From the NCBI GenBank assembly GCA_947624745.1, contig CANQLR010000006.1, positions 1 through 64,000 of the forward strand: DNA of 64,000 bases. Direction: 5' to 3'. The DNA is from an uncultured Clostridia bacterium. Lineage in GTDB: Bacteria > Bacillota > Clostridia > Oscillospirales > Ruminococcaceae. The position numbers and the translations under genes were made by a program. The notes beneath the pieces are model-generated. The model was not told the DNA's origin, made no database searches, and was given only the letters and a program-made list of their open reading frames with translations. Positions 1 to 64,000 of this stretch are shown one piece after another (the first letter of the stretch is position 1; each line of letters opens with the position of its first letter).

Positions 1-879
1 ACATCGTTTATGAAGGTCGCGGAGGCGGGCAGCTTCAACAAGGCCGCCGAGGAGCTTTTCATCACCTCGACCGCGCTCATTAAGCAAATCAACATCTTGG
101 AGGACGACTTAGGCGTTCGCCTTTTTGAGCGCACACACCGCGGGCTGCGGCTCACGAAAGCCGGCGAATCCTTCTATAAGGACGCGAAATACATCACCGA
201 ATACTGCCGCGAGGCCGTCGAGAGGGCGCGGGGCGCGACAGCGGACGGCAGGGTCATAAGAATCGGCACCTCGCCGATTATGCCCGCTCAAATGCTGATG
301 GATTTATGGCCTCGGATTCACGAGCACTGCGCCGACATCACTTTCAAGCTCGTTCCGTTCGAGAACACCGCCGACAACGCCCGAGAAATCCTCAAAAATC
401 TGGGGCAGAACATCGACGTCGTGACGGGCTTCACCGACGAGCTTCTGATGAGCCGGCGCAACTGCCGAGGGCTTGAAATTTCCCGCGACCCGATTTGCTG
501 CGCGGTGTCGATCTATCACCCGCTCGCCGAAAAGGAGCGCCTCACGGTCGAGGACTTATACGGCCGCAACCTCATGATGATGCACCGCGGCTGGTGCCAA
601 AATATGGACGACCTGCGCGACGATTTGACCCGAAACCATCCGGAGATAATAATTAAAGACTTTGACCTTTACGACGTCGGGATCTTCAACCGCTGCGAGC
701 AGAGCCGCGACGTTCTGGTCGCAATCAAGAGCTGGAGCATCGTCCACCCGCTCATGCGCGTGATACCGGTCGATTGGGGCTACACGATGCCGGTCGGGAT
801 AATGTACTCCCCCGAGCCGAGCGAGACGGTCGGGCGGTTTATTGAAGCACTTAAAACCGTGCTTGCGAATAGAGGATAG
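1..879 (+). CDS. LysR-family transcriptional regulator, 5' end cut by the window
   Basis: Winged-helix DNA-binding regulator. The sequence opens inside the helix-turn-helix: TSFMKVAEAGSFNKAAEEL matches the start of the LysR HTH, and the family normally has about ten more residues before it. The Met at base 10 is therefore probably internal and the true start lies upstream of base 1. The HTH continues through KQINILEDDLGVRLFERT, followed by a LysR substrate-binding domain from about residue 85. The ligand is unknown. The stop codon (877-879) lies inside the left terminal repeat of the 870-1315 element, so the last residues (NRG) are encoded by the repeat; a slight C-terminal change by insertion is possible. 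Confidence 0.88.
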   Translation, partial: TSFMKVAEAGSFNKAAEELFITSTALIKQINILEDDLGVRLFERTHRGLRLTKAGESFYKDAKYITEYCREAVERARGATADGRVIRIGTSPIMPAQMLMDLWPRIHEHCADITFKLVPFENTADNAREILKNLGQNIDVVTGFTDELLMSRRNCRGLEISRDPICCAVSIYHPLAEKERLTVEDLYGRNLMMMHRGWCQNMDDLRDDLTRNHPEIIIKDFDLYDVGIFNRCEQSRDVLVAIKSWSIVHPLMRVIPVDWGYTMPVGIMYSPEPSETVGRFIEALKTVLANRG

Positions 880-922
880 ATTGTTAGAAGATAGAAAATA
901 GAAACGCTCGCCAGAGTTTTGT

Positions 923-979
923 GAATAATCGACATAATCAGCATAATCGGGTCGAAAATGTCGAAAATGTCGATTATTC
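923..979. repeat. 57-bp palindromic repeat, copy A
   Basis: Begins GAATAATCGACAT and ends with its exact reverse complement. Inside are CATAATC direct repeats on the left and AAAATGTCG direct repeats on the right. The centre reads CGGGTCG. Copy B at 1062-1116 shares both arms, but its centre is the reverse complement. Confidence 0.85.
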
Positions 980-1061
980 ATGCAACTGCAAAATTAAAAT
1001 TGCAAGGAATACTTTCATACTATAATGTATTAAAGCAATTTTTTGTATTAAGACTACCTCA

Positions 1062-1116
1062 CATAATCGACATAATCAGCATAATCGACCCGAAAATGTC
1101 GAAAATGTCGATTATG
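1062..1116. repeat. 55-bp palindromic repeat, copy B
   Basis: Begins CATAATCGACAT and ends with its exact reverse complement. The arms match copy A (923-979), while the centre is CGACCCG, the reverse complement of copy A's CGGGTCG. The 82 bases between the copies are AT-rich and non-coding. Confidence 0.85.
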
Positions 1117-1168
1117 CGTGATATGATCCGATTTCTGTTAGTACCAAAAGTGATAACTGATGAACCAA

Positions 1169-1199
1169 CCGAGACTTCCGCAAGGGTCTCGGCTTTGCT
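1169..1199 (+). terminator. terminator-like hairpin inside the element
   Basis: CCGAGAC (1169-1175) pairs with GTCTCGG (1186-1192) and is followed by CTTTGCT. The stem is strong but the T-run is poor. It may end transcription from the LysR side. Confidence 0.4.
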
Positions 1200-1316
1200 A
1201 TAATAGAGGTTAGAAGATAGATGAATAGCAGATAGAAAATCTCTTTCGGAGTTTTGTGGATTTTCTGGATTTTCCGCACTTTCTAACCTCTGATCATCTA
1301 ACAATCTATCCTCTAA

Positions 1317-1574
1317 GAGGCTAACGAGGGCTTCGGGGTGCTGATGGCGGCGACGATTGGGGTGCCGCTCTATGCCTGCGGAGGCGGGACTATCCCGCTG
1401 ATCCGCGAGTGGCTCTACTCGGGAATGAGTATGGGCAGCGCGGCGGCGTTTATGCTCACGGGACCGTCAACGAAGATAACAAACTTAGGCGCGCTGAAAA
1501 TCGTTTTGGGGATTAAACATTTCGTTCTCTACCTCGCGTTCGTGATGATTTTCTCGTTCGCGACGGGGCAATAG
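1317..1574 (+). pseudogene. permease (ArsP/YraQ, COG0701-like), C-terminal fragment
   Basis: Encodes only the last part of a predicted permease, including NEGFGVLMAATIGVPLYACG, then GMSMGSAAAFMLTGPSTKIT and two hydrophobic segments. The glycine-rich conserved loop and final helices are recognisable, but about three quarters of the family length is absent. The frame opens directly after a TAA at 1314-1316 and has no ribosome site. The missing 5' portion is replaced by the 870-1315 element, consistent with insertion or insertion-associated deletion. Family assignment comes from remembered motifs and is fairly secure; function is lost. Confidence 0.7.
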
Positions 1575-1691
1575 TTAATTTGATTACCTGAAGTAGAGGA
1601 TATGTCAGAAATCTAGCCACTCGATATCGGTCACAGCAGAATAGTCGACCACTTTGACCCGAACTTTGTCAGGGCGCTGCACGGAAGGTTC

Positions 1692-1964
1692 AGATGAAAA
1701 TTATGAATGAATTTAACTATCACTATCCCGTAACGGTGCATTTCGGGGAGAAATCTGCGGCGAAATATCTCCTCGCAGAGCTTGCAACCATCTTTGGCAA
1801 CGCGCCTGCGAGGGTTCATTAGTTAGGCCTGACTGCCTACGACATTCGCGGAAATGGGCATCAAAGAAGTCGACTTCAAAGCAATCGCGGACAGCACAGT
1901 CCTGACCGCAGGCTGCTGCATAAAATTTACAAAAGAGGAGCTGCGCGAGGTACTCGAGGAGTGA
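1692..1964 (+). pseudogene. iron-containing alcohol dehydrogenase, internal deletion
   Basis: Two pieces of one family lie next to each other. From ATG 1692 the frame encodes the N-terminus MNEFNYHYPVTVHFGEKSAA, typical of clostridial iron-dependent (butanol-type) dehydrogenases, and stops at a TAG near 1820. From about 1833 a different frame encodes a C-terminus, LPTTFAEMGIKEVDFKAIAD, ending in a TGA at 1962-1964. The roughly 300 central residues, including the NAD- and metal-binding parts, are missing. This is a deletion relic, not a working enzyme. Confidence 0.7.
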
Positions 1965-1966
1965 AG

Positions 1967-2101
1967 ATGACCACAAGGCAACCGAAAATCGCGGCCGACT
2001 ATGCCGCAATCATGTGTCTGTTCGTCTGGGCGGGGTATTATCTTGCTAAGGCATTGCGAAGAAGCAAATCAAGGCAGCCCGAAAATGATTTTAAGAAGTG
2101 A
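1967..2101 (+). CDS. 44-residue single-helix membrane peptide, unknown
   Basis: ATG at 1967 follows GAGGAG at the end of the dehydrogenase relic, which can serve as ribosome site. The product is MTTRQPKIAADYAAIMCLFV, then WAGYYLAKAL and a basic tail (RRSKSR). One hydrophobic stretch (about residues 13-27) with a positive tail suggests a membrane peptide. A terminator-like hairpin follows within 10 bases, which supports real transcription. Its position in a graveyard of decayed genes also allows a relic. I do not recognise a family. Confidence 0.4.
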   Translation: MTTRQPKIAADYAAIMCLFVWAGYYLAKALRRSKSRQPENDFKK

Positions 2102-2109
2102 AAAATACA

Positions 2110-2140
2110 GCGCACTGCCGAAAAGCGGTGCGCATTTTTT
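2110..2140 (+). terminator. rho-independent terminator
   Basis: GCGCACTGC (2110-2118) pairs with GCGGTGCGC (2125-2133, one G-T pair), loop CGAAAA, followed by six T residues. Confidence 0.8.
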
Positions 2141-2177
2141 GCAAAACATCGCCCTGTCCGCTCTTGCAGGCGGGAAT

Positions 2178-2330
2178 TTAATATTTTGGCGTTTCCACGG
2201 CTTTGAAAAGCAGCTTCCACAATTCGTCCATGTGTTTTCTCAATTCGGCGGTATCTTCGGAGTACACGCGGTCGGTGCTGTTGATTCGCTTGCAAATCTG
2301 ATTTACCAGTAGCTCTTATTTTTGTTCCAT
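2178..2330 (-). pseudogene. short decayed reading frame, unknown
   Basis: Reading leftward from 2330, ATG is followed by three codons, a TAA, and then an open stretch (ELLVNQICKRINSTDRVYSE ... WKLLFKAVETPKY) to a stop at 2178-2180. The composition looks protein-like (charged, amphipathic helix), but the early stop and small size suggest a relic. No family recognised. Confidence 0.25.
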
Positions 2331-2640
2331 CCATAGATTGGTGATTGGGGTATTAGCAGCCCCATGAATATTATATTGCGAGAACACTTTTATCGACAAC
2401 TATTTTGAAAATGTATGATTTAATAGCTGAGAATCACACCTAATATATCATAGCCTCCACCTAATTTTCGCAAATGACCTTCTATGACGTAGAGCATAAA
2501 ATGGCGAAAGTATGTATGACTCGTCCGTCAAAGTATAACCGCAAGATATTGTCTGCGCGACAAACAAGGCGGCCGTTGCTGCTGAAGACCGTCAATTGGA
2601 AGAACTCGTCTTATCAGAGCTAATTTACACCCTATGAAAA
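2331..2640. other. non-coding spacer
   Basis: AT-rich stretch with no credible gene on either strand. A short run (about 2510-2640, plus strand) has weak protein-like character in two frames and ends at the hairpin at 2642, so it may be remains of another small gene. Nothing more can be supported. Confidence 0.4.
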
Positions 2641-2641
2641 C

Positions 2642-2676
2642 TGCCCTCAGCCAAACGCTTGAGGGCGGTTTTTTAT
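2642..2676 (+). terminator. rho-independent terminator
   Basis: GCCCTCA pairs with TGAGGGC around a ten-base loop, followed by GGTTTTTT. It lies downstream of the decayed plus-strand stretch and at the 3' end of the minus-strand zinc-ribbon relic. Confidence 0.7.
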
Positions 2677-2802
2677 TTATCCTTGTTCCTCGACTTATAC
2701 ACTTAAACCTGTTCTTGCACTCCGCGTTGCAAAAAGATTATCAATGCGTTTCGCTTCAAAAACTTTGTTGCAGTGTTTGCACATCTTGAGCGGGATTTTC
2801 AT
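2671..2802 (-). pseudogene. zinc-ribbon protein C-terminus, frameshifted relic
   Basis: From 2802 leftward the frame encodes MKIPLKMCKHCNKVFEAKRI. The second Cys pair (FCNAECKNRF) is found only in a neighbouring frame, and the typical basic ending (VYKSRNK) in the third frame. Two frameshifts within about 60 bases therefore break a CxxC-x(n)-CxxxC ribbon of the kind found at the C-terminus of clostridial DUF6076-like proteins. The N-terminal part is absent. Confidence 0.5.
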
Positions 2803-2839
2803 CGGTCAGCATGGTACTATATCTAAAACCCACACATTC

Positions 2840-3730
2840 TTATTCAACCGCCTGCTTCTTATACGCCGCGACATACCTTCCGCCGAAGCTTTTGCAATCT
2901 AATTCCGTCAGCCCAAGCTTTGACATAATCTCGTCAACCTGCTGCTTATCTGCATAATGCCTAACCAGCTTAAGCATTTTCAACGCCTCCGACCGACTAA
3001 TGCCGTACATGTCAAAATAATGCCTTGTGCGGCGGTAACCGCTTTCGTTCGACGCGAGCACGACCCTGCCGCCCGGCTCCAGAAGGCGCACAGCTTCGCT
3101 CAAAACCGTGTCGATCTCACGGCATTCGTCAATTCCGAAGTACGAGCAGACGGTCGAAAACGTCCCGTCGTCGAAGGGCAGATTCCACAGGGAAGTCGCT
3201 ATCCCGACGCCGCGTTTTCCGAAGTGCGACAGTATTCCGTCGGCGGTTTTGGCACATTTGAAGTCGATGTCAACACAGGTCAGAAAGTCGCCGTCGGTCA
3301 TTTTTGAGGCGACCGCCGCAGTCCCGAGGCCTGCCCCGACGGTCATTTCAAGCGTCATTCCCCCACCTTCAAGAACCTTTTCCGCATAATAATTGATATG
3401 CGTGGCCCATGCCGCGATCGCAAGCATTTTTTCACGCTCGGCTCCCCGGAAAAGGTTTGAATATGATTTAGCAAGTTAAACATCTGAAAGGTCGTCGCAG
3501 CAGGAATTTCTGCCCGCATGCCAAATCGGTTTTCCGTTTTGGGCATACTCCTCAAGACGCCTGAGAAACGCCCTGCGGTCGGGGGTTTTGGCTCTTATAT
3601 ATTCTGACGTTTCTGCCCATGCTTTTTCCGCTTCGTCCGGTTTCAATCGGGCGCGCAGTTCGGTTTCAAATTCAATCATCTCTTTAATTTCATGAAAAAA
3701 CAGTATCTCCCTGAATTCACCGAAAACCAT
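2840..3730 (-). pseudogene. SAM-dependent methyltransferase with an in-frame TAA
   Basis: One uninterrupted frame runs from ATG 3730 to the stop at 2840, broken only by a TAA at 3476-3478. The upstream part (84 residues) is charged and helical (MVFGEFREILFFHEIKEMIE). The downstream part carries a Rossmann methyltransferase core: motif I as TLEMTVGAGLGTAAVASK, acidic loop CVDIDFKCAK, then LWNLPFDDGTFSTVCS and LLEPGGRVVLAS. The 16 codons between the TAA and the next Met (LAKSYSNLFRGAEREK) read as good coding sequence, so this is one about 296-residue gene with a nonsense change. Recent pseudogene is likeliest; a C-terminal protein starting at 3427 or stop read-through is possible. Confidence 0.7.
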
Positions 3731-3764
3731 GCCGAAAGCCTTCCGCGATTTGTTTAGTGCTGTA

Positions 3765-3825
3765 ATTATAACCGATGCGCGCGGGAATTACAAGTCTTGT
3801 AATTTTATGAGATTTGTGGTATAAT
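3765..3825. promoter_or_regulatory. divergent promoters sharing a 19-bp palindrome
   Basis: AATTACAAG-T-CTTGTAATT (3786-3804) is a perfect palindrome. Each half contributes a TTGTAA -35 box: rightward 3797-3802 with TATAAT at 3820-3825, leftward 3788-3793 with TATAAT at 3765-3770, each with a 17-bp spacer. The leftward promoter serves the methyltransferase frame (3730). The rightward one has no evident gene for 270 bases. The palindrome would suit a dimeric regulator that blocks both -35 boxes. Confidence 0.65.
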
Positions 3826-4024
3826 TATAGGGTAAAATTTGTTATATCAGTGAAATGTTCAACCGGTGCAAAGCTTTGATTGGCGCGCTTGTAAGCAACT
3901 TGTTTCGGACATCGAGGCGGGGAAGAATCAATAGCCGGGGGAGAATCTTTTTAAATAAACCGCCCCCATTCGCCCCATACATCATCCCTTTTAAAAAATT
4001 TCCCCAAAATTTCCGAATTTGCTA

Positions 4025-4080
4025 TTGACAAATTTATTCTACTGTGATAGAATACAATTATACTATTGCAATAGAATAAT
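4025..4080 (+). promoter_or_regulatory. promoter with two BlaI-type operators
   Basis: TTGACA (4025-4030), 17-bp spacer, TAGAAT (4048-4053). Operator 1 is ATTCTA-N6-TAGAAT (4036-4053), spanning spacer and -10. Operator 2 is centred on CTATTGCAATAG (4063-4074) within a longer dyad (4057-4080), just upstream of the ribosome site. Two dyads over the promoter are the usual autoregulatory layout of BlaI/MecI/CopY-class repressors. Confidence 0.8.
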
Positions 4081-4098
4081 AAAACAGGAGTGTGTTTT

Positions 4099-4464
4099 AT
4101 GAACGTCAAGTTTTTTGCCTCGGAACTTAGGGTAATGAATGTGCTTTGGAATAACGGCGACACCCCGGCGAAGACCGTCGCGAAGGTCCTCGGGGAATCT
4201 GTCGGCTGGAAGCCCAACACCACATATACCGTCATCAAGAAGTGCATCGACAAGGGCGGGATCGAGAGGATCGAGCCCGGGTTTATCTGCCATGCGCTCA
4301 TTGAGAAAGAGGAAGTGCAGAAAGCGGAAACCGGCGAGCTTCTCAAAAACATCTTCGACGGCTCGGCCGAACGGCTGTTTGCGACTTTGCTCGGCACCAA
4401 AAAGCTCTCGGGCGAGGAGATCTCAAGGCTCAAAGCGCTTGTCAACGAACTCAAGGAGGACTGA
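4099..4464 (+). CDS. BlaI/MecI-family transcriptional repressor
   Basis: Small winged-helix repressor (121 residues). The N-terminal HTH (FFASELRVMNVLWNNGDTPA, then KPNTTYTVIKKCIDKGGIER) is typical of Penicillinase_R proteins; the C-terminal half is the helical dimerisation domain with the proteolysis region. I chose ATG 4099 because AACAGGAG ends 8 bases before it; a GTG at 4090 overlaps that site. Two operators cover its promoter, indicating autoregulation. It is followed two bases later by an M56 protease gene, the classical sensor-protease partner that inactivates the repressor. Confidence 0.9.
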   Translation: MNVKFFASELRVMNVLWNNGDTPAKTVAKVLGESVGWKPNTTYTVIKKCIDKGGIERIEPGFICHALIEKEEVQKAETGELLKNIFDGSAERLFATLLGTKKLSGEEISRLKALVNELKED

Positions 4465-4466
4465 GC

Positions 4467-7088
4467 GTGGGATTTGTCGAGATCTCTCTGACGGCAGGGC
4501 TGACGGTTCTTCTGATCGTCGTCATCAGGGCGCTGACCCAGCCGTTGCTCCCGAAATTTTGCTTTGTCGTGATGTGGGAGCTGACATTTCTGCGGCTTCT
4601 GATCCCGGTTTCGCTCCCGCTCCCGATCCTCCCTGCGCAGGAACAGTCTTATTCCGGCGAGCCTGTCATGCCGCAGGAAGAAGAAAGCCTGTCGGCATTC
4701 TATGAGATCCCGTCGATCGAAGATGCTGCGCCCGCCGAGGCCCATGAAGTCCCGCCGCTTGCCGATCCTGCTCCCGAGGTTATCCAAAATGCCCCGCCGC
4801 AGTCTGACCCGAAGAAGGTCGGAATATCCATTGAAAAGCTGGTGGGAGCGGTATGGCTTGTCGGAGCGGTCATGTTGGCGGCAATATTCGGCGCGAGCTA
4901 TCTTGGAACGCTCGGAAAATTCAAAGGAGCCGAAACGGTCGGGGACGGCTGCGCTCTCGAAACCGTCAGTGGCTTCAAACTCAAAAGAAGTGTAACAATA
5001 AAATGCAGCGGCTCGGCAGGCGGCCCGCTTACCTACGGCGTTATCCGCCCGGTAATAATGCTGCCCGACGGCTGGAAGAGCCTCTCTAAAAATGATCTTA
5101 GGCTTATTCTCTCACACGAGCTTATTCATATCCGCAGATTTGACTCGCTCAGAAAGGCATTATGTGCCTTAGCGCTCTGCGTCCACTGGTTCAACCCTCT
5201 GTTCTGGGTGATGTGGGTGCTGTATTCGCGCGATATCGAGTATTGGTGCGACGAAGGAGTTTTGAAGCGCGCCGGTTCTGGCAGAGAGAACTACGCCTCG
5301 CTTCTTATAGGAATGGAGGAGAGAAGAAGCTTCGGAAGCCCGCTTATGAGCCGGTTTGGCAGAATGGCTGCCGAGGAAAGGATAATTAACATTATGAAAT
5401 TTAAAAAGACAACTTTGTTCGCCTCTGTCACGGCGCTTGCGCTTGTGCTTGCAATAACGGCTGCCGTCATCGCGACGTCGGTCACGCCCGTGCCGAAGAC
5501 ATCGCCCGAGCCGTTGGCGAACGTATCAAATCCCGCCGTGGAAGATAAAGAGGATAATCCCGCCGTAGAAGATAAAAAGGATAATTCTGCCGTTGAAGCG
5601 GCAAATTATTACTCCGAAACTTCAACGGAAAGGGACCCTGATGCAGCCCCCGAAAAGCTGCCCGAAAGAGCTTTAAGCAAAAAAGGCTTTGTCGGCGCGC
5701 GTCTTTCAGAAGGCGAAGCGGTCGAGCTGAACGACTACGGCTACGCATTTGAACTCAAAAAGGGCGAGCAGGTTGTGATCGAATATTCTCAGGCCTACGC
5801 TCTGCATCAGCCCGTGCAGTACGGCTATATCAAGGACGGCGAAATGAGCCCCATTACGGCCGCTGCGGCCTGCATTAACGAATCCGCCTGCTCGGTGTTT
5901 GTCGCCCCGGAGGACGGGGACTACACATTCTATCTCTATAATCTCAGTGACGACGAGTTGGTGGTACAGACGTTTTCGGCCGTCTGTCTCGAAGCGCCGC
6001 TCCACACCGACGTCGAGCTCCATTGCTTCCATTACAACGCAGTGACCGCCACCGATAGCTTTTACACCTTCCGCAACACGTATCTCGGCCAAACCGACAA
6101 CATGATCCATATCGGCGACGTTATCTATGACGGCGTTAATGAGCTTGACCATCACCACTTTGAAAAGGGACAGCGCGCGGTCGTCGTTCTCGATTTCAGG
6201 AGAGAGATCCCCGAGAGATTTCTCTCGATGAGCGCGGGATGCATCATCTATAGTGGCGGCTGCCTCGAAGATGGCGAAGTCCGTCAGGGAATACAGGCGA
6301 GATACAGCCTTGGCGCGCCGTTTGTCTATGACGAGACCTGCCTTATCTTCCCGTTTGTCGCACCGGAGACAGGGGATTATGAGTTCCACTTCGGAAGGGA
6401 TTGGACGGAGACGTTTCTTATACCCGGAAGATGGGTCGAAGCGGAAAACAGCGGCGAGCCCTATGCCTTCGGGAAGATCACACTCGACGAAGCGGCGTTT
6501 AAAAACGCCTTGGTGATAAAGTGGACGGGACCCCTTAGCTTCGACAAATCCGATGCTGAACTCCTCGCGGAAATGAAGGCCTCGGAGAAGCCCGCGTCCG
6601 GTCTGGCAAAGGCTTATCCCGACAGCCGGCTCGACGTTCCGGTGATATATAAGGACGGCGCGGCGGCGACTGACAGATATAACGGCGATAAATTCGGCGT
6701 CGGGCTTGAAACGGGCGAGTCGGTGCTGATCCTCGTTGACCTCGGCGACAAGGACATAGAGGGTGAGGAGATCCGCAAAACCGCCGAGGAGAGCGCAAAG
6801 AGCCTCAAAGCAGGCGCTGCTGCAATGGGCAGTAAGGCCGAGGATCATCTCGGTGAGGCCGTGACCTTTAACGTCTTAGGCAGGGAGTATCTTTGCTATC
6901 TCTTCACCGCGCAGAGAAGCGACGATTACCGGTTCTTCACCGTCGCAGATTCCGACGGTATCTACTACGTCCGGCAGTTCGGAGTTATCGCCGAAAGCGG
7001 TGAAAAGTTCGCAGTAGACGAAACGAATTTCGTCACGGTGACATTCGATAACGACGGTATTTCGGATGTTTCCGTTGAAGGGCGGTAA
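4467..7088 (+). CDS. M56-family (BlaR1/MecR1-like) membrane metalloprotease with large C-terminal region
   Basis: 873 residues, GTG start directly after the repressor stop. N-terminal membrane helices flank a cytoplasmic zinc-protease domain with HELIH at residues 217-221 and a downstream glutamate region (YWCDEGVLKRAG). A further transmembrane helix lies at about residues 315-335 (TTLFASVTALALVLAITAA). A linker with near-repeats (NPAVEDKEDNPAVEDKKDN) leads to about 480 residues of probably extracellular beta-rich sequence. I see no penicillin-binding SxxK/SxN/KTG set, so the sensor is not the beta-lactam type. By analogy, an extracellular signal triggers the protease to cut the adjacent repressor. 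Signal and target genes are unknown. Confidence 0.85.
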   Translation: MGFVEISLTAGLTVLLIVVIRALTQPLLPKFCFVVMWELTFLRLLIPVSLPLPILPAQEQSYSGEPVMPQEEESLSAFYEIPSIEDAAPAEAHEVPPLADPAPEVIQNAPPQSDPKKVGISIEKLVGAVWLVGAVMLAAIFGASYLGTLGKFKGAETVGDGCALETVSGFKLKRSVTIKCSGSAGGPLTYGVIRPVIMLPDGWKSLSKNDLRLILSHELIHIRRFDSLRKALCALALCVHWFNPLFWVMWVLYSRDIEYWCDEGVLKRAGSGRENYASLLIGMEERRSFGSPLMSRFGRMAAEERIINIMKFKKTTLFASVTALALVLAITAAVIATSVTPVPKTSPEPLANVSNPAVEDKEDNPAVEDKKDNSAVEAANYYSETSTERDPDAAPEKLPERALSKKGFVGARLSEGEAVELNDYGYAFELKKGEQVVIEYSQAYALHQPVQYGYIKDGEMSPITAAAACINESACSVFVAPEDGDYTFYLYNLSDDELVVQTFSAVCLEAPLHTDVELHCFHYNAVTATDSFYTFRNTYLGQTDNMIHIGDVIYDGVNELDHHHFEKGQRAVVVLDFRREIPERFLSMSAGCIIYSGGCLEDGEVRQGIQARYSLGAPFVYDETCLIFPFVAPETGDYEFHFGRDWTETFLIPGRWVEAENSGEPYAFGKITLDEAAFKNALVIKWTGPLSFDKSDAELLAEMKASEKPASGLAKAYPDSRLDVPVIYKDGAAATDRYNGDKFGVGLETGESVLILVDLGDKDIEGEEIRKTAEESAKSLKAGAAAMGSKAEDHLGEAVTFNVLGREYLCYLFTAQRSDDYRFFTVADSDGIYYVRQFGVIAESGEKFAVDETNFVTVTFDNDGISDVSVEGR

Positions 7089-7210
7089 ATGATGTTTTGA
7101 CACACGGTCAAGGCTGGGGAGCTTTTCTTATTATAAAACAGCGAAATCAGGGAAAATCAATCACCATATTGACCTCCCTGACATTATTTTAACTTTCCCC
7201 CCCAAACCCC

Positions 7211-7239
7211 TTGACATATTCTCGTCCGTGGTGCAATAT
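7211..7239 (+). promoter_or_regulatory. sigma-A-type promoter of the GH26 gene
   Basis: TTGACA (7211-7216), 17-bp spacer ending in TG, CAATAT (7234-7239). It sits 38 bases before the ATG of the mannanase-like gene and starts with the ACCCCTTGACA block seen at several other promoters here. Confidence 0.6.
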
Positions 7240-7277
7240 ATAGGTATAACCCGGCGCTGCCGAAAAGGAGGATAATT

Positions 7278-8246
7278 ATGAGCGACAAGATATTCGTCCC
7301 GGTCAACCCGAACGCACAGCAGGGCGTCAGAAACGTGCTGAAATATTTAAGCGACATCTCGGGCGACCTCATCGTCACCGGCCAGCACACCCAGTCGATG
7401 GCGCTGGAGGAGCTCCGGAAAATCGAGGAGATCACCGGCAAACAGCCCGCGCTTTTGGGCTTTGAGCTGCTGTCATACTCGCCGAACATCAACTATTTCG
7501 ACACCGACCCCGAGTGCATGACCGAGGTCGAGGACAACTACGGCACCCTCAGACGCGCGTGGGAATGGGCCGAGAAAAAGGGGCTCATCACCTTCACCTG
7601 GCACTGGTTCTCGCCGCTCGGTGGGCGCTCGAAGTCCTTTTTCTCGTACAATACCGAGTTCGACGCGTCAAAGGCGGTGATCGGCGGCACTCCCGAAAAT
7701 CGCGCGCTTATTTCGGATATGGATTACATGGCGGGGCTTTTGCGGCCGTTTTGCGATAAGGGTATCCCGATCCTCTGGCGGCCATTCCACGAGGGCGACG
7801 GCAGGTGGTTTTGGTGGGGAGCAAAGGGTCCCGACACCGTAAAAGCGCTGTTTAGGCTGATGTACGAGCTGTTCACGAATGTTCATCGGCTTAACAATCT
7901 CATCTGGGTCTGGAACTCGCAGGTCCCGGCGTGCTACCCCGGCGACGACGTCGTCGATATAATCTCGCGGGACATGTACCCCGAGCCGCACAGCCACACC
8001 GCGCAGGAGGAGAAATATTTTGAGCTGTTAAGGATCACCGAGGCGAAGAAGATCGCCGCGATCGGCGAGATCGGCTCGCTCCCCGACGTCGACGAGATCC
8101 ACCGCCTCGCCCTCGGCTGGAGCTATTATATGACCTGGTCGCACGGGTTTGTGCTCGATGAGAGCAATACGAGCTTCGAGTACCTGAATAAGCTTTACCA
8201 TAGCCAATTTGCGGTGACGAAGGAAAGGCTGCCGGAGCTTTATTGA
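7278..8246 (+). CDS. GH26 beta-mannanase / mannobiohydrolase-like, cytoplasmic
   Basis: 322-residue (beta/alpha)8 glycoside hydrolase of family GH26. The acid/base lies in WRPFHEGDGRWFWWG (Glu172) and the nucleophile in AAIGEIGSLP (Glu264); the aromatic residues around them match the mannan-binding cleft. There is no signal peptide or carbohydrate-binding module, so it should act inside the cell on imported manno-oligosaccharides. AAAGGAGG precedes the ATG by 8 bases. It belongs functionally with the epimerase and phosphorylase at 12971-15313, although purA and purB lie between on the other strand. Exact activity (endo or disaccharide-releasing) cannot be read from sequence. Confidence 0.88.
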   Translation: MSDKIFVPVNPNAQQGVRNVLKYLSDISGDLIVTGQHTQSMALEELRKIEEITGKQPALLGFELLSYSPNINYFDTDPECMTEVEDNYGTLRRAWEWAEKKGLITFTWHWFSPLGGRSKSFFSYNTEFDASKAVIGGTPENRALISDMDYMAGLLRPFCDKGIPILWRPFHEGDGRWFWWGAKGPDTVKALFRLMYELFTNVHRLNNLIWVWNSQVPACYPGDDVVDIISRDMYPEPHSHTAQEEKYFELLRITEAKKIAAIGEIGSLPDVDEIHRLALGWSYYMTWSHGFVLDESNTSFEYLNKLYHSQFAVTKERLPELY

Positions 8247-8262
8247 ATACATAAATAAAAAA

Positions 8263-8288
8263 GCAGACCCCCGGGTCTGCTTTCCCTT
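8263..8288. terminator. terminator between convergent genes
   Basis: GCAGACCC pairs with GGGTCTGC around a two-base loop, with A-run on the left and TTTCCCTTT on the right. It can serve both the GH26 gene (rightward) and purB (leftward). Confidence 0.8.
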
Positions 8289-9712
8289 TAAAGTATCTCC
8301 ACCTCTTTGGTCTTCACGATCTCCACGGCCTTGACGGCCTCCCTGATCTCCGCGGTCATCTTTTCGACCTGCTCGGCGCAGCGGCCGGTGTAGAAGGTGG
8401 GCTCCAAGACTGCCTCCATCTCGCTTTCGCTCATCATGAACTCTGGGTTCGCGCTGAGCCTCGAAAGAAGGTCGCACCTTTCGCCCTCCTTCATCTTAGC
8501 GGTCGCCTCCATCGAGCAGCGGCGGATAATTTCGTGGAGCTGCTGGCGGTTCCCGCCCCGCTTCACCGCCTCCATCATGAGGTTTTCGGTCGCGATGAAC
8601 GGCAGATACTCCCTGACGGTGCTCTCGACCACCTTTTCGTTGACGTGCATTCCGTCGGTGACGTTCTGCGCGAGCCTTAAGATCGCGTCGGCGCAGAGGT
8701 AAGCCTCGGGCACCGAAATTCTTCTGTTTGCCGAGTCGTCGAGAGTGCGTTCGAGCCACTGCACCGAAGCCGTCATCGGGGCGTTCATCGCGTCGGCCAT
8801 CAGGTATCTCGAAAGGGAGCATATCCGCTCGCACCTCATCGGGTTGCGCTTATATGCCATCGCCGACGAGCCTATCTGGTTCTTTTCAAACGGCTCCTCG
8901 ACCTGCCGGTCGTGCTGCAAAAGTCTTAGGTCGTTCGCCATTCTGTAGCAGGACTGCGCGACGGCGGACAGCGCGTTGAGTATCCTCGAATCGAACTTTC
9001 TCGGGTATGTCTGCCCCGAAACGGTGAAGCACTTTTTGAAGCCGAACTCTCCCGAAATTTGGCGGTTCATCTCGTCGATCTTTTCTCCGTCGCCGTCAAA
9101 GAGGTCCATAAAGCTCGCTTCGGTGCCGGTGGTGCCGCGGCAGCCGAGGAATTTAAAGCTGTCGATGACAAAATCTATCTCCTCAAGATCCGAAAGGAAG
9201 TCCTGCGCCCAGAGCGCCGCACGCTTGCCGACCGTCACGAGCTGCGCCGGCTGGTAGTGAGTGTAGCCGAGGGTCGGTGTGGCCTTATACTTCTCGGCGA
9301 AGTCGCAGAGATTGTTAAGCACCTTTGCGATCTCCCCGCGAAGATATTTAAGCCCGTCGCGGTATATTATAAGGTCGGCGTTGTCGGTGACATAGCAGCT
9401 CGTCGCGCCGAGGTGGATTATCCCCGCCGCCGAGGGAGCGACCTTTCCGTAGGCGTAGATGTGCGCCATGACGTCGTGGCGGACCTCCTTTTCGCGCTCG
9501 TGCTCGACCTCGTAGTCGATGTCGTCGATGTGCGCTTCAAGCTCGTCGACCTGCTCCGAGGTTATCGGCAGGCCGAGGTTGTGCTCCGCCCTTGCGAGCG
9601 CGACCCACAGCTTCCGCCAGGTGCGGATCCTTGTGTCCATGGAAAAGAGGTTGAGCATATACTCCGAAGCGTAGCGCGAGCTCAACGGGCTCTCGTAAAT
9701 GTTCGTAGGCAT
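8288..9712 (-). CDS. purB: adenylosuccinate lyase
   Basis: Catalyses two purine-pathway steps, release of fumarate from SAICAR and from adenylosuccinate. 474 residues from MPTNIYESPLSSRYASEYML. The fumarase/aspartase signature appears as GSSAMAYKRNPMRCERI, and the catalytic-His region as LGATSCYVTDNADLI. I placed the start at 9712: AAGAAAGGAAAA precedes it and the family begins near here; an 18-residue upstream extension looks non-native. It follows purA by 107 bases on the same strand, so the two AMP-forming steps are likely one operon. Confidence 0.96.
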   Translation of the reverse strand: MPTNIYESPLSSRYASEYMLNLFSMDTRIRTWRKLWVALARAEHNLGLPITSEQVDELEAHIDDIDYEVEHEREKEVRHDVMAHIYAYGKVAPSAAGIIHLGATSCYVTDNADLIIYRDGLKYLRGEIAKVLNNLCDFAEKYKATPTLGYTHYQPAQLVTVGKRAALWAQDFLSDLEEIDFVIDSFKFLGCRGTTGTEASFMDLFDGDGEKIDEMNRQISGEFGFKKCFTVSGQTYPRKFDSRILNALSAVAQSCYRMANDLRLLQHDRQVEEPFEKNQIGSSAMAYKRNPMRCERICSLSRYLMADAMNAPMTASVQWLERTLDDSANRRISVPEAYLCADAILRLAQNVTDGMHVNEKVVESTVREYLPFIATENLMMEAVKRGGNRQQLHEIIRRCSMEATAKMKEGERCDLLSRLSANPEFMMSESEMEAVLEPTFYTGRCAEQVEKMTAEIREAVKAVEIVKTKEVEIL

Positions 9713-9774
9713 AAAACGGTTTTCCTTTCTTCTCTGTTTATTCAATGTCCGCCGGCGGCGGCACATTAAAAATC

Positions 9775-9827
9775 TGTCCTCTGATTTCTGTCCTCTGTTC
9801 TCTTTCGCTGACGCCTGCGTCAGCGAA
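9775..9827. repeat. pyrimidine-rich repeat and perfect hairpin between purA and purB
   Basis: The tract CTGTCCTCTGATTTCTGTCC plus CTCTGTTCTC belongs to the dispersed octamer-type repeats. It is followed by TTCGCTGACG-CCTG-CGTCAGCGAA (9804-9827), a perfect 10-bp stem that contains the purA stop codon (9820-9822). No T-run follows on the minus strand, so it is not a classical terminator; it could set transcript processing between purA and purB. Confidence 0.6.
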
Positions 9828-11091
9828 TTATGATGCTTTCGCGCTCGGGTCCTACCGAAACATAGCCTATCTTACAGCCTATCTGCTTCTCGACGTAAAG
9901 GACATATTCGCGCGCGGCCTCGGGGAGCTCCTCCCACCTGCGGCAGCCCGAAATATCGCACTTCCAACCGTCCATATACTCTGTGACCGGCTTGCAGTCG
10001 TCAAGAACGGCAGGGAACGGGAAACGGTCGATTATCTCGCCGTTGAGCTCGTAGTGCGCGCAAATCGGAATTTTATCCATAAAGCTTAAAATGTCTAACT
10101 TTGTGAGAGCGATGACCGTCGCCCCCTGGCACTCTACCCCGTAGCGGGTCGCGACGAGATCGATAGGGCCTACCCTGCGGGGTCTTCCGGTCTTGGCGCC
10201 GTATTCGTCGCCCGCCTCGCGGAGCTGCTCGGCCTGCTCGCCGAACCATTCGCAGGTGAACGGGCCCTCGCCCACGCAGGAGGAATAGGCCTTCACAACG
10301 CCGACCGTCTTGTCGAGGGTCGCCCAAGGCATTCCCGAGCCGACCGGCGCAAAGGCCGCTATCGTGTTCGAGGAGGTGGTGTAGGGGTAGATCCCGTAGT
10401 CAAGATCGCGTAAAGCCCCCAGCTGCGCCTCAAAGAGGATATTTTTGCCTTCGCCCGCGGCTTTTTTGAGGTATTCCCCGGTGTCGCAGACGAACGGGCG
10501 GATCTTCTCGGCGTAATTTTCTATCCACGCCTCGATGTCGTCCATGGTCACCTTCGGCGCGCCGTAAACGTTCGCGAGGGTGAGGTTCTTCCACTCCAAA
10601 AGGTCCTTAAGGTGCTCGCGCAGGTGCTCGGGATAGTTGAGTTCTCCCGCCATCACCGTCTTTTTCGAGTATTTGTCGGAGTAAAACGGCGCGATGCCCT
10701 GCCTTGTCGAGCCGAACTTCTTGTCCTTAAGGCGAGCCTCCTCGAGCCCGTCGAGGTCGCGGTGCCACGGCAGCAAAAGCGAGGCGCGGTCGCTTATCTT
10801 AAGGTTTTCGGGGGTAACGCCGACCCCGCGCTCTCTGACCTCGCAGATCTCCTTGTAAAGGTTTTCGCAGTCGAGCGCAACGCCGTTCCCCAAAATGTTC
10901 ACGACCCCTGCGGTGAAAATGCCGGAGGGCAGAAGGTGCAGGGCGAACTTGCCGTATTCGTTGATGATGGTGTGGCCCGCGTTGCCGCCGCCCTGGTACC
11001 TCACCACTATGTCGTTATCGCGCGAGATGAGGTCGACCATGCGGCCCTTGCCCTCGTCGCCCCAGTTTATGCCGACTATTGCTGTGTTCAT
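9820..11091 (-). CDS. purA: adenylosuccinate synthetase
   Basis: GTP-dependent ligase that joins IMP and aspartate in AMP synthesis. 423 residues, normal length. The N-terminus NTAIVGINWGDEGKGRMVDL carries the GWGDEGKG-type phosphate loop, here with Asn in place of the first Gly-Trp position. GGGNAGHTII follows, and the IMP-binding stretch VGPIDLVATRYGVE is present. AATTGGAGG precedes the ATG by 7 bases. The stop codon lies in the hairpin at 9804-9827. purB follows. Confidence 0.96.
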   Translation of the reverse strand: MNTAIVGINWGDEGKGRMVDLISRDNDIVVRYQGGGNAGHTIINEYGKFALHLLPSGIFTAGVVNILGNGVALDCENLYKEICEVRERGVGVTPENLKISDRASLLLPWHRDLDGLEEARLKDKKFGSTRQGIAPFYSDKYSKKTVMAGELNYPEHLREHLKDLLEWKNLTLANVYGAPKVTMDDIEAWIENYAEKIRPFVCDTGEYLKKAAGEGKNILFEAQLGALRDLDYGIYPYTTSSNTIAAFAPVGSGMPWATLDKTVGVVKAYSSCVGEGPFTCEWFGEQAEQLREAGDEYGAKTGRPRRVGPIDLVATRYGVECQGATVIALTKLDILSFMDKIPICAHYELNGEIIDRFPFPAVLDDCKPVTEYMDGWKCDISGCRRWEELPEAAREYVLYVEKQIGCKIGYVSVGPERESIIIR

Positions 11092-11112
11092 AACAAAACC
11101 TCCAATTATTTG

Positions 11113-11175
11113 AAAAAGCCGTGCGGCTCATTGCACATACATTTATATTGTAGCAGATTTCAAAGCCAAATGCAA
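11113..11175 (-). promoter_or_regulatory. purA promoter and leader hairpin
   Basis: Leftward promoter: TTGCAT (complement of 11170-11175), 17-bp spacer ending in TGC, TACAAT (complement of 11147-11152). In the leader, AGCCG-CA-CGGCT followed by TTTTT (11113-11128 read leftward) forms a small terminator-like stem about 20 bases before the start codon. It might act as an attenuator; no known riboswitch pattern was recognised. Confidence 0.65.
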
Positions 11176-11283
11176 GAGATTTTGAAAGTTTTTTGGGGGG
11201 AGGGCGGTACAGGCTCAAAGCTTCGGGTAAGCCGAGTCGCAGACTCAATATCCCTCGCGCCTCGCGGAAGGAGCGGGTCACGC

Positions 11284-11475
11284 GCATGGGGCTTTGCCCT
11301 CCCGCACTTTTCTGCCTTACCGCAGCAAAGTGCAGACCTTGCGCGGCGAAGCCCCGGGCGCGCACGAAGTGCGCGCCAAAGTCCGCGCTTCGCGCGGCCT
11401 TTACGGCGGCAGCAAAGCTGCCGCCTCGGGGCTTCGCCCCCGGTTCCCACACAAACTGTGCCCCCTCCCACCGGG
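11284..11475. repeat. hairpin-array element, copy 1
   Basis: Non-coding. Consecutive near-perfect hairpins: GGCGCGCA-cgaag-TGCGCGCC, CCGCGC-TTC-GCGCGG, GGCGGCAGC-aaa-GCTGCCGCC, GGGGC-TTC-GCCCC and CCCCCTCCC-acc-GGGAGGGGG. The order and the linking sequences match 11785-11965, with different stems at the first position. Apparent ORFs across it exist in several frames on both strands and are composition artefacts. Confidence 0.8.
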
Positions 11476-11520
11476 AGGGGGCTGCTGCGTAGCTATAAGT
11501 CGGTTCAAGGTTTGGACGGG

Positions 11521-11830
11521 GGTGGGGCTTAAAATAGCATGAGCGAGCTTGCGAGCGAATACCTTATGGCCGCTCACCCGGGTTTCTGCTCGCTCCCTCA
11601 AACTTTTTCAGAAAGTCCGACGAGGGATGAAAGCACAAAGCTTGGACGAACCCGCATGGGCGAAGCCCTAAGCGCGCTACCGCGTGCTTCCCGCCGTTGT
11701 ATTATTATTAGACTTTTGTAAATGTCAAATTTTCTGCCTTTAATAAAGCCCGCACTAACTTTTCCGACGGCGGACAACGCCCGCCTCGCGGGCGTTGGGG
11801 CTTCGCCCCACCCCTGCTTCTCCGCCACAC
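11521..11830. repeat. long non-coding repeat, inverted relative to 43760-44150
   Basis: Begins GGTGGGGCTTAAAATAGCAT with GAGCGAGCTTGCGAGCGAAT next. That block recurs in reverse complement at 43974-44012 and 44099-44147. Further right, the GGGCGAAGCCCTAA hairpin, a TTTTCTGC(C/T)(T/A)TTA-like segment and CGGCGGACAACGCCCGC occur in the same order in the reverse complement of 43760-43940. No gene is visible. Confidence 0.7.
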
Positions 11831-11965
11831 AGTGCAAACCCCGCGTGGCGAAGCCCCGGGCACCCACTTTGCGGGTGCCAAAGGCCGCGCTTTTCGTGGC
11901 CTTTACGGCGGCAGCAGAGCTGCCGCCTCAGAGCTTCGCCCCCGGTTCCCGCGCACCCCACCCCC
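11785..11965. repeat. hairpin-array element, copy 2
   Basis: Contains CAACGCCCGC-ctc-GCGGGCGTTG, GGGGC-TTC-GCCCC, GGCACCC-actttgc-GGGTGCC and GGCGGCAGC-aga-GCTGCCGCC. Linking segments such as GCGTGGCGAAGCCCCGG and CCTTTACGGCGGCAGC match copy 1 (11284-11475). The hairpin after CCCCGG has an entirely different stem from copy 1 but is again perfect. Confidence 0.8.
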
Positions 11966-12732
11966 AAAACCACATCAAATCTCCCCTCTCTCCCTCATGC
12001 TCTTGACAATACTCAAAACTGCCGCGCATGAAATCCTCAATACCCAAAGACCTATACATGCCGTCCAGCGTGTCCAGTATCGGCGCGCCTTCGAGCTTCA
12101 TGCCAAAGAAGCAGGGATAGATGCAGCCCTCGTTTTCTCTCGGAAAATATGGATTTATCGAGCTTAGCCGCTCGTGCTCATGATCGGCTCGACGACCATC
12201 TCGCTGAGTATCCGCTTGAGCGATGGGCGCTCGTACTCGCCGTAACCGTCGCCGAAAAGCCTGTTCCAAACATAAAACCACACAAAGTGTATGAGCTCGT
12301 GGATGCTCTCGCCGACGGCGTCTTTTTTGCTGTTCAGGTAAAAAATGTCAAAGCAATGCTCCTCGAGAAAGCGCGGCTCGACGAGGTTCATGGTGACGTT
12401 GCACCGCAGGTCGTTGAAGATTACAGAGCAGTCAACCGAAAAAGCGTCCGACAGCGCGGCGGTTATCTGCGGCCTGCAAATCTCCCAATGCCGAGAATAC
12501 ACGACGACTTTTTCGTCAATCGTTTCCTTGATTTCGGGATATATCTCGCGCAAAGTATTCTCTATGTATTCGCGCCTTTCTGAAAAGGGGAGGCTGTCGG
12601 CAAGGGCCTTGTCGAGCTTCGGGAAGAAATAAACGGAGGGTCAGACCAAAACGCGGACCCGCCCTCGCCTTGGAACTCCATTATCCGCGAGATCATATAA
12701 TCCGCCCCGGGGTTTTTAAATGTTATGTTCAT
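11928..12732 (-). pseudogene. HExxH-containing protein (possible metalloprotease), two frameshifts
   Basis: Reading leftward from ATG 12732, the protein begins MNITFKNPGADYMISRIMEF and continues to SDPPFI. A one-base shift near 12630 moves to the frame FPKLDKALADSLPFSERREY, and a second near 12165 moves to ERLSSINPYFPRENEGCIYP. Joined, it would be about 245 residues. The middle contains ESIHELIHFVWF, a zincin-like HExxH with a conserved-looking C-terminal part. The last codons run into hairpin-array copy 2, so the original end is probably lost. Family not recognised by name; no longer functional. Confidence 0.65.
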
Positions 12733-12904
12733 TGAAGCCTCCTTGAAATATAGCGTGATTAACTTTCTTGTTGATTTTGCCGAATGAGCACGCCCCCGTG
12801 TTTATATTATGCAACAGAATTGGGAGGAAAGCAACAGGAGAGGGTGCGGAGACTTATTACGCCCTGCGGTAGCTTAGCCTCTTCCAACATTGCCCCCTCC
12901 CCCC

Positions 12905-12933
12905 TTGACATTCCCCCGTTTTCATCATATAAT
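12905..12933 (+). promoter_or_regulatory. consensus sigma-A promoter for the epimerase-phosphorylase operon
   Basis: TTGACA (12905-12910), 17-bp spacer, TATAAT (12928-12933), 38 bases before the epimerase ATG. The CCCCTTGACATTCCCC block is nearly identical to that at 19080 (leftward). Confidence 0.85.
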
Positions 12934-12970
12934 ATATCAAAAAGACATTTCAAAAACACAGGAGGCAAGT

Positions 12971-14137
12971 ATGGTCGAACTTAAAAAAGAGGCTCGCGAG
13001 GAGCTTTGCGAGCGGATAATTCCTTTCTGGAAGGGGCTTAGGGACGACGGGCGCGGAGGCTACGTCGGCTATGTCGGCTATGATCTTCGGCGCGACCCCG
13101 ACGCCGAGCGCGGGTGCATTCTCAACTCGCGGATACTCTGGTTCTTCTCCGAGAGCTACCTTTATCTCGGGGACCCATCGCTTCTTTCCGAGGCGGATCA
13201 CGCTTACGAGGCGCTCCTTCGCATGCGCGACACCGAAAACGGCGGCGTTTACTGGTCATTGAGCCCCGACGGAAAGGTCCTTGACGGCACCAAGCACACC
13301 TACAATCAGGCGTTTGCGATTTACGCGCTCTCGGCCTATTACCGCGCGAGCGGCAAAAAGGAAGCGCTAAATCTGGCGCTTTCGCTTTTCGATACGGTCG
13401 AGACTCACTGCCGCGACGACGGCGGGTATCTCGAGGCGTTCACACCCGACTGGAAGCCCGCCGGGAACGACAAGCTCTCGGAAAACGGGGTCGAGGCGGG
13501 GCGCACCATGAATACCCTGCTCCACGTCATGGAGGGCTACACCGGGCTTTACGAGGCCTCCCGCGACAGCAGAGTGCTCGATCGGCTATACTTCATCTGC
13601 GACATCTTCGAGAATAAGATCTACAACCGAAAAATGCGCCGTCAGGAGGTATTTTTCGATATGGACTACCGGCCCCTCATCGACCTGCACAGCTTCGGGC
13701 ACGACATCGAGACCTCTTGGCTGATGGACCACACCCTCGACGTGATGGGTGATGATGAACTCACAAAGCGGATCCGCCCGCTTCTCATCGAGATGGCCTA
13801 CAACACCTATGACCTTGCTTTTTCGGATCACGGATTTTCCAACGAGTGCGAGCGCGGAAAGACCGACACCACCCGCATCTGGTGGGTCCAGGCCGAGGCG
13901 CTTTTGGGCTTCAAGAACGCCTATAAGCACACCCGCGACGAAAAATTCAGGGAGGCCGCGCTGTCTCAGTGGCGATACATAAAAAACGTTATGACCGACA
14001 AACGCCCAGGCTCCGAGTGGTTCTGGTCGGTGTCGGAGGAGGGCAAGCCCTCTCACAAGCCGATAGTCGAGCCCTGGAAGTGCCCCTATCACAACGGAAG
14101 AATGTGCCTGCGGATATTGCAGGACGACGACATCTGA
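12971..14137 (+). CDS. cellobiose/mannobiose 2-epimerase (AGE-family)
   Basis: 388-residue (alpha/alpha)6-barrel enzyme of the N-acylglucosamine 2-epimerase superfamily, cellobiose-2-epimerase branch. It interconverts the reducing-end glucose and mannose of beta-1,4 disaccharides, here probably mannobiose to mannosyl-glucose. Key motifs: LHSFGHDIETSWLM (His240, His244), TRIWWVQAEALLGF, and GSEWFWSVSEEG near the C-terminus. ACAGGAGG precedes the chosen ATG by 6 bases; an upstream extension is unlikely because it would read through the promoter. The GH130 gene starts 12 bases downstream, indicating one operon. Confidence 0.9.
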   Translation: MVELKKEAREELCERIIPFWKGLRDDGRGGYVGYVGYDLRRDPDAERGCILNSRILWFFSESYLYLGDPSLLSEADHAYEALLRMRDTENGGVYWSLSPDGKVLDGTKHTYNQAFAIYALSAYYRASGKKEALNLALSLFDTVETHCRDDGGYLEAFTPDWKPAGNDKLSENGVEAGRTMNTLLHVMEGYTGLYEASRDSRVLDRLYFICDIFENKIYNRKMRRQEVFFDMDYRPLIDLHSFGHDIETSWLMDHTLDVMGDDELTKRIRPLLIEMAYNTYDLAFSDHGFSNECERGKTDTTRIWWVQAEALLGFKNAYKHTRDEKFREAALSQWRYIKNVMTDKRPGSEWFWSVSEEGKPSHKPIVEPWKCPYHNGRMCLRILQDDDI

Positions 14138-14149
14138 TCGGAGGAAAAT

Positions 14150-15313
14150 ATGACATATAACGAACTTAACGAACGCTACGAGGCGCTCATCGCCCGCAAA
14201 AACAGCGTCGACAAGGGCTTTTACAACGGCATTTTCGAGCGCTACGAGCACCCGGTCCTGACCCGCGATCATATCCCGCCGTTCTGGATATTCGACCCTA
14301 ACCCCGAGACCAATCCCCACATGATGGCCCGCCTCGGGATAAACGCGGTCTTCAACAGCGGCGCAATTTACCATGACGGCGAGTATGTTCTGGTCGCCCG
14401 GGTCGAGGGGTATGACAGAAAGAGCTTCTTCGCGGTCGCAAGATCAAATTCCCCGGTCGACGGCTTTCGGTTCGACGACGAGCCAGTGATACTCCCCGAC
14501 GTCTGCCCCGATGAGACGAACGTCTACGACATGCGCCTTACAAAGCACGAGGACGGCTGGATCTACGGCGTTTTCTGCTCCGAATCGAAGGACCGCTCGA
14601 CGGGGGATCTTTCCGCCGCGACGGCCGCCGCGGGGATAGTCCGCACCAAGGATCTTAAAACGTGGGAGCGCCTGCCGAACCTTAAGACACTTCGCTCGCC
14701 CCAGCAGAGAAACGTCCTGCTGCTCCCCGAGTTCGTGAACGGAAAGTACGCGTTTTACACCCGCCCGATGGACGATTTCATCGAGACGGGAAGCGGCGGA
14801 GGAATCGGCTTCGGCCTCTGCGAGGACATCGAAAACGCCGTAATTGACGAGGAAAAAATGACCTCGCTGAGAAAATATCACACCATAACCGAGGCCAAAA
14901 ACGGCGCGGGCGCGGTGCCGATAAAGACTCCCAAGGGCTGGCTTCACATCGCCCACGGGGTGAGAAACACCGCCGCGGGGCTTCGTTACGTCGTTTACGC
15001 CTTTGCGACCGCGCTCGACGACCCATCACGGGTCATCGCCGAGCCGTCGGGGTATCTCATCGCGCCGATGGGCGGAGAGCGGGTCGGCGACGTCTCGAAC
15101 GTGGTCTTCACAAACGGCGCCATTGCCGATCCGGACGGGAGCGTTTACATCTACTACGCCTCCTCCGACACCCGCCTGCACGTCGCAAAAACCGACATCG
15201 AGCGGCTCACCGACTACGTCTTTAACACCCCGCGCGACCCCGGAAGAAGCGCAGACTGCGTTAGGCAGCGCGCGGAATTTATCCGAAAAAACCTTAAGTA
15301 TCTGAATAAATAA
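14150..15313 (+). CDS. 4-O-beta-D-mannosyl-D-glucose phosphorylase (GH130 subfamily 1)
   Basis: 387-residue five-bladed beta-propeller phosphorylase. It splits mannosyl-glucose with inorganic phosphate into mannose-1-phosphate and glucose, saving ATP. The general-acid aspartate sits in [14 protein letters not shown] (Asp127). [20 protein letters not shown] and the basic phosphate-site region (SPQQRN, HGVRNT) are present. There is no signal peptide. Directly downstream of the 2-epimerase, the same pairing as the known ruminal mannan pathway. A ribosome site (CGGAGGAAA) precedes the ATG. Assignment to subfamily 1 rests on overall sequence memory and gene context. Confidence 0.9.
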
Positions 15314-15314
15314 A

Positions 15315-15352
15315 AACATAGGAGCCCGGCAGCGCGCCGAGCTCCATGTTCT
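15315..15352 (+). terminator. probable terminator
   Basis: AACATAGGAGC...CGG pairs imperfectly with CCG...GCTCCATGTT; the following CTTGGG is T-poor. It lies immediately after the phosphorylase stop and before the convergent NlpC/P60 gene. Confidence 0.45.
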
Positions 15353-15386
15353 TGGGAAAAATGAAAGTAAGGAGGATGTAGATAGC

Positions 15387-16028
15387 TTAGTTAATTACAC
15401 GAACGCCGCATACGAAGCGGGCCGTCCAGTAGCTTGTCGTGATGTTCGCCGTTTTTACCGAGCCGCCCGGCGCGGGGGAGTAGATGATCAGCCCGCCGCC
15501 CGCGTAGATGCCGCAGAAGTTGGCCTTTCCGCCCTCCTCGGCCGAGAAGAAGACTACGTCGCCGGTCTTGAGCTCGGAGTAGCCGACCTGCTCGCCGGCG
15601 TTTATCTGTTCTTTAATGCGGCGGGGGAACTCCACGCCGTTTTGGTTGAGGCAGTACATCGCGAATCCCGACGAGTCGAAGCCCTCCTCGGGAGTGCAGC
15701 GGTTGCTCGCGTATTTCGTCCCCAAAAGCTCCCGCGCGGTGTCGATGACCCTGTCGGCGACGGTCTTTTCGGTCTCGGTCAGGGTATCGGGCTCGGCATT
15801 TTCGGAAGAGTCCGTATCGGGCGTATCTTCCGTATTATCCGCGTCTTTAGAAGCGGGGTCGCCGCTTACGACATGGTCGGGAACGTATGCCGAAACCGGC
15901 AAAACGTCGGGGGTTTGGATCTTCGGCGCGGCGAGTCTTTTTTCAAACGCGCCGTAGGCCGCCAGAATGCCGCAGATAAGTATCCCCGCGAGCAAAGAGT
16001 TGAAAACAGTGAGCTTAGTCTTTTTCAT
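15387..16028 (-). CDS. NlpC/P60-like membrane-anchored protein lacking catalytic Cys and His
   Basis: 213 residues starting MKKTKLTVFNSLLAGILICG: a signal anchor, an acidic Ser/Thr/Glu-rich linker (about 50-95), then an NlpC/P60 fold. Active enzymes carry DCSGF for the nucleophile and a GHVGIY-type His. Here these read GFDSSGFAMYCL (Cys to Ser) and KANFCGIYAGGG (His absent). The Q, P-R and GDVVFF landmarks are kept, so the fold is probably intact but hydrolysis is not expected. It may bind cell-wall peptide without cutting it. GGAGGC precedes the start. Convergent with the phosphorylase gene. Confidence 0.8.
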   Translation of the reverse strand: MKKTKLTVFNSLLAGILICGILAAYGAFEKRLAAPKIQTPDVLPVSAYVPDHVVSGDPASKDADNTEDTPDTDSSENAEPDTLTETEKTVADRVIDTARELLGTKYASNRCTPEEGFDSSGFAMYCLNQNGVEFPRRIKEQINAGEQVGYSELKTGDVVFFSAEEGGKANFCGIYAGGGLIIYSPAPGGSVKTANITTSYWTARFVCGVRVIN

Positions 16029-16129
16029 CGCCACGCCTCCTTTCGGTCTATGATTCAATTATACCCCGTTTTTTTGCGAAATCAAGAACAGAACGGTTAC
16101 ATTTGGTTACAGAGTGATTACAGTTTTTC

Positions 16130-17035
16130 TCACTCCCCCTCGAGCACCTTCTTCGCTATGAAACACCCTATCCCGCACACGGGGTAGACCACCCAGGTCG
16201 GGTGCCAGAGGCCCCAGATGAGGCCGAGCGCGAGATAGACCGCCGTCGCCGAGAGCATTATCACCCCGCAGACGCGCTGCCAGAGCTTTTTGCGCCTTTT
16301 CTGACGGGCGATCTCGGGCGGGTCGGTGTCCTTGACGCCCTGCTCGAAGTCGCGGGCCCGGTTGTACTCCTTAATATCGTATTTTCCGTGCGTCAGCCCC
16401 GCGAAGACGAACAGCCACACCGCCGCCGCAGCCAAAAACAGAAACACCGCGTTTCCCGCTTTAAAGCTCCCGATCACCGTGAATATCACGCCGGCGAATA
16501 TAAGCGCAATGCCGCCCGCGATATAATACGGGAAGATCTTTGTGTTGAAGCGCTCCCGCTCCTCGGCGGTGTAAATTTCGGGGATCACCGGGTGCTCCTT
16601 CTCGAAGCTGCCGTTTTTTATCCCGAATATTGTCAGAACGGCGACGCCAATCGCGATAAAGAAAAACATGACCGCGGTGCCCATCGACTGAAGCCTTTCG
16701 CCGAAAACCGAGCTGAAGCTTAAAAGCGTTGACGCCGCAACGCCGCATATTATAAGGAATACGCCGGTCGCGATCCCCTTTGCGAAGGAGCTGTAGTGAC
16801 TGTCGTATTTTTTGCGGATATCCGCCTTGTCGACCTCGACGTGCCCCTTTATCAGCTCGTCCATCGTCACCCCGAAGAGGTCGCAGAGCCGGACTATCTT
16901 ATCCATTTCGGGATAGCCCCCGTCCGTCTCCCACTTCGATACCGCCTGCCGCGATACGTCGAGCCGCTCGGCGAGCTGCTCCTGCGATATGCCGTTTGTC
17001 TTTCTTAAGGTCTGTAGGTTTTCACTGAAGCTCAT
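16130..17035 (-). CDS. XRE-family regulator with multi-helix membrane domain
   Basis: 301 residues. Residues 1-65 form a Cro/CI-type HTH (LRKTNGISQEQLAERLDVSR, then QAVSKWETDGGYPEMDKI). From about residue 85 come five or six hydrophobic helices (for example GVFLIICGVAASTLLSF and YYIAGGIALIFAGVIFTVIG), so the DNA-binding domain is tethered to the membrane. This layout is common in Clostridia and Bacilli, where targets are rarely known. GAGAAG precedes the ATG. An inverted-repeat region covers its promoter (17100-17180), suggesting autoregulation. Confidence 0.85.
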   Translation of the reverse strand: MSFSENLQTLRKTNGISQEQLAERLDVSRQAVSKWETDGGYPEMDKIVRLCDLFGVTMDELIKGHVEVDKADIRKKYDSHYSSFAKGIATGVFLIICGVAASTLLSFSSVFGERLQSMGTAVMFFFIAIGVAVLTIFGIKNGSFEKEHPVIPEIYTAEERERFNTKIFPYYIAGGIALIFAGVIFTVIGSFKAGNAVFLFLAAAAVWLFVFAGLTHGKYDIKEYNRARDFEQGVKDTDPPEIARQKRRKKLWQRVCGVIMLSATAVYLALGLIWGLWHPTWVVYPVCGIGCFIAKKVLEGE

Positions 17036-17099
17036 TTTTCTTCTCCTTAGTATGAATGTATTTCGCCCTCGGCGATGCTTTTATCATACCCTTTGACCC

Positions 17100-17180
17100 A
17101 TTATAGCACCACCAACCGGCGGTTGCAACTTTAATTTTCTTCGCCACATTCGGTTGCAGGCCGCCGCAACGGTGGTTTTT
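17100..17180 (-). promoter_or_regulatory. promoter of the XRE gene inside a large inverted repeat
   Basis: Leftward TTGCAA (complement of 17123-17128), 17-bp spacer ending in TGC, TATAAT (complement of 17100-17105). The promoter arm (17109-17128, ACCACCAACCGGCGGTTGCA) is imperfectly repeated in inverted order at about 17152-17176 (GGTTGCAGGCCGCCGCAACG then GTGGT). The two GGTTGCA/CCGCC-bearing arms could be operators, or form a long hairpin that ends in GGTTTTTG rightward. Confidence 0.6.
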
Positions 17181-17326
17181 GTGAGCGCTGCCGCTTCGCT
17201 TCGTCGAAATCGCCTAAGCGGGGGATAGGTATTTGTTAAATATCACGATAGCAATTTTTCGGAAAATGTGATACAATGTATATAATAATATCGTTATCGG
17301 TATTGACTTAGGAAAGGAAGATCAAA
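17181..17326. other. spacer with weak promoter of the solute-binding-protein gene
   Basis: TACAAT at 17272-17277 with a poor -35 (TAGCAA, 17249-17254). AATATCG-TTAT-CGGTATT (about 17288-17305) is an imperfect dyad downstream of it and may be an operator. AGGAAAGGAAG precedes the ATG at 17327. Confidence 0.45.
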
Positions 17327-18757
17327 ATGCTCAAAAAAATCACCGCCTTGGCGTTCGCCGTTCTGATGATCATGGCGCTCGTCGGCTGCGGAGGCTCGAA
17401 GCGCGAGCCCATACAGCTGACCCTTTCGACCGAGGACGCGGAGGCGATACTCAACGCCGCGGGAATTTACCTTCCCGACGCCGAGACCGCAGCCGGCACC
17501 AACACGGTCATTCAGCTTTACGGCTACTTAAACAACCTGCAGAACTACTCGGAGGACGAGATGGTCCAGACGGGCTACTGGACCTTCCATGAGAAGTACG
17601 GCGGCGACATCGACTGGGTCGAGTGCGACTATGCCGAGCGCTTCAACACCCTCGCGAACCTCATTTTAGCCGGCACCGTCCCCGATTTCTACGAGGCCTG
17701 GGCGACCGACTTCCCGATCCGCGCCCTCAACAATATGTTTGAGCCGGTAAACGATTACGTCGACTATGACGACCCGCTCTGGAACGGCATGAAGTACTAT
17801 TCCGACACCTTCTTCTCGATAGGCGACAAGCACTATATGTTCGTGACCGACGTTCAGTTCAACACCATAGTCATCTATAACCGCCGCGTCATGGACGAGT
17901 GGGGCTTCGACGACCCCGCCGAGATGTTCTATAACGACGAGTGGACATGGGACGTCATGAGCGAGATGGCGATTGAGTTCACCGACCCCGACAGCGGCCG
18001 CTACGCCTTCAACAACTGGCACACCGATACCGCTTTCATGACCTCCACCGGCGTGGGGCTCGTCGAATACGATCCCGAGCAGGGCAAGTTCGTTCTGAAT
18101 ATCGACGACCCGAGGCTTGAAAGGGCAGCCATGGTGCTCCAGGACCTCGCCAAGAACGACTGCGAATACCCGATCTGGAACAACTGGTCGCTCAACTACG
18201 AAATCGACTGCGGCGGCATGAAGGAGGGGGTCACCCTCTTCGGCATGGACGGCGTGTATATTCTTGACGAGAGAAGAACGATCGAGGACATGAACACCGT
18301 TTACGGTGACGTCGTCAACAACGAGGTCATGATCTGCCCCGTCCCGCGCGACCCGAACGGCGACGGCGAGTATTATATCGACTCGAAGCCGAAGGGCTAC
18401 TGCCTCATCATGAACGCGCCTCACCCCGAGGCCGTGGGGCTTCTGGCCGCCTGCGACCGCTTCAAGATAATCGACCCGACGGTAGTCAACTTCGACCGCC
18501 AGCAGCTCAAGGAAAAGAAGGGCTGGACCGAGGAGATGCTCTCGATGTGGGACACGATGTATGAGATCGCCCACTCGCACAACACGCTCGTCGACTTCGG
18601 CGAGGGCCTCGGCAACGTTTCGGGATACGTCTCGAGCATGGTCACCTTCAACCTCGGCTCCTCCGACACCACCTGGGCGCAGAGGAAGGAATCGAATAAG
18701 GATACACTCGAGTTCTACCTTGAGGATCTGAATAACCAGATCGAAGCGCTCGGATAA
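17327..18757 (+). CDS. ABC transporter solute-binding lipoprotein (family 1, sugar-type)
   Basis: 476 residues. Signal peptide with lipobox (ALVGCGG, Cys24) for membrane anchoring; then a periplasmic-binding-protein fold of the extracellular solute-binding family 1 type, with aromatic-rich pockets (DEWTWDVMSEMAIEFTDPDS; YAFNNWHTD). The ligand is probably an oligosaccharide, and mannan fragments would fit the neighbouring enzymes, but this is inference. No permease genes lie nearby, so it must partner with an unlinked transporter. A terminator follows within 25 bases, so it is probably monocistronic. Confidence 0.85.
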   Translation: MLKKITALAFAVLMIMALVGCGGSKREPIQLTLSTEDAEAILNAAGIYLPDAETAAGTNTVIQLYGYLNNLQNYSEDEMVQTGYWTFHEKYGGDIDWVECDYAERFNTLANLILAGTVPDFYEAWATDFPIRALNNMFEPVNDYVDYDDPLWNGMKYYSDTFFSIGDKHYMFVTDVQFNTIVIYNRRVMDEWGFDDPAEMFYNDEWTWDVMSEMAIEFTDPDSGRYAFNNWHTDTAFMTSTGVGLVEYDPEQGKFVLNIDDPRLERAAMVLQDLAKNDCEYPIWNNWSLNYEIDCGGMKEGVTLFGMDGVYILDERRTIEDMNTVYGDVVNNEVMICPVPRDPNGDGEYYIDSKPKGYCLIMNAPHPEAVGLLAACDRFKIIDPTVVNFDRQQLKEKKGWTEEMLSMWDTMYEIAHSHNTLVDFGEGLGNVSGYVSSMVTFNLGSSDTTWAQRKESNKDTLEFYLEDLNNQIEALG

Positions 18758-18781
18758 TAAAAGGTAACAGATAATAAACAG

Positions 18782-18815
18782 CCCCCGCGGAAAGCTTCTG
18801 CGGGGGTTCTATCTT
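18782..18815 (+). terminator. rho-independent terminator
   Basis: CCCCCGC (18782-18788) pairs with GCGGGGG (18800-18806), loop GGAAAGCTTCT, followed by TTCTATCTTTT. It ends the binding-protein gene and merges into the pyrimidine repeat at 18811. Confidence 0.8.
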
Positions 18816-18860
18816 TTAATTCTCTAACTCTCTATCTTCTAACTATCTAACCTCTATTAT
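18811..18860 (-). repeat. degenerate octamer repeat tract
   Basis: Read on the minus strand it begins TAGAGGTTAGATAGTTAGAA and continues GATAGAGAGTTAGAGAATTA, a run of TTAGAnRn-like units about 8 bases long. It belongs to the dispersed family listed under findings. The stop codon of the gene at 18847-19035 lies inside it. Confidence 0.65.
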
Positions 18861-19035
18861 CGCATTCCTCCCAAAGCTCCTCGACGGTCCTCTCGTTCTC
18901 GGCGATGAGGCCGCGAAGGCGCTTGGCCTCGGGAATGTCGCCGTCCGCAACGGCGCGGTCGAGCTGCTCGCTGAGAAGGGCGCGTTCCCCCTCGAGCCGC
19001 TTCACCGCCATCTTCGTCCGCTTGTAATTGGCCAT
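18847..19035 (-). CDS. small coiled-coil protein, unknown
   Basis: 62 residues, MANYKRTKMAVKRLEGERAL followed by heptad-like LSEQLDRAVADGDIPEAKRL and ENERTVEELWEECDNRG: charged and almost wholly helical, probably a two-helix coiled coil. AAAGGAG stands 8 bases before the chosen ATG (19035); a GTG 9 bases upstream overlaps that site. It has its own consensus promoter. The final NRG and stop are encoded by the octamer repeat, as in the LysR gene at the window start, so the native C-terminus may differ. No family recognised. Confidence 0.6.
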   Translation of the reverse strand: MANYKRTKMAVKRLEGERALLSEQLDRAVADGDIPEAKRLRGLIAENERTVEELWEECDNRG

Positions 19036-19056
19036 GAAAGTCACTCCTTTCGGAAT

Positions 19057-19085
19057 ATTGTAGCATAGGGGGAGGGGAATGTCAA
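19057..19085 (-). promoter_or_regulatory. consensus promoter of the small coiled-coil gene
   Basis: Leftward TTGACA (complement of 19080-19085), 17-bp spacer ending in TGC, TACAAT (complement of 19057-19062). It is back-to-back with the promoter at 19118-19146. Confidence 0.85.
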
Positions 19086-19117
19086 GGGGCTATGTGTTTT
19101 AATCTTCCCCCTCCCCC

Positions 19118-19146
19118 TTGACATCCCCTCCGCGCCATGCTATAAT
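19118..19146 (+). promoter_or_regulatory. consensus promoter of the membrane protein-nth operon
   Basis: TTGACA (19118-19123), 17-bp spacer ending in TGC, TATAAT (19141-19146). It is nearly a mirror copy of the leftward promoter 33 bases away; both carry CCCCTTGACATYCCCTCC. Confidence 0.9.
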
Positions 19147-19177
19147 ATTACATATTACCCCGAAAGGACGTGTTATC

Positions 19178-19627
19178 ATGCTTTCACTCGGAAAGAAAAA
19201 GTTCATTATATTAACGATCGCTGTACTTATATTTAACTGCGTTATGTTTACTCTCGGCGGGATGGCGGCGTTTCGTGCGGGGGACGGCGGGGTTGAGAAC
19301 CAGGCCGCGCTCATTCTGATACCCGCGTTTTTGGTGCCTGCGGCGTGGGTCGTGACGGCGGTTTTAGCGGCGCTGATACTCATCGTCGGGCTCGCGGCGA
19401 AAATGTCCGCGATAGACCCGGCGGAGATATTTAAAATGTCGGGGCTCGGGGTATTTGCGAAAATTTTCCGCGCGGGATACCTCGCTTTCGCCCTGTTTTT
19501 AATGCTTTTCGGATTCCTGCTCCTGACGCCCGAGTGGCTCAGCGCAGGGCTCTACGCCCTTTCAGGCGGGGCGCTTCTGGTGCTTCTTTTCTCGCTCGTG
19601 AGGGCTGCCGCAAGGGGCGAGGCATGA
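19178..19627 (+). CDS. four-helix membrane protein, unknown
   Basis: 149 residues from MLSLGKKKFIILTIAVLIFN; GAAAGGA precedes this ATG. Four hydrophobic segments (about 8-30, 45-72, 93-115, 120-140) separated by short loops, basic C-terminus (VRAAARGEA). No signal or catalytic motif is seen and I do not recognise a family. Its stop overlaps the nth start by four bases (ATGA), so the two are translationally coupled; this need not mean a DNA-repair role. Confidence 0.7.
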   Translation: MLSLGKKKFIILTIAVLIFNCVMFTLGGMAAFRAGDGGVENQAALILIPAFLVPAAWVVTAVLAALILIVGLAAKMSAIDPAEIFKMSGLGVFAKIFRAGYLAFALFLMLFGFLLLTPEWLSAGLYALSGGALLVLLFSLVRAAARGEA

Positions 19628-20262
19628 GCGCTCTTGCGACAAAGACCCTCGCGGTCGAGATAGTCGACCGGCTCGAAAGGGTCTACCCCGAGGCGCAGTG
19701 CTCGCTGGTCTATGAAAAGCCTTACGAGCTTTTGATTTCGGTGAGGCTTTCGGCGCAGTGCACCGACGCGCGGGTGAACATCGTAACGAAGGAGCTATTT
19801 AAAAGGTATCCCACCCTCGAAAGCTTTGCCGAGGCCGACCTTTCGGAGCTTGAGGAGATCGTCAAGCCGTGTGGGCTTTTTCACACGAAGGCGAAGTCGA
19901 TAATCGGCCTCTCGAAGATGCTTTTGGAGGATTTCGGCGGGCGCGTGCCCGACACCATGGAGGAGCTTTTGAGCCTTCCGGGGGTCGGGCGAAAGACCGC
20001 GAACCTGATCCTCGGCGACGTTTACAAAAAGCCCGCGATAGTCACCGACACCCACTGCATACGCATCTGCGGGAGGCTGGGGCTCAGCGAGGGGAGCGAC
20101 CCGCACAGGGTCGAAAAGCAGCTTTCCGAGGTGCTTCCGCCGGAGCGTTCGAGCGATTTCTGCCACCGGCTCGTGCAGTTCGGGCGGGACGTCTGCCGCG
20201 CAAGAAAGCCGCTCTGCGATGGCTGCCCGCTCAAGGATCTCTGCCCGAGCGCGAAGCTTTGA
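19624..20262 (+). CDS. nth: endonuclease III
   Basis: Bifunctional DNA glycosylase/AP lyase for oxidised pyrimidines. 212 residues from MSALATKTLAVEIVDRLERV; the start overlaps the preceding stop. The helix-hairpin-helix is LPGVGRKTANLILGDV, the catalytic aspartate follows in IVTDTHCIRI, and the [4Fe-4S] cluster is CRARKPLCDGCPLKDLC. The substrate-loop lysine position falls in SAQCTDARVN, where the usual family form is retained. All key residues are present. Confidence 0.95.
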   Translation: MSALATKTLAVEIVDRLERVYPEAQCSLVYEKPYELLISVRLSAQCTDARVNIVTKELFKRYPTLESFAEADLSELEEIVKPCGLFHTKAKSIIGLSKMLLEDFGGRVPDTMEELLSLPGVGRKTANLILGDVYKKPAIVTDTHCIRICGRLGLSEGSDPHRVEKQLSEVLPPERSSDFCHRLVQFGRDVCRARKPLCDGCPLKDLCPSAKL

Positions 20263-20327
20263 TATACGCCGCGCATATGCCGGTAACAAATTCCTTGATT
20301 TTTCGGGGAATTTTTTTATTTTTTCTC

Positions 20328-20356
20328 TTTACTTTTTGAGCCGGATATGTTATACT
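20328..20356 (+). promoter_or_regulatory. promoter of the hydrogenase operon
   Basis: TTTACT (20328-20333), 17-bp spacer ending in TGT, TATACT (20351-20356). In the leader, GGGCCGCACGGCTC (about 20397-20410) forms a small stem before the ribosome site. No other good promoter is seen before 28759, so the ten genes may form one transcript. Confidence 0.7.
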
Positions 20357-20432
20357 CTTATTGTATGTATATTTCAAATTACGACATCGTGAAACGGGCC
20401 GCACGGCTCAAACAAACGAAAGGATGGATATC

Positions 20433-20927
20433 ATGAAAAAACGCATTTCTTCAGTTCCGTTCAAGGGGACTCCCGAGCAGGAGGCGAAGCTTCGGGCCGT
20501 CATCGAGGAAAAGAAGCATGTCGAGGGCTCCCTCATGCAGGTGATGCAGGAGGCGCAGGAGATCTACGGCTATCTTCCTCTTGAGGTGCAGACCATAATC
20601 GCCGAGGGCATGGGTGTTTCGGTCGAGCAGGTCTACGGCATCGCGACCTTCTACGCTCAGTTCGCGCTCTCTCCGAAGGGCGAGCACCAGATCTCGGTCT
20701 GCCTCGGCACGGCTTGCTACGTCAAGGGCTCGCAGGACATAATCGACCGCATTTCCGAGGTCTTGGGCATCGGCGCGGGCGAGTGCACTCCCGACGGCAA
20801 ATTCTCTCTCGAGGCCTGCCGCTGCATAGGCGCCTGCGGTCTCGCTCCCGTTATGACGGTCGGCGAGGACGTTTACGGACGTCTCACCAAGGCCGACGTA
20901 GATACCATTCTCGCAAAATATAAGTAA
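20433..20927 (+). CDS. hydC: NuoE/HydC-like thioredoxin-fold [2Fe-2S] subunit
   Basis: 164 residues. The N-terminal helical part (VMQEAQEIYGYLPLEVQTII) leads to a thioredoxin-like [2Fe-2S] domain with cysteines in CLGTACYVKGS and CRCIGACGLAPV, the NuoE pattern. It should be the small subunit of an NAD-linked, ferredoxin-dependent bifurcating hydrogenase, acting in the cytoplasm with the HydB and HydA proteins at 25154 and 26999. The start was set at ATG 20433 because CGAAAGGATGG precedes it. It is the first gene of the operon. Confidence 0.88.
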   Translation: MKKRISSVPFKGTPEQEAKLRAVIEEKKHVEGSLMQVMQEAQEIYGYLPLEVQTIIAEGMGVSVEQVYGIATFYAQFALSPKGEHQISVCLGTACYVKGSQDIIDRISEVLGIGAGECTPDGKFSLEACRCIGACGLAPVMTVGEDVYGRLTKADVDTILAKYK

Positions 20928-20954
20928 AGCGCGCTTGCGGCAAGGGGTCAAACT

Positions 20955-21308
20955 ATGAAAATTTCAGACATCAGAGATCTTTTGGAAGCCGAGGTCATCT
21001 GCGGCGAGGAACACCTTGACCGCGACGTTTATTCCGCCTGCGGGTCGGACATGATGAGCGACGTTCTGGCATATGTGAAGGATCAGGCGGTGCTTCTCAC
21101 CGGGCTTGTCAATTCACAGGTCATCCGCACGGCGGAGATGATGGACATGATCTGCATCGTGTTCGTCCGCTCGAAAAAGCCGACCGAGGACATGGTCGAG
21201 CTCGCACGCGAAAGCGGCGTAGTCCTGATGAGTTCGAAAAAGAGAATGTACGAGGCTTGCGGACTTTTATATACGGGAGGCCTGCGCGGAAACGGGGTGA
21301 CCGAATGA
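20955..21308 (+). CDS. DRTGG-domain protein (first copy)
   Basis: 117 residues, MKISDIRDLLEAEVICGEEH, with the DRTGG-type fold (VICGEEHLDRDVYSACGSDM, then QAVLLTGLVNSQVIRTAEMM). Such stand-alone domains occur in clostridial hydrogenase loci and are related to a regulatory domain found with HPr kinase-like and phosphotransacetylase proteins; ligand unknown. AAGGGG precedes the ATG. The stop overlaps the start of the ATPase gene at 21305 (ATGA), implying coupled synthesis. A second related protein is at 23082. Confidence 0.75.
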   Translation: MKISDIRDLLEAEVICGEEHLDRDVYSACGSDMMSDVLAYVKDQAVLLTGLVNSQVIRTAEMMDMICIVFVRSKKPTEDMVELARESGVVLMSSKKRMYEACGLLYTGGLRGNGVTE

Positions 21309-21727
21309 GCGAGTCTGTAAGGTTCCACTTCGACGTGAACGGACAGAGCTTCACCTCGGCGGGTCAGGCTTCGGTACAGGTCAAAAAGAACCTTCGCGAG
21401 CTCGGCATCGCGCCCGACGTCATAAGGCGGGTATCAATCGCGATGTACGAGGGCGAGATCAACATGGTCATACACGCCCACGGCGGCGAGGCCGACGTCG
21501 AGGTGTACGAGGACAGGGTAGTTATAATACTTAACGACCACGGCCCCGGCATCAAGGACGTTGAGCTCGCCATGAAGGAGGGCTATTCGACCGCTCCGGA
21601 CAATATAAGGTCCCTGGGCTTCGGCGCCGGAATGGGGCTTCCGAACATGAAGCGCTATACCGACGAGATGAAGATCGACACCGAGCTCGGCGTCGGCACC
21701 AAGATAACCATGACGGTCAGGTTTTAA
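21305..21727 (+). CDS. RsbW-like anti-sigma/serine kinase ATPase
   Basis: 140 residues with a GHKL ATP-binding fold: N-box VSIAMYEGEINMVIHAHGG, G1 box NDHGPGIKDVELAM, G2 box GFGAGMGLPNMKRY, and the closing VGTKITMTV strand. It resembles anti-sigma serine kinases and has no histidine-kinase phospho-acceptor domain. Start overlaps the preceding stop. In this operon it probably forms a switch with the DRTGG, PHP and HydS-like proteins; its partner is not identifiable from sequence. Confidence 0.82.
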   Translation: MSESVRFHFDVNGQSFTSAGQASVQVKKNLRELGIAPDVIRRVSIAMYEGEINMVIHAHGGEADVEVYEDRVVIILNDHGPGIKDVELAMKEGYSTAPDNIRSLGFGAGMGLPNMKRYTDEMKIDTELGVGTKITMTVRF

Positions 21728-21730
21728 TGT

Positions 21731-21775
21731 ACCTATCATCTAACCATCTAACTATCTAACATTCTAACCTCTATG
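21731..21775 (-). repeat. degenerate octamer repeat tract inside the hydrogenase operon
   Basis: Read leftward: TAGAGGTTAGAATGTTAGAT, then AGTTAGATGGTTAGATGATA: five successive TTAGA-starting octamers. It lies between the ATPase stop (21727) and the ribosome site of the next gene, so it is transcribed within the operon. Confidence 0.7.
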
Positions 21776-21792
21776 AGAAGGGAGGGTCTGCG

Positions 21793-23085
21793 TTGAATAC
21801 ATATGAGCATTCCGTCTCTTTGGACGCCTCGCGCTGCACCGGCTGCACCACCTGCATAAAACGCTGCCCGACAGAGGCCATAAGGGTCGACGGCGGAAAG
21901 GCGAAGATAAACCCCGACCGCTGTATCGACTGCGGAGAGTGCATAAGGGTCTGCCAGAATCACGCGAAGGTGGCCATTTGCAACAAGCTCGATCACCTGT
22001 ACGATTATAAATGGCGGATAGCGCTTCCCGCGCCCACCCTTTACGGACAGTTCGAGGGGTTAGAGGACGTCGATTACGTCCTTCAGGGGCTTTTGGACAT
22101 GGGCTTTAACGAGGTCTACGAGGTCTCGCAGGCCGCCGAGATAGTCTCGGAATACACCCGGCTCTACATAAAGACCGAGGGCATAAAAAAGCCGGTCATC
22201 AGCTCTGCCTGCCCGGTTATAGCAAGGCTCATCGCGCTCAGATTCCCTTATTTGAAGGATAATCTTCTGCCGATACTTCCGCCGATGGAGATCGCGGCGA
22301 TCGAGGCCCGGAAAAAGGCCAAGCGCGAGCACCCGGAGCTTAAGGACGAGGAGATAGGCGTCTGCTTCATCTCGCCCTGCCCCGCGAAGACGAGCTATGT
22401 CAAAAACGGCTTCGGCTCGTATAAGTCGGCGGTGGATCTTGTAGTTTCGGTGTCGGACGTTTACTTCTCGCTTTTAAACCTCATGAGCCGCGACAAGATA
22501 CCCGAGCCGGTGTCCAACTCCGGAATGATCGGTCTCAGCTGGGCCGCTTCGGGAGGGGAGGCCACTGCGGTATTCAACGACAAGTACCTTGCGGCGGATT
22601 CCATCGAAAACGTCGTCGAGATGCTCGAACAGATAGAAAACGGCACCATTCCTCCGCTCGAATTTATTGAGCTCAACGCCTGCACCGGCGGCTGCGTCGG
22701 CGGGGTGATGACGGTCGAGAACCCGTTCATCGCCAAGGCAAGGCTCCAGACCCTTCGGCGGTACCTTCCCGTCTCGCGGAACTTTTTGGGTCCCGACGAG
22801 AGGTATATCCCGCCGCAGTATTTCTTCGAGGACGTTCCCGACTATAAGCCGATGAACCGCCTCGGGGGCTCTATCGGCGAGTCGATGAAGATGATGTCGG
22901 ATATACAGAAGCTTCGGGATGAGCTCCCCGGGATAGACTGCGGCTCCTGCGGCGCGCCGACCTGTCGGGCGTTTGCGGAGGACGTGGTCAAGGGTGAGCG
23001 GAGCATCGAAAGCTGCATCATAAGAGAGCACAGGCTTGCAAACGGCGAGCCGGTGCACCCCGAAAAGGAGGGCGTGAAGCGGTGA
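21793..23085 (+). CDS. HydS/HfsB-like [FeFe]-hydrogenase-related iron-sulfur protein
   Basis: 430 residues, TTG start after AAGGGAGGG. Two N-terminal [4Fe-4S] motifs (CTGCTTCIKRCP, CIDCGECIRVC); a hydrogenase large-domain core with altered signatures: SSACPVIARL for TSC(C/S)PxW, ISPCPAKTSY for MPCxxKxxE, and LNACTGGCVGG for the third motif; then a C-terminal cluster motif IDCGSCGAPTCRAFAEDVV. It lacks the GGGQP tail and the tandem L1 pattern of catalytic enzymes. This matches proteins proposed as H2 or redox sensors (HydS, HfsB). It is flanked by regulators, not by subunits. A catalytic role is not excluded. Confidence 0.82.
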   Translation: MNTYEHSVSLDASRCTGCTTCIKRCPTEAIRVDGGKAKINPDRCIDCGECIRVCQNHAKVAICNKLDHLYDYKWRIALPAPTLYGQFEGLEDVDYVLQGLLDMGFNEVYEVSQAAEIVSEYTRLYIKTEGIKKPVISSACPVIARLIALRFPYLKDNLLPILPPMEIAAIEARKKAKREHPELKDEEIGVCFISPCPAKTSYVKNGFGSYKSAVDLVVSVSDVYFSLLNLMSRDKIPEPVSNSGMIGLSWAASGGEATAVFNDKYLAADSIENVVEMLEQIENGTIPPLEFIELNACTGGCVGGVMTVENPFIAKARLQTLRRYLPVSRNFLGPDERYIPPQYFFEDVPDYKPMNRLGGSIGESMKMMSDIQKLRDELPGIDCGSCGAPTCRAFAEDVVKGERSIESCIIREHRLANGEPVHPEKEGVKR

Positions 23086-23417
23086 CTGTCAGAGAGCTTT
23101 CCAAAGCGCTCGGCTGCGAGGAGCTGAAGCTGCCCGAACCGGACCGCGAGGTCGAGGGCTGCTACTGCGGAGACCTTTTAAGCTGGGTGATGGGGCGCGC
23201 GCAGGCCTCGCAGGCATGGATAACGATAATGTCGAACATAAATATCGTTGCCGTGGCGACCCTTTGCGACGTCAGCTGCATTATCCTTTCGGAAAACGTC
23301 ATGCCGGACGACGGCGTTTTGGACGTCGCCGAGGCAAAGGGCGTGAACATTCTTCGCACCGCCGATACCACCTTCGGCGCCGCCGCGGCCCTTGCAAGGG
23401 TAACGGGAAATGAATAA
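23082..23417 (+). CDS. DRTGG-like domain protein (second copy)
   Basis: 111 residues, GTG start overlapping the previous stop (GTGA). Contains VEGCYCGDLLSWVMGRAQAS and CDVSCIILSENVMPDDGVLD, aligning loosely with the protein at 20955 in size, order of strands and the SSKK/RTADTT-like ending. Probably a paralogous DRTGG-type ligand-binding protein. It overlaps the PHP gene start by 8 bases. Ligand unknown. Confidence 0.7.
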   Translation: MTVRELSKALGCEELKLPEPDREVEGCYCGDLLSWVMGRAQASQAWITIMSNINIVAVATLCDVSCIILSENVMPDDGVLDVAEAKGVNILRTADTTFGAAAALARVTGNE

Positions 23418-24153
23418 ATACTACTACGACCTTCATATCCATTCCTGCCTTTCGCCCTGCGCCGACAACGACATGACCCCGGCAAACATCGCGGGGACGG
23501 CGACCTTGGCGGGGATACAGATAATGGCTTTGACCGATCACAACTCGGTGAAAAACTGCCCCGCGTTTTTTAAGGCGTGCAAGAAATACGGCGTAATTCC
23601 CGTTCCGGGAATGGAGCTTACAACGGCGGAGGATATCCACGCGGTCTGCCTTTTTGAAACGCTCGACATGGCGCTTGCCTTCGGCGAGGAGATAGATTCG
23701 AGGCGGGTGAAGATCCCAAACCGGGTGGACATCTTCGGCGACCAGTTCATCATGGACGAGAACGAAAATATCATCGGCACCGACGAATTCATGCTCCCGA
23801 ACGCAACGACGGTGAGCATCGACGAGGCGCCGGGGATCGTAAAAAAATACGGCGGCGTGTGCTATCCCGCGCATATAGACAGGCAGGCGAACGGCATCGT
23901 CGCGGTTTTGGGAACATTTCCCGACAAGCCCGCGTTTAGTTGCTTCGAGCTGCACGACAAGGAGAAGCGGCGTGAACTTTCGGAGCGTTTTCCGATACTT
24001 TCGGGTAAACGCCTCGTCGTGAGTTCTGACGCGCACTATCTTTGGGACATACGCGACGCGGACTGCACTATTGAACTGGACGACGAGCCGTACTCGGGGG
24101 ATCTTGTGAGAAAAAGGCTGATTGAAAAGCTTAAAAACGGAGGCGCGGAATGA
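23410..24153 (+). CDS. PHP-domain metal-dependent phosphoesterase
   Basis: 247 residues. PHP motifs in order: DLHIHSCLSPCADND (motif I, HxH), LTDHNSVKNC (motif II), PGMELTT (Glu ligand), YPAHIDR (His ligand) and VVSSDAHYLWDI (last Asp-His). The full metal set suggests an active phosphoesterase; similar TrpH-type proteins act on small phosphates or nucleotides. Its position between a DRTGG gene and an ATPase gene, with overlaps on both sides, suggests a role in a phosphorylation- or nucleotide-based control circuit. Substrate unknown. Confidence 0.85.
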   Translation: MNKYYYDLHIHSCLSPCADNDMTPANIAGTATLAGIQIMALTDHNSVKNCPAFFKACKKYGVIPVPGMELTTAEDIHAVCLFETLDMALAFGEEIDSRRVKIPNRVDIFGDQFIMDENENIIGTDEFMLPNATTVSIDEAPGIVKKYGGVCYPAHIDRQANGIVAVLGTFPDKPAFSCFELHDKEKRRELSERFPILSGKRLVVSSDAHYLWDIRDADCTIELDDEPYSGDLVRKRLIEKLKNGGAE

Positions 24154-24713
24154 AGGAGCTGTCTTTGAACATACTTGACATCGCAAAAAATTCCGTCAAG
24201 GCGGGGGCTAAACTCTGCACCGTTGAGATAACCGAGGATCGGGAGACTTTGGATCTTAAGATCTCGGACGACGGCTGCGGAATGAAGGAGGAGTTTGTAA
24301 AAAACGTCACCGACCCGTTTTGCACCACGCGGACCACTCGCGCGGTCGGCCTCGGGATACCGCTTTTGAAGCTCGAAGCCGAGCAGACCGGCGGCAGCTT
24401 TTCCATCACCTCCCGCCACGAGAGCGAATACCCCGACGATCACGGCACAGTAACCGAGGCGAAATTTTATAAAAACCACATCGACATGACCCCGCTCGGG
24501 GACATAATAAGCTCGGTGGCGACCCTTGTGCAGGGCAGCCCCGAAATAGACTTTCTTTTCATACACCGCCTCCCCGGGGGAGAGGTAAGGCTCGACACCA
24601 GGGAGCTCAGGGAGGTCTTGGGCGACGACGTGCCGCTCGACCTGCCGGACGTGCTTGTATGGATTAAGGAGAACCTGCGCGGGCAGTATGATGAACTGAA
24701 CGCGAAGGAATAA
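24150..24713 (+). CDS. GHKL-type ATPase (second regulatory ATPase of the operon)
   Basis: 187 residues. MKELSLNILDIAKNSVKAGA holds the N-box, KISDDGCGMKEEFV the G1 box, and TTRAVGLGIPLLKLEAEQTG the G2 region, as in histidine-kinase ATPase domains. There is no sensor or phospho-acceptor domain. The C-terminal 80 residues are helical and unassigned. It overlaps the PHP stop by four bases. Together with the RsbW-like protein at 21305 it gives the operon two separate ATPase modules. Confidence 0.8.
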   Translation: MKELSLNILDIAKNSVKAGAKLCTVEITEDRETLDLKISDDGCGMKEEFVKNVTDPFCTTRTTRAVGLGIPLLKLEAEQTGGSFSITSRHESEYPDDHGTVTEAKFYKNHIDMTPLGDIISSVATLVQGSPEIDFLFIHRLPGGEVRLDTRELREVLGDDVPLDLPDVLVWIKENLRGQYDELNAKE

Positions 24714-24757
24714 ATAAAGTGTATAATAAAAATTACTATAGAAAGGAAGTTTTTATC

Positions 24758-25123
24758 ATGAAATCATTAGCAGAACTTCAGGCGATCAGAGAAAAGATGA
24801 AAAACCGCGTCGTACTGCGCGAGGGTCAGGGCGACATTCGCGTAGTGGTCGGCATGGCTACCTGCGGCATTGCCGCCGGAGCAAGGCCGGTCCTTTCGGC
24901 GTTCGTCGACGGCGTTGCCGAGGCGGGTCTTTCCGACAAGGTCACCGTCACCCAGACAGGCTGCATCGGCATCTGCCAGTACGAGCCGGTCGTCGAGGTC
25001 TTTGAAGCCGGCAAGGAAAAGGTCACCTATGTGAAGATGACCGCTGACAAGGCCAAGGAGGTCATCGAAAAGCACCTCAAGGGCGGCTCTCCCGTTTCGG
25101 AATACACCATCGGGAACAACTGA
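24758..25123 (+). CDS. thioredoxin-like [2Fe-2S] ferredoxin of the hydrogenase operon
   Basis: 121 residues, MKSLAELQAIREKMKNRVVL, with a thioredoxin-fold [2Fe-2S] site formed by MATCGIAAGARPVL and TQTGCIGICQYEPV. The same fold recurs at the N-terminus of the next protein and in HydC, giving three such domains in the locus. GAAAGGAAG precedes the start. In related operons this small protein lies directly before the NuoF-like subunit and may relay electrons. Confidence 0.85.
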   Translation: MKSLAELQAIREKMKNRVVLREGQGDIRVVVGMATCGIAAGARPVLSAFVDGVAEAGLSDKVTVTQTGCIGICQYEPVVEVFEAGKEKVTYVKMTADKAKEVIEKHLKGGSPVSEYTIGNN

Positions 25124-25153
25124 TAAGTATATAATTTAGGAGGTATATAAAAT

Positions 25154-26980
25154 ATGATTCGAGCACAAGTGCTTATCTGCGGCGGTACCGGCTGTACCTC
25201 GAGCGGCAGTAAAGCGATCCAGAAGGCTTTTACCGAGCAGATCGAGCTTGCCGGTCTTTCCGAGGAGGTAAAGCTTGTCCAGACGGGCTGCTTCGGCCTC
25301 TGCGCTTTGGGACCGGTAGTCATCATCTACCCCGACGGCACCTTCTACTCAAGAGTTACTCCCGACGACGTCAGCGAGATAGTTACCGAGCACCTTCTTA
25401 AGGGACGCGTCGTCGAGCGCCTTGTTTACGCCGACACCGGCGAGGAGAAGGTCGAGGACGTCACCCAGGTATCCCTTTCGGACACCGCCTTCTATAAGGC
25501 GCAGCACCGCGTTGCGCTCAGAAACTGCGGCGTCATCAACCCCGAAAACATCGACGAGTACATAGCCATGGACGGCTACCAGGCCCTCGGCAAGGTCCTC
25601 ACCGAAATGACCCCGGAAGAGGTCATCGACGTAGTTTTGAAGTCGGGCCTTCGCGGCCGCGGCGGCGCGGGCTTCCCGACCGGGCGTAAGTGGAGCATGG
25701 CGAGGACCTTGGTTCCCGACGCTGACCAGAAATACGTCTGCTGCAACGCCGACGAAGGCGACCCGGGCGCTTTCATGGACCGTTCCGTCCTCGAGGGCGA
25801 CCCCCACGCGGTCCTCGAAGCCATGGCGATAGCGGGCTACGCTATCGGCGCAAACCAGGGCTTCATCTATGTCAGAGCCGAGTATCCTATCGCCGTTGCG
25901 CGCCTTAAAATAGCCATACAGCAGGCGCATGAATACGGGCTTTTGGGCAAGAATATCTTCGGCACGGGATTTGACTTTGACATCGAGCTCAGGCTCGGCG
26001 CGGGCGCGTTCGTTTGCGGCGAGGAGACCGCTCTTATGACCTCCATCGAGGGCAAGAGAGGCGAGCCGAGGCCGAGGCCTCCGTTCCCGGCGGTCAAGGG
26101 TCTTTTCGGCAAGCCGACAATTCTCAACAACGTCGAAACATATGCAAATATCCCCCAGATAATCCTCAAGGGCGCGGACTGGTTCGCCTCGATGGGCACC
26201 GAAAAGTCCAAGGGCACCAAGGTGTTCGCCCTCGGCGGCAAGATCAAGCACACCGGCCTCGTTGAGGTACCTATGGGCACCACCCTCCGCCAGATAGTCG
26301 AGGAGATCGGCGGCGGTATCCCGAACGGCAAGAAGTTCAAGGCCGCCCAGACCGGCGGACCTTCCGGCGGCTGCATCCCGGCGGAGCACCTCGACGTCCC
26401 GATCGACTACGATAACCTCATCGCGATCGGCTCGATGATGGGCTCGGGCGGACTTATCGTCATGGACGAGGACAACTGCATGGTCGACATCGCGAAGTTC
26501 TTCCTCGAATTCACCGTCGACGAGTCCTGCGGAAAGTGCACCCCCTGCCGCGTGGGTACAAAGAGACTTCTTGAAATGCTCACCAAGATCACCGACGGCA
26601 AGGGCACCATGGAGGACCTCGACGAGATGGAGCAGCTCTGCTACTACATCAAGAACAACGCGCTCTGCGGCCTCGGACAGACCGCCCCGAACCCCGTTCT
26701 TTCGACCCTTCGCTACTTCAGGGACGAGTATATCGCCCACATCGTCGACAAGAAATGCCCGGCTGGCGTCTGCAAGAACCTTCTCACCTATAAGATCGAC
26801 AGGGAGAAGTGCATCGGCTGCGGAATGTGCGCAAGGCAGTGCCCTGCGAACGCGATTTCCAAGACCGACTACACCGCCCCCGGCAAGAAGCTTCCCGCAA
26901 TGGCTATTGACCCCGAAAAGTGCGTGAAGTGCGGCGCTTGCATGTCTACCTGCAAGTTCAAGGCCATAACCAAGGAATAA
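25154..26980 (+). CDS. hydB: HydB/NuoF-like flavoprotein subunit, NAD-binding
   Basis: 608 residues in three parts. Residues 1-85 are a thioredoxin-like [2Fe-2S] domain (CGGTGCTSSGS; QTGCFGLCALGPVV). The NuoF core holds the NADH/FMN site (GRGGAGFPTGRKWSMA; NADEGDPGAFMDR) and a [4Fe-4S] motif (ESCGKCTPCRVGTKR). The C-terminus carries two ferredoxin clusters (CIGCGMCARQCP and CVKCGACMSTCK). This is the canonical layout of the bifurcating-hydrogenase beta subunit, which exchanges electrons among NAD(H), ferredoxin and HydA. AGGAGG precedes the ATG; hydA starts 18 bases downstream. Confidence 0.94.
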   Translation: MIRAQVLICGGTGCTSSGSKAIQKAFTEQIELAGLSEEVKLVQTGCFGLCALGPVVIIYPDGTFYSRVTPDDVSEIVTEHLLKGRVVERLVYADTGEEKVEDVTQVSLSDTAFYKAQHRVALRNCGVINPENIDEYIAMDGYQALGKVLTEMTPEEVIDVVLKSGLRGRGGAGFPTGRKWSMARTLVPDADQKYVCCNADEGDPGAFMDRSVLEGDPHAVLEAMAIAGYAIGANQGFIYVRAEYPIAVARLKIAIQQAHEYGLLGKNIFGTGFDFDIELRLGAGAFVCGEETALMTSIEGKRGEPRPRPPFPAVKGLFGKPTILNNVETYANIPQIILKGADWFASMGTEKSKGTKVFALGGKIKHTGLVEVPMGTTLRQIVEEIGGGIPNGKKFKAAQTGGPSGGCIPAEHLDVPIDYDNLIAIGSMMGSGGLIVMDEDNCMVDIAKFFLEFTVDESCGKCTPCRVGTKRLLEMLTKITDGKGTMEDLDEMEQLCYYIKNNALCGLGQTAPNPVLSTLRYFRDEYIAHIVDKKCPAGVCKNLLTYKIDREKCIGCGMCARQCPANAISKTDYTAPGKKLPAMAIDPEKCVKCGACMSTCKFKAITKE

Positions 26981-26998
26981 AGGAGGAAGTGCTGTAAA

Positions 26999-28759
26999 AT
27001 GGATACAAAAATGATAAATCTTAAGATAGACGGCGTGGCCGTCAGCGTGCCCGACGGCACCACTATCCTCGAAGCGGCAAGGCAGGCGGGCGTGAACGTC
27101 CCCACCCTTTGCTACATGAAGGACTTAAACCAGATAGGCGCCTGCCGTATCTGCGTCGTCGAGGCCAACGAGGGCAGGGGCTTCAGGACCGTCGCCTCCT
27201 GCGTTTACCCCGTCACCGAGGGTATGGAGGTAAAGACCAACTCCCTTAACGTTCAGAAATCAAGAAAGATGACCTTAGAGCTCCTTCTTTCGACCCACGA
27301 CAGAAAGTGCCTTTCCTGCGTGAGATCGGATAACTGCGAGTTCCAGGCACTCTGCCGCGACTACGGCGTCGACAAGGAGGACAAATTCGACGGCGACAAG
27401 CCCCACTACGAGCTTGACACCTCGGCCGTCCACATGATAAGAGACAACAACAAGTGCGTTCTCTGTCGCCGCTGCGTGGCCGCCTGCGCCGCCCAGCACG
27501 TCGCCGTCATCGGCACCAACGACAGAGGTATCGACACCAACGTTTCCTGCGGATTCGGCCTCGGACTTGCCGACACGGGCTGCGTATCCTGCGGCCAGTG
27601 CATCATCAACTGCCCGACAGGCGCTCTTCGCGAAAAGGACGACACCGACAAGGTCTTCGCCGCCCTCAACGACCCCGAGAAGATAGTTATCGTCCAGACC
27701 GCCCCTGCCGTAAGAGCCGCCCTCGGCGAAGATTTCGGCATGGAGATCGGCACCGGCGTCGAAGGCAAGATGGTCGCGGCGCTTCGCAGGCTCGGCTTTG
27801 ACAAGGTGTTCGACACCGACGTAGGAGCGGACTTCACCATCATGGAGGAGGGCACCGAGTTTATCCACCGCGTCAAAAACGGCGGAGTGCTCCCGATGAT
27901 CACCTCCTGCTCGCCCGGCTGGGTCAAGTTCTGCGAGACTTACCACCCGAACATGATCCCGAACCTCTCCTCCTGCAAGTCGCCTCAGCAGATGTTCGGC
28001 GCGATCATCAAGACCTGGTACGCCGAGAAGAACGGAATTGATCCGAAGAAGATCGTTTCCGTCTCGGTCATGCCCTGCACCGCGAAGAAGTTCGAGATCA
28101 AGCGCGACGACCAGTCCGCCTCGGGGCTTCCCGACCTCGACATCTCGATCACCACTCGCGAACTCGCGAGAATGATCAAGCGCGCGGGAATCGACTTCAA
28201 GAACCTTCCCGACGAGAAGTTTGACAGTCCTCTCGGCGAGGGTACAGGTGCGGGCGTCATCTTCGGCGCGACCGGCGGCGTTATGGAGGCTGCCCTTCGC
28301 ACCGTCGCCGAGGTCATGGAGGGCAAGGTCATCGACAACGTCGATTACCACGCTGTCCGCGGCACCGACGCCATCAAGGAAGCGACCCTCAACATCGCCG
28401 GCATGGACGTGAACATCTGCGTTGTTTCCGGCCTCGAGGCCGCTCATCAGGTGCTTTGCGCGGTCGAAAACGGCGAGAAGAACTATCACTTCATCGAGAT
28501 AATGTGCTGCCCGGGCGGCTGTGTAAACGGCGGCGGCCAGCCTATTCAGTCCTCGACAGTCCGCTCGACCGTCGACATCAAGGCAAAGCGCGCGAGCGCC
28601 CTTTACAGCTACGACCAGGCGAACGTGAAGCGCAAGAGCCACGAGAGCGAGGCCGTCAAGACGATCTACGGCGAGTTCTTCGGCGAGCCCGGCTCGCACA
28701 AGGCCCACGAGATCCTGCATACCAGCTATGTAGACCGCTCCGCGGGAGTTGTGAAGTAA
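26999..28759 (+). CDS. hydA: [FeFe] hydrogenase catalytic subunit
   Basis: 586 residues. N-terminal plant-type [2Fe-2S] domain, a His/Cys cluster region (HDRKCLSCVRSDNCEFQALC), two [4Fe-4S] motifs (CVLCRRCVAAC; CVSCGQCIINCP), then the H-domain with TSCSPGWVKFCE, VMPCTAKKFE and EIMCCPGGCVNGGGQP, and a C-terminal tail typical of trimeric enzymes. It evolves or takes up H2 in the cytoplasm together with the HydB and HydC subunits. AAAGGAGG precedes the start. The downstream terminator seems to have been lost or displaced where the recombinase block begins. Confidence 0.96.
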   Translation: MDTKMINLKIDGVAVSVPDGTTILEAARQAGVNVPTLCYMKDLNQIGACRICVVEANEGRGFRTVASCVYPVTEGMEVKTNSLNVQKSRKMTLELLLSTHDRKCLSCVRSDNCEFQALCRDYGVDKEDKFDGDKPHYELDTSAVHMIRDNNKCVLCRRCVAACAAQHVAVIGTNDRGIDTNVSCGFGLGLADTGCVSCGQCIINCPTGALREKDDTDKVFAALNDPEKIVIVQTAPAVRAALGEDFGMEIGTGVEGKMVAALRRLGFDKVFDTDVGADFTIMEEGTEFIHRVKNGGVLPMITSCSPGWVKFCETYHPNMIPNLSSCKSPQQMFGAIIKTWYAEKNGIDPKKIVSVSVMPCTAKKFEIKRDDQSASGLPDLDISITTRELARMIKRAGIDFKNLPDEKFDSPLGEGTGAGVIFGATGGVMEAALRTVAEVMEGKVIDNVDYHAVRGTDAIKEATLNIAGMDVNICVVSGLEAAHQVLCAVENGEKNYHFIEIMCCPGGCVNGGGQPIQSSTVRSTVDIKAKRASALYSYDQANVKRKSHESEAVKTIYGEFFGEPGSHKAHEILHTSYVDRSAGVVK

Positions 28760-28822
28760 ATAAAAAGGCCCCCGGTTCATAACGTGGGGCGTCATAAGGA
28801 AGTCGAAACAAATTTTTCTGAA

Positions 28823-28850
28823 GCGGCATAATTTCGGTTATGCCGTTTCT
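28823..28850. terminator. hairpin at the end of the recombinase block
   Basis: CGGCATAA-TTTCGG-TTATGCCG followed by TTTCT. It overlaps the 3' end of the leftward recombinase relic and follows hydA by about 65 bases. A partial stem GGCCCC...GGGGC (28768-28788) without T-run precedes it. Confidence 0.55.
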
Positions 28851-30087
28851 CTTTGTCTTTCCTTCCGCAAAAGTTCGTTAATTGGTATGAAGTCCACAAG
28901 GTCATACTGTATTCTTATTTTTTGTTTCCTCTTGCCACTTGACTTGTCGGGCTTCTCAACGTAAATCGCCTTAATAAGCTCGCGTAAAGCATAAGAGGGC
29001 AATTCTTTCAATCCATCGTACTTTTTTGCCTTTTTAATGAACAACTCCAGATTTTCATTCTGCCGCTCCTGCTCTGCAATTTCGGCTTGCAACTCGGAAA
29101 TATCATTGCCTGCTCATCTTCGTATTGCTCGCTCATCATTACAAACCGTTCGTCACTAAGTTTTGCCGCCACGTTATCCTCGTAAATCTTGATGAATAGG
29201 TGGTCAAGTTCGGTAAGACGTTTCTCCTTTTGCGCGAGTTTTCGCTTAGCTGATTTAATTATCTCCGAGCTTTTGAGGGACATTTTCTCGCTCATAATCT
29301 GCCGAAAATAATTTTCATGAGCCGTAACGTATGAGATTACAACCTGCAAATTATTCAGCACAAGCTGTTCAAGGACGACCGCGCGGATAAAGTGGGCAGT
29401 ACAATCTCCTGTATTGCTGCGATATTTGCCACAAACGAAATGGTCTTGCCTTTTCTCAAAATATTTTGTGGTGCAGTACCTCATCTTCGCCCCGCAATCA
29501 TCGCAATACACCAGTCCCGAGAACATACTGCTTTTGCCTGTTCGCGTTCTGCGATGACGTTGCTTGCGGATCTCTTGCACCTTTTTGAACACTTCTGGAT
29601 TTATAATCTCGGGGTGAGTATTCTCGAAAATCGCCCAATTTTCCTCGGGGTTGTCGCGCTGCTTTTTGTCCCAGATTGAATTGGTATAGGTCTTAAAATT
29701 GACCGTGCAACCTGTATACTCCCTGCGTTCCAATATGTGTACGACGGTGTTGACATTCCAGTGGTAAGGGTCAGAACTGAAACTTCGAGAACTAAGACCA
29801 TGTGCATTTTTATATGCCGTGGGGTTTAAGACTTTCGCTGCTGTCAGTGCCTTTGCAATCTGCATTGGACCGCGACCTTCCGTGCACATTTGGAAAATTT
29901 GCTTAACGATTTCAGCAGATTCCACATCAACTTCCCATTCACCACTATCACCCTTTTTGTAACCATAAGGCACATTTGTGGTCAGCGGGACACCACGAGT
30001 CCCTTTCGCCTTTTGAACGGCTCGTATCTTTTGGCTGGTATCCTTGGCAAAGAACTCGTTAGTCACCCTTTCATAAAGAATGACGGC
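28838..30087 (-). pseudogene. large serine recombinase, N-terminally truncated and frameshifted
   Basis: The surviving part starts around TNEFFAKDTSQKIRAVQKAK, continues through the Recombinase domain (PYGYKKGDSGEWEVDVESAE), the zinc ribbon (GLVYCDDCGAKMRYC ... FVCGKYRS) and a coiled-coil region. A one-base shift near 29108 moves the C-terminus (LQAEIAEQERQNENLELFIK) into another frame, ending at 28838. The whole N-terminal resolvase catalytic domain is missing, and the frame is fused directly after the stop of the next recombinase. Clearly non-functional. Confidence 0.85.
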
Positions 30088-31632
30088 TTATAATTCTACA
30101 AACCCCACGAAATTGTAGTAGATATTGATGTCGCGCTCAACATGTCCATCGACTTCGCGCTTCTCGCCGATTTCAATCTTTTGAATCAGCCGAGCAAGGG
30201 TCGCGCGGTCGAGTTCTTCAAGTTGAGCATAATCTTGAATCATATCGAGCCAATCGTCTACGGATTTCTCACTTTCCTGACTTGTCACTAACTTCGTGGA
30301 AATTTCTTTTTTATGCTCCAACTTTTCGGCACGTTCAGCTTCATACTTGTTAAGCAGGTTAATGCAAACGCCCTCGGGTATACGGCCCATAACTTTGTCC
30401 TCATATGCGGCTTGAATCAGCTTTTCAAGCTCTGCAAGGCGTTTGTCAATCGCTGTAAGTTCAGTTTTGAGCATACTTGTCCGCTCAGCACTTGCTGATT
30501 TTTTCATGGCGAGAATCCGCTCTTTCAATGCTTCACGATTTCTCTGCGCGAGGATAGCCTTGCTCCGAATATCAGTCAACACGACGGCAATCAATGCTTT
30601 CTGATTTATGTAGTGCGTCGAACAAGCGTCTTTCCCGCCTATAGCGTACCTGTTGCAGACATACGACTTAAACTCCGGCTCTTTTCCCGATGTTGTCTTG
30701 CGGTAATCGCGCATGTATCGCAGTGACGAGCCACAGTCCATGCACCTCAAAATCCCGCCAAACAAGGCAATCATCCCGCTTTTGCCGGTTCTTCCGCGCC
30801 CAGGGTGGTTGTCCATTCGTTGGACCGCGTCCCAGACGTCTTGTGAAATCAATGTCTCGTGTGTGTTCTCAACCTTAATCCACTCGCTTGGAGGTTTGGT
30901 GATTTGCTTGTGATTTTTATAGGACACCGTTCCCGTTTTGTTCTGAACCATGTGACCGAGGTACACTTCGTTACGGAGAATCGACTTAACGGTCGTATCG
31001 TTCCAATACGGCGATTTGCTGCGGATATTTTCCCGACCGGTCGACATGTAGTAGAACGTCCTCGGAGCAGGTACTCCCTCGGTGTTAAGCTGCGTGGCGA
31101 TTTTGCGGAAACTGTCGCCCTGCAAGCGCATATCAAAAATATGCCTAACAATCGGAGCCGTTATCGGGTCGATTTCCAAAATGTGCTTGTCTGCTTCGCT
31201 TTTCTTGTAACCGAGGGGTGCATAACAGCCGACATACTTGCCACTTTTGAATGTAGATTGTTTAACCGCTTTTATTTTAGAGCTTGTGTCGCGAGCGTAG
31301 AGATCGTTCATAACGTTCTTGATAATTACAAGCATTTCGTTATTCTTCTGCAAGGTATCAACGCCGTCGTTAAGGGCGATGAATCGGCAGCCGAGCGACG
31401 GGAACACGAAATCCATATACCGACCTGCCTCTATGTAATCGCGCCCGAGGCGGCTTAAATCCTTGCACAAAACAAGGTTGATTTTCTTGTCCGTCGCGTC
31501 CTGCACAAGCCGATTAAACTCCGGGCGGTCAAACGTTGTGCCGCTCACGCCGTCGTCACAGTAGTAATCAAAGATGTTCCAGCCCTGCTCTCGGGCATAC
31601 CTGCCGAGCAGCTCATTTTGAGACTCAATTTG
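30088..31632 (-). pseudogene. large serine recombinase lacking the catalytic serine region
   Basis: Open frame from 31632 leftward begins QIESQNELLGRYAREQGWNI and continues FDYYCDDGVSGTTFDRPEFN, the middle of a resolvase domain. The first 30 or so residues, including the YxRxSxD catalytic serine, are absent; a TGA precedes the frame directly. The rest is intact: CKDLSRLGRDYIEAGRYMDF, Recombinase domain, zinc ribbon (LRCMDCGSSLRYM ... SYVCNRYAIGG), coiled coil and a C-terminus ending YYNFVGFVEL. A shorter protein could start at the GTG at 31548 but would not be a recombinase. Remains of an integrative element. Confidence 0.85.
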
Positions 31633-31892
31633 TCAAGGGCATTTTCCACAAATAATTGTGTGTTTTGCATGACTATAAAAAAGGCTTTCTTATAATCATA
31701 AAATGCAAGTTGCTCGCAACACATTTGAATTATTTAACATGTCCCCATTCAAGATGACCGGTACCCGTAAAAAGGTTGTGAAGAAAATATAATTACGGCA
31801 TTTGTCGGGCTGGATTGGGACAAACAAAAAGCACGAAGTATATGGAGTCCTGCGCTTCGTGCTCTTTTTTGGCTGCCCGCCTATACCTTTTT
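31633..31892. other. spacer at the edge of the recombinase block
   Basis: AT-rich. Contains a 17-codon frame at 31741-31794 (MSPFKMTGTRKKVVKKI) without ribosome site, probably a relic, and the strong terminator at 31830-31870. No attachment-site repeat could be identified. Confidence 0.4.
31830..31870. terminator. rho-independent terminator
   Basis: AGCACGAAG (31830-31838) pairs with CTTCGTGCT (31855-31863), followed by CTTTTTT. Closely similar in stem to the terminator at 40416-40454. Confidence 0.85.
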
Positions 31893-32425
31893 TTATTTTA
31901 GGAATATCCGGTTGATCAGAGCCGCTATTTCATTTGGACTTTTTGCTGAATCCGTTATGAGCAAGTGCCGCAAGATGTGATACATTCCGCGGTTGATAAA
32001 CTCGGAAAGGTATTCCCTGGCTTCGCTGTTTATATGCGATTCTCCGTTAAAAAACTGTTCAGGTTTCAGAAGGGAAAACTTAGCGCTGCCAAACATTTTT
32101 TCAATATCCTCATCTGAATTATTCCGAAAAAGAACTTTTTCCAAATCGATGTGCGCGTACAAAACCTCGCATAGTTTTAGAAGACGCTCCTGCTGCGTGA
32201 GATTTCCGTCTTTTGGAATGGACTCCGAGATCTCTGCGATGAGATCTTGTTCAATTTCTATCAGCACATCTCTCGGCTGCCATAGTATTCATAAAACGTG
32301 GAACGGTTGATCTCCGCCCCTATACACAGTTCCTTAACGCTGACCTGATGAATTTTCTTGCTTTTCAGAATTTTCAGCAGGCTTTCTTTTATCAGCCTTT
32401 TTGTCAACATGACTCTTTGATTCAC
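31893..32425 (-). pseudogene. TetR-family repressor, one frameshift
   Basis: GTG 32425 follows GCGGAGGTG and starts VNQRVMLTKRLIKESLLKIL. The HTH reads SVKELCIGAEINRSTFYEYY. Near 32265 a one-base loss moves the rest (VLIEIEQDLIAEISESIPKD and onward to AALINRIFLK) into another frame. Together about 176 residues, a normal TetR length. It is divergent from the transporter relic at 32623, with dyad operators between them, so it once probably repressed that gene. Confidence 0.75.
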
Positions 32426-32471
32426 CGTTTTCACCTCCGCAAAACAACAAATTTGGGAATGTGTTGTTTTA

Positions 32472-32509
32472 CCGACATTTAACAACAACTGTCGGTTGAT
32501 TTTCCGACA
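32472..32509. promoter_or_regulatory. putative TetR operators
   Basis: CCGACA (32472-32477), TGTCGG (32490-32495) and CCGACA (32504-32509) occur in the divergent spacer, with GTTG/CAAC extensions (ACAACAACTGTCGGTTG; CCGACATCTGTTGCAA). The first two form an 18-step dyad suited to a dimeric repressor. Confidence 0.55.
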
Positions 32510-32622
32510 TCTGTTGCAAATAATTATATCAAGGCAGGTTTTATATGTCAAGTGACCTGTCAAAAACGACTTAAAAAGAGGTGTTTTAATATTTCTTAAA
32601 GAAAACTTGAAGGAGGGTCATT

Positions 32623-33178
32623 ATGCAGACGGAAAACAATCATTCATTTCAGCGATAGAGCTTTCTTGTATTTGGGGCAATCGCCTTTCTGTGGTCGCTG
32701 TTTAACTTTTCCGCAGTAGGTTCAATCTTGGGCACGGTTATGCTGATTTTCCATCCGTTTATCATAGGCGGCTTACTTGCGCTGATTCTGAGTATACCGT
32801 CGAATTATTTTAAGCGGATATTTTTGAAAAACAAAAAGCTGCAAAATAAGCCGTCGCTTGTACGGGCATTGTCGCTTGTCCTTTCCCTGATCATGATTCT
32901 TGCCGCAGCCGCATTGATTATCCTGATCGTCATCCCGCAGGTCGTCAACGTCGTGAAAATGCTGATTGCAAATATCCCGTATTATCAGGAACAGCTGAAC
33001 GAACTGGTTGAAAAACTGGAAAACTCCGGGCAGATCGATTTAAGCGGTATCCAAGACAGTCTAAATCTGGAGAAAACCAAGGATGCTCTCATGGAGCAGC
33101 TGCCGGGGCTTGTGAATACCGTCCTGCAGAGCGCATACGGTATCGTGGGCATTGTGGCGGATATTTTTATTGCTTTGG
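32623..33178 (+). pseudogene. AI-2E-family transporter, early nonsense codon and truncated
   Basis: ATG follows GAAGGAGGG. After 11 codons there is an in-frame TAG (32656-32658), then the frame stays open as SFLVFGAIAFLWSLFNFSAV and several membrane helices (ALSLVLSLIMILAAAALIIL) with the family's helical linker (ANIPYYQEQLNELVEKLENS). After IVADIFIALV near 33178 the sequence switches abruptly to a methyltransferase-like frame, so the C-terminal half is deleted. An alternative start downstream of the TAG would still give a truncated protein. Confidence 0.75.
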
Positions 33179-33610
33179 TACTTCGATTATGTCTATTCTA
33201 TATATGGAATTGGATGGACTACAGATTTACAAGGAACTTTTGAAAAAATTGCTTCTTGCCTGAAAAAAGACGGCATTTTCATTTTTAGTTGGAATCATAC
33301 TCTGTATCATTGTGTCGCATTTTCGCGTGAAGAAGGAAAAAATGTGATAGAAAACGGAGCGCTTGTTTTTAGTAAAAGTTATTTTGACGAGTCATATTAT
33401 AAAATGCCGGTTCATGACAGTGATGTTATATTGTGTAATCGTAAAATATCAACATATGTTAATGCACTTGCAAAAGCCGGTTTTGTAATTGAGCAGATGA
33501 TTGAGCAGAATGATAGAGAAACAATGGAAAGTACCGGAGATACAAGCGATAAGACACGAAAAGCAAAAATGATACCGATTTCGTTATGCTTTAAAGCAAG
33601 AAAATTATAA
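33179..33610 (+). pseudogene. SAM-dependent methyltransferase, C-terminal fragment
   Basis: Begins mid-fold at YFDYVYSIYGIGWTTDLQGT, then FEKIASCLKKDGIFIFSWNH (post-motif strand of a class I methyltransferase), and ends KMIPISLCFKARKL. The SAM-binding motif I is missing. It joins the AI-2E fragment directly, indicating one deletion that removed the 3' end of one gene and the 5' end of the other. Confidence 0.7.
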
Positions 33611-33619
33611 TCGGAGAGG

Positions 33620-34329
33620 TTAATAAATTCCCTTTTGAGCGATGAGTACAAAATTGCTGTCGTTGAAAAATTCGGGTATGGTTTCAGCGACGTCGTTGAT
33701 AAAAGCAGAGATATTGATTCTGTTCTTGAGGACACGCGAGCCACGCTGAATGCGGCAGGGCTGCATGCTCCGTATGTTTTATGTCCTCACTCCATGTCGG
33801 GTCTTGAGGCGCTGTACCGGGCGCAGAAATATCCCGAAGAAGTCACGGCGATTATCGGGCCGATATGGCTGCTCCGCGGTATTATGACAACATGAAAATC
33901 AATATTCCGTTTATGAAAATAACGAGTTTAGCGGCAGGCATAGGAGTTACCCGTCTGATACCCGGCATTGCGGAGAGCGACGCGATCCGCCACGGCACTC
34001 TGTCCGACAGGGAAAAAGAGATCTATAAGGCAGTTTTTTACAGTCGCACTGCAACTAAGACAATGATCAACGAAGCGGAAACGGTGAAGAAAAACGCCGA
34101 AAAGGTTGACGGTATGGGCGTCCCGCAGCTCCCGATGTTGTTGTTCATTTCAAACGCTTCGGGAGGAACCGGATTCGATGAAGAAACTTGGCAAAAAATT
34201 GCAAAAGAGTATGTCTCACAGGTCAAAGGCGGAAAATATATAGAGTTGGATTGCCCGCATTATGTTCATGATTACGAGTACAAAAAAATCCGCGAAGAAA
34301 CGGTAAAGTTTTTAACCGATATTAAGTGA
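33620..34329 (+). pseudogene. alpha/beta hydrolase, N-terminal truncation and frameshift
   Basis: Starts inside the fold at LLSDEYKIAVVEKFGYGFSD. The nucleophile elbow is CPHSMSGLEALYRAQKYPEE. Near 33870 a one-base change shifts from TAIIG to DMAAPRYYDNMKINIPFMKI, which continues to the end with the catalytic-His region (DCPHYVHDYEYKKI). The N-terminal strands with the oxyanion loop are missing. Relic. Confidence 0.75.
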
Positions 34330-34771
34330 ATCTGCCAAATAATTATTTGCCTATTCGGTTTATAGCTGATAATCCCCCACGTCTGTCATAATGATAGGCG
34401 CGGGGATTTTAATATTATTTTGCGGGCGGGGAAGGCTACTCCCCAACAAGATTCCGCGCAAGGCAAAATTGAGCATAATGCAAGCTGGTTTTGTTGCTGC
34501 TCGCCTGCCCTCGGCAGCAACGATTGCCTCGGTTGCCTCGCAGACAAAACCCCGCGTGCATACGCGAAATTTGCTCCCGCGGTAGAATCTTGCTCTAAGA
34601 TTTCTGCACAAGGATGATAATCTAATATTGCAGTCACTCCCGCTATGAATTACCCTATAATTCCAAAATATATTTCTCTCAAATAATCAATTCCTCTTGA
34701 TTTTATGCCTGATTTAGTGTATATTGTATATGTGGATTTTATTTATATATTATACACAAGGATGCTGGTCT
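34330..34771. other. non-coding spacer with degenerate hairpin-array remnant
   Basis: From about 34430 to 34600 the sequence resembles the hairpin-array elements in AT-richer, decayed form, including AAAACCCCGCGTGCATACGC and a GTTGCTGC...GCAGCAAC stem. The rest (34620-34770) is AT-rich and should hold the promoter of the next operon; TATATTGTATATG near 34720 is too ambiguous to place boxes. Confidence 0.5.
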
Positions 34772-35455
34772 ATGAAATATTATGTGATGTCCACAAGGAT
34801 AACGGCTGCGCTCACTTGCTTATCCTTTATATTCATTTTGATTGCCCATTATGGATTTAACGGTGCAGATGCAGAATTTTGGTGTAATGTTTGCTTGGCT
34901 GTTTTTGGAAGCGGACTGTTGACCTTTATAACATCGTGCATAGGTTATTTTACAGAGAAAAGGCGTACGCTCGAGGGATTTTTCTATAGCACACAAACGT
35001 TGCTGCATATCATAAATAAATATGATCTCAATTGGAATTTGGAGAGGAAAATAGACTTTTTCCTTGACTATTCAGATGTTGACAAGTCAGTCTGGGACGC
35101 GCAGTTGGGATCGATTTACTTTATGTTAGATCCCGACAGAGAAAAATTCAACTACATCTATCAGGAAATATATAAACCTGTTCTTGATTTGAATCAGGAA
35201 ATAGCGTCTCATGAAACTAACTTCAAATGGCATAGAAACGGCAGTGGAAAAAACGATACAGTCATGGCTGACTGTGTTGGCAAAATAGAAGCTTTGCTTA
35301 TGGAAAATACAACCAAAAAACTTACGACGAACGATGGGCAAGAGATACAAATAACACATATTCAAAACAAGTTGGTGCATACCACTTTAAAAGAGTTGAA
35401 CGGCAGATTCTATGACATTATGTATGGCAAGAAAAAAGAAAGCGAGGATTCTTAA
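34772..35455 (+). CDS. two-helix membrane protein upstream of the type III R-M genes, unknown
   Basis: 227 residues from MKYYVMSTRITAALTCLSFI; AAGGATG precedes this ATG. Two N-terminal membrane helices (about 7-27 and 36-58), then a 165-residue cytoplasmic, charged, mostly helical domain (ERKIDFFLDYSDVDKSVWDA; NGQEI-like and HIQNKLVHTTLKELNGRFYD). No catalytic motif or known domain recognised. Its stop is directly followed by the mod ATG, so it belongs to the same operon. Its base composition is lower in GC than most of mod. Position suggests an accessory defence or regulatory role. Confidence 0.75.
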   Translation: MKYYVMSTRITAALTCLSFIFILIAHYGFNGADAEFWCNVCLAVFGSGLLTFITSCIGYFTEKRRTLEGFFYSTQTLLHIINKYDLNWNLERKIDFFLDYSDVDKSVWDAQLGSIYFMLDPDREKFNYIYQEIYKPVLDLNQEIASHETNFKWHRNGSGKNDTVMADCVGKIEALLMENTTKKLTTNDGQEIQITHIQNKLVHTTLKELNGRFYDIMYGKKKESEDS

Positions 35456-37330
35456 ATGGAGAAATTGAGCATGGAGACCCCCAACCTCACCTCCTACAAC
35501 ATCTCCCGCATCGCCGAGCTTTTCCCAAACTGCGTCACCGAGGCTTTGGACGAGGAGCGCAGCACGCCCGAGCGCAAGGTCTACAAAAAAGCCGTGAATT
35601 TTGAGCTTTTGAAGCAAATGCTCACGCCCGAGGTCATCGACGGCGAGGAGGCTTATGAATTCACATGGGTCGGCAAAAAGGCGGCGATCGTCGAGGCAAA
35701 CAAGCCTATACGCAAGACGCTGCGCCCCTGCCCCGAGGAGAGCAAAAACTGGGACTCGACCGAAAACCTCTACATCGAGGGGGACAATCTCGAAGTGCTG
35801 AAGCTCTTGCAGGAGAGCTACCTTGGCAAGGTGAAGATGATCTATATCGACCCGCCGTATAACACCGGCAACGACTTTATTTATCGCGATGATTTTGCTA
35901 TGGATTCTGAAGAATACGCCGAGGAAAGCGGGCAGCTCAACGAGGAGGGCAACCGCCTTTTCAGGAACACCGACAGCAACGGGCGCTTCCATTCCGACTG
36001 GTGCAGCATGATTTATTCAAGGCTGATGCTGGCGAGGAACCTGCTAACCGACGACGGGGTAATTTTTATTTCGATTGATGATAATGAGCAAAATAATATG
36101 AGAAAAATATGTGACGATGTTTTTGGAGAAAGTAATTTTATAAACCAAGTAATTTGGGTTAGAAACTCTAGTGGCAAAACGGTAAGCAAGCAACTTACAC
36201 AAAATATAGAATATTTATTGATGTACTCAAATTCTACAAATTATATGTTAAATCCTGTTTATAAACCGTTATCGGATTCAACAAAAAAGCTATATTCTAA
36301 AGATGATGGTGATGGAAGGGGCAAGTATCGACTTTATCCACTTCAAAAGCCAGCTTCACCTGGCCCGGAAACAACATACGATTATATCGATAATACCGGT
36401 AAAATATGGAGATGTCCGCCAAAAGGTTGGAGAATGAAACAGAGCAAATTAAAAGCTCTTGAAAATGATGGGCGGTTATATATGGAAGGAACTTCCCTTT
36501 CCGAGAAAGCATACTGGAATGAGCGTGAATCTGAAGGGCGGCTGGCCGATACATACTGGGATGATCTTCCAGAAAACAGTGTAGGAACTAAAGAAGTATC
36601 CATCTTACTTGATGGGAAAGTTGTCTTTAACAATCCAAAACCTATAGCATATTTGGTTAGAATGATAAAAGCACAGACATCTAAGGAAGAAGATGACATT
36701 ATCCTTGACTTTTTCTCCGGCTCTGCCACCACCGCCCACGCGGTAATGCAGCTCAACGCCGAGGATGGCGGGCACCGTAAATTCATCATGGTTCAGCTGC
36801 CCGAGCCCTGCGCCGAGGATTCCGAAGCCTTTAAAGCGGGCTACAAAAACATCTGCGAGATCGGCAAAGAGCGTATCCGCCGAGCAGGCGAAAAGATCAA
36901 AGAAGAGACCGGCGCAGATATCGACACCGGCTTCCGCGTCTTAAAGCTCGATGACGCCAACATGAAGGACGTCTACTATTCACCGGCCGAGTATAATCAG
37001 CAGATGCTTGACGGCCTTGAATCGAACATCAAGGACGACCGCAGCGATCTCGACCTGCTGTTCGGCTGCCTCCTCGATTGGGGTCTGCCGCTTTCGCTGC
37101 CCTATACCTCCGAAAAAATCGACGGCTTCACCGTTCACACCTACAACGGCGGCGACCTTATCGCCTGCTTCGATGAAAATATCTCCGACGCGGCGATCAA
37201 GGAGATTGCCAAGCGCCAGCCTCTGCGCGCTGTTTTCCGCGACAGCAGCTTTAACAGCAGCCCCGAAAAGATAAATGTCGGCGAGATATTCAAAATGCTT
37301 GCCCCTGACACAAGGGTAAAGGTCATTTAA
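35456..37330 (+). CDS. mod: type III restriction-modification methyltransferase (Mod)
   Basis: 624 residues, N6-adenine methyltransferase of the beta class: catalytic motif IV DPPYNTG (from Asp132) comes first, the target-recognition region lies in the middle, and SAM-binding motif I (DFFSGSATTAHAVMQL) comes after it. It recognises the DNA site for both methylation and cleavage. Codons about 202-420 (36060-36715) are visibly AT-rich compared with both flanks, which fits exchange of the recognition domain by recombination. It starts one base after the upstream membrane-protein stop; res follows 12 bases after its stop. Confidence 0.94.
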   Translation: MEKLSMETPNLTSYNISRIAELFPNCVTEALDEERSTPERKVYKKAVNFELLKQMLTPEVIDGEEAYEFTWVGKKAAIVEANKPIRKTLRPCPEESKNWDSTENLYIEGDNLEVLKLLQESYLGKVKMIYIDPPYNTGNDFIYRDDFAMDSEEYAEESGQLNEEGNRLFRNTDSNGRFHSDWCSMIYSRLMLARNLLTDDGVIFISIDDNEQNNMRKICDDVFGESNFINQVIWVRNSSGKTVSKQLTQNIEYLLMYSNSTNYMLNPVYKPLSDSTKKLYSKDDGDGRGKYRLYPLQKPASPGPETTYDYIDNTGKIWRCPPKGWRMKQSKLKALENDGRLYMEGTSLSEKAYWNERESEGRLADTYWDDLPENSVGTKEVSILLDGKVVFNNPKPIAYLVRMIKAQTSKEEDDIILDFFSGSATTAHAVMQLNAEDGGHRKFIMVQLPEPCAEDSEAFKAGYKNICEIGKERIRRAGEKIKEETGADIDTGFRVLKLDDANMKDVYYSPAEYNQQMLDGLESNIKDDRSDLDLLFGCLLDWGLPLSLPYTSEKIDGFTVHTYNGGDLIACFDENISDAAIKEIAKRQPLRAVFRDSSFNSSPEKINVGEIFKMLAPDTRVKVI

Positions 37331-37342
37331 GGGGGCGCGGGC

Positions 37343-40300
37343 ATGAAAATACAGTATAAGCACCAAAAATTTCAGGCAGACGCCGCAAAGGCAGTCGTCG
37401 ATGTTTTCGCGGGTCAGCCATATCTCACCCCGACATATATGATGGACCGCGGCGACGGCACATATCAGATAGGAATGACCGAAGAGGAGGATTATACCGG
37501 CCGGAGCAATCACAAAATTATCCCCGAGCTTAACGATACGCTTATTTTGGAGCATATTCAAAAGATACAGCGCGCCAATCAGATAAAGCCGTCCGACAGT
37601 TTGGAGGGGAGATATAATCTGACGGTCGAGATGGAGACCGGCGTCGGCAAGACATATACATATATTAAGACGATGTATGAGCTGAATAAGCACTACGGCT
37701 GGAGCAAGTTTATCGTTGTCGTCCCGAGCATAGCGATCCGCGAGGGCGTGTATAAATCCTTCGAGACCACTCAGGAGCATTTTGCGGAGGAATATGGCAA
37801 GAAGATACGCTATTTTATATACAATTCCTCCCAGCTCACCGAGATAGACCGCTTTGCCTCCGACAGCTCGATAAATGTCATGATAATAAATTCTCAGGCA
37901 TTTAACGCCAAGGGCAAGGACGCAAGAAGAATTTATATGAAGCTCGACGAGTTCCGCTCCCGTCGGCCGATAGACATTATCGCAAAGACAAACCCCATAG
38001 TTATAATTGACGAGCCGCAGTCGGTCGAGGGCAAGCAGACAAAAGAGAGGCTAAAGGAATTCAACCCGCTTCTGACCCTGCGCTATTCCGCCACTCACAA
38101 AAGCGACAGCATATATAATATGATTTACCGCCTCGACGCTATGGAGGCATATAACAAGCGGCTTGTGAAAAAGATAGCCGTCAAGGGCATTTCCGAGTCG
38201 GGCAGCACCGCCACGAACAGCTATGTTTATCTTGAAAGCATAAATCTTTCCAAAAAAGACCCGACCGCTACCCTTCAATTTGATGTAAAGCAGTCGAGCG
38301 GCGCCAAGCCGAAGAGCAGGATAGTCAAAATCGGGGACAATCTCTATGACTATTCAAACGGGCTTGAAGAATACAAAAATGGCTTTGTCGTGAAGTCAAT
38401 AGACGGCCGCGACGACTCCGTGGAATTTCTGAACGGCATAAAAATCTTTGCGGGAGATGTGATTGGCAAGGTCGATGAAGACCAGCTCCGCAGAATACAA
38501 ATCCGTGAGACTATCCTTTCACATATTCAGCGTGAACGCCAGCTGTTTCATAAAGGTATCAAGGTCCTAAGCCTGTTCTTTATCGACGAAGTAGCGAATT
38601 ACCGTGAGTACGACGCTGCGGGTCAGCCGGTGAACGGAAAGTATGCAAAGATGTTTGAGGAAGAGTATAATGATATTGTCGGAAGTCTGCAAATTGAATT
38701 CGGCGAGGACGATTATATCAAATATCTGGAAAGTATCAGCGCCTCCAAGACCCACGCCGGATATTTCTCCGTAGACGGCAAGGGAAAGATGATCAACAGC
38801 AAGGTCGGAAGAAAAGAAACGACCTCCGACGACGTCAGCGCTTATGAGCTTATCATGAAAAATAAAGAGCTTCTTTTGGACCGCGACCCGAATAAGTCTC
38901 CTGTGAGGTTTATCTTCTCGCACTCTGCCTTGCGCGAGGGCTGGGACAACCCCAACGTGTTCCAAATCTGCACGCTGAAGCAAAGCTCAAGCGAAGTCCG
39001 CAAGCGTCAGGAGGTAGGACGCGGTCTGCGCCTTTGCGTAAATCAGGACGGCGAGCGAATGGATACAAACTCGCTCGGAAACGATGTGCATAACGTCAAT
39101 GTTCTGACGGTTATTGCAAGCGAAAGCTATGAATCCTTCGCAAAGGGCTTGCAAACCGAAATGGCGGAGGCAGTTGCAAACCGTCCTCGCGCAGTCACGG
39201 TGGAGCTTTTTGTCGGCAAGGTCATCAAGGACGAAAACGGCAGCGAGCAGGTCATAGATCAAGACACCGCTTCCGCTATACATTATGATATGATCGTCAA
39301 CGGATATATCGACCGCAAGGGAGCGCTGACTGAAAAGTATCATCAGGATAAAGCTAACGGTGAAATAAAAGTGGCAGAGGAGGTCGCCGATTCCGCAGCG
39401 TCTGTTATGGAAATAATAGATTCAATTTACGACGCCCAAAGTATGCAGCCTGAAAACGCCCGCAGCAATAATGTTGAGCTTCATGTTAATGAAGAAAAAA
39501 TGGCAATGCCCGAATTCAAGGCGCTTTGGTCAAAAATAAATGCCAAATCGGTGTATGTCGTTGATTTTGACACCGATGAGCTTATCCAAAAGTCTATTGC
39601 TTCGCTCGACAGCAAGCTGCGCGTACCAAAGGTTTATTTCCGCGTCGAGACCGGGGCGATGGACACTATCAAGTCCAAAGACGAGCTTTTAGCGGGTGAA
39701 TCATTTGTAAAAGAAAAATCTTCAAATTACGGCATAGAGGTCACGGCAAATTCCAATGTAAAATATGACCTTATCGGGAAGCTTGTTGATGAAACCGGTC
39801 TCACCAGAAAGGCTGTCATTGCAATTCTTAAAGGAATCCAATCGCCTGTCTTTAACCAATTCAAGGACAATCCCGAGGAGTTCATTCTGAAAGCAGCAGC
39901 CTTGATAAACGATCAGAAAGCAACGGCGATCATCGAGCATATAACCTATGACGTCCTTGACGAGCATTACGATACCGACGTATTCACCGAGCCGACAATA
40001 AAAGGCAAGCTGGGTGTGAATGCGATGAAAGCCGATAAGCATCTTTATGACCATATCGTTTATGACTCGAGCAACGAAAGAGATTTTGCGACCGAGTTGG
40101 ACACCAATACCGACGTTGCTGTTTACGTCAAGCTGCCTGACGGCTTCTACATTTCTACTCCTGTCGGTCACTACAATCCCGACTGGGCAATCGCATTTTA
40201 TGAAGGAAAGGTAAAACATATTTATTTCGTAGCCGAAACAAAAGGTTCTATGAGCTCAATGCAGCTGAGGCTTATTGAGGAATCAAAAATTCACTGCGCA

Positions 40301-40390
40301 AGAGAGCATTTCAAAGCCATTTCCGGCGAGAATGTTGTATACGATGTCGTGGATAGCTATAAGACTTTGTTGGAGAGGGTTATGAGATAA
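37343..40390 (+). CDS. res: type III restriction endonuclease (Res)
   Basis: 1015 residues. Superfamily 2 helicase core with Walker A METGVGKTYTYIK (Lys103), DEPQ box IIDEPQSVEG (Asp223), and motif VI-like VRKRQEVGRGLRLCVNQ. The C-terminal nuclease domain has a PD-(D/E)xK set: NPDWAIAF (Asp947) and FVAETKG (Glu965, Lys967). All motifs look intact, so the system should cleave unmodified DNA when complexed with Mod. GGGGGCG is a weak ribosome site before the ATG. A terminator follows. Confidence 0.94.
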   Translation: MKIQYKHQKFQADAAKAVVDVFAGQPYLTPTYMMDRGDGTYQIGMTEEEDYTGRSNHKIIPELNDTLILEHIQKIQRANQIKPSDSLEGRYNLTVEMETGVGKTYTYIKTMYELNKHYGWSKFIVVVPSIAIREGVYKSFETTQEHFAEEYGKKIRYFIYNSSQLTEIDRFASDSSINVMIINSQAFNAKGKDARRIYMKLDEFRSRRPIDIIAKTNPIVIIDEPQSVEGKQTKERLKEFNPLLTLRYSATHKSDSIYNMIYRLDAMEAYNKRLVKKIAVKGISESGSTATNSYVYLESINLSKKDPTATLQFDVKQSSGAKPKSRIVKIGDNLYDYSNGLEEYKNGFVVKSIDGRDDSVEFLNGIKIFAGDVIGKVDEDQLRRIQIRETILSHIQRERQLFHKGIKVLSLFFIDEVANYREYDAAGQPVNGKYAKMFEEEYNDIVGSLQIEFGEDDYIKYLESISASKTHAGYFSVDGKGKMINSKVGRKETTSDDVSAYELIMKNKELLLDRDPNKSPVRFIFSHSALREGWDNPNVFQICTLKQSSSEVRKRQEVGRGLRLCVNQDGERMDTNSLGNDVHNVNVLTVIASESYESFAKGLQTEMAEAVANRPRAVTVELFVGKVIKDENGSEQVIDQDTASAIHYDMIVNGYIDRKGALTEKYHQDKANGEIKVAEEVADSAASVMEIIDSIYDAQSMQPENARSNNVELHVNEEKMAMPEFKALWSKINAKSVYVVDFDTDELIQKSIASLDSKLRVPKVYFRVETGAMDTIKSKDELLAGESFVKEKSSNYGIEVTANSNVKYDLIGKLVDETGLTRKAVIAILKGIQSPVFNQFKDNPEEFILKAAALINDQKATAIIEHITYDVLDEHYDTDVFTEPTIKGKLGVNAMKADKHLYDHIVYDSSNERDFATELDTNTDVAVYVKLPDGFYISTPVGHYNPDWAIAFYEGKVKHIYFVAETKGSMSSMQLRLIEESKIHCAREHFKAISGENVVYDVVDSYKTLLERVMR

Positions 40391-40415
40391 ATAGTCTGAG
40401 GTTGGTAGATATAAA

Positions 40416-40454
40416 AGCACGAGGTATGGGAAAGCTCTATACTTCGTGCTTTTT
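40416..40454 (+). terminator. terminator of the R-M operon
   Basis: AGCACGAGGTAT pairs with ATACTTCGTGCT (one G-T), followed by TTTT. The outer stem AGCACGA/TTCGTGCT is shared with the terminator at 31830. Confidence 0.85.
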
Positions 40455-40461
40455 GAGTGAC

Positions 40462-40509
40462 AAATTCCGCCCGACGGGTGCCGCTAAATTCCGCCTGACG
40501 GGTGCCGCT
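40462..40509. repeat. 24-bp tandem repeat, two copies
   Basis: AAATTCCGCCCGACGGGTGC plus CGCT (40462-40485) is followed immediately by the same unit with one base changed (40486-40509). Each unit contains a CCGNC/GACGG-type mini-stem. Confidence 0.8.
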
Positions 40510-40597
40510 AATTAAAATAATGATTGAAAACTTCTTTATGGGAAGACGTCATTTGAGCCGGGTGAAAAATTTTTAATTCTATCAGAGGTGAGACAGA

Positions 40598-40846
40598 ATG
40601 CAGCTTAAGAACCTTCGCGAGGACGGAGACATTCCGCAGAAGAAGCGGGCGGCGCTTTTGCGCGTTCAGCAAAACGCCTATTCGCAATATGAGACTGGAA
40701 AAAGGCAGATATCGATAGAAATGCCTGAAAATTTGTCAATACCGACAATAAAAAAATTACAAAATTTCGCCAAGCCGCAAAAGCTTAATCATTTTGAACA
40801 ACTTTCTGATAGGCCCTCCTTTTCGTCCCGTCGTCGGTCACGATGA
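40598..40846 (+). pseudogene. XRE-type HTH regulator, truncated
   Basis: GAGGTGAGACAG precedes ATG 40598. MQLKNLREDGDIPQKKRAAL and LRVQQNAYSQYETGKRQISI match a Cro/CI HTH, then the usual continuation (ALxxLSxFYxVSxDYLLG) is lost after EMP and the frame runs into the 3' end of the convergent GNAT gene. A truncated relic. Confidence 0.6.
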
Positions 40847-41288
40847 TCCCGCAGCAACAAAACCCGTGCTTATCGAGCAGCCGGAGCATCGGGGCGTTGT
40901 TTTCGTGGGTGTCGATTCGGATGTTTTTGCATAATTTTTGGCAGAAATCGAGCGCCGCGGCGAATATCCCGTGCTGCCCCTCGGCCGCAGCGAGGCGATG
41001 AATGGCGCCGTAGGGCTCGTCGTTCAGCCAGCGCCCGTCGATTACGCGATATGTCGGGTCGTCTCCCGAAATAAAGGCGAAAACCCCGCAGATTTCTCCC
41101 TCGCGAACGATTTTATAAAGCTGTCCGCGCTCGATATCGCTCCTGACGACATCTTCGCTCGGGCGACTTGTTTCCCACTGGTTGGGGTTGCCGTTTTTAC
41201 GCATGAACTCCCGCGCGTAGGCATAAATTGCCAGCACGCTGTCGAGGTCGCTCATGGAGGCTTTGGTGATAATTTGTTCCGGGGACAT
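40785..41288 (-). CDS. GNAT-family N-acetyltransferase
   Basis: 167 residues from MSPEQIITKASMSDLDSVLA. GNAT architecture: N-terminal helices with AREFMRKNGNPNQW, central strands GEICGVFAFISG, then EGQHGIFAAALDFCQKLCKN (pantetheine-loop region) and RIDTHENNAPMLRLLDKHGF, ending with the typical CGIIVTDDGTKRRAYQ strand. The substrate cannot be told. AAAAGGAACTCAAC precedes the ATG. Upstream lies the 41339-41815 hairpin array. Confidence 0.85.
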   Translation of the reverse strand: MSPEQIITKASMSDLDSVLAIYAYAREFMRKNGNPNQWETSRPSEDVVRSDIERGQLYKIVREGEICGVFAFISGDDPTYRVIDGRWLNDEPYGAIHRLAAAEGQHGIFAAALDFCQKLCKNIRIDTHENNAPMLRLLDKHGFCCCGIIVTDDGTKRRAYQKVVQND

Positions 41289-41338
41289 GTTGAGTTCCTT
41301 TTGTGGATTTTATCGGTTTTTTGGTGGATCAAGGCGGC

Positions 41339-41815
41339 GGGGGCGAAGCCCCCACAGTCCGCGAAGCGGACTGTGGGCCGGGAGCCTTCGGATCCCGGCC
41401 GCGCGGAGCGAAGTTCCGCGCAGGGGGTTCGCCCGGTGCGTGAGTCTGCACCTTGCTGCGGGGAGGCGGAATGGTGCGGGGCGAAGCCCCGGGGCGCGCG
41501 AAGCGCGTCGCGCCGAACACGCTTGCGTGTTCGGCGATACTCCTGCGGAGCAGGAGTATCGGGGCTTCGCATGGGCGGGGGCGGTTTGCGAAGGCATGGG
41601 GCGAAGCCCGGGCGGCAGCGAAGCTGCCGCCATGCCCGCCGCGCAAGCGCGGCGGGCGAATGCGCGCTCCGCGCGCATCCGGGCTTCGCCCTCGCACTCA
41701 CCCGCAGACCCCGCGCGGCGAAGCCCCGGTGCGGCAACGAAGCTGCCGCACCGCCTGACCCGCAAGCGGGTCAGGCCTAGGCGCCCTTCGGGCGCCTAGG
41801 GGCTTCGCCCCCATG
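41339..41815. repeat. array of about 18 consecutive hairpins with different stems
   Basis: No gene. Examples in order: GGGGG-CGAAG-CCCCC (41339-41353), CCACAGTCC-gcgaagc-GGACTGTGG, GGCCGGGA-n9-TCCCGGCC (41376-41400), GCGCGGA-n7-TCCGCGC (41401-41421), GCCGAACACGC-TT-GCGTGTTCGGC, GATACTCCTGC-GGA-GCAGGAGTATC, GGCGGCAGC-GAA-GCTGCCGCC, GCCCGCCGCGC-AA-GCGCGGCGGGC, GGTGCGGCA-n7-TGCCGCACC, GCCTGACCCGC-AA-GCGGGTCAGGC, CCTAGGCGCCC-TTC-GGGCGCCTAGG, GGGGC-TTC-GCCCC. Stems are 5-11 bp and mostly perfect, loops are tiny, and hairpins touch or nearly touch. Long apparent ORFs in several frames are by-products of composition. Confidence 0.9.
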
Positions 41816-41902
41816 CGCGACACCCACCCTTTACTGCACTAATTCGCAAAAACCTCTCTCCTATAGCATCCCATCCGCACGCATTTTTGCCTCATTTAAA
41901 TC

Positions 41903-42060
41903 CGTCGCCGAAAGTGACTCCTTATAATTCTGACTTCTGACTTCTCATTTCTGCTATCTGACAGGGCGAAGCCCGTGTGCGCACCCTGTGCGCACCGCTC
42001 ACCGCGCATGCTCGGTGAGCATAGCGGCAGCTCCGCTGCCGCCCGAGCTTCGCCACAACC
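41903..42060. repeat. octamer-plus-hairpin element and further GC hairpins
   Basis: Read leftward, 41968-41903 gives GTCAGAAGTCAGAATTATAA then GGAGTCACTTTCGGCGAC, matching the elements at 43350 and 48493. To its right are GGGC-GAA-GCCC, GGTGCGCA-like and GGCAGC-TCC-GCTGCC stems up to the NUDIX gene end. Confidence 0.65.
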
Positions 42061-42078
42061 TTACCTTTTCTGCAACCC

Positions 42079-42657
42079 CTACTTTCCCTCTCTGCTCTTT
42101 AAAACCTCCCGCGCCTTCATGATCGCAAGCTGCGTCTTGGCGTCGGGGATCTCGTCGCGCAGGACCATGGCGTAAGCCTCATCAAACGGCAGTTTTACGA
42201 CATCTATGAACTCCTCCGGGTCGAGGCTCTGCCCTCCGGAAAAGCTTAGCTCCTCGGCAAGATACATCCAGATCGTCTCGGTGTCATACGCGACGGTGGG
42301 GTAGAGCTTTCCGAGCGGAGTGACATTTTTTGCAACCGCGCCGATCTCCTCGCCGAGCTCGCGCAGGCCGCACTCGAGAGGCTCCTCGCCGGGCTCCTTT
42401 TTGCCCGCGGGGACCTCCAGCAGCACCCTGCCGAACGGATAGCGGAACTGCTTAACCATGTAAATATTTCCATCACCGTCGAGCGGCAGCACGCAGACCC
42501 CGCCCGGGTGCTTTATTACCTCGCGAACGGCCTCGGTGCCGTCCTCCAAAATAACTTTATCACGATACAGCTTTACCACTATACCGTCAAAAATTTGCTC
42601 GCCCGAAATTTTCTTCTCATCAAGATGCGAACAGTCCAAAAAATCACCCCGTTTCAC
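42079..42657 (-). CDS. NUDIX hydrolase, ADP-ribose pyrophosphatase type
   Basis: 192 residues. Complete Nudix box GKKEPGEEPLECGLRELGEE then IGA (G-x5-E-x7-RE-x2-EE-x-G). The flanking pattern (VIKHPGGVCVLPLDGDGNIY; VKQFRYPFGRVLLEVPAG) and length match ADP-ribose pyrophosphatases (NudF-like), which hydrolyse ADP-ribose to AMP and ribose-5-phosphate. The start overlaps the lexA stop by four bases, so it is translationally coupled to lexA and under SOS-type control. Confidence 0.92.
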   Translation of the reverse strand: MKRGDFLDCSHLDEKKISGEQIFDGIVVKLYRDKVILEDGTEAVREVIKHPGGVCVLPLDGDGNIYMVKQFRYPFGRVLLEVPAGKKEPGEEPLECGLRELGEEIGAVAKNVTPLGKLYPTVAYDTETIWMYLAEELSFSGGQSLDPEEFIDVVKLPFDEAYAMVLRDEIPDAKTQLAIMKAREVLKSREGK

Positions 42658-43247
42658 TCGTCAAGATAGCGAATCACGCCGATCACGCGGCCCAAAACAG
42701 TGACCTCGCGGAGGATTATCGGCGGCATGGCGTCGTTTTCGGGCTGAAGCCGGAAGCGGCCGTTTTCCTTGAAAAACCGCTTGACGGTGGCCTCGCCCTC
42801 GGCAGTCATCGCGACGACGATCTCGCCGTTCTGGGCGACCTGCGTCTGCTCGACGATGACGGTGTCACCGTCTAAAATTGCGGCGTTGATCATCGACTCG
42901 CCCCTCACCCGAAGCGCGAAAAGCTTGCCGTCGTAGTGCTTTTTCGGGTGGAAGCCGAGGTAGCCCTCGATGTTTTCGATCGCGGTGATCGGCTGCCCGG
43001 CGGTCACTGTGCCGATGAGCGGAACGCGCACGCTGTCGCTCCCCGCCATTTTTATCGCGCGGTTGAGGTTCGAGCCCTGTTTTTCGAGGAGTCCTTCGTC
43101 GCAGAGCTTTTGAATGTAGCGGTGGGCGGTCGATGTCGACGCGAAGCCGAGCTCGGCGCAAATCTCGCGGACCGTCGGCGCGAACCCCTCGTCCAGCCGC
43201 CGGCGTATGTAGTCGTAGACCTTGCGGTCTTTCTCTGTCAGTGCCAT
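42654..43247 (-). CDS. lexA: LexA repressor
   Basis: 197 residues. Winged-helix N-domain (PTVREICAELGFASTSTAHR), self-cleavage site Ala83-Gly84 (TVTAGQPI), catalytic Ser118 (VRGESMI) and Lys156 (ATVKRFF), so RecA-stimulated autoproteolysis should work. It represses DNA-damage genes. An SOS-box-like site lies between promoter and start, indicating autoregulation. GGAGGAC precedes the ATG. The NUDIX gene is its operon partner. Confidence 0.96.
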   Translation of the reverse strand: MALTEKDRKVYDYIRRRLDEGFAPTVREICAELGFASTSTAHRYIQKLCDEGLLEKQGSNLNRAIKMAGSDSVRVPLIGTVTAGQPITAIENIEGYLGFHPKKHYDGKLFALRVRGESMINAAILDGDTVIVEQTQVAQNGEIVVAMTAEGEATVKRFFKENGRFRLQPENDAMPPIILREVTVLGRVIGVIRYLDE

Positions 43248-43261
43248 AATGTCCTCCTTCG

Positions 43262-43311
43262 CGAAACATTAGTTCTGATTTAATTGTAGCACATTTTGAG
43301 AAGATTGTCAA
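43262..43311 (-). promoter_or_regulatory. lexA promoter with SOS box
   Basis: Leftward TTGACA (complement of 43306-43311), 17-bp spacer ending in TGC, TACAAT (complement of 43283-43288). Downstream, CAGAACTAATGTTTC (complement of 43262-43276) fits the Gram-positive LexA box GAAC-N4-GTTC with one mismatch. Confidence 0.8.
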
Positions 43312-43349
43312 GGGGTGGGAGGAGCAATGATGCGGCCTAAAAGGCTACA

Positions 43350-43410
43350 TCAAGAAGATAGAAGTTAGAAATTAGATGTTAGAGTTTCAAGGTGCCGCCT
43401 ACGGCAACAT
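43350..43410 (+). repeat. octamer-plus-hairpin element
   Basis: CAAGAAGATAGAAGTTAGAA then ATTAGATGTTAGAG, followed by AAGG and hairpin TGCCG-CCTA-CGGCA (43393-43406). Same layout as 48493-48552, with different stem bases. Confidence 0.65.
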
Positions 43411-43474
43411 ATCTAAATATTTCTAATAATGTGTGCGGAATTGACACTCCCGGATAGCAAGAATTGCCATCTTT

Positions 43475-43680
43475 AGCAATATTATAATAGTTCTTTGCCT
43501 ATGATTCGCCGAAATTAGCCACCTCCAACTTAATGCATTTCACTTAAAAGCGGCAATTCGGCACTCACATGGTTTGATAAGCTATTTTTTGCAGCATTAT
43601 AATACTTCTTTGGCTATGATTTGTCGTAATTAGCCACCCTCTACTCACTGCATTTCACTTACATGCAGCAATTCTGCGCC
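43475..43680 (+). repeat. 88-bp direct repeat, two diverged copies
   Basis: 43475-43562 and 43593-43680 share ATTATAATA-TTCTTTG-CTATGATT, a central AATTAGCCACC segment, and GCATTTCACTTA then GCAATTC. The copies are separated by 30 bases. No ORF; both contain a TATAAT-like core. Confidence 0.75.
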
Positions 43681-43759
43681 AATGGGAGAGTCTCAAACGG
43701 GAGGGGGATAGTGGGAGCGAGCGGGCAGAGCTTGTTGGTTCAGTGAGGGAGTGAGGTAG

Positions 43760-44150
43760 AAGGAGAGACTTAGGGCGAAGCCCCAACGCCCACGAAGCGG
43801 GCGTTGTCCGCCGCTCGTAGGTTTTTGTGCCATCCTTATAAATAGCAGAAAATTCGGCATTTTGCAAGCCTTCAAAATTTGGCGAGCGGCGGGAATCGCA
43901 CCCGAATGGGCGCGATTAGGGCTTCGCCCCTGCTCCCTACTCTTTACCCAACTTTGATATAGCCCAGCCTTGCGCATAAGGTATTCGCTTCGCTCATGCT
44001 ATTTTAAGCCCCCACCCCTGCCCCTCCCCGGTGGGGAGGGGTCGCCCGTCGAACGTTACTGAAAATCTACAAGTTTGAGCAGAACCCGGGCGAACCGGCA
44101 TAAGGTATTCGCTCGCCAGCTCGCTCATGCTATTTAAGCCCCACCCCCTC
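43760..44150. repeat. long non-coding repeat with hairpins, inverted relative to 11521-11830
   Basis: Includes GGGC-GAA-GCCC, CAACGCCC-acgaa-GGGCGTTG, ATCGCGCCCATTCGGGTGCGAT (here on the opposite strand) and CCCCTCCCC-ggt-GGGGAGGGG. GGTATTCGCT...CTCATGCTATTTTAAGCC occurs twice (43974-44012 and 44099-44147) and once more inverted at 11521-11568. Confidence 0.75.
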
Positions 44151-44191
44151 CAAGCTTGGAGCAAAATTGCAACTATGTAGAGCCCCACTTC

Positions 44192-45511
44192 TCAGTCCTC
44201 ACCCTCCCCCATAACGATTCTCCCCTCCCCGCCGTCGAGCGGGACCACCGCGAAGCACCTGTCGTCGCACATCTGAAGTATCACGTTTTCGCTGTCGACG
44301 CCGCAGAGGGCAATTCCGGCGTAGCCGTAGGTCTCGATCACCTGCTCGGTCAGGCCGGCGAAATCGAGCTCGGTGACGTTTCCGTCGAAATCGGTGACAT
44401 ACACCTTTCCCGCGTTGCCGTCGAGGCTCAAGACCTTGCCGTTTATGACCCTGCCGGAGCCCGCTTTGATCTCAAACATCTTTTTCGGCTTGCCGCGGTC
44501 GATGTCGAGCCTCATCAGCGAGCATTTTTCGGTCCCGGGGTCGGTCTCGGTGTAATAAAGATTCTCCGAGCCGTCGAGCCACCAGCCGCTGACGTCGTAT
44601 TCGTCGGTGATATAAATGCGCTTGCCGTTTCCTGTCTTGAGGTCGATCTTATAGACCTCGAAACGCCGGAACGAGCCGTCGTCTTTAGAACTCCACAGCA
44701 TTATATAGAGGTCGTTCGCGTAAAATTGCGAGGTGTAGGTGTACTGTCTGCTGATCTCGTAGTTAAATGAGAAAATTTTCCTGCTCTCGCCGTTTTCCGA
44801 GAGCTCCTCCGCCCAGACGTTGAGCGTGTACGCCTCGTCGGGGTCGTTTTGGCGAGATGTCATGGTTTCGGGGTCAAAGATCATCTCCGGCTCGCGCACG
44901 CCGATGAAGTACATATATCCCCTGTGCGCGCGGATATATTTGTTGTACTGAGTGTCCAAGAACACGTCCCCCGGGACGCTCCTCACAGTCCTGATGTCGC
45001 TTCCGTCGAGGGCAGACGACATGATATTCACCGTTTCAAAGACCTCCGAGATGTCCGCGCCCTTCTGCCTCGCGGTCCAGTAAAGCCTTCCGTCATAGAC
45101 CGAAAGCCCCGTAAATTCAGGCCGGTTGAGCGCAGGGCATACCGAGCTGTCGGTGTGATCGCACCCCGGAACGTCGCAGATGTTGTATGCGTCGCCGCCG
45201 CCGTTTCCCAAAAGCCTGAACCCGGTTTTGGTCATTATCATGCCGAAATAGTGCCCCTCGCCGTCGCTCGTTATCATCTTGTCCTGGACCATATAGCTCG
45301 GGTCGACGTCGTAGTCCGAAAGATAGTCCTTCGTATCGAAAAGCGCCCACCCCGCCGCCATCAGGCCGATCGCGCAAAGGCATGCCGCAGCTGCGATAAC
45401 GACCCTTCTGACGTTTGTTTTGACTTCCATAGATACCTCCTGTTCCGCGGCTTCAAGGATATACCTGTCGTCAATTTCGTTAAGCATTTTTGCTATCCTC
45501 GGTATATTCAT
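44192..45511 (-). CDS. membrane-anchored anti-sigma-like protein with beta-propeller-type exterior
   Basis: 439 residues. A short cytoplasmic N-terminus (MNIPRIAKMLNEIDDRYILE, about 35 residues), one membrane helix (VVIAAAACLCAIGLMAAGWA), then an extracellular region rich in repeated strand patterns (GLSVYDGRLYWTARQKG; SENLYYTETDPGTEKCSLMR; KVYVTDFDGNVTELD) resembling propeller blades. DVPGCDHTDSSVCPALNRP is a Cys-bearing loop common in such clostridial proteins. The start overlaps the sigma-factor stop (ATGA), so it is probably the cognate anti-sigma factor. The signal is unknown. Confidence 0.75.
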   Translation of the reverse strand: MNIPRIAKMLNEIDDRYILEAAEQEVSMEVKTNVRRVVIAAAACLCAIGLMAAGWALFDTKDYLSDYDVDPSYMVQDKMITSDGEGHYFGMIMTKTGFRLLGNGGGDAYNICDVPGCDHTDSSVCPALNRPEFTGLSVYDGRLYWTARQKGADISEVFETVNIMSSALDGSDIRTVRSVPGDVFLDTQYNKYIRAHRGYMYFIGVREPEMIFDPETMTSRQNDPDEAYTLNVWAEELSENGESRKIFSFNYEISRQYTYTSQFYANDLYIMLWSSKDDGSFRRFEVYKIDLKTGNGKRIYITDEYDVSGWWLDGSENLYYTETDPGTEKCSLMRLDIDRGKPKKMFEIKAGSGRVINGKVLSLDGNAGKVYVTDFDGNVTELDFAGLTEQVIETYGYAGIALCGVDSENVILQMCDDRCFAVVPLDGGEGRIVMGEGED

Positions 45512-46068
45512 AAAACCACTCCTTCCTCTTTCATGCGTTTTGCGAGCCTCTCCCGGGAGGCGCGAAGGCTCGACTTGACCTTGGACTCGCTGAAACCGTA
45601 CCGCCGGGCTATCTCCGCGACGCTGTCGAAAAACCAGTATCTGCGGAGAAAAATTTTTCTCGCGTCGCTGCCGAGCTCCCCCAAAAACGAATCAAGGATC
45701 TCGCGGATCTCCGCCTCCGAGCCGTCGGGGGCGCTTTTGTCCGGCAAAATATCCTCGAGCTCGCTTAAAGAGATCTCGGCGCCGCTTCCGCGCTTTTTCG
45801 CCTTTTTCTTTCGCAGAAGCATCAGCGCATCGGTCCTCGCGATCTTAAGGGCATACGCTTTGAGCGACCTCGGCCGCACCGGCGGAATGCTGCTCCAGAG
45901 CTTGAAATACACGTCCGAAAGGCACTCCTCGCAGTCCTGCTCGCTTCGTAGGATCCCGAAAACAAGCCCCTTCAGAAGCCCGCCAAACCGCCGCGAGGTC
46001 TCCTCTAAAGCCCTTTCGTCCCGCGAAAAGTACAGCTCGATCAATTCATTTTCATCCACGGTCATCAC
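45508..46068 (-). CDS. ECF-type RNA polymerase sigma factor
   Basis: 186 residues. Region 2 is ALEETSRRFGGLLKGLVFGI with RSEQDCEECLSDVYFKLWSS and AYALKIARTDALMLLRKKKA; region 4 is SDARKIFLRRYWFFDSVAEI with ARRYGFSESKVKSSLRASRE. A charged linker joins them. The second Met (MTVDEN) may be the real start. It is the first gene of a two-gene operon with the propeller-type membrane protein, the usual sigma/anti-sigma order. Confidence 0.9.
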   Translation of the reverse strand: MMTVDENELIELYFSRDERALEETSRRFGGLLKGLVFGILRSEQDCEECLSDVYFKLWSSIPPVRPRSLKAYALKIARTDALMLLRKKKAKKRGSGAEISLSELEDILPDKSAPDGSEAEIREILDSFLGELGSDARKIFLRRYWFFDSVAEIARRYGFSESKVKSSLRASRERLAKRMKEEGVVL

Positions 46069-46627
46069 CCGCTTTCAAATCAGAACGTTCTATCAATTAA
46101 GATGCAAAAATGAGTGGGGAGGTTGCGGGGGAGGAGTTTCAAAATGCGAGTAAGCAGAATCATGGGGGATGCTAAAAAGGTTTTACCCAGCTTTTCCTCA
46201 AAAAGCGGGCGAGAGTCCAGAGGCGAGTAGCCTCTGGTCGCGCTCCGCAGAGCGCGAAATACTCAAGCGCCAGCGAGCGCAGGATGGGGAGGAGCAATCA
46301 GCCCGGTGGGCTGTTGCGACGTGGGGAGACCACCGTAAGGGGTCTCCCCGTTTGCCGAGCGACGAGCGAGGCAAACTAAAGCCCATAACTACAACTAAAT
46401 AAACCAGTTGCGCACAGAACCGGAGCGACCTCTCCTATTTGCCGAGCGGCGAGCGAGGCAAAGAGAAGGTCGAGATTACATATAAGGTAGACGGTTGCGC
46501 AGAAGGTTGGGGTTACTATCCTTATTTGGCGAGCGGGGAGCGGGGCAAACTTTTCGCCAAAGTATGGTTAAACAACTTGGGGGGATTGGTGTTGCCCCCT
46601 CGGAGCTTCGCCCTCCCCCTCCCCAAC
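46069..46627. repeat. long spacer of hairpins, including three TTTGCC...GGCAAA units
   Basis: No gene. CCAGAGGC-gagta-GCCTCTGG, GCGCTC-cgca-GAGCGC, GGGGAGACC-n9-GGTCTCCCC (46323-46349), then TTTGCC-GAGCGACGAGCGA-GGCAAA (46351-46375), the same with one change at 46438-46462, and TTTGGC-...-GGCAAA at 46525-46548. The sigma-factor promoter must lie near 46080-46110 but is not clear. Confidence 0.7.
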
Positions 46628-46651
46628 AAAAAAGAGCCCCCGGCTCTTTTT
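46628..46651. terminator. bidirectional terminator
   Basis: AAAAAAGAGCC-CCC-GGCTCTTTTT, ending the leftward asnA-thioesterase unit. Confidence 0.85.
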
Positions 46652-47369
46652 ATCCCATCCTCACCACCGCCCTGACCTCCCCCTCGTCCTCCGAGAGAAA
46701 CGCCGCGGTGACCGCTTCCCCGTCCCTCGCCACGCTGATGACCCCCTTCTCCCCGAGCCCGAACGCCTTCCGATAGGTGATCTCGAAGCTGTCCGGCTCG
46801 GCGGGGCTGCCGCTAATGCCGCTCTCGTAGACCGCCTCCGCCGCAAGGTCGAGATACCTAACGTTATTCATGTGCATGTTCGCGTCGATGAGGTTCCGCC
46901 CGACCATGAACGGCATTTTAAAGCCTCCCTCGGGGGCGTTTTTCAGCTTCGTGAGCCACATTTCGCCGAAATTCGTCCGCTCCGGCTCGCTCTCGTAGCG
47001 CTCGAAAAGCGCCTCGTCCATTCTTTCGAGCTTTCCGGTCGAGACGTTGAACCTCGCCCAATTCGACAGCGCCGTGACAAGCGTTTCGCCGTCGAGGGTG
47101 ATCTCGAACTCGCGCGACGCCGCGACCCCCTTCATGCCGCGGCTCCATGTGCCGACCTCGACGTGCCTGCCGTAGACGGGTCGTTTAATTACATTAACTT
47201 TGTATGCGGTCAAAAACCACCTTCCGGGCGAGTCGTAAAAGCCGTCGCCGACCGATTCGCCCTGTAAGCAGCAGGCGTTTTCAAAAAGCTTTAAAATTGC
47301 GGAATTAAGTATCCCCATGTCGGAGGAAACGTCCGAAAATCCGACATAAAATTTCTCTCTGTATACCAT
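46650..47369 (-). CDS. acyl-ACP thioesterase (FatA-like double hotdog)
   Basis: 239 residues. The N-terminal hotdog has WFLTAYKVNVIKRPVYGRHV with EVGTWSRGMKG; the second has the catalytic-type DANMHMNNVRYLDLA motif (Asn and His conserved). It releases free fatty acids from acyl carrier protein in the cytoplasm. The frame starts just upstream of the asnA stop region (gap 13 bases), so it is probably co-transcribed with asnA; a functional link is not obvious. Confidence 0.88.
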   Translation of the reverse strand: MVYREKFYVGFSDVSSDMGILNSAILKLFENACCLQGESVGDGFYDSPGRWFLTAYKVNVIKRPVYGRHVEVGTWSRGMKGVAASREFEITLDGETLVTALSNWARFNVSTGKLERMDEALFERYESEPERTNFGEMWLTKLKNAPEGGFKMPFMVGRNLIDANMHMNNVRYLDLAAEAVYESGISGSPAEPDSFEITYRKAFGLGEKGVISVARDGEAVTAAFLSEDEGEVRAVVRMG

Positions 47370-47382
47370 GTCAGACCCTTTT

Positions 47383-48390
47383 TTACAGAAGCGGTATCCC
47401 CGCCTCGGCGCACGCCTTAAGCGTATCGCTGTCCCAGACCGAAACCTGCACCTCGCCGATGTGCGCCTTCCCCAAAAGCAGCATGCACAGCCGCGACTGC
47501 CCGATGCCGCCGCCGATGGTCAGCGGAAGCTCGCCCGCAAGGAGCCTTTTGTGGAATTCGAGCCCCTGCCGCCACTCGCACCCGGCCTTTTTGAGCTGCT
47601 CCTTAAGCGAATCCGCGTCGACTCTAATTCCCATCGAGCTCAGCTCAAACGCGCAGCCGAGGATCGGGTCCCACATCAGAAGGTCGCCGTTCAGGCTCCA
47701 GTCGTCATAGTCCGGGGCTCTGCCGTCGTGCTTTTCGCCCGATTTAAGCGTATCTCCGATGCCGATGATAAACGCGGTCCTGTGCTCCTTAAGATAGAGA
47801 TTTTCCCTCTCCTTCGGCGTTTTTCCGGGATACATATCCTCCAGCTCCTGCGCCGTCACAAAGCTGACCTCGCGCTCTAAGCTCACCGAAACGTTCGGGT
47901 AGATCTTCGCGACGGTGTCCGAGGTGTCGCAGACCGCTCCCGCGATCTTCCTGACGGTGTCCTTGAGGTAGTCAAGGCTGCGGTCCTTTCGGGTGATTAT
48001 CTTCTCCCAGTCCCACTGGTCGACGTAGACCGAATGGAGGTTGTCGAGCTCCTCGTCGCGGCGTATCGCGTTCATGTCGGTGTAGATGCCCTCGCCCTCG
48101 TGGAAGCCGTATTCCTTGAGCGCGAGCCGCTTCCATTTTGCGAGAGAATGGACCACCTCGGCGCTCTCGCCGGTCTCCGAGATGTCGAACTTCACCGGCC
48201 TTTCAACGCCGTTGAGGTCGTCGTTGAGCCCTCTTCCGCCGTCTACAAAAAGCGGCGCGGACGCGCGTTTCAGGTTGAGCGCGCGGCAAAGGTTGAGCTC
48301 AAACGTGTGCTTTATAAGCCCGATGGCGGTCTGCGTTTCATAGGCCCCGAGCCTTGGCGCATACCCCTCGGGAATTACTGTTTTTGACAT
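47383..48390 (-). CDS. asnA: aspartate-ammonia ligase (asparagine synthetase A)
   Basis: 335 residues from MSKTVIPEGYAPRLGAYETQ; GGCAGGAGGAG stands before this ATG, so a 6-residue upstream extension is unlikely. Class II aminoacyl-tRNA-synthetase-like fold: FVDGGRGLNDDLNGVERPVK, SLAKWKRLALKEYGF, DQWDWEKII, and the C-terminal GGGIGQSRLCMLLLGKAHIG ATP-site motif. It makes asparagine from aspartate, ATP and ammonia. Confidence 0.96.
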   Translation of the reverse strand: MSKTVIPEGYAPRLGAYETQTAIGLIKHTFELNLCRALNLKRASAPLFVDGGRGLNDDLNGVERPVKFDISETGESAEVVHSLAKWKRLALKEYGFHEGEGIYTDMNAIRRDEELDNLHSVYVDQWDWEKIITRKDRSLDYLKDTVRKIAGAVCDTSDTVAKIYPNVSVSLEREVSFVTAQELEDMYPGKTPKERENLYLKEHRTAFIIGIGDTLKSGEKHDGRAPDYDDWSLNGDLLMWDPILGCAFELSSMGIRVDADSLKEQLKKAGCEWRQGLEFHKRLLAGELPLTIGGGIGQSRLCMLLLGKAHIGEVQVSVWDSDTLKACAEAGIPLL

Positions 48391-48426
48391 ATCTTCTCCT
48401 CCTGCCAATTTAATGCGTTAAAATGT

Positions 48427-48455
48427 ATTATAACATATTTGAGGGGAAAAGTCAA
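48427..48455 (-). promoter_or_regulatory. asnA promoter
   Basis: Leftward TTGACT (complement of 48450-48455), 17-bp spacer ending in TGT, TATAAT (complement of 48427-48432), 37 bases before the asnA ATG. Confidence 0.85.
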
Positions 48456-48492
48456 TATAAATCGCCCTTTAGATGCAGTCGAAGCGGCCGCA

Positions 48493-48552
48493 TCAAGAAG
48501 ACAGAGGTCAGAAGTCGGAAATCAGAATTACAAGGTGTCACCCTTGGTGACA
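48493..48552 (+). repeat. octamer-plus-hairpin element
   Basis: ATCAAGAAGACAGAGGTCAG then AAGTCGGAAATCAGAATTAC, followed by AAGG and TGTCACC-CTT-GGTGACA (48536-48552, perfect). Compare 43350-43410 and 41968-41903. Confidence 0.7.
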
Positions 48553-48586
48553 AAATTATATACTGCGGGTCCTTTGTGCGAGCCGA

Positions 48587-48733
48587 ACGCCCCAAGCCTT
48601 TTTGGGGGAAAATACAGTCCTCCCAACCCCGGTTTATTTTTTCAACGGGGAACAGCCCGCACCGTTATCAACTTCCCCGCACGGCGAGGAACAGTCCAAG
48701 GAGGCGATAGAAAAGCTCAAAGCGAAATTATAA
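48587..48733 (+). pseudogene. possible C-terminal coding relic, unknown
   Basis: An open stretch ends EEQSKEAIEKLKAKL before TAA at 48731-48733, preceded by VYFFNGEQPAPLSTSPHG. The amphipathic charged end looks coding, but there is no start, no ribosome site and no recognised family. Confidence 0.25.
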
Positions 48734-48835
48734 GTCCAAAGTCCTTATATCAACTTGCCCTCTGTCATCTCATACTTACCTTTCCGCGTCTAAAGTCTCC
48801 CCCTCCGATTTCACCAATATTTCACCTTATCCCCA

Positions 48836-48864
48836 TTGACAATGCACATCTAATATGCTATATT
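48836..48864 (+). promoter_or_regulatory. degV promoter
   Basis: TTGACA (48836-48841), 17-bp spacer ending in TGC, TATATT (48859-48864). The transcript would have a leader of about 195 bases, of which 48958-49048 is strongly C/T-rich with repeated ATTCCC-like units. Confidence 0.75.
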
Positions 48865-49067
48865 AGATGATGTAATATAAAAGTCCGCGACATCTGATAT
48901 TTCTATATAATTACAGATAATTCCACATGATTCCGCAAAACTCAGCGCATTTTTCCGCGTTCCGAATTTCCCCGTTCCTCCCCGTTTCCCATTCCCGCTT
49001 CCCCTTCTTCATTCCCCGCTATTCATTCCACCTTCCCCATTCCGGCATTCTGAAAGGAGAGCTGCTT

Positions 49068-49925
49068 ATGCCGTACCGCATATTTGTCGAATCGTCGGCC
49101 GATTTTACGCCGAAAATGCTTCGGGCCTACGGGCTCGACCTCGTCCCGCTGAAGCTTATCCGAAACGGGGTCTCGATGACCAACGAGGAAATGGACCCGA
49201 AATTGTTCTACGATTTAGAGCGCAAGGGCGAGGTGATGACCACCGCCGCCGCCAACCCGCAGGACTACGCCGAGGCGTTCGAGCCGTGGCTCCAAAAGGG
49301 TAACGACATACTGCTTTTGGGCTTCACGTCGGGGCTCAGCTCGTCGGTGAACAACGCCGAGACCGCAGCGGTCGATCTTCGCGAGAAATATCCCGACCGG
49401 AAGATCTACATCGTCGACACCAAGTGCGCGAACTACGGGCAGGGGCTTCTGGCCGACCTCGTGACCCGGAAAAAGGCCGCCGGCGCGACCATCGACGAGG
49501 CGAAGGCATACGCCGAAAAGGTCATGCTGAAGGTGTACCACGCGTTCACGGTTGCCGACCTCATGTATTTAAAGCGCGGGGGGAGGATCTCCGCAGCGAC
49601 GGCCATCGCGGGCTCGGTTTTGGGGATAAGGCCGATACTCTACGTCCGGGACGACGGCAAAATTTACGTCGCGGGAAAGGCGAGGGGAAAGAGCGGCTCG
49701 ACCAAGGCGCTGTTCGACCTGTTTGAAAAGCACGCCGTCAACCCCAAGGCGCAGACCGTTTACATCTCGCACGCGGACTGCCCCGAGGAGGCCGAAAAGC
49801 TCGCCGCGATGCTTAAGGGAAAGGTCAGAAACGTCATCATTGGATACATCGGGCCGGTGTTCGGCTGCCACTGCGGGCCCGAGGCTTTGAGCATGTATTT
49901 CATCTGCGACGAAAGAGAGCCGTAA
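49068..49925 (+). CDS. DegV-family fatty-acid-binding protein
   Basis: 285 residues from MPYRIFVESSADFTPKMLRA; GAAAGGAGAG precedes the ATG. DegV landmarks: SSADFT near the start, FTSGLSSSVNNAETAAVDLR, LMYLKRGGRISAATAIAGSV and IGPVFGCHCGPEALSMYF at the end. Such proteins bind a fatty acid (FakB role) and present it to a FakA kinase; no kinase gene is nearby. Which fatty acid is bound is not predictable here. Confidence 0.92.
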   Translation: MPYRIFVESSADFTPKMLRAYGLDLVPLKLIRNGVSMTNEEMDPKLFYDLERKGEVMTTAAANPQDYAEAFEPWLQKGNDILLLGFTSGLSSSVNNAETAAVDLREKYPDRKIYIVDTKCANYGQGLLADLVTRKKAAGATIDEAKAYAEKVMLKVYHAFTVADLMYLKRGGRISAATAIAGSVLGIRPILYVRDDGKIYVAGKARGKSGSTKALFDLFEKHAVNPKAQTVYISHADCPEEAEKLAAMLKGKVRNVIIGYIGPVFGCHCGPEALSMYFICDEREP

Positions 49926-49958
49926 AAAACTTTGATTTCGGCGAAACCTTTTTAAATC

Positions 49959-49990
49959 AAAAAGCGTCTACATAAATAGGCGCTTTTTTT
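49959..49990 (+). terminator. rho-independent terminator
   Basis: AAAAAGCGTCTA and the facing AGGCGCTTTTTTT form a stem with loop CATAAAT. Confidence 0.85.
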
Positions 49991-50140
49991 GATGAGTTTT
50001 TGTTGATTTTTGCCTAAATTTCCACAAAAAATTTTTTCTCTGGGCGCAATATTTTCGCCCGAAAATGCGTATTACATATGTGAGAGGCTTTAAAATTCTT
50101 AAGAAATGATTAAAAATTGATTACAAAGCTTATGTAACTC

Positions 50141-50169
50141 TTGAAATTTATGACGGATAATGATATAAT
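50141..50169 (+). promoter_or_regulatory. promoter of the ABC operon
   Basis: TTGAAA (50141-50146), 17-bp spacer ending in TGA, TATAAT (50164-50169). Just downstream, AAGCCG-TAAA-CGGCTT (about 50176-50192) is a small leader stem before GGAAGGAGC. The rest of the spacer (49991-50140) holds a GGGCG...CGCCC stem and no gene. Confidence 0.75.
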
Positions 50170-50223
50170 CAGTAAAAGCCGTAAAGCGGCTTGAAGCGGT
50201 AAATTACAGGAAGGAGCTGATCC

Positions 50224-51249
50224 GTGTTGGCGGAGGCACCAAAGCCGGTCATAACCATAAAAGGACTGACGAAGATATTTACGCTCGGCAAGGAAAAGGT
50301 CGCGGCGCTAAACGGCGTAGACCTTGAGATACATGAGGCGGAGATAGTGTGCCTGCTCGGTACCTCAGGCTCGGGCAAGTCGACGCTTCTGAACATGATG
50401 GCGGGACTGGAAAAGCCTACAAAGGGCTCTATCGTCATATACGGCGAGCGGTTGGACAAGATGAGCGAGAGAAAGCTCGCGATGTTCCGGCAGAAGAACA
50501 TGGGCTTCGTGTTTCAGTCCTATAACCTTTTGCCGAACCTCTCGGCGATAGATAACGTCGCGCTGCCGCTGGCGTTTGCCGGGGTAAGAAAGCGGATAAG
50601 GGTCAAAAAGGCGAAGAAGATGCTGAAGCTCGTCGGCCTCGGAAAGAGAATGAGGCACAGGCCGACTCAGATGTCGGGCGGACAGCAGCAGAGAGTCGGC
50701 ATCGCGAGGGCGTTCGTCGGAACACCGAAGATAGTTTTCGCCGACGAGCCGACAGGAAACCTCGACACCAAAACGACCATCGAGATCATGGAGATGATGG
50801 TGAGAATGTCGAGGGCAAACAAGCAGACGCTTATTATCGTCACCCACGACAACGAGATAGCGGAGTACGCCGACACCATATACCATATTATAGACGGAAG
50901 GATATCCTCGGTCGAGGATTACCGCGATAAGCAGATAAAGGTGTCTTTGGAAGCGCCGGCGCCGGAGGACGAAAAGAAGCCGGACGGCAAGGACAAAAAG
51001 GCGGAACAAAAGTCCAAGGAGGCGCCCAAGGAAAATCTCCGAGAGGAGCCTAAAGCAGAGCCCAAGGAAGAGCCTAAAGCAGAGCAGAAGGAGATCCCGG
51101 AGATCCGCGAGGGGAACACCGGGGACAGCGCGGCGGAGGACATGACCATCGAGCCGATAGAACAGGCAGGGGAGTCGCCGCCGGGGGAGGACGCCATCAC
51201 CGATATACTGAAAAATTCCGAGCTTAAGATACATACGGAGGAAGAATGA
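50224..51249 (+). CDS. ABC transporter ATPase, MacB/LolD-type, with charged tail
   Basis: 341 residues, GTG start after GGAAGGAGC. Walker A GTSGSGKSTLLNMMAG, signature MSGGQQQRVGIARAFVG, Walker B IVFADEPTGNLD, H-loop IIVTHDNEIA, as in the MacB/LolD/FtsE group. Residues 240-341 are an unusual extension of Lys/Glu/Pro repeats (EEPKAEPKEEPKAEQKE), probably disordered. It should pair with the FtsX/MacB-type permease at 53880. The next gene starts one base after its stop. Confidence 0.92.
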   Translation: MLAEAPKPVITIKGLTKIFTLGKEKVAALNGVDLEIHEAEIVCLLGTSGSGKSTLLNMMAGLEKPTKGSIVIYGERLDKMSERKLAMFRQKNMGFVFQSYNLLPNLSAIDNVALPLAFAGVRKRIRVKKAKKMLKLVGLGKRMRHRPTQMSGGQQQRVGIARAFVGTPKIVFADEPTGNLDTKTTIEIMEMMVRMSRANKQTLIIVTHDNEIAEYADTIYHIIDGRISSVEDYRDKQIKVSLEAPAPEDEKKPDGKDKKAEQKSKEAPKENLREEPKAEPKEEPKAEQKEIPEIREGNTGDSAAEDMTIEPIEQAGESPPGEDAITDILKNSELKIHTEEE

Positions 51250-51250
51250 A

Positions 51251-53806
51251 ATGAAAAAGATCGCAGCAGTAGTTTTAAGCATGATCCTTGCCATAAACTG
51301 CCTCGGCATTTTTGCCTCGGCGGCGGAAAACGAAAGGGTCGAGTCTTATCTCAATATCAACGAGCTCAAGAGCTCGGATAACGTCGTCGCGGGGGAGGGC
51401 TTTGTTCTGAGCTTCAAGCTCGGCACCACCACCTACGGCGGCACCGCTAAGGTCACGGTATCCGGCGACGGCTTTGCCATCGCGGGGGACTATCAGAACC
51501 CGGATTACACCGTCAACAGCGCGGATCAGCTCATTCAGGTGCCTGTCAAGGCGGACGAGACCCTTTTCAGCGGGAGCTATCCCCTGACCGTGAACGTCGA
51601 GTACACCGCGCCTGACAAGGACGGATTCTTACAGTACCGCGTCTCGAACAGCAAGACCCTTTATGTGAAGGTCGAGGGCGGGACCTATACCCCTCCCGCG
51701 CAGGAGAAGGAGCTTTCGGTCGAGATAACTAACGTATACGTCAGCGGCAGCACCGTCGCCATCGGCGGCAGCGCCACCCTTTCCTATGAAATTTCCGTGA
51801 GCGAGGCGGGAGGCAGCGCTTTCGCCTCCATCGAGAGCCCGAACATCATCGCGGACGGGACATACCCCGAAAAGCCCTACGACGTGAACGGCCTTACCGC
51901 GAGCGCTTCGCTGCCGATACACTGCCTGTCGAGCGCTTCGGAGGGGGTCGAGCAGGTACAGCTGACCGTTACCTACAGCGTCGGCGGAAGGACCGCCACC
52001 ACCACCAAGACCGTCAACGTCGCGACGGTCGACACGAGCTTCCCCGAGCCGGAGGGAGACGGCGCGGTCGAGCTTCAGATCACCTCGGCGCCGACCGACC
52101 CCGTTATGGCGGGGGATACCTTCCAGGTCGGCATCAACGCGACCCTTAATAACGTTTACTTCGTGAACAGCTACGGCTTCCCCGTTTATCAGCAGGCAAC
52201 CGGCACCGTTTCGGTCGAGGGCGAGGGCTTTACCCTTGCCGGCGCTCTGGGCGAGCAGGATATACCCACGGGCAGGTCGAACATTAGCATTCTTGCCGAC
52301 CCCGGGCTCACCAAGGGCAGAAAGCAGCTTGCAGTCACCGTGAAATTCAAGGTCGGCGACAAGGAGTATACCGCTTCGAGAACGCTCAACATCGACATCG
52401 ACGCGGAGGAGAAGGAGGAGCTCGACGAGTCGAAGGACAACGCCTCGTTCAGCCTGGTGAAGGCCTCGATACCCGAGGGAAAGGGAAGGTCGAACCTTGC
52501 GACGAAGCTCTCTTTGGAATTCAAAAACAACACCAATTATGAGGCCAGAAACCTTAAGATAAAGCTCACAGGGCTCGGCGACATCATCCTCAACACCTAC
52601 ACCGACACGGTGGAGGTCGGAAACGTCGAGGGCGGCGGCACCGCGAAGGCGGTGTTCCCGATAAAATTCGCGGAATACCCGACCCAGCAGCCTATGCTGA
52701 CGTTCGAGCTCGTCTATGAGGGCGCGGTCGGCGAGGTGACCGAGAGCTTCAACGTCTACTTACAGGCGACCGAGAAGAAGAAGGAAGAGGAGGTCCCGCA
52801 GGAGCAGGCGACCATGAAGCCGAAGGTCATCGTGGCGAGCTACTCGGTCGAGGCCGACAACGAAAACAACGAGGTAGTATCGGGCGAGGAGTTTACCCTG
52901 AAATTCGTTCTGGAAAACACCTCTTCCGAAAAGGACTTGAGAAACATGACCGTCAAGGTCACCCCGGGTTATAACGCGAGCTCTTCGACGAGCGGCACTT
53001 CGTCGGGACCGGTGTTCAGCTTCATCGACGGCACCAGCTCGTTCTATACCGACGTGTTTGAAAAGAGCGCCAAGAAGGAGTACAGCATAAGGCTGAAGTG
53101 CTCCTCGACCGCCGGTGCGGGAAGCTACCCCATCGACATTGAGTTCGACTTCCAGTACGACCTCGGAAACAGCTATTCCGACGGCAACGGCTCGCTTTCC
53201 ATCAACCTGCCGGTAACGCAGCCTATCAAGTTCGACCTTATGGAATGGTACCCGCCGACGGAATGCGGACCCGAAGGCACCATGATAAGCTTCCAGTACT
53301 TCAATAAATCGAGAAACCCGATGACCGCGCTCGCCATCACCGTCGAGGGAGACTTCTCCATGCCGACCCAGTACGTCGGTTCCCTGGCTGCTTCGAGCTA
53401 TGACAACTTCTCGGGAACCATCACCCCGAACGACCCGAGCGCCATCGGCGAGACCAAGCACGCCGTTCTGGTCTTCACCTTCGAGGACGCCGCCGGCACC
53501 GAGCAGAGGATCGAGGAGCCGTTTGACGTCACCATCGTCGAGGGAACGGGAATGGGCGACGACCTCGGCATGGGCGGCGATTGGGGCGGAGAGATGATGT
53601 ACGACCCCACCCTTCCGGAACCGGGCATGGAATTTGACGAGTTCGGGAACCCCGTTTCCTCCGACAGCGTTTCGGAGGGCGGACTTCCGCTCTGGGCGAA
53701 GATAGCCATCCCCGCCGCCGCGGCCTTGGTAGTCATTATCGCGGCTGTCGTCGTCGTTAAAAAGGTGAAGGCAAAGAGAAACGCCGACGACGAGGACGAG
53801 GACTGA
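51251..53806 (+). CDS. large exported, membrane-anchored protein with Ig/CARDB-like repeats
   Basis: 851 residues. Signal peptide (MKKIAAVVLSMILAINCLGI, cleavage near ASAAE), four or more beta-sandwich segments of about 130 residues with repeated patterns (VVAGEGFVLSFKLGTTTYGG; DPVMAGDTFQVGINATLNNV; VVSGEEFTLKFVLENTSSEK; PEGTMISFQYFNKSRNP), an acidic Met/Gly-rich linker, one C-terminal membrane helix (WAKIAIPAAAALVVIIAAVV) and a KRNADDEDED tail. This matches the S-layer-like/COG1361 type. Located between ATPase and permease, it is probably the extracytoplasmic part of the transporter. Confidence 0.85.
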   Translation: MKKIAAVVLSMILAINCLGIFASAAENERVESYLNINELKSSDNVVAGEGFVLSFKLGTTTYGGTAKVTVSGDGFAIAGDYQNPDYTVNSADQLIQVPVKADETLFSGSYPLTVNVEYTAPDKDGFLQYRVSNSKTLYVKVEGGTYTPPAQEKELSVEITNVYVSGSTVAIGGSATLSYEISVSEAGGSAFASIESPNIIADGTYPEKPYDVNGLTASASLPIHCLSSASEGVEQVQLTVTYSVGGRTATTTKTVNVATVDTSFPEPEGDGAVELQITSAPTDPVMAGDTFQVGINATLNNVYFVNSYGFPVYQQATGTVSVEGEGFTLAGALGEQDIPTGRSNISILADPGLTKGRKQLAVTVKFKVGDKEYTASRTLNIDIDAEEKEELDESKDNASFSLVKASIPEGKGRSNLATKLSLEFKNNTNYEARNLKIKLTGLGDIILNTYTDTVEVGNVEGGGTAKAVFPIKFAEYPTQQPMLTFELVYEGAVGEVTESFNVYLQATEKKKEEEVPQEQATMKPKVIVASYSVEADNENNEVVSGEEFTLKFVLENTSSEKDLRNMTVKVTPGYNASSSTSGTSSGPVFSFIDGTSSFYTDVFEKSAKKEYSIRLKCSSTAGAGSYPIDIEFDFQYDLGNSYSDGNGSLSINLPVTQPIKFDLMEWYPPTECGPEGTMISFQYFNKSRNPMTALAITVEGDFSMPTQYVGSLAASSYDNFSGTITPNDPSAIGETKHAVLVFTFEDAAGTEQRIEEPFDVTIVEGTGMGDDLGMGGDWGGEMMYDPTLPEPGMEFDEFGNPVSSDSVSEGGLPLWAKIAIPAAAALVVIIAAVVVVKKVKAKRNADDEDED

Positions 53807-53831
53807 ACCGAAGCATCCTGAAAAAACGGTC

Positions 53832-53871
53832 GGGGCGAAAAAGCCCGAAAGCCTTTCGCCCCTATTTGTTT
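53832..53871 (+). terminator. terminator-like hairpin before the permease gene
   Basis: GGGGCGAAA pairs with TTTCGCCCC around a 13-base loop, followed by TATTTGTTT. It lies inside the operon and may reduce permease transcription relative to the exported protein. Confidence 0.65.
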
Positions 53872-53879
53872 AGGAGATA

Positions 53880-55367
53880 ATGATGAGAAAATTAGATTTG
53901 TTTAGCTTCGCGTTCGCGAACTTCCTGCGGCGCAAGGCAAGAAGTATGCTGACGGTGTTCGGCGTTATCATCGGCACCGCGGCGGTGGTCATAATGCTCT
54001 CTATCGGTATCGGTATGAACAAGGGCATCGAGGACCAGATTGCGTCGTGGGGGAACCTGCGCGAGATAACCGTCCGCTGCAAGACCGGCACCTATAACGA
54101 GGAGACCGGCGAATGGGAGCAGGCCGCCGTGGTCGAGCCCTTGGACGACATCTCGGTGCAGAAGATAAGGGACATCGACGGGGTCGTGGCGATTTCGCCG
54201 ATGGTCTATTCGCAGTATACCCAGAGCCTTATAAAAGACCGCAAGTCGAAGATGATGTATTCGGACATCACCACCGTCGACGCGGCGACCATGGCGGATT
54301 TCGACGAGTATCAGGTGCTTTACGGAAGGCTCCTCAACGAGTCGGACGTCGGGACCACCAACTTCGTCATGAGCTTTAACGTGCCGTTCATGTTCAACGA
54401 CTTCGACGTCATAAAAAACGGCAACTGGGAGGATATCGTCTACGGGTACGAATCGAAGGCCGGGGACGAGATACCCTTTAACCCCGTAAACGAGTTTGAC
54501 GACAGCATAAAATACGAGTTCACCTGGGATTATAACTACGGCACGAGCGCCATCGACGCGACGAAGCCGAGGATCATAAACCAGGAGGCCAAGTGCGTCG
54601 GCATTCTCATGCAGAACCTCAACGGCGGCAACTTTGACTACAGCTCGGCCATCTACATGGACGTAAAGGGGCTTATGTCGCTCGAGGAGAAGCTCAAGGA
54701 GAACCAGGACCGCTACAACAAAAACAGCGGCGACGGCGTTATCTACGGCGGGGTCTACTACTATGACGAGACCGAAGGCTCGACCTTCACCGACGGCAGA
54801 GAGAATATCTATAACAGCCTGACCGTTCTGGTCGACAAGGTCGACAACGTTTTGGAGGTCGTCGACGCGATAAACGAAATGCAGTTCGAGACCATCTCCT
54901 CGATGGACTACGTCAAGAAGCAGCAGGAGCAGACGGCCTTCCTGCGCGGCATTTTGGGCGCGATAGGCGCGGTGGCGTTCTTCGTCGCGGCGATATCCAT
55001 CGCGAACACCATGGTCATGTCGATATATGAAAGAACCCGCGAGATAGGCATCATGAAGGTCATCGGCTGCAAGCTGAGCGACATTCGCTCGATGTTCCTG
55101 TTCGAGGCGGCGATCATCGGCATAACGGGCGGACTGATGGGGATAGGGCTGAGCTACATAATCTCGATAATCCTCAACAAGATAGCCGCGGGAGGCGGGC
55201 TCGACGCGTTCGGCATCTATGCCGCGGGGGCCACGCTCTCGATAATACCGCTGTGGCTCGATATAGCGGCGGTCGTGCTCGCGACGGTGGTCGGCGTCGT
55301 TTCGGGACTTTACCCGGCGATAAGGGCGACGAGGCTCTCGGCGCTCGAGGCCATCAAGAACGAATAA
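53880..55367 (+). CDS. ABC transporter permease, MacB/FtsX type
   Basis: 495 residues. First membrane helix with the MacB-type opening (FSFAFANFLRRKARSMLTVF; GVIIGTAAVVIMLSIGIG), a 300-residue extracytoplasmic domain, then three C-terminal helices of the FtsX domain (GAIGAVAFFVAAISIANTMV; YERTREIGIMKVIGCKLSDI). AGGAG precedes two adjacent ATGs (53880 and 53883). With the ATPase and exported protein it forms a mechanotransmission-type export or envelope system; the substrate is unknown. Confidence 0.9.
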   Translation: MMRKLDLFSFAFANFLRRKARSMLTVFGVIIGTAAVVIMLSIGIGMNKGIEDQIASWGNLREITVRCKTGTYNEETGEWEQAAVVEPLDDISVQKIRDIDGVVAISPMVYSQYTQSLIKDRKSKMMYSDITTVDAATMADFDEYQVLYGRLLNESDVGTTNFVMSFNVPFMFNDFDVIKNGNWEDIVYGYESKAGDEIPFNPVNEFDDSIKYEFTWDYNYGTSAIDATKPRIINQEAKCVGILMQNLNGGNFDYSSAIYMDVKGLMSLEEKLKENQDRYNKNSGDGVIYGGVYYYDETEGSTFTDGRENIYNSLTVLVDKVDNVLEVVDAINEMQFETISSMDYVKKQQEQTAFLRGILGAIGAVAFFVAAISIANTMVMSIYERTREIGIMKVIGCKLSDIRSMFLFEAAIIGITGGLMGIGLSYIISIILNKIAAGGGLDAFGIYAAGATLSIIPLWLDIAAVVLATVVGVVSGLYPAIRATRLSALEAIKNE

Positions 55368-55410
55368 AGCCATTTCCATCCATCTTTTTTCATATTTTTC
55401 CTTTCTTGTG

Positions 55411-55452
55411 AGACCGGCGGAGAAGCGCTATGCTTTTCGCCGGGTCTTGCTC
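55411..55452 (+). terminator. terminator of the ABC operon
   Basis: AGACCGGCG...AAGC pairs with GCTT...CGCCGGGTCT (one bulge), followed by TGCTCTTA; T-run weak. Confidence 0.65.
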
Positions 55453-55490
55453 TTAGAGGGTAGAAGATAGAGATTAGAAGATAGATGAAA
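55453..55490 (+). repeat. degenerate octamer repeat tract
   Basis: TAGAGGGTAGAAGATAGAGA then TTAGAAGATAGATGAA, the same family as the tracts at 870, 18811 and 21731. Confidence 0.7.
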
Positions 55491-55548
55491 AGTTTACAGA
55501 TTTTATGGGATATAGGCGGCAAATTCGGGGATATTTGGCGCAAATCTC

Positions 55549-55577
55549 TTGACAAATCGGGTCTGAACGTATATAAT
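55549..55577 (+). promoter_or_regulatory. glgP promoter
   Basis: TTGACA (55549-55554), 17-bp spacer, TATAAT (55572-55577), 41 bases before the start codon. Confidence 0.88.
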
Positions 55578-55618
55578 ATAGTAACGCGAAACAAATAATT
55601 TGCAAAGGAGAAGTTACT

Positions 55619-58018
55619 TTGGCAAAGGCAGCATTAACCCAGAAGGAACTGCGCGAGAGACTCACGAATATGTTGATGGACAAATTCGGCGTAACGCCGG
55701 ACTCCGCCTCGGACCAGCAGTTCTATACAGCGCTTGCTTCGGTCATCGTGCCGATACTTATCGAAAAGCGCCGCAACTTCACAAATAAATTACACAGCGA
55801 GGGCAGAAAGCAGATCTACTACATCTCGATGGAGTTTCTGATCGGCCGCTCTCTGAAATCGAGCCTTTTCAACCTTGGGCTTACCGACAACGCCGAGAAG
55901 GTGCTTAAGGACTTCGGCGTTTCGCTCAACTCGCTTTATGAATGCGAGCCGGACGCCGGCCTCGGAAACGGCGGCCTCGGAAGGCTTGCGGCCTGCTATC
56001 TTGACGGGCTCGCGACCGACGGCTACCCCGCAACGGGATACTCCATTCTCTACGAGTACGGCATCTTCCGCCAGAAGCTCGAAGCAGGCTGGCAGACCGA
56101 GCTCCCCGACAACTGGCTTCCCGGCGGTTCGGTTTGGCTGGTGCCCCGCCCCGAGCAGCAGATCGAGATACACTTCGACGGCGAGCTTAGGGAGTATTGG
56201 GACCAGCAGTATCACCACGTCGCGCTCGACAACTATACCACCGTCCTCGCTATTCCGCACGACCTCTTCATCGCGGGATATGACAGCGAGACGGTATCGA
56301 AATTAAGACTTTGGCAGGCGCAGAGCCCTTACTTCGACATGAGGCCGTTCGTCAGCTCGAGCGGAGGATATGAAAACGCCTTCGACAAGTCGATCCAGGC
56401 GCAGGCGATATCGAAGGTGCTCTACCCGAACGACAACCACCTGCAGGGGCAGTCTTTGAGGCTTCGTCAGCAGTACTTCATGTCCGCGGCGTCGGTCGGG
56501 GATATAGTAAACCATCACATGGCGACTTACGGGACGCTTGACAATCTGGCGGACAAGGTCGCTATCCAGATAAACGACACCCACCCGACCCTTGCGATAC
56601 CCGAGCTGATGAGGATACTCCTTGACGACTGCGGATATACATGGGACAAGGCGTGGAACATCGTTTCGAGGACCTTTGCATATACAAACCACACCGTCAT
56701 GGCGGAGGCGCTCGAAAAGTGGGATCAGAGTCTTTTACAGTCCATCGTTCCGAGAATTTACTCCATCATAGTCGAGATCAACAACCGCTACTGCGGCGAG
56801 CTTTGGGAGTCGACCCACGACTCGAACAAGGTGAACAGAATGTCGATTATCCAGGGCGGCAAGGTGCATATGGCGAAGCTCTGCGTATGCGCGGCGTTCA
56901 AGGTAAACGGCGTTTCGGCGATTCACTCGGATATCATCAAGGACTCCGTCTTCAAGGACGAGTACGAGTATATGCCCGAGAAGTTCACCAACGTCACCAA
57001 CGGCATTGCGTACCGCAGGTGGCTCTGCCAGTCGAACAAGGGGCTTTGCGAGCTTCTGGACGAGACCATCGGCACGAGCTATAAGAAGGACGCCAAGAAC
57101 CTCAAGAAGTTTGCGGCGTTTAAGGACGACAAGGCGGTGCTCGAAAAGCTCGCCGACGTCAAGCTCCAGAACAAATCGGCGTTTGCAAAGTATGTGAAGC
57201 AGACCTCGGGGGTCGTTATCGACCCGGAGACGGTGTTCGACGTCCAGGTCAAGAGGCTGCACGAATATAAGAGGCAGCACCTCAACGTCCTGAACATCGT
57301 TTCGGAGTATAACTATCTCCTGCAGAACCCGAACGCGGACTTCCTTCCCAAGACCTACATCTTTGCGGCGAAGGCGGCCTCGGGTTATTACCTCGCGAAG
57401 CAGATAATCAAGCTCATCTGGAACCTCGGCGAGGAGATACGCCATAATCCGCAGGTCAGAAGCAAGCTGAACGTCGTGTTCATGGAAAACTATAACGTCT
57501 CGCTCTCGGAGATTCTCATGCCCGCGTCCGAAATTTCGGAGCAGATCTCCCTCGCGGGGACCGAGGCCTCGGGCACCGGCAACATGAAGCTGATGCTGAA
57601 CGGCGCGGTCACCCTCGGAACGAGAGACGGCGCGAACATAGAGATCGGCAGCGCGGCCGGCAAGGAAAACATCATCTTCTTCGGCATGACCGCCGAGGAG
57701 GTGAACGAGCGGCAGCACGGCTATAACCCGCAGCTCCTCTACTCGTCCGACCCGAGCATCAAGGAGGCCGTGGACAGGATCGAGGAGGGCTTCAACGGAA
57801 ACACCTTCGACGAGGTCGTCAGCTCGCTCAAGTTCAGAGACCCGTACATGGTGCTCGCCGACTTCGCTTCCTATAAAGAGGCGCAGGCCGAGGCTTCGAG
57901 GCTCTACCGCGATACCGAAAGGTGGCAGTCGATGTCGCTTATGAACATCGCTCACTCGGGCGTGTTCTCGGCTGACAGAGCGGTCGCGGAGTATGCGAAG
58001 AACATCTGGAAGCTTTGA
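55619..58018 (+). CDS. glgP: glycogen/alpha-glucan phosphorylase
   Basis: 799 residues, TTG start after AAAGGAG. GT35-family enzyme that releases glucose-1-phosphate from glycogen. N-terminal motif YYISMEFLIGRSLKSSLFNL, active-site GLGNGGLGRLAACYLDGLAT, and the pyridoxal-phosphate lysine in EASGTGNMKLMLNGA (Lys657). Full length and no signal peptide. It has its own promoter and terminator and stands alone, without other glg genes nearby. Confidence 0.96.
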   Translation: MAKAALTQKELRERLTNMLMDKFGVTPDSASDQQFYTALASVIVPILIEKRRNFTNKLHSEGRKQIYYISMEFLIGRSLKSSLFNLGLTDNAEKVLKDFGVSLNSLYECEPDAGLGNGGLGRLAACYLDGLATDGYPATGYSILYEYGIFRQKLEAGWQTELPDNWLPGGSVWLVPRPEQQIEIHFDGELREYWDQQYHHVALDNYTTVLAIPHDLFIAGYDSETVSKLRLWQAQSPYFDMRPFVSSSGGYENAFDKSIQAQAISKVLYPNDNHLQGQSLRLRQQYFMSAASVGDIVNHHMATYGTLDNLADKVAIQINDTHPTLAIPELMRILLDDCGYTWDKAWNIVSRTFAYTNHTVMAEALEKWDQSLLQSIVPRIYSIIVEINNRYCGELWESTHDSNKVNRMSIIQGGKVHMAKLCVCAAFKVNGVSAIHSDIIKDSVFKDEYEYMPEKFTNVTNGIAYRRWLCQSNKGLCELLDETIGTSYKKDAKNLKKFAAFKDDKAVLEKLADVKLQNKSAFAKYVKQTSGVVIDPETVFDVQVKRLHEYKRQHLNVLNIVSEYNYLLQNPNADFLPKTYIFAAKAASGYYLAKQIIKLIWNLGEEIRHNPQVRSKLNVVFMENYNVSLSEILMPASEISEQISLAGTEASGTGNMKLMLNGAVTLGTRDGANIEIGSAAGKENIIFFGMTAEEVNERQHGYNPQLLYSSDPSIKEAVDRIEEGFNGNTFDEVVSSLKFRDPYMVLADFASYKEAQAEASRLYRDTERWQSMSLMNIAHSGVFSADRAVAEYAKNIWKL

Positions 58019-58024
58019 TGAACG

Positions 58025-58056
58025 CGGGGCTCCCCAAGGCGGGGGCCCCGATTTTT
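58025..58056 (+). terminator. terminator of glgP
   Basis: CGGGGCTCCCC and GGGGGCCCCG form a strong stem, followed by ATTTTTG. Confidence 0.85.
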
Positions 58057-58085
58057 GATCGCGGAAAATTTTTTTCGCTTTTCTC

Positions 58086-58114
58086 TTGATTTTTTCGGGA
58101 AGATGTGCTATACT
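58086..58114 (+). promoter_or_regulatory. secG promoter
   Basis: TTGATT (58086-58091), 17-bp spacer ending in TGC, TATACT (58109-58114). Confidence 0.8.
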
Positions 58115-58156
58115 CTCTAATATAGAAAATTATGCGTATTTCTGGAGGAATTTTAA

Positions 58157-58408
58157 ATGACAGCAGTAAATATCATCAGCGGTATCGTGTTGGTCATCGC
58201 GAGCGTTTTAATTATCCTGCTCGTTTTGTTCAGCGATACCCGCAACTCGGGGCTCAACTCCGCCATCGGCGGCTCGCCCGACAGCTTCTTCGGCCGCAAC
58301 GGAGGCAACACTCGCGAGGCCAAGATGGACCGTATAACCAAGATATCGGTGGTAGTTTTCTTCGTCGTTGCGCTTATCGTCAACGTTGTTTCCGCTTACC
58401 TCGGTTAA
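58157..58408 (+). CDS. secG: preprotein translocase subunit SecG
   Basis: 83 residues with two membrane helices (IVLVIASVLIILLVLFS and ISVVVFFVVALIVNVVSAYL) joined by the conserved GLNSAIGGSPDSFFGRNGG loop. Part of the SecYEG protein-export channel. CTGGAGGAA precedes the ATG. Followed by a terminator. Confidence 0.93.
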   Translation: MTAVNIISGIVLVIASVLIILLVLFSDTRNSGLNSAIGGSPDSFFGRNGGNTREAKMDRITKISVVVFFVVALIVNVVSAYLG

Positions 58409-58415
58409 ACTCTGC

Positions 58416-58443
58416 GCCGCCTTGCCTTAAGGCGGCTTTTTTC
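58416..58443 (+). terminator. terminator of secG
   Basis: GCCGCCTT-GCCTT-AAGGCGGC followed by six T residues. Confidence 0.88.
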
Positions 58444-58456
58444 TGAAAGGACGCTT

Positions 58457-58555
58457 ATGAAAAAAACGCTAATCGCACGGATCGCGGTAGTTGCCATCGC
58501 CGTTTTGATGGTGATAGGCATAGTCGCCTCCAGCTTCTACTACATATTGGGGTGA
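58457..58555 (+). CDS. 32-residue membrane peptide upstream of ung
   Basis: MKKTLIARIAVVAIAVLMVI then GIVASSFYYILG: a single hydrophobic helix after a basic start. GAAAGGACGCTT is a good ribosome site, and ung starts four bases after its stop, so it is likely translated and coupled to ung. No family recognised. It may be a small regulator or a peptide that sets ung expression. Confidence 0.6.
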   Translation: MKKTLIARIAVVAIAVLMVIGIVASSFYYILG

Positions 58556-58559
58556 ACTT

Positions 58560-59237
58560 ATGCCAAGGATCGGCAACGATTGGGACGAAATTATCGGCGG
58601 AGAGTTTGAAAAGCCCTATTATCAGGCGCTCCGCTCTTTTTTAATTCAGGAATATTCGCACGCGCAGGTCTATCCCGACATGTACGATATATTCAATGCG
58701 CTTAAATATACTCCTTACCGCTCGGTGAAGGCGGTGATCCTCGGGCAGGACCCCTACCACGAGCCGGGTCAGGCCCACGGGCTCAGCTTTTCGGTGAGGG
58801 AGGGCGTGAGCCTGCCGCCGTCGCTGGTGAATATATTCAAGGAGCTTGAGTCGGACATCGGGATCCCCCCGAGCAAAACGGGCGACCTGACGCCGTGGGC
58901 GAAGCAGGGGGTCTTAATGCTCAACGCCGTTCTGACCGTTCGGCGGGGCTCGGCAAATTCGCACAAGGGCCGCGGGTGGGAGACCTTCACCGACGAGGTG
59001 ATAAGGGCACTCAATCGCCGCGAGGAGCCGATCGCGTTCATACTCTGGGGCGCGTTCGCAAGGAGCAAGAAGGCCTACATCACGAACCCTATCCACGGGG
59101 TGTTCGAGAGCGCTCACCCGAGCCCGCTTTCGGCATACAGCGGGTTCTTCGGCTCGCGGGTGTTCTCGAAGGTCAACAGGTTTCTGATCGAAAACGGGAT
59201 CCCGCCGATAAATTGGGACCTTGGCTCGGACAAATAA
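58560..59237 (+). CDS. ung: uracil-DNA glycosylase (family 1)
   Basis: 225 residues. Water-activating motif GQDPYHEPGQAHGLSFSV, the Asn-bearing LNAVLTVRRGSANSHKGRGW, and HPSPLSAYSGFFGS (DNA-intercalation loop) are all intact. It removes uracil from DNA. It starts four bases after the 32-residue peptide gene and ends at a terminator. Confidence 0.96.
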   Translation: MPRIGNDWDEIIGGEFEKPYYQALRSFLIQEYSHAQVYPDMYDIFNALKYTPYRSVKAVILGQDPYHEPGQAHGLSFSVREGVSLPPSLVNIFKELESDIGIPPSKTGDLTPWAKQGVLMLNAVLTVRRGSANSHKGRGWETFTDEVIRALNRREEPIAFILWGAFARSKKAYITNPIHGVFESAHPSPLSAYSGFFGSRVFSKVNRFLIENGIPPINWDLGSDK

Positions 59238-59242
59238 AATTA

Positions 59243-59277
59243 AGCCGTCACTCCGCTTTGGAATGACGGCCTTTTTA
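59243..59277. terminator. terminator between convergent genes
   Basis: GCCGTCA pairs with TGACGGC around a 13-base loop, followed by CTTTTTA; AAAATTAA lies on the left for leftward use. Confidence 0.8.
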
Positions 59278-59283
59278 TGCCTT

Positions 59284-60948
59284 TCAGGACTTCAGCGCGG
59301 CCTGGCGCTTTTTGACCTCCTCGAAGCTTACGCCGAACTTCTCGTAGATCGTTCTTGCATAGCCGAACTCCTGCGGGGCGGCGCGCTCGATGCGGTACAG
59401 GCGGCGGTTGTCGTCGGTGGTGTCGACGGTGGTGATGAGGCTGACGAGCTTGGTGTCCCCCTCGACCTCCTGATTGAGCTTATCGAGGCTTCGGGCAAGC
59501 TCCAGAAGGTGGGTGGCGTATACCCCGCGGACGCCGACGCAGCGGAAGATCTTGGTCAGCTCGGTCGCGATGTAAACGCACTCGGTCGGGGTGGTCGACT
59601 GTATCGACTCGTTGAGAAGAAGCATGCTGTAGCGGGTCGCGGTGTCGACGGTCTCCTTGAACTGCTTGCACTCCTGGGTGAAGCGCGAGGTGTTCAGGCC
59701 GACCTCCTCCTCCTTCGGGAAGTGGGTGTAGATGAAATCGACGGGGGAGATCTCGCACTCGGTGCAGGGGACGTAGATACCCGCCTGCGCAAAGACCTGG
59801 ATTATGCCGATCGCCCTTGTATAGGTGGTCTTGCCGCCGTTGTTGGCGCCGGTGAGGACGAAGAACCGCCCGTCGTCGTCGAAGCGGCAGTCGTTGGTGA
59901 TTATCTTATTCTTTAGCGAGCCCATCGGGTCGGAGCTGACCATCTGGATATAGAAGGAGAGGTCGAAAACGCCCTTGGCGTTCATGCGGCGCTCCTCCAT
60001 CGGAAGGTACTTCGGGCGGCACATGTCGAGACCCCTTGCCCGCACCGCCTCGACGATCTTTTTTGCGCCGATATAAAAGCTCATCTGGTTCTCGAAGGTG
60101 AGAATGTCCTCGGTGGACTTTTTGAAGTAGGCGCGGATAGCGGTGTCGAGGTGGCTGATGTATTCCGAGTTTATCTCCTTGAGCTCGCGGAAGAGCGGGG
60201 CTTCGAGGTCGTTGGTGCCGCCGTTTTCGTTATAGAGCGAGTGTGTCTTGCCGATGGCGCGGCCGGATTCTCCCACGCGGCTGAACAGCCAGTCGAAGCG
60301 GCCCTTTTTCTTTATCGCGTCTGTCGAAACGCTCATCAGCATTGCCTCGACCGGGCGCATCATGTCGTCGAAGTTTATGCCGACGGTGACGCTTTTTACG
60401 CCCTTGGCAAGGATCTTAAGGCATTCGTCGGTCTCGCGCTTTACCTCGTCGAAATATTCGGAGTTATAGACCGAGCTGAAATAATCGCCGAGAGCCTTTA
60501 GCGCTTCGGAGTGGAAGCGGTCCTTGTTTTTCTCTAAAAATTCGTAGCAGTTGGTGGTGCAGTCGATAAACGTCTTTAAGGATTCAAACCGCTGGTTCAG
60601 GGCGTAGAAGCTGTCGGCGAGGCCGAGCTTCTGAACGTTTATATGCTCGTTTATGTAGAGCTTGTGGACGTTTTCGTACAGGACCGCCTCAAGGGAGGGC
60701 ACAGCCAGAAAGTCCTCCAAAATGTCAAGGCGGTAGTTGAGCGTTTCGGGGTCGGTCGAAAGCTCGGTGAAAATTTTCATCGCGTTGCCGGAATATTCGG
60801 GGCAGATGAGGCGCGAGAGCTGTTCGAGCTCAAGGTTCGTGACATAGTCCTGCGGGAGCTTTGAAAGCTGCGCCTGGCGCGCCATGTGTGCCTGACGGCT
60901 TTGCTCGCTCGGATAGAGCAGGTCGACAAGATGGATCTCGTCCGACAT
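59284..60948 (-). CDS. MutS-family ATPase (MutS-like, lacking mismatch-recognition domain)
   Basis: 554 residues. A helical lever/clamp region comes first, then the MutS ATPase: Walker A LTGANNGGKTTYTRAIG, and the Walker B region as MLLLNESIQSTTPTECV, with Asn where MutS has the first Asp. It lacks the N-terminal MutS I domain and the Smr nuclease domain of MutS2. Such stand-alone MutS-like proteins are common in Firmicutes; their job is unknown. The start is 13 bases after the GNAT gene stop, so it is the last gene of the ackA-to-mutS-like run. Confidence 0.85.
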   Translation of the reverse strand: MSDEIHLVDLLYPSEQSRQAHMARQAQLSKLPQDYVTNLELEQLSRLICPEYSGNAMKIFTELSTDPETLNYRLDILEDFLAVPSLEAVLYENVHKLYINEHINVQKLGLADSFYALNQRFESLKTFIDCTTNCYEFLEKNKDRFHSEALKALGDYFSSVYNSEYFDEVKRETDECLKILAKGVKSVTVGINFDDMMRPVEAMLMSVSTDAIKKKGRFDWLFSRVGESGRAIGKTHSLYNENGGTNDLEAPLFRELKEINSEYISHLDTAIRAYFKKSTEDILTFENQMSFYIGAKKIVEAVRARGLDMCRPKYLPMEERRMNAKGVFDLSFYIQMVSSDPMGSLKNKIITNDCRFDDDGRFFVLTGANNGGKTTYTRAIGIIQVFAQAGIYVPCTECEISPVDFIYTHFPKEEEVGLNTSRFTQECKQFKETVDTATRYSMLLLNESIQSTTPTECVYIATELTKIFRCVGVRGVYATHLLELARSLDKLNQEVEGDTKLVSLITTVDTTDDNRRLYRIERAAPQEFGYARTIYEKFGVSFEEVKKRQAALKS

Positions 60949-60961
60949 ATAATGTTCCTCC

Positions 60962-61672
60962 TTATTCAGAAAAATTTGCCTCCGTTTCCGTCCACGCCGG
61001 CTCGAACCCGGAGCGCAGGGCGTTTTTAAAGGACGGAAGATTGTTCCAATTACAGGTGTAAAAAGGCGTTTGGCCGAGGCCTATTATCTCGTGCGCGAGC
61101 CTTGATGTGAGCGCCGAGGCGATACCCCGCCTTCGGTACTCCGGCAGGACGTCTATGCCGATTTGCAGCATATTTTCGGCGTCCTGCGACGCCCCGGCAA
61201 GGCCGACGAGCCTGCCGCAATCGTATGCGCCGACCGCGATTTTATCAAGCTGCGGCCGCTTTTTGCAGAGGGCGTTCGACCACTCGGGCAGATAGAACCC
61301 CGCAAAGTCCTCGGGATAAAGGAGCCGCGTTTCATACCGGCAGGGGAGGGGCGAAACATCCTCTCCCGCAGGAAGAAAGCAGACGGTCTCAAACTCGGGG
61401 ACAAGGCCGAGGGGCGCGAGGGCGCTCGGGGAAATATCCGAGCCTTTAAGAGCCTCCGAGACCTCTTTGAGCTTGTCGTCGCGGACGGCGGCAACGCTCG
61501 CGCGGCCGTAGCTTACGGCCAAAAAGTCGGGCCGCTCGGGGTAAAATACCTTTGCGCCTTCGCGGCGCGAGGACGGGGTGAAAAGATGCTCGCGCGCGGA
61601 AAAATCCTCGGGCCTGCATGAAACGTCGCGGGCGGACTGCCTAAGAGCGGTTTTTAAAAATCGCTCATTCAT
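60962..61672 (-). CDS. GNAT-family acetyltransferase
   Basis: 236 residues. The N-terminal half (MNERFLKTALRQSARDVSCR) is family-specific; the C-terminal half is the GNAT core with VGAYDCGRLVGLAGASQDAE, MLQIGIDVLPEYRRRGIASA (acetyl-CoA pyrophosphate loop RRRGIA) and TCNWNNLPSFKNALRSGFEP. It overlaps the nadE stop by 8 bases. Substrate unknown. Confidence 0.87.
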   Translation of the reverse strand: MNERFLKTALRQSARDVSCRPEDFSAREHLFTPSSRREGAKVFYPERPDFLAVSYGRASVAAVRDDKLKEVSEALKGSDISPSALAPLGLVPEFETVCFLPAGEDVSPLPCRYETRLLYPEDFAGFYLPEWSNALCKKRPQLDKIAVGAYDCGRLVGLAGASQDAENMLQIGIDVLPEYRRRGIASALTSRLAHEIIGLGQTPFYTCNWNNLPSFKNALRSGFEPAWTETEANFSE

Positions 61673-62396
61673 ATTTAAAGCAGTCCATGTACTTTAATTT
61701 AAACAGGTTAAGCTCGTGCAGGCGGTCGATTTTCGCCTTTGTTTCGGGCTCGGGCTCGATCCCCTCGCGGATATAGCGGTCCAGAACGGCGTAGGTGAAG
61801 CCGAGGTTGTCCTCGTCGGTCTTGCCGCAGAGGCCGTCGAGCGGTGGCTTTTCGACCAGAAACTCCGGCAGGCCGAGATAGCGGCCTATCGCCTTGACCT
61901 CCTGAACGGTGAAGCAGGAGATGGGGGAAAAGTCGCCCGCGCCGTCGCCGTAGCGGGTGGCGTAGCCGACCCAGTCCTCCGAGAGGTTGCAGGTGTTCGC
62001 GACGCGGCCGTTATGAGACTGCGCGACGGCGTATGTGACCGCCATTCTCACCCGAGGGGGGATATTCGTGACGGTCTGGACCGATGGCTCGAACGGAAAC
62101 GCCCTTTTGAGGGCTTCTATCGCCTCGCCGACGTTGACAGTCATGCTTTTTATGCCGAGGTGCTCGCAGAGCTTTATCGAGTAGTCGATGTCGAACTGCT
62201 CGCCCTGCGGCATCATAACGCCGATGACTCGCTCTTTTCCGAGAGCCTTCACCAAAAGAGCCGCGACGACCGAGCTGTCCTTGCCTCCCGAAACGCCCAG
62301 GACCGCGTTGCAGCCCGGGCCGTTTTTTTCAAACCAGCCGCGTATCCAAAGGACGCATTTTTCGGCGGCGTCCGCGGCGTTAAAGCTGTATGACAT
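61665..62396 (-). CDS. nadE: NAD+ synthetase
   Basis: 243 residues. Adenine-nucleotide alpha-hydrolase fold with PP-loop GVSGGKDSSVVAALL, then YATRYGDGAGDFSPISCFTV (substrate loop) and PPLDGLCGKTDEDNLGFTYA. No glutaminase domain, so ammonia is the likely donor. It makes NAD from deamido-NAD. GGGGGAG precedes the ATG. It lies in a run with the GNAT gene (overlap) and DUF1294 (12-base gap). Confidence 0.94.
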   Translation of the reverse strand: MSYSFNAADAAEKCVLWIRGWFEKNGPGCNAVLGVSGGKDSSVVAALLVKALGKERVIGVMMPQGEQFDIDYSIKLCEHLGIKSMTVNVGEAIEALKRAFPFEPSVQTVTNIPPRVRMAVTYAVAQSHNGRVANTCNLSEDWVGYATRYGDGAGDFSPISCFTVQEVKAIGRYLGLPEFLVEKPPLDGLCGKTDEDNLGFTYAVLDRYIREGIEPEPETKAKIDRLHELNLFKLKYMDCFKYE

Positions 62397-62408
62397 ATAA
62401 ACTCCCCC

Positions 62409-62690
62409 TTAAAATTTAATTAAGAGCGCCGAAAAAACGGAGATGTGAAGAATCAGCGCCAAAACGTTTATCGCCCAGAAGTACCAGTGCCTTGTTTTAT
62501 GGCGGAAAAGCTTCATGCCCAAGAGCCCGCCGGGAGCGCCTCCCAGAAGGCTTAAAAGAAGCAGGGCTTTCTCGCTTATCCGCCACTCGCTTTTTACGGA
62601 GCGGCGCTTGTCGGCCCCGTAGGCGATGAAGGCCGCAAGGGAGATCAGGGCGATATATATTAGATAGACATAGCAGGGCCTTAAGTCCAT
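62409..62690 (-). CDS. DUF1294 membrane protein
   Basis: 93 residues with three membrane helices (YVYLIYIALISLAAFIAYGA; ALLLLSLLGGAPGGLLGMKL; FWAINVLALILHISVFSALL). DKRRSVKSEWRISEKALLLL and the GGAPGGLLGM...RHKTRHWYF pattern are diagnostic of DUF1294. Function unknown. It lies 30 bases after the ackA stop. Confidence 0.9.
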   Translation of the reverse strand: MDLRPCYVYLIYIALISLAAFIAYGADKRRSVKSEWRISEKALLLLSLLGGAPGGLLGMKLFRHKTRHWYFWAINVLALILHISVFSALLIKF

Positions 62691-62720
62691 GATATTTCCC
62701 CGACCTCCCGAGTTTTTGTG

Positions 62721-63926
62721 TTACTTTCCGATGACGGCGAGGGTGTCGCGGGCGATGAGGAGCTCCTCGTTGGTGGGAACTACCCAGACCTCGACGCGGG
62801 CGTCGGGCGTGGAGATCTTCCGGAGCTTGCCGCGGATGCTGCGGTTGAGCTCCTTGTCGATCTTTATGCCGAAGTACTCCATGTTTTCGCAGACGGCCTC
62901 GCGGACCTCCCAGGAGTTTTCGCCGATGCCGCCGGTGAAGAGCACCGCGTCGATGCCGTTCATCGCGGCCGCGTAGGAGCCGATGTACTTCTTGATCTGG
63001 TACTGGAGCATGTCGGAGGTGAGGATAGCGAGCTCGTTGCCCTCAAGGCAGGCGTTTTGGATATCGCGGTTATCGGAGGAAATCTTCGAGAGCCCCAAGA
63101 AGCCCGACTTTTTGTTCATATACTGGCTCATCTCATGAGGAGTGAAGCCGTGCTTTTCCATGACGTAGGTGACCGCGGAGGGATCGACCGCGCCGGAGCG
63201 GGTGCCCATGATTATGCCGTCGAGGGGGGTGAAGCCCATCGAGGTGTCGACCGACTTTCCGCCGTCGACAGCGGTGATCGACGAGCCGTTTCCTAAGTGG
63301 CAGGAGACGATCTTAAGGTCCTTGACGTCCTTGCCCATAGCCTCGGCCAAAGACTGCGAGACAAAGCGGTGAGAGGTGCCGTGGAAGCCGTATTTGCGGA
63401 CGTGAAGCTCCTTGTAATCCTCATAGGGAAGGCCGAACATATAGGCCTTCGGGGGCATGGTCTGGTGGAACGCGGTGTCGAAGACGACGACCTGCGGGGT
63501 GCCCTTCGGCAGCACCTTGGTGCAGGCGCGCAGGGCGAGGGCGTGAGGGTGGTTGTGCACGGGGGCGAGCTCGGAAAGCGCGTCGATCTTGTCGATGACC
63601 TCCTCGGTGACGAGGCAGGCCTTGTCGAACACCTCGGCGCCCTGAACTATCCTGTGGCCGACGGCGGAGATCTCGGACATCGAGTCTATGACCTTGCCGT
63701 CGCCGGTGGTGAGCACCTCGACGAGCTTTTCAAAGGCCTCGGTGTGGGTGGGGAAGGGGCAGTCCTGCTCGAAAACATAATCCCTCGACGGGACCTTGTG
63801 GCTGACGTGGCCGTCGATGCCGATCCGGTCGCAGTTTCCCTTTGCGAGCACCGACTCGTCGTCCATGTTGAGGAGCTGATATTTCAGCGAGGAGCTGCCG
63901 GCGTTTACTACTAATACGAGATTCAT
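62721..63926 (-). CDS. ackA: acetate kinase
   Basis: 401 residues from MNLVLVVNAGSSSLKYQLLN; AAAGGAAG precedes this start. Motifs: NAGSSSLK (phosphate binding), VFDTAFHQTMPPKAYMFGLP, HLGNGSSITAVDGGKSVDTS and GFTPLDGIIMGTRSGAVDPS. It makes ATP and acetate from acetyl phosphate, the energy-yielding end of fermentation. No pta gene is adjacent. First gene of the leftward run that continues with DUF1294, nadE, GNAT and the MutS-like gene. Confidence 0.97.
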   Translation of the reverse strand: MNLVLVVNAGSSSLKYQLLNMDDESVLAKGNCDRIGIDGHVSHKVPSRDYVFEQDCPFPTHTEAFEKLVEVLTTGDGKVIDSMSEISAVGHRIVQGAEVFDKACLVTEEVIDKIDALSELAPVHNHPHALALRACTKVLPKGTPQVVVFDTAFHQTMPPKAYMFGLPYEDYKELHVRKYGFHGTSHRFVSQSLAEAMGKDVKDLKIVSCHLGNGSSITAVDGGKSVDTSMGFTPLDGIIMGTRSGAVDPSAVTYVMEKHGFTPHEMSQYMNKKSGFLGLSKISSDNRDIQNACLEGNELAILTSDMLQYQIKKYIGSYAAAMNGIDAVLFTGGIGENSWEVREAVCENMEYFGIKIDKELNRSIRGKLRKISTPDARVEVWVVPTNEELLIARDTLAVIGK

Positions 63927-63963
63927 AAAAAACTTCCTTTCAAAAGAAAAATCATACACTGTT

Positions 63964-63992
63964 ATTGTAATACATTTGTCGGGAAAAATCAA
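63964..63992 (-). promoter_or_regulatory. ackA promoter
   Basis: Leftward TTGATT (complement of 63987-63992) preceded by ACCCC, 17-bp spacer, TACAAT (complement of 63964-63969). Confidence 0.8.
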
Positions 63993-64000
63993 GGGGTTTG

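Follow-up and report, generated by a model that had tools for sequence, protein, structure and literature searches.

A stretch of less than 500 bp in the genome of an uncultured gut bacterium of the Clostridia raises the question of what keeps a row of DNA hairpins in shape while the letters of their stems differ. It is located at positions 41339-41815 of the window, which herein denotes the whole stretch of 64,000 nucleotides that was analyzed, and was described in an earlier note as a chain of about 18 separate inverted repeats, nearly every one having a stem of its own. Counting only non-overlapping and perfect hairpins with stems of at least 6 bp and loops of 2-5 nt, seven are found that cover 156 bp, whereas 1000 dinucleotide shuffles contain on average 1.7 hairpins covering 27.6 bp and at most six hairpins or 95 bp. 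The comparison with shuffled sequence that the note had called for thus gives 0/1000 shuffles that reach the observed number or coverage. With stems of at least 8 bp, six hairpins are observed as opposed to 0.19 expected and a shuffle maximum of two, and the highest hairpin coverage of any 480-bp stretch in the window lies inside the array. The dense array is therefore real, its hairpins being far above chance. If up to two mismatches per stem are allowed, it consists of 12 inner hairpins distributed over four units and of eight end motifs, the majority of which are self-complementary. Hence, the figure of about 18 was close, although the terminal repeats share one sequence, and what was presumed to be a chain of separate hairpins is instead one dispersed repeat in clustered copies, each of which has three hairpins between conserved ends.

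The four units have a length of about 92 bp (91-93 bp), and a fifth copy of 90 bp is found outside the range given by the earlier note. All follow one plan. The ends GGCGAAGCCC...GGGCTTCGCC, or near variants of these, are terminal inverted repeats able to form a closing stem of about 10 bp, and they enclose three near-perfect hairpins with loops of mostly 2-3 nt, and this arrangement amounts to a DNA cloverleaf. Folded as single-stranded DNA, the five units of the window (six strands) adopt the cloverleaf with z-scores of -7.2 to -10. Since the ends are mostly self-complementary, a unit could alternatively fold into five hairpins in a row. Units 1 and 2 are not among the covariance-model matches listed, though both are part of the training alignment. 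A type B relative shares the ends and replaces one short hairpin by a longer and sequence-conserved middle arm that is closed by CCGCCG/CGGCGG. Many copies of it occur in this genome; 30 of 41 candidates were aligned, and nhmmer yields 96 matches, 81 of them near full length, in a count that includes both strands and overlapping loci; all lie in this genome and none in other species among the fetched loci searched. The window contains no curated RNA or tRNA and gives 0 matches to Rfam 15 at the gathering score. The coordinates are compiled in Table 1.

Table 1 Repeat units and related features of the window. Stems are followed by their loops in lower case letters; z-scores refer to single-stranded DNA folds.
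Feature	Position	Strand	Composition	Mismatches	z-score	Model score (bits)
Unit 1	41342..41433	+	closing arms GGCGAAGCCC.. / ..GGGTTCGCC; hairpins CACAGTCCGC-gaa, GGCCGGGAGCC-ttc, GCGCGGAGC-gaa	one in second and third hairpin	-9.95 and -7.20 (cloverleaf on either strand)	
Unit 2	41480..41571	-	CGATACTCCTGC-tcc, CCGAACACGC-aa, CGCGACGCGC-ttc	two in third hairpin	-8.75	
Unit 3	41600..41690	-	ATGCGCGC-gga, GCCCGCCGCGC-tt, GGCGGCAGC-ttc		-8.27	89.5
Unit 4	41717..41809	-	CCTAGGCGCCC-gaa, CCTGACCCGC-tt, CGGTGCGGCAGC-ttc	one in third hairpin	-9.60	89.7
Unit 5	41965..42054	+	GTGCGCAC-cct, GCTCACCGCGC-at, GCGGCAGC-tcc	one in second hairpin	-7.86	78.9
Probable inserted stretch, 790 bp	41289..42078	.	between 167-aa ORF and NUDIX gene; missing in three species of the genus			
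Further type A copy	11345..11438	+				92.1
Further type A copy	11847..11940	+				73.2
Type B relative	11658..11809	-	same ends, two short hairpins, longer conserved middle arm			
Type B relative	43773..43930	+	same ends, two short hairpins, longer conserved middle arm			

Two further observations concern the surroundings of the units. A motif of about 40 bp, similar to GCGCGGGGTCTGCAC..TTG..GCGGTGAGGCAG, lies beside units, e.g. at 41434-41479 and 41691-41716 of the window; it borders 34/80 copies on one side and none on both sides, and in the CGGCA subfamily it is found 13 times on the side of the third hairpin (H3) and 12 times on the side of the first (H1). An inversion of the whole element relative to this motif was considered and allows no conclusion, as the motif follows subfamilies. 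A neighbor of the array at 35456-40390 is a Type III restriction-modification pair (a DNA methylase and a ResIII/RE_endonuc protein) within a stretch of lower GC content.

The same architecture recurs throughout the genome. The outer 13-mer GGGGCGAAGCCCC (left end; its complement on the right) occurs 99 times in forward and 94 times in reverse orientation, and its reversed control 0 times. From 68 fetched loci and the window, 143 distinct end pairs were collected with one mismatch allowed per end; among end pairs of 88-104 bp, 80/83 parse into three hairpins and three fail. In the 80 parsed copies, 2283/2338 stem pairs are of the Watson-Crick type. The other 55 comprise 18 G-T, 15 A-C and 22 other mismatches, and thus exhibit no strand bias, a comparison that draws on these 55 only and on copies whose transcription strand is not fixed. 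The hairpin centers are regularly spaced, with 21.5-25 nt between H1 and H2 and 22-25 nt between H2 and H3 in 74/80 copies (extremes of 20 and 28 nt). Three-nucleotide loops have the form GNA or its complement TNC in 157/188 cases, and half-way forms (GNC or TNA) are rare, namely 5/188 here as well as 1/94 and 0/66 in two relatives described below (the species G018 and the genus g33). In 40/80 copies, the loop of the middle hairpin is 2 nt long, and 39 of those 40 loops are AA or TT. The innermost letters of the two ends agree in 72/80 copies, as compared with a mean of 40.3 and a maximum of 53 after re-dealing; L134 and L237 hold units in which GGA at one end is matched by TCC at the other, and L212, where GGA is combined with TTC, is an exception to this end covariation. 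The loop context C(GAA)G is known from the DNA mini-hairpin d(GCGAAGC), which is exceptionally stable, and GNA is its generalization. For short DNA hairpins of this type, of 7-10 nt, melting at 76.5 and 88.5 °C is reported (PMC10527192).

Among the copies, the fold is preserved to a greater degree than the letters. RNAalifold recovers the closing stem and the three hairpins from 51 aligned copies, the third hairpin being shortened by alignment gaps. Of the 30 consensus pairs, 20 are altered on both sides in one or more of the 51 copies, and 98.3% of the paired cells are complementary, versus 78.3% with letters re-dealt and 32-44% with partners slid; the covariation score is 0.508 versus 0.126 in the control. 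Whether copies or species are compared, stems mostly stay complementary. The observation that the geometry is kept while the stem sequence varies has therefore stood. That nearly every stem differs applies to the inner stems within the array; genome-wide, many stems recur in other copies.

The genome of this gut bacterium contains about 150 copies of the element. The covariance model R1 gives at least 149 matches (150 candidates scored), and the end pattern GGCGAAGCC-N55-85-GGCTTCGCC is found at 155 places here and at 205 in G018, for which R1 counts 109, including places matched on both strands. Counting this genome, 17/31 genomes of the genus have R1 matches, two of the 17 yielding just one weak match each, and the other species carry between 0 and about 200 copies with other stems and the same plan. 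In a sample drawn from the whole order, to which stricter filters were applied and in which only a small number of candidates was scored in each genome, R1 is found in 5/295 genomes and 2/148 genera. Within the family, the end pattern is present in 9/396 genomes and 3/126 genera, the third genus having one unparsed match, and its backwards control occurs once each in four genomes. The closest named relatives by the NUDIX gene next to the array are Clostridia from 'Lapin' samples (rabbit, by name) and Ruminococcus records, and R1 detects 0 elements in 49 NUDIX-gene loci of named relatives. Carriage by phages was considered and rejected, as seven end matches in IMG/VR include the three-hairpin interior in 0/7.

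With an ends-only bait, 57/58 places in this genome (window and L001-L068) parse into three hairpins versus 1/290 with shuffled interiors; elsewhere, the parse succeeds for 40/41 in G018, 19/21 in g33, and 16/16 in other species of the genus, and the shuffled-interior control over all ends-only sets yields 1/680. Model R1 was used to fetch the loci of G018 and g33 as well as 10 of the 16 from other species, all of which are therefore biased toward the fold, whereas the loci of this genome and the other six of the 16 were fetched by the end 13-mer or around its matches. The 13-mer also retrieved 11 loci from other genomes (L118-L128); six have an end pair and all six parse, and five have no pair. 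For parses scoring at least 22, stem mismatches amount to 8/1057 pairs (39 places) in G018 and 7/762 (23 places) in g33. Both have stem subfamilies of their own, and g33 has its own closing-stem letters as well. Within single loci of G018 (L207, L210, and L215), units recur at a spacing of about 240-350 bp, and neighboring copies in L215 have alike flanks with one loop differing.

Stems and loops change in distinct manners. In 12 copy pairs with flanks at least 88% identical, equal stem and loop lengths and at most six stem differences (the pairs not being independent), divergence amounts to 225/2601 in flanks, 41/106 in loops, and 15/774 in stems, the last figure being lowered by the pre-filtering at six stem differences. 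Loops hence evolve faster than flanks. On short branches, i.e. 97 edges of minimum spanning trees (three sets) along which no more than four pairs change, stems show 112 double changes from one Watson-Crick pair to another, 44 single-arm changes, and one double change with a mismatch. On the same edges, 116 loops are unchanged, 57 show single, 12 double, and 40 other triple changes, 41 are exact reverse complements (nine of them AA/TT), and 25 fall into other classes, mainly length changes. Independent sites would predict more double than triple loop changes. Draws from a random pool give 9-13% double changes and 56-69% triple changes plus reverse complements; since these shares are similar to those observed, loops either change so quickly that they approach saturation or are substituted through exchange. 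Compared with draws from the species' own loop pool, loop reversal does not favor in-place inversion over exchange with another copy, and the short-branch changes, resembling pool draws, do not separate the two.

Exact inversions are nevertheless visible at individual loci. In front of a response-regulator-like gene, the orthologous copies in G000 (the genome studied here), G022, G010, G018, and G004 have TTC as the H1 loop and the one in G028 has GAA, the stem of this hairpin being identical in all six. At a second orthologous locus, L180 and L181 differ in their H3 loop (TTC versus GAA), while 58/58 stem letters and 286/298 flank letters are the same. The end-proximal loops of G018 are strongly polar (46 GNA, 7 TNC), so loops do not flip freely everywhere.

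The array lies between a 167-aa ORF (40785-41288), which has no match in Pfam and NCBIfam and which we take to be acetyltransferase-like, and a NUDIX gene (42079-42657), the two being 790 bp apart. In G017, G018, and G022, the ORF and the NUDIX gene are directly joined, with -3 to 12 bp between the aligned ends; the joined loci are L070, L071, L160, L161, and L163, of which L070/L161 and L071/L160 look like the same genomes. As the flanking genes are joined in three species, the array was probably inserted here, and insertion is the simplest reading of these alignments, although a deletion in the three relatives could produce the same picture. G018 carries many copies elsewhere; thus, its empty site does not stem from a lack of the element. 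The remaining five relatives of the genus with the ORF show no NUDIX gene within the 3.5 kb retrieved, and only 2 of 49 named loci with the NUDIX gene contain the ORF. A search for empty sites within the genome by joined flanks gives six spanning alignments of 1683 and at best one weak candidate (L026 versus L050, about 78%). At another locus, the one with the H1 loop difference described above, one unit (L002 1500-1592; orthologues L130, L131, L132, L133, and L148) is conserved in six species; it is followed after about 50 bp by a TATAAT-like sequence and then by the response-regulator-like gene, both of which were recognized by visual inspection. Being kept upstream of a promoter-like sequence, it suggests that some copies may have acquired a function (co-option).

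Candidates for machinery that would move the element were sought at its ends and in the genomes. Direct repeats of 4-8 bp flank 20/79 copies versus 18.3 with re-dealt flanks, so a target duplication signal is absent at those lengths. Within 12 nt outside the ends of the 79 copies, GTAG/CTAC is found four times and CGTC/GACG twice. An intact Y1 transposase gene was not found in this genome; its one Y1 stretch, which is presumably IS200-like, is broken (L168, G000:C14:2928-3259), and no exact element end occurs in this 3.2-kb locus. Across the genus, a Y1 match is found in 7/17 element-bearing and 1/14 other genomes, and SbcD exceeds its family cut-off in 9/17 versus 2/14, both comparisons being uncorrected for phylogeny. 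The idea that palindromes are tolerated through missing SbcCD is not supported, since SbcD is commoner in element-bearing genomes; in this genome, its matches lie below the cut-off. The suggestion of a hotspot for hairpin nucleases, for which the presence of SbcD is the sole test, likewise gains no support.

Taken together, the element is probably a small, non-coding, and non-autonomous mobile DNA repeat whose recognized form is its fold. As far as the letters can tell, this reading builds on conserved ends that can pair, three hairpins, varied complementary stems, and dispersed, patchy copies that are amplified in some species, as well as on three species with a likely empty site and on two-state loops with exact inversions over the same stem. 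During replication or under supercoiling, a unit would be extruded from the duplex, either as hairpins or as a cloverleaf with four arms, and a putative trans-acting factor would move or copy it by recognizing the ends and/or the fold, which would leave the sequence of the inner stems free. The hairpin arms may be kept matched by arm-to-arm copying (fold-back template switching), and selection for a still-movable fold may contribute; the two predict much the same stems. The same copying events, or exchange with the hairpin of another copy in either orientation, would be the source of inverted and substituted loops. On the basis of reconstructed histories, template switching in replication hairpins has been proposed to flip loops and to alter the two arms together (PMC8794818), and the spacers of bacterial inverted repeats are reported to gather more substitutions than the arms (PMC13155455). 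The frequent occurrence of loop inversions and paired stem changes within a dispersed repeat favors a mobile repeat at the DNA level. A stronger version, which we regard as possible but on balance doubtful, holds that the heritable identity of the element is its shape and not its sequence, i.e. a four-armed junction recognized by its fold and end loops. In that case, both arms would be rewritten together by fold-back copying, so every arm would be free to take new letters, and the loops would invert in the same events.

Two other readings address the complementary stems without a mobile unit. A structured RNA element, be it for mRNA 3'-end protection, a terminator, or a small RNA, would place the stems under selection in the transcript, and the strong covariation, the mostly intergenic position of the copies (by home-made gene calls), and the unit that six species share directly before a promoter-like sequence agree with it. 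We nonetheless regard it as unlikely: G-T mismatches are not in excess over A-C (at the low power of 55 mismatches), half of the middle hairpins have 2-nt loops, loops outpace the flanks in divergence, and the window has no Rfam match. The gene contexts also resemble the background, since 78 copies are found 23 times in tandem, nine in convergent and seven in divergent gaps (33 lack a gene call on one side and six overlap a predicted ORF), as compared with 18, 5, and 6 among the gaps of the window. The earlier lead of 3'-end protection gains no support from these gene contexts, nor from the mismatches, in which no strand preference is seen. Alternatively, palindromes could arise and be perfected locally by template switching at replication hairpins and spread by ordinary duplication only. 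The writing of palindromes by template switching, as the earlier note had considered, is a good candidate in view of the loop inversions at orthologous loci, and the excess of paired over single-arm stem changes and the duplicates of larger blocks in G018 are also in line with it. As a complete account without mobility it is quite unlikely, because the same ends, the same hairpin number, and a similar spacing recur at many dispersed sites and because an empty site exists between otherwise joined genes. The array pattern is evidence of copying and insertion, beyond mere local palindrome writing.

Conventional modes of transposition fare no better. A miniature element of the MITE type, mobilized by a DDE transposase acting on inverted ends, would fit the inverted ends of about 10 bp and the short, dispersed, and non-coding nature of the copies; it would leave the three near-perfect hairpins unexplained and conflicts with the lack of a 4-8 bp target duplication signal in 79 copies, and is thus very unlikely. 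For REP/REPIN elements moved by a Y1 (RAYT) transposase, the high number of intergenic palindromes, the Y1 stretch in the genome, and the higher frequency of Y1 in element-bearing genomes can be cited. This reading is hardly credible given the scarcity of the GTAG and CGTC tags around the ends, the broken state of the local Y1 stretch with no exact element end beside it, and the 10/17 element-bearing genomes (including G020, G010, G005, and G003) that have no Y1 match. The earlier statement that these are no ordinary REP or BIME repeats is accordingly correct, and the preferred reading remains a mobile repeat recognized by its fold.

Several known systems resemble the element in part. MITEs are short, non-coding, and dispersed, with inverted ends; here, by contrast, no 4-8-bp target duplication is detected, and the interior fold is conserved more than the sequence. 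The bcr1 repeats of the Bacillus cereus group likewise are short mobile repeats with a predicted conserved secondary structure. However, they are conserved in sequence and accompanied by target duplication, whereas neither interior sequence conservation nor a 4-8-bp target duplication is seen here. The attC site of integrons is a recombination site recognized by its structure, with integrase R/L boxes and extrahelical bases; the stems of the present element are mostly perfect. REP, BIME, and REPIN repeats with TnpA-REP share high-copy intergenic palindromes with short loops, stems that differ between families, and recorded complementary changes. REPs are described as 20-50-nt palindromes with a GTAG or CGTC tag, and in one REP system a reversed loop severely affected cleavage (PMC8266576, PMC3733652). 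The present element differs by having three hairpins within a closing stem, no tag, both loop orientations, and no intact Y1 gene found.

The palindromes of Volvox organelles (PMC2670323) and the GC clusters of yeast mitochondria (PMC4478555) are likewise selfish-looking, intergenic, nested, and merged in the passages available. Volvox loops are frequently TAAA or TTTA, which is one sequence in both orientations (PMC2670323), and the four between-species differences of GC42 are all located in loops (PMC4478555). Unlike the present element, they reside in organelle DNA and show, within those passages, no fixed three-hairpin plan with a conserved outer stem; the yeast clusters moreover are flanked by short direct repeats (PMC4478555). 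Template-switch mutations likewise invert loops over unaltered stems and change paired stem letters in a single step, though loop inversions are described there as very rare (PMC8794818), whereas here exact reverse-complement loops are common and occur within a repeat family. In the open-access literature, as distinct from subscription papers, no description of a three-hairpin cloverleaf with varied stems and two-state loops was recognized, and open-access papers containing an element end string deal, by title, with other subjects. Small, palindromic, and selfish intergenic repeats are known as REPs, MITEs, and organelle palindromes, a kind to which the three-hairpin cloverleaf belongs.

Compensatory evolution of hairpins is usually read as selection on RNA, and the element cautions that strong covariation can come from processes at the level of DNA. 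With its roughly 150 copies and the related species, in which loops flip and stems change in pairs, it provides a natural data set for distinguishing between template switching, the exchange of hairpins, and selection acting on a fold of the DNA. Should recognition by fold hold true, the genome would harbor a bacterial mobile repeat of a kind that sequence-based annotation can miss.
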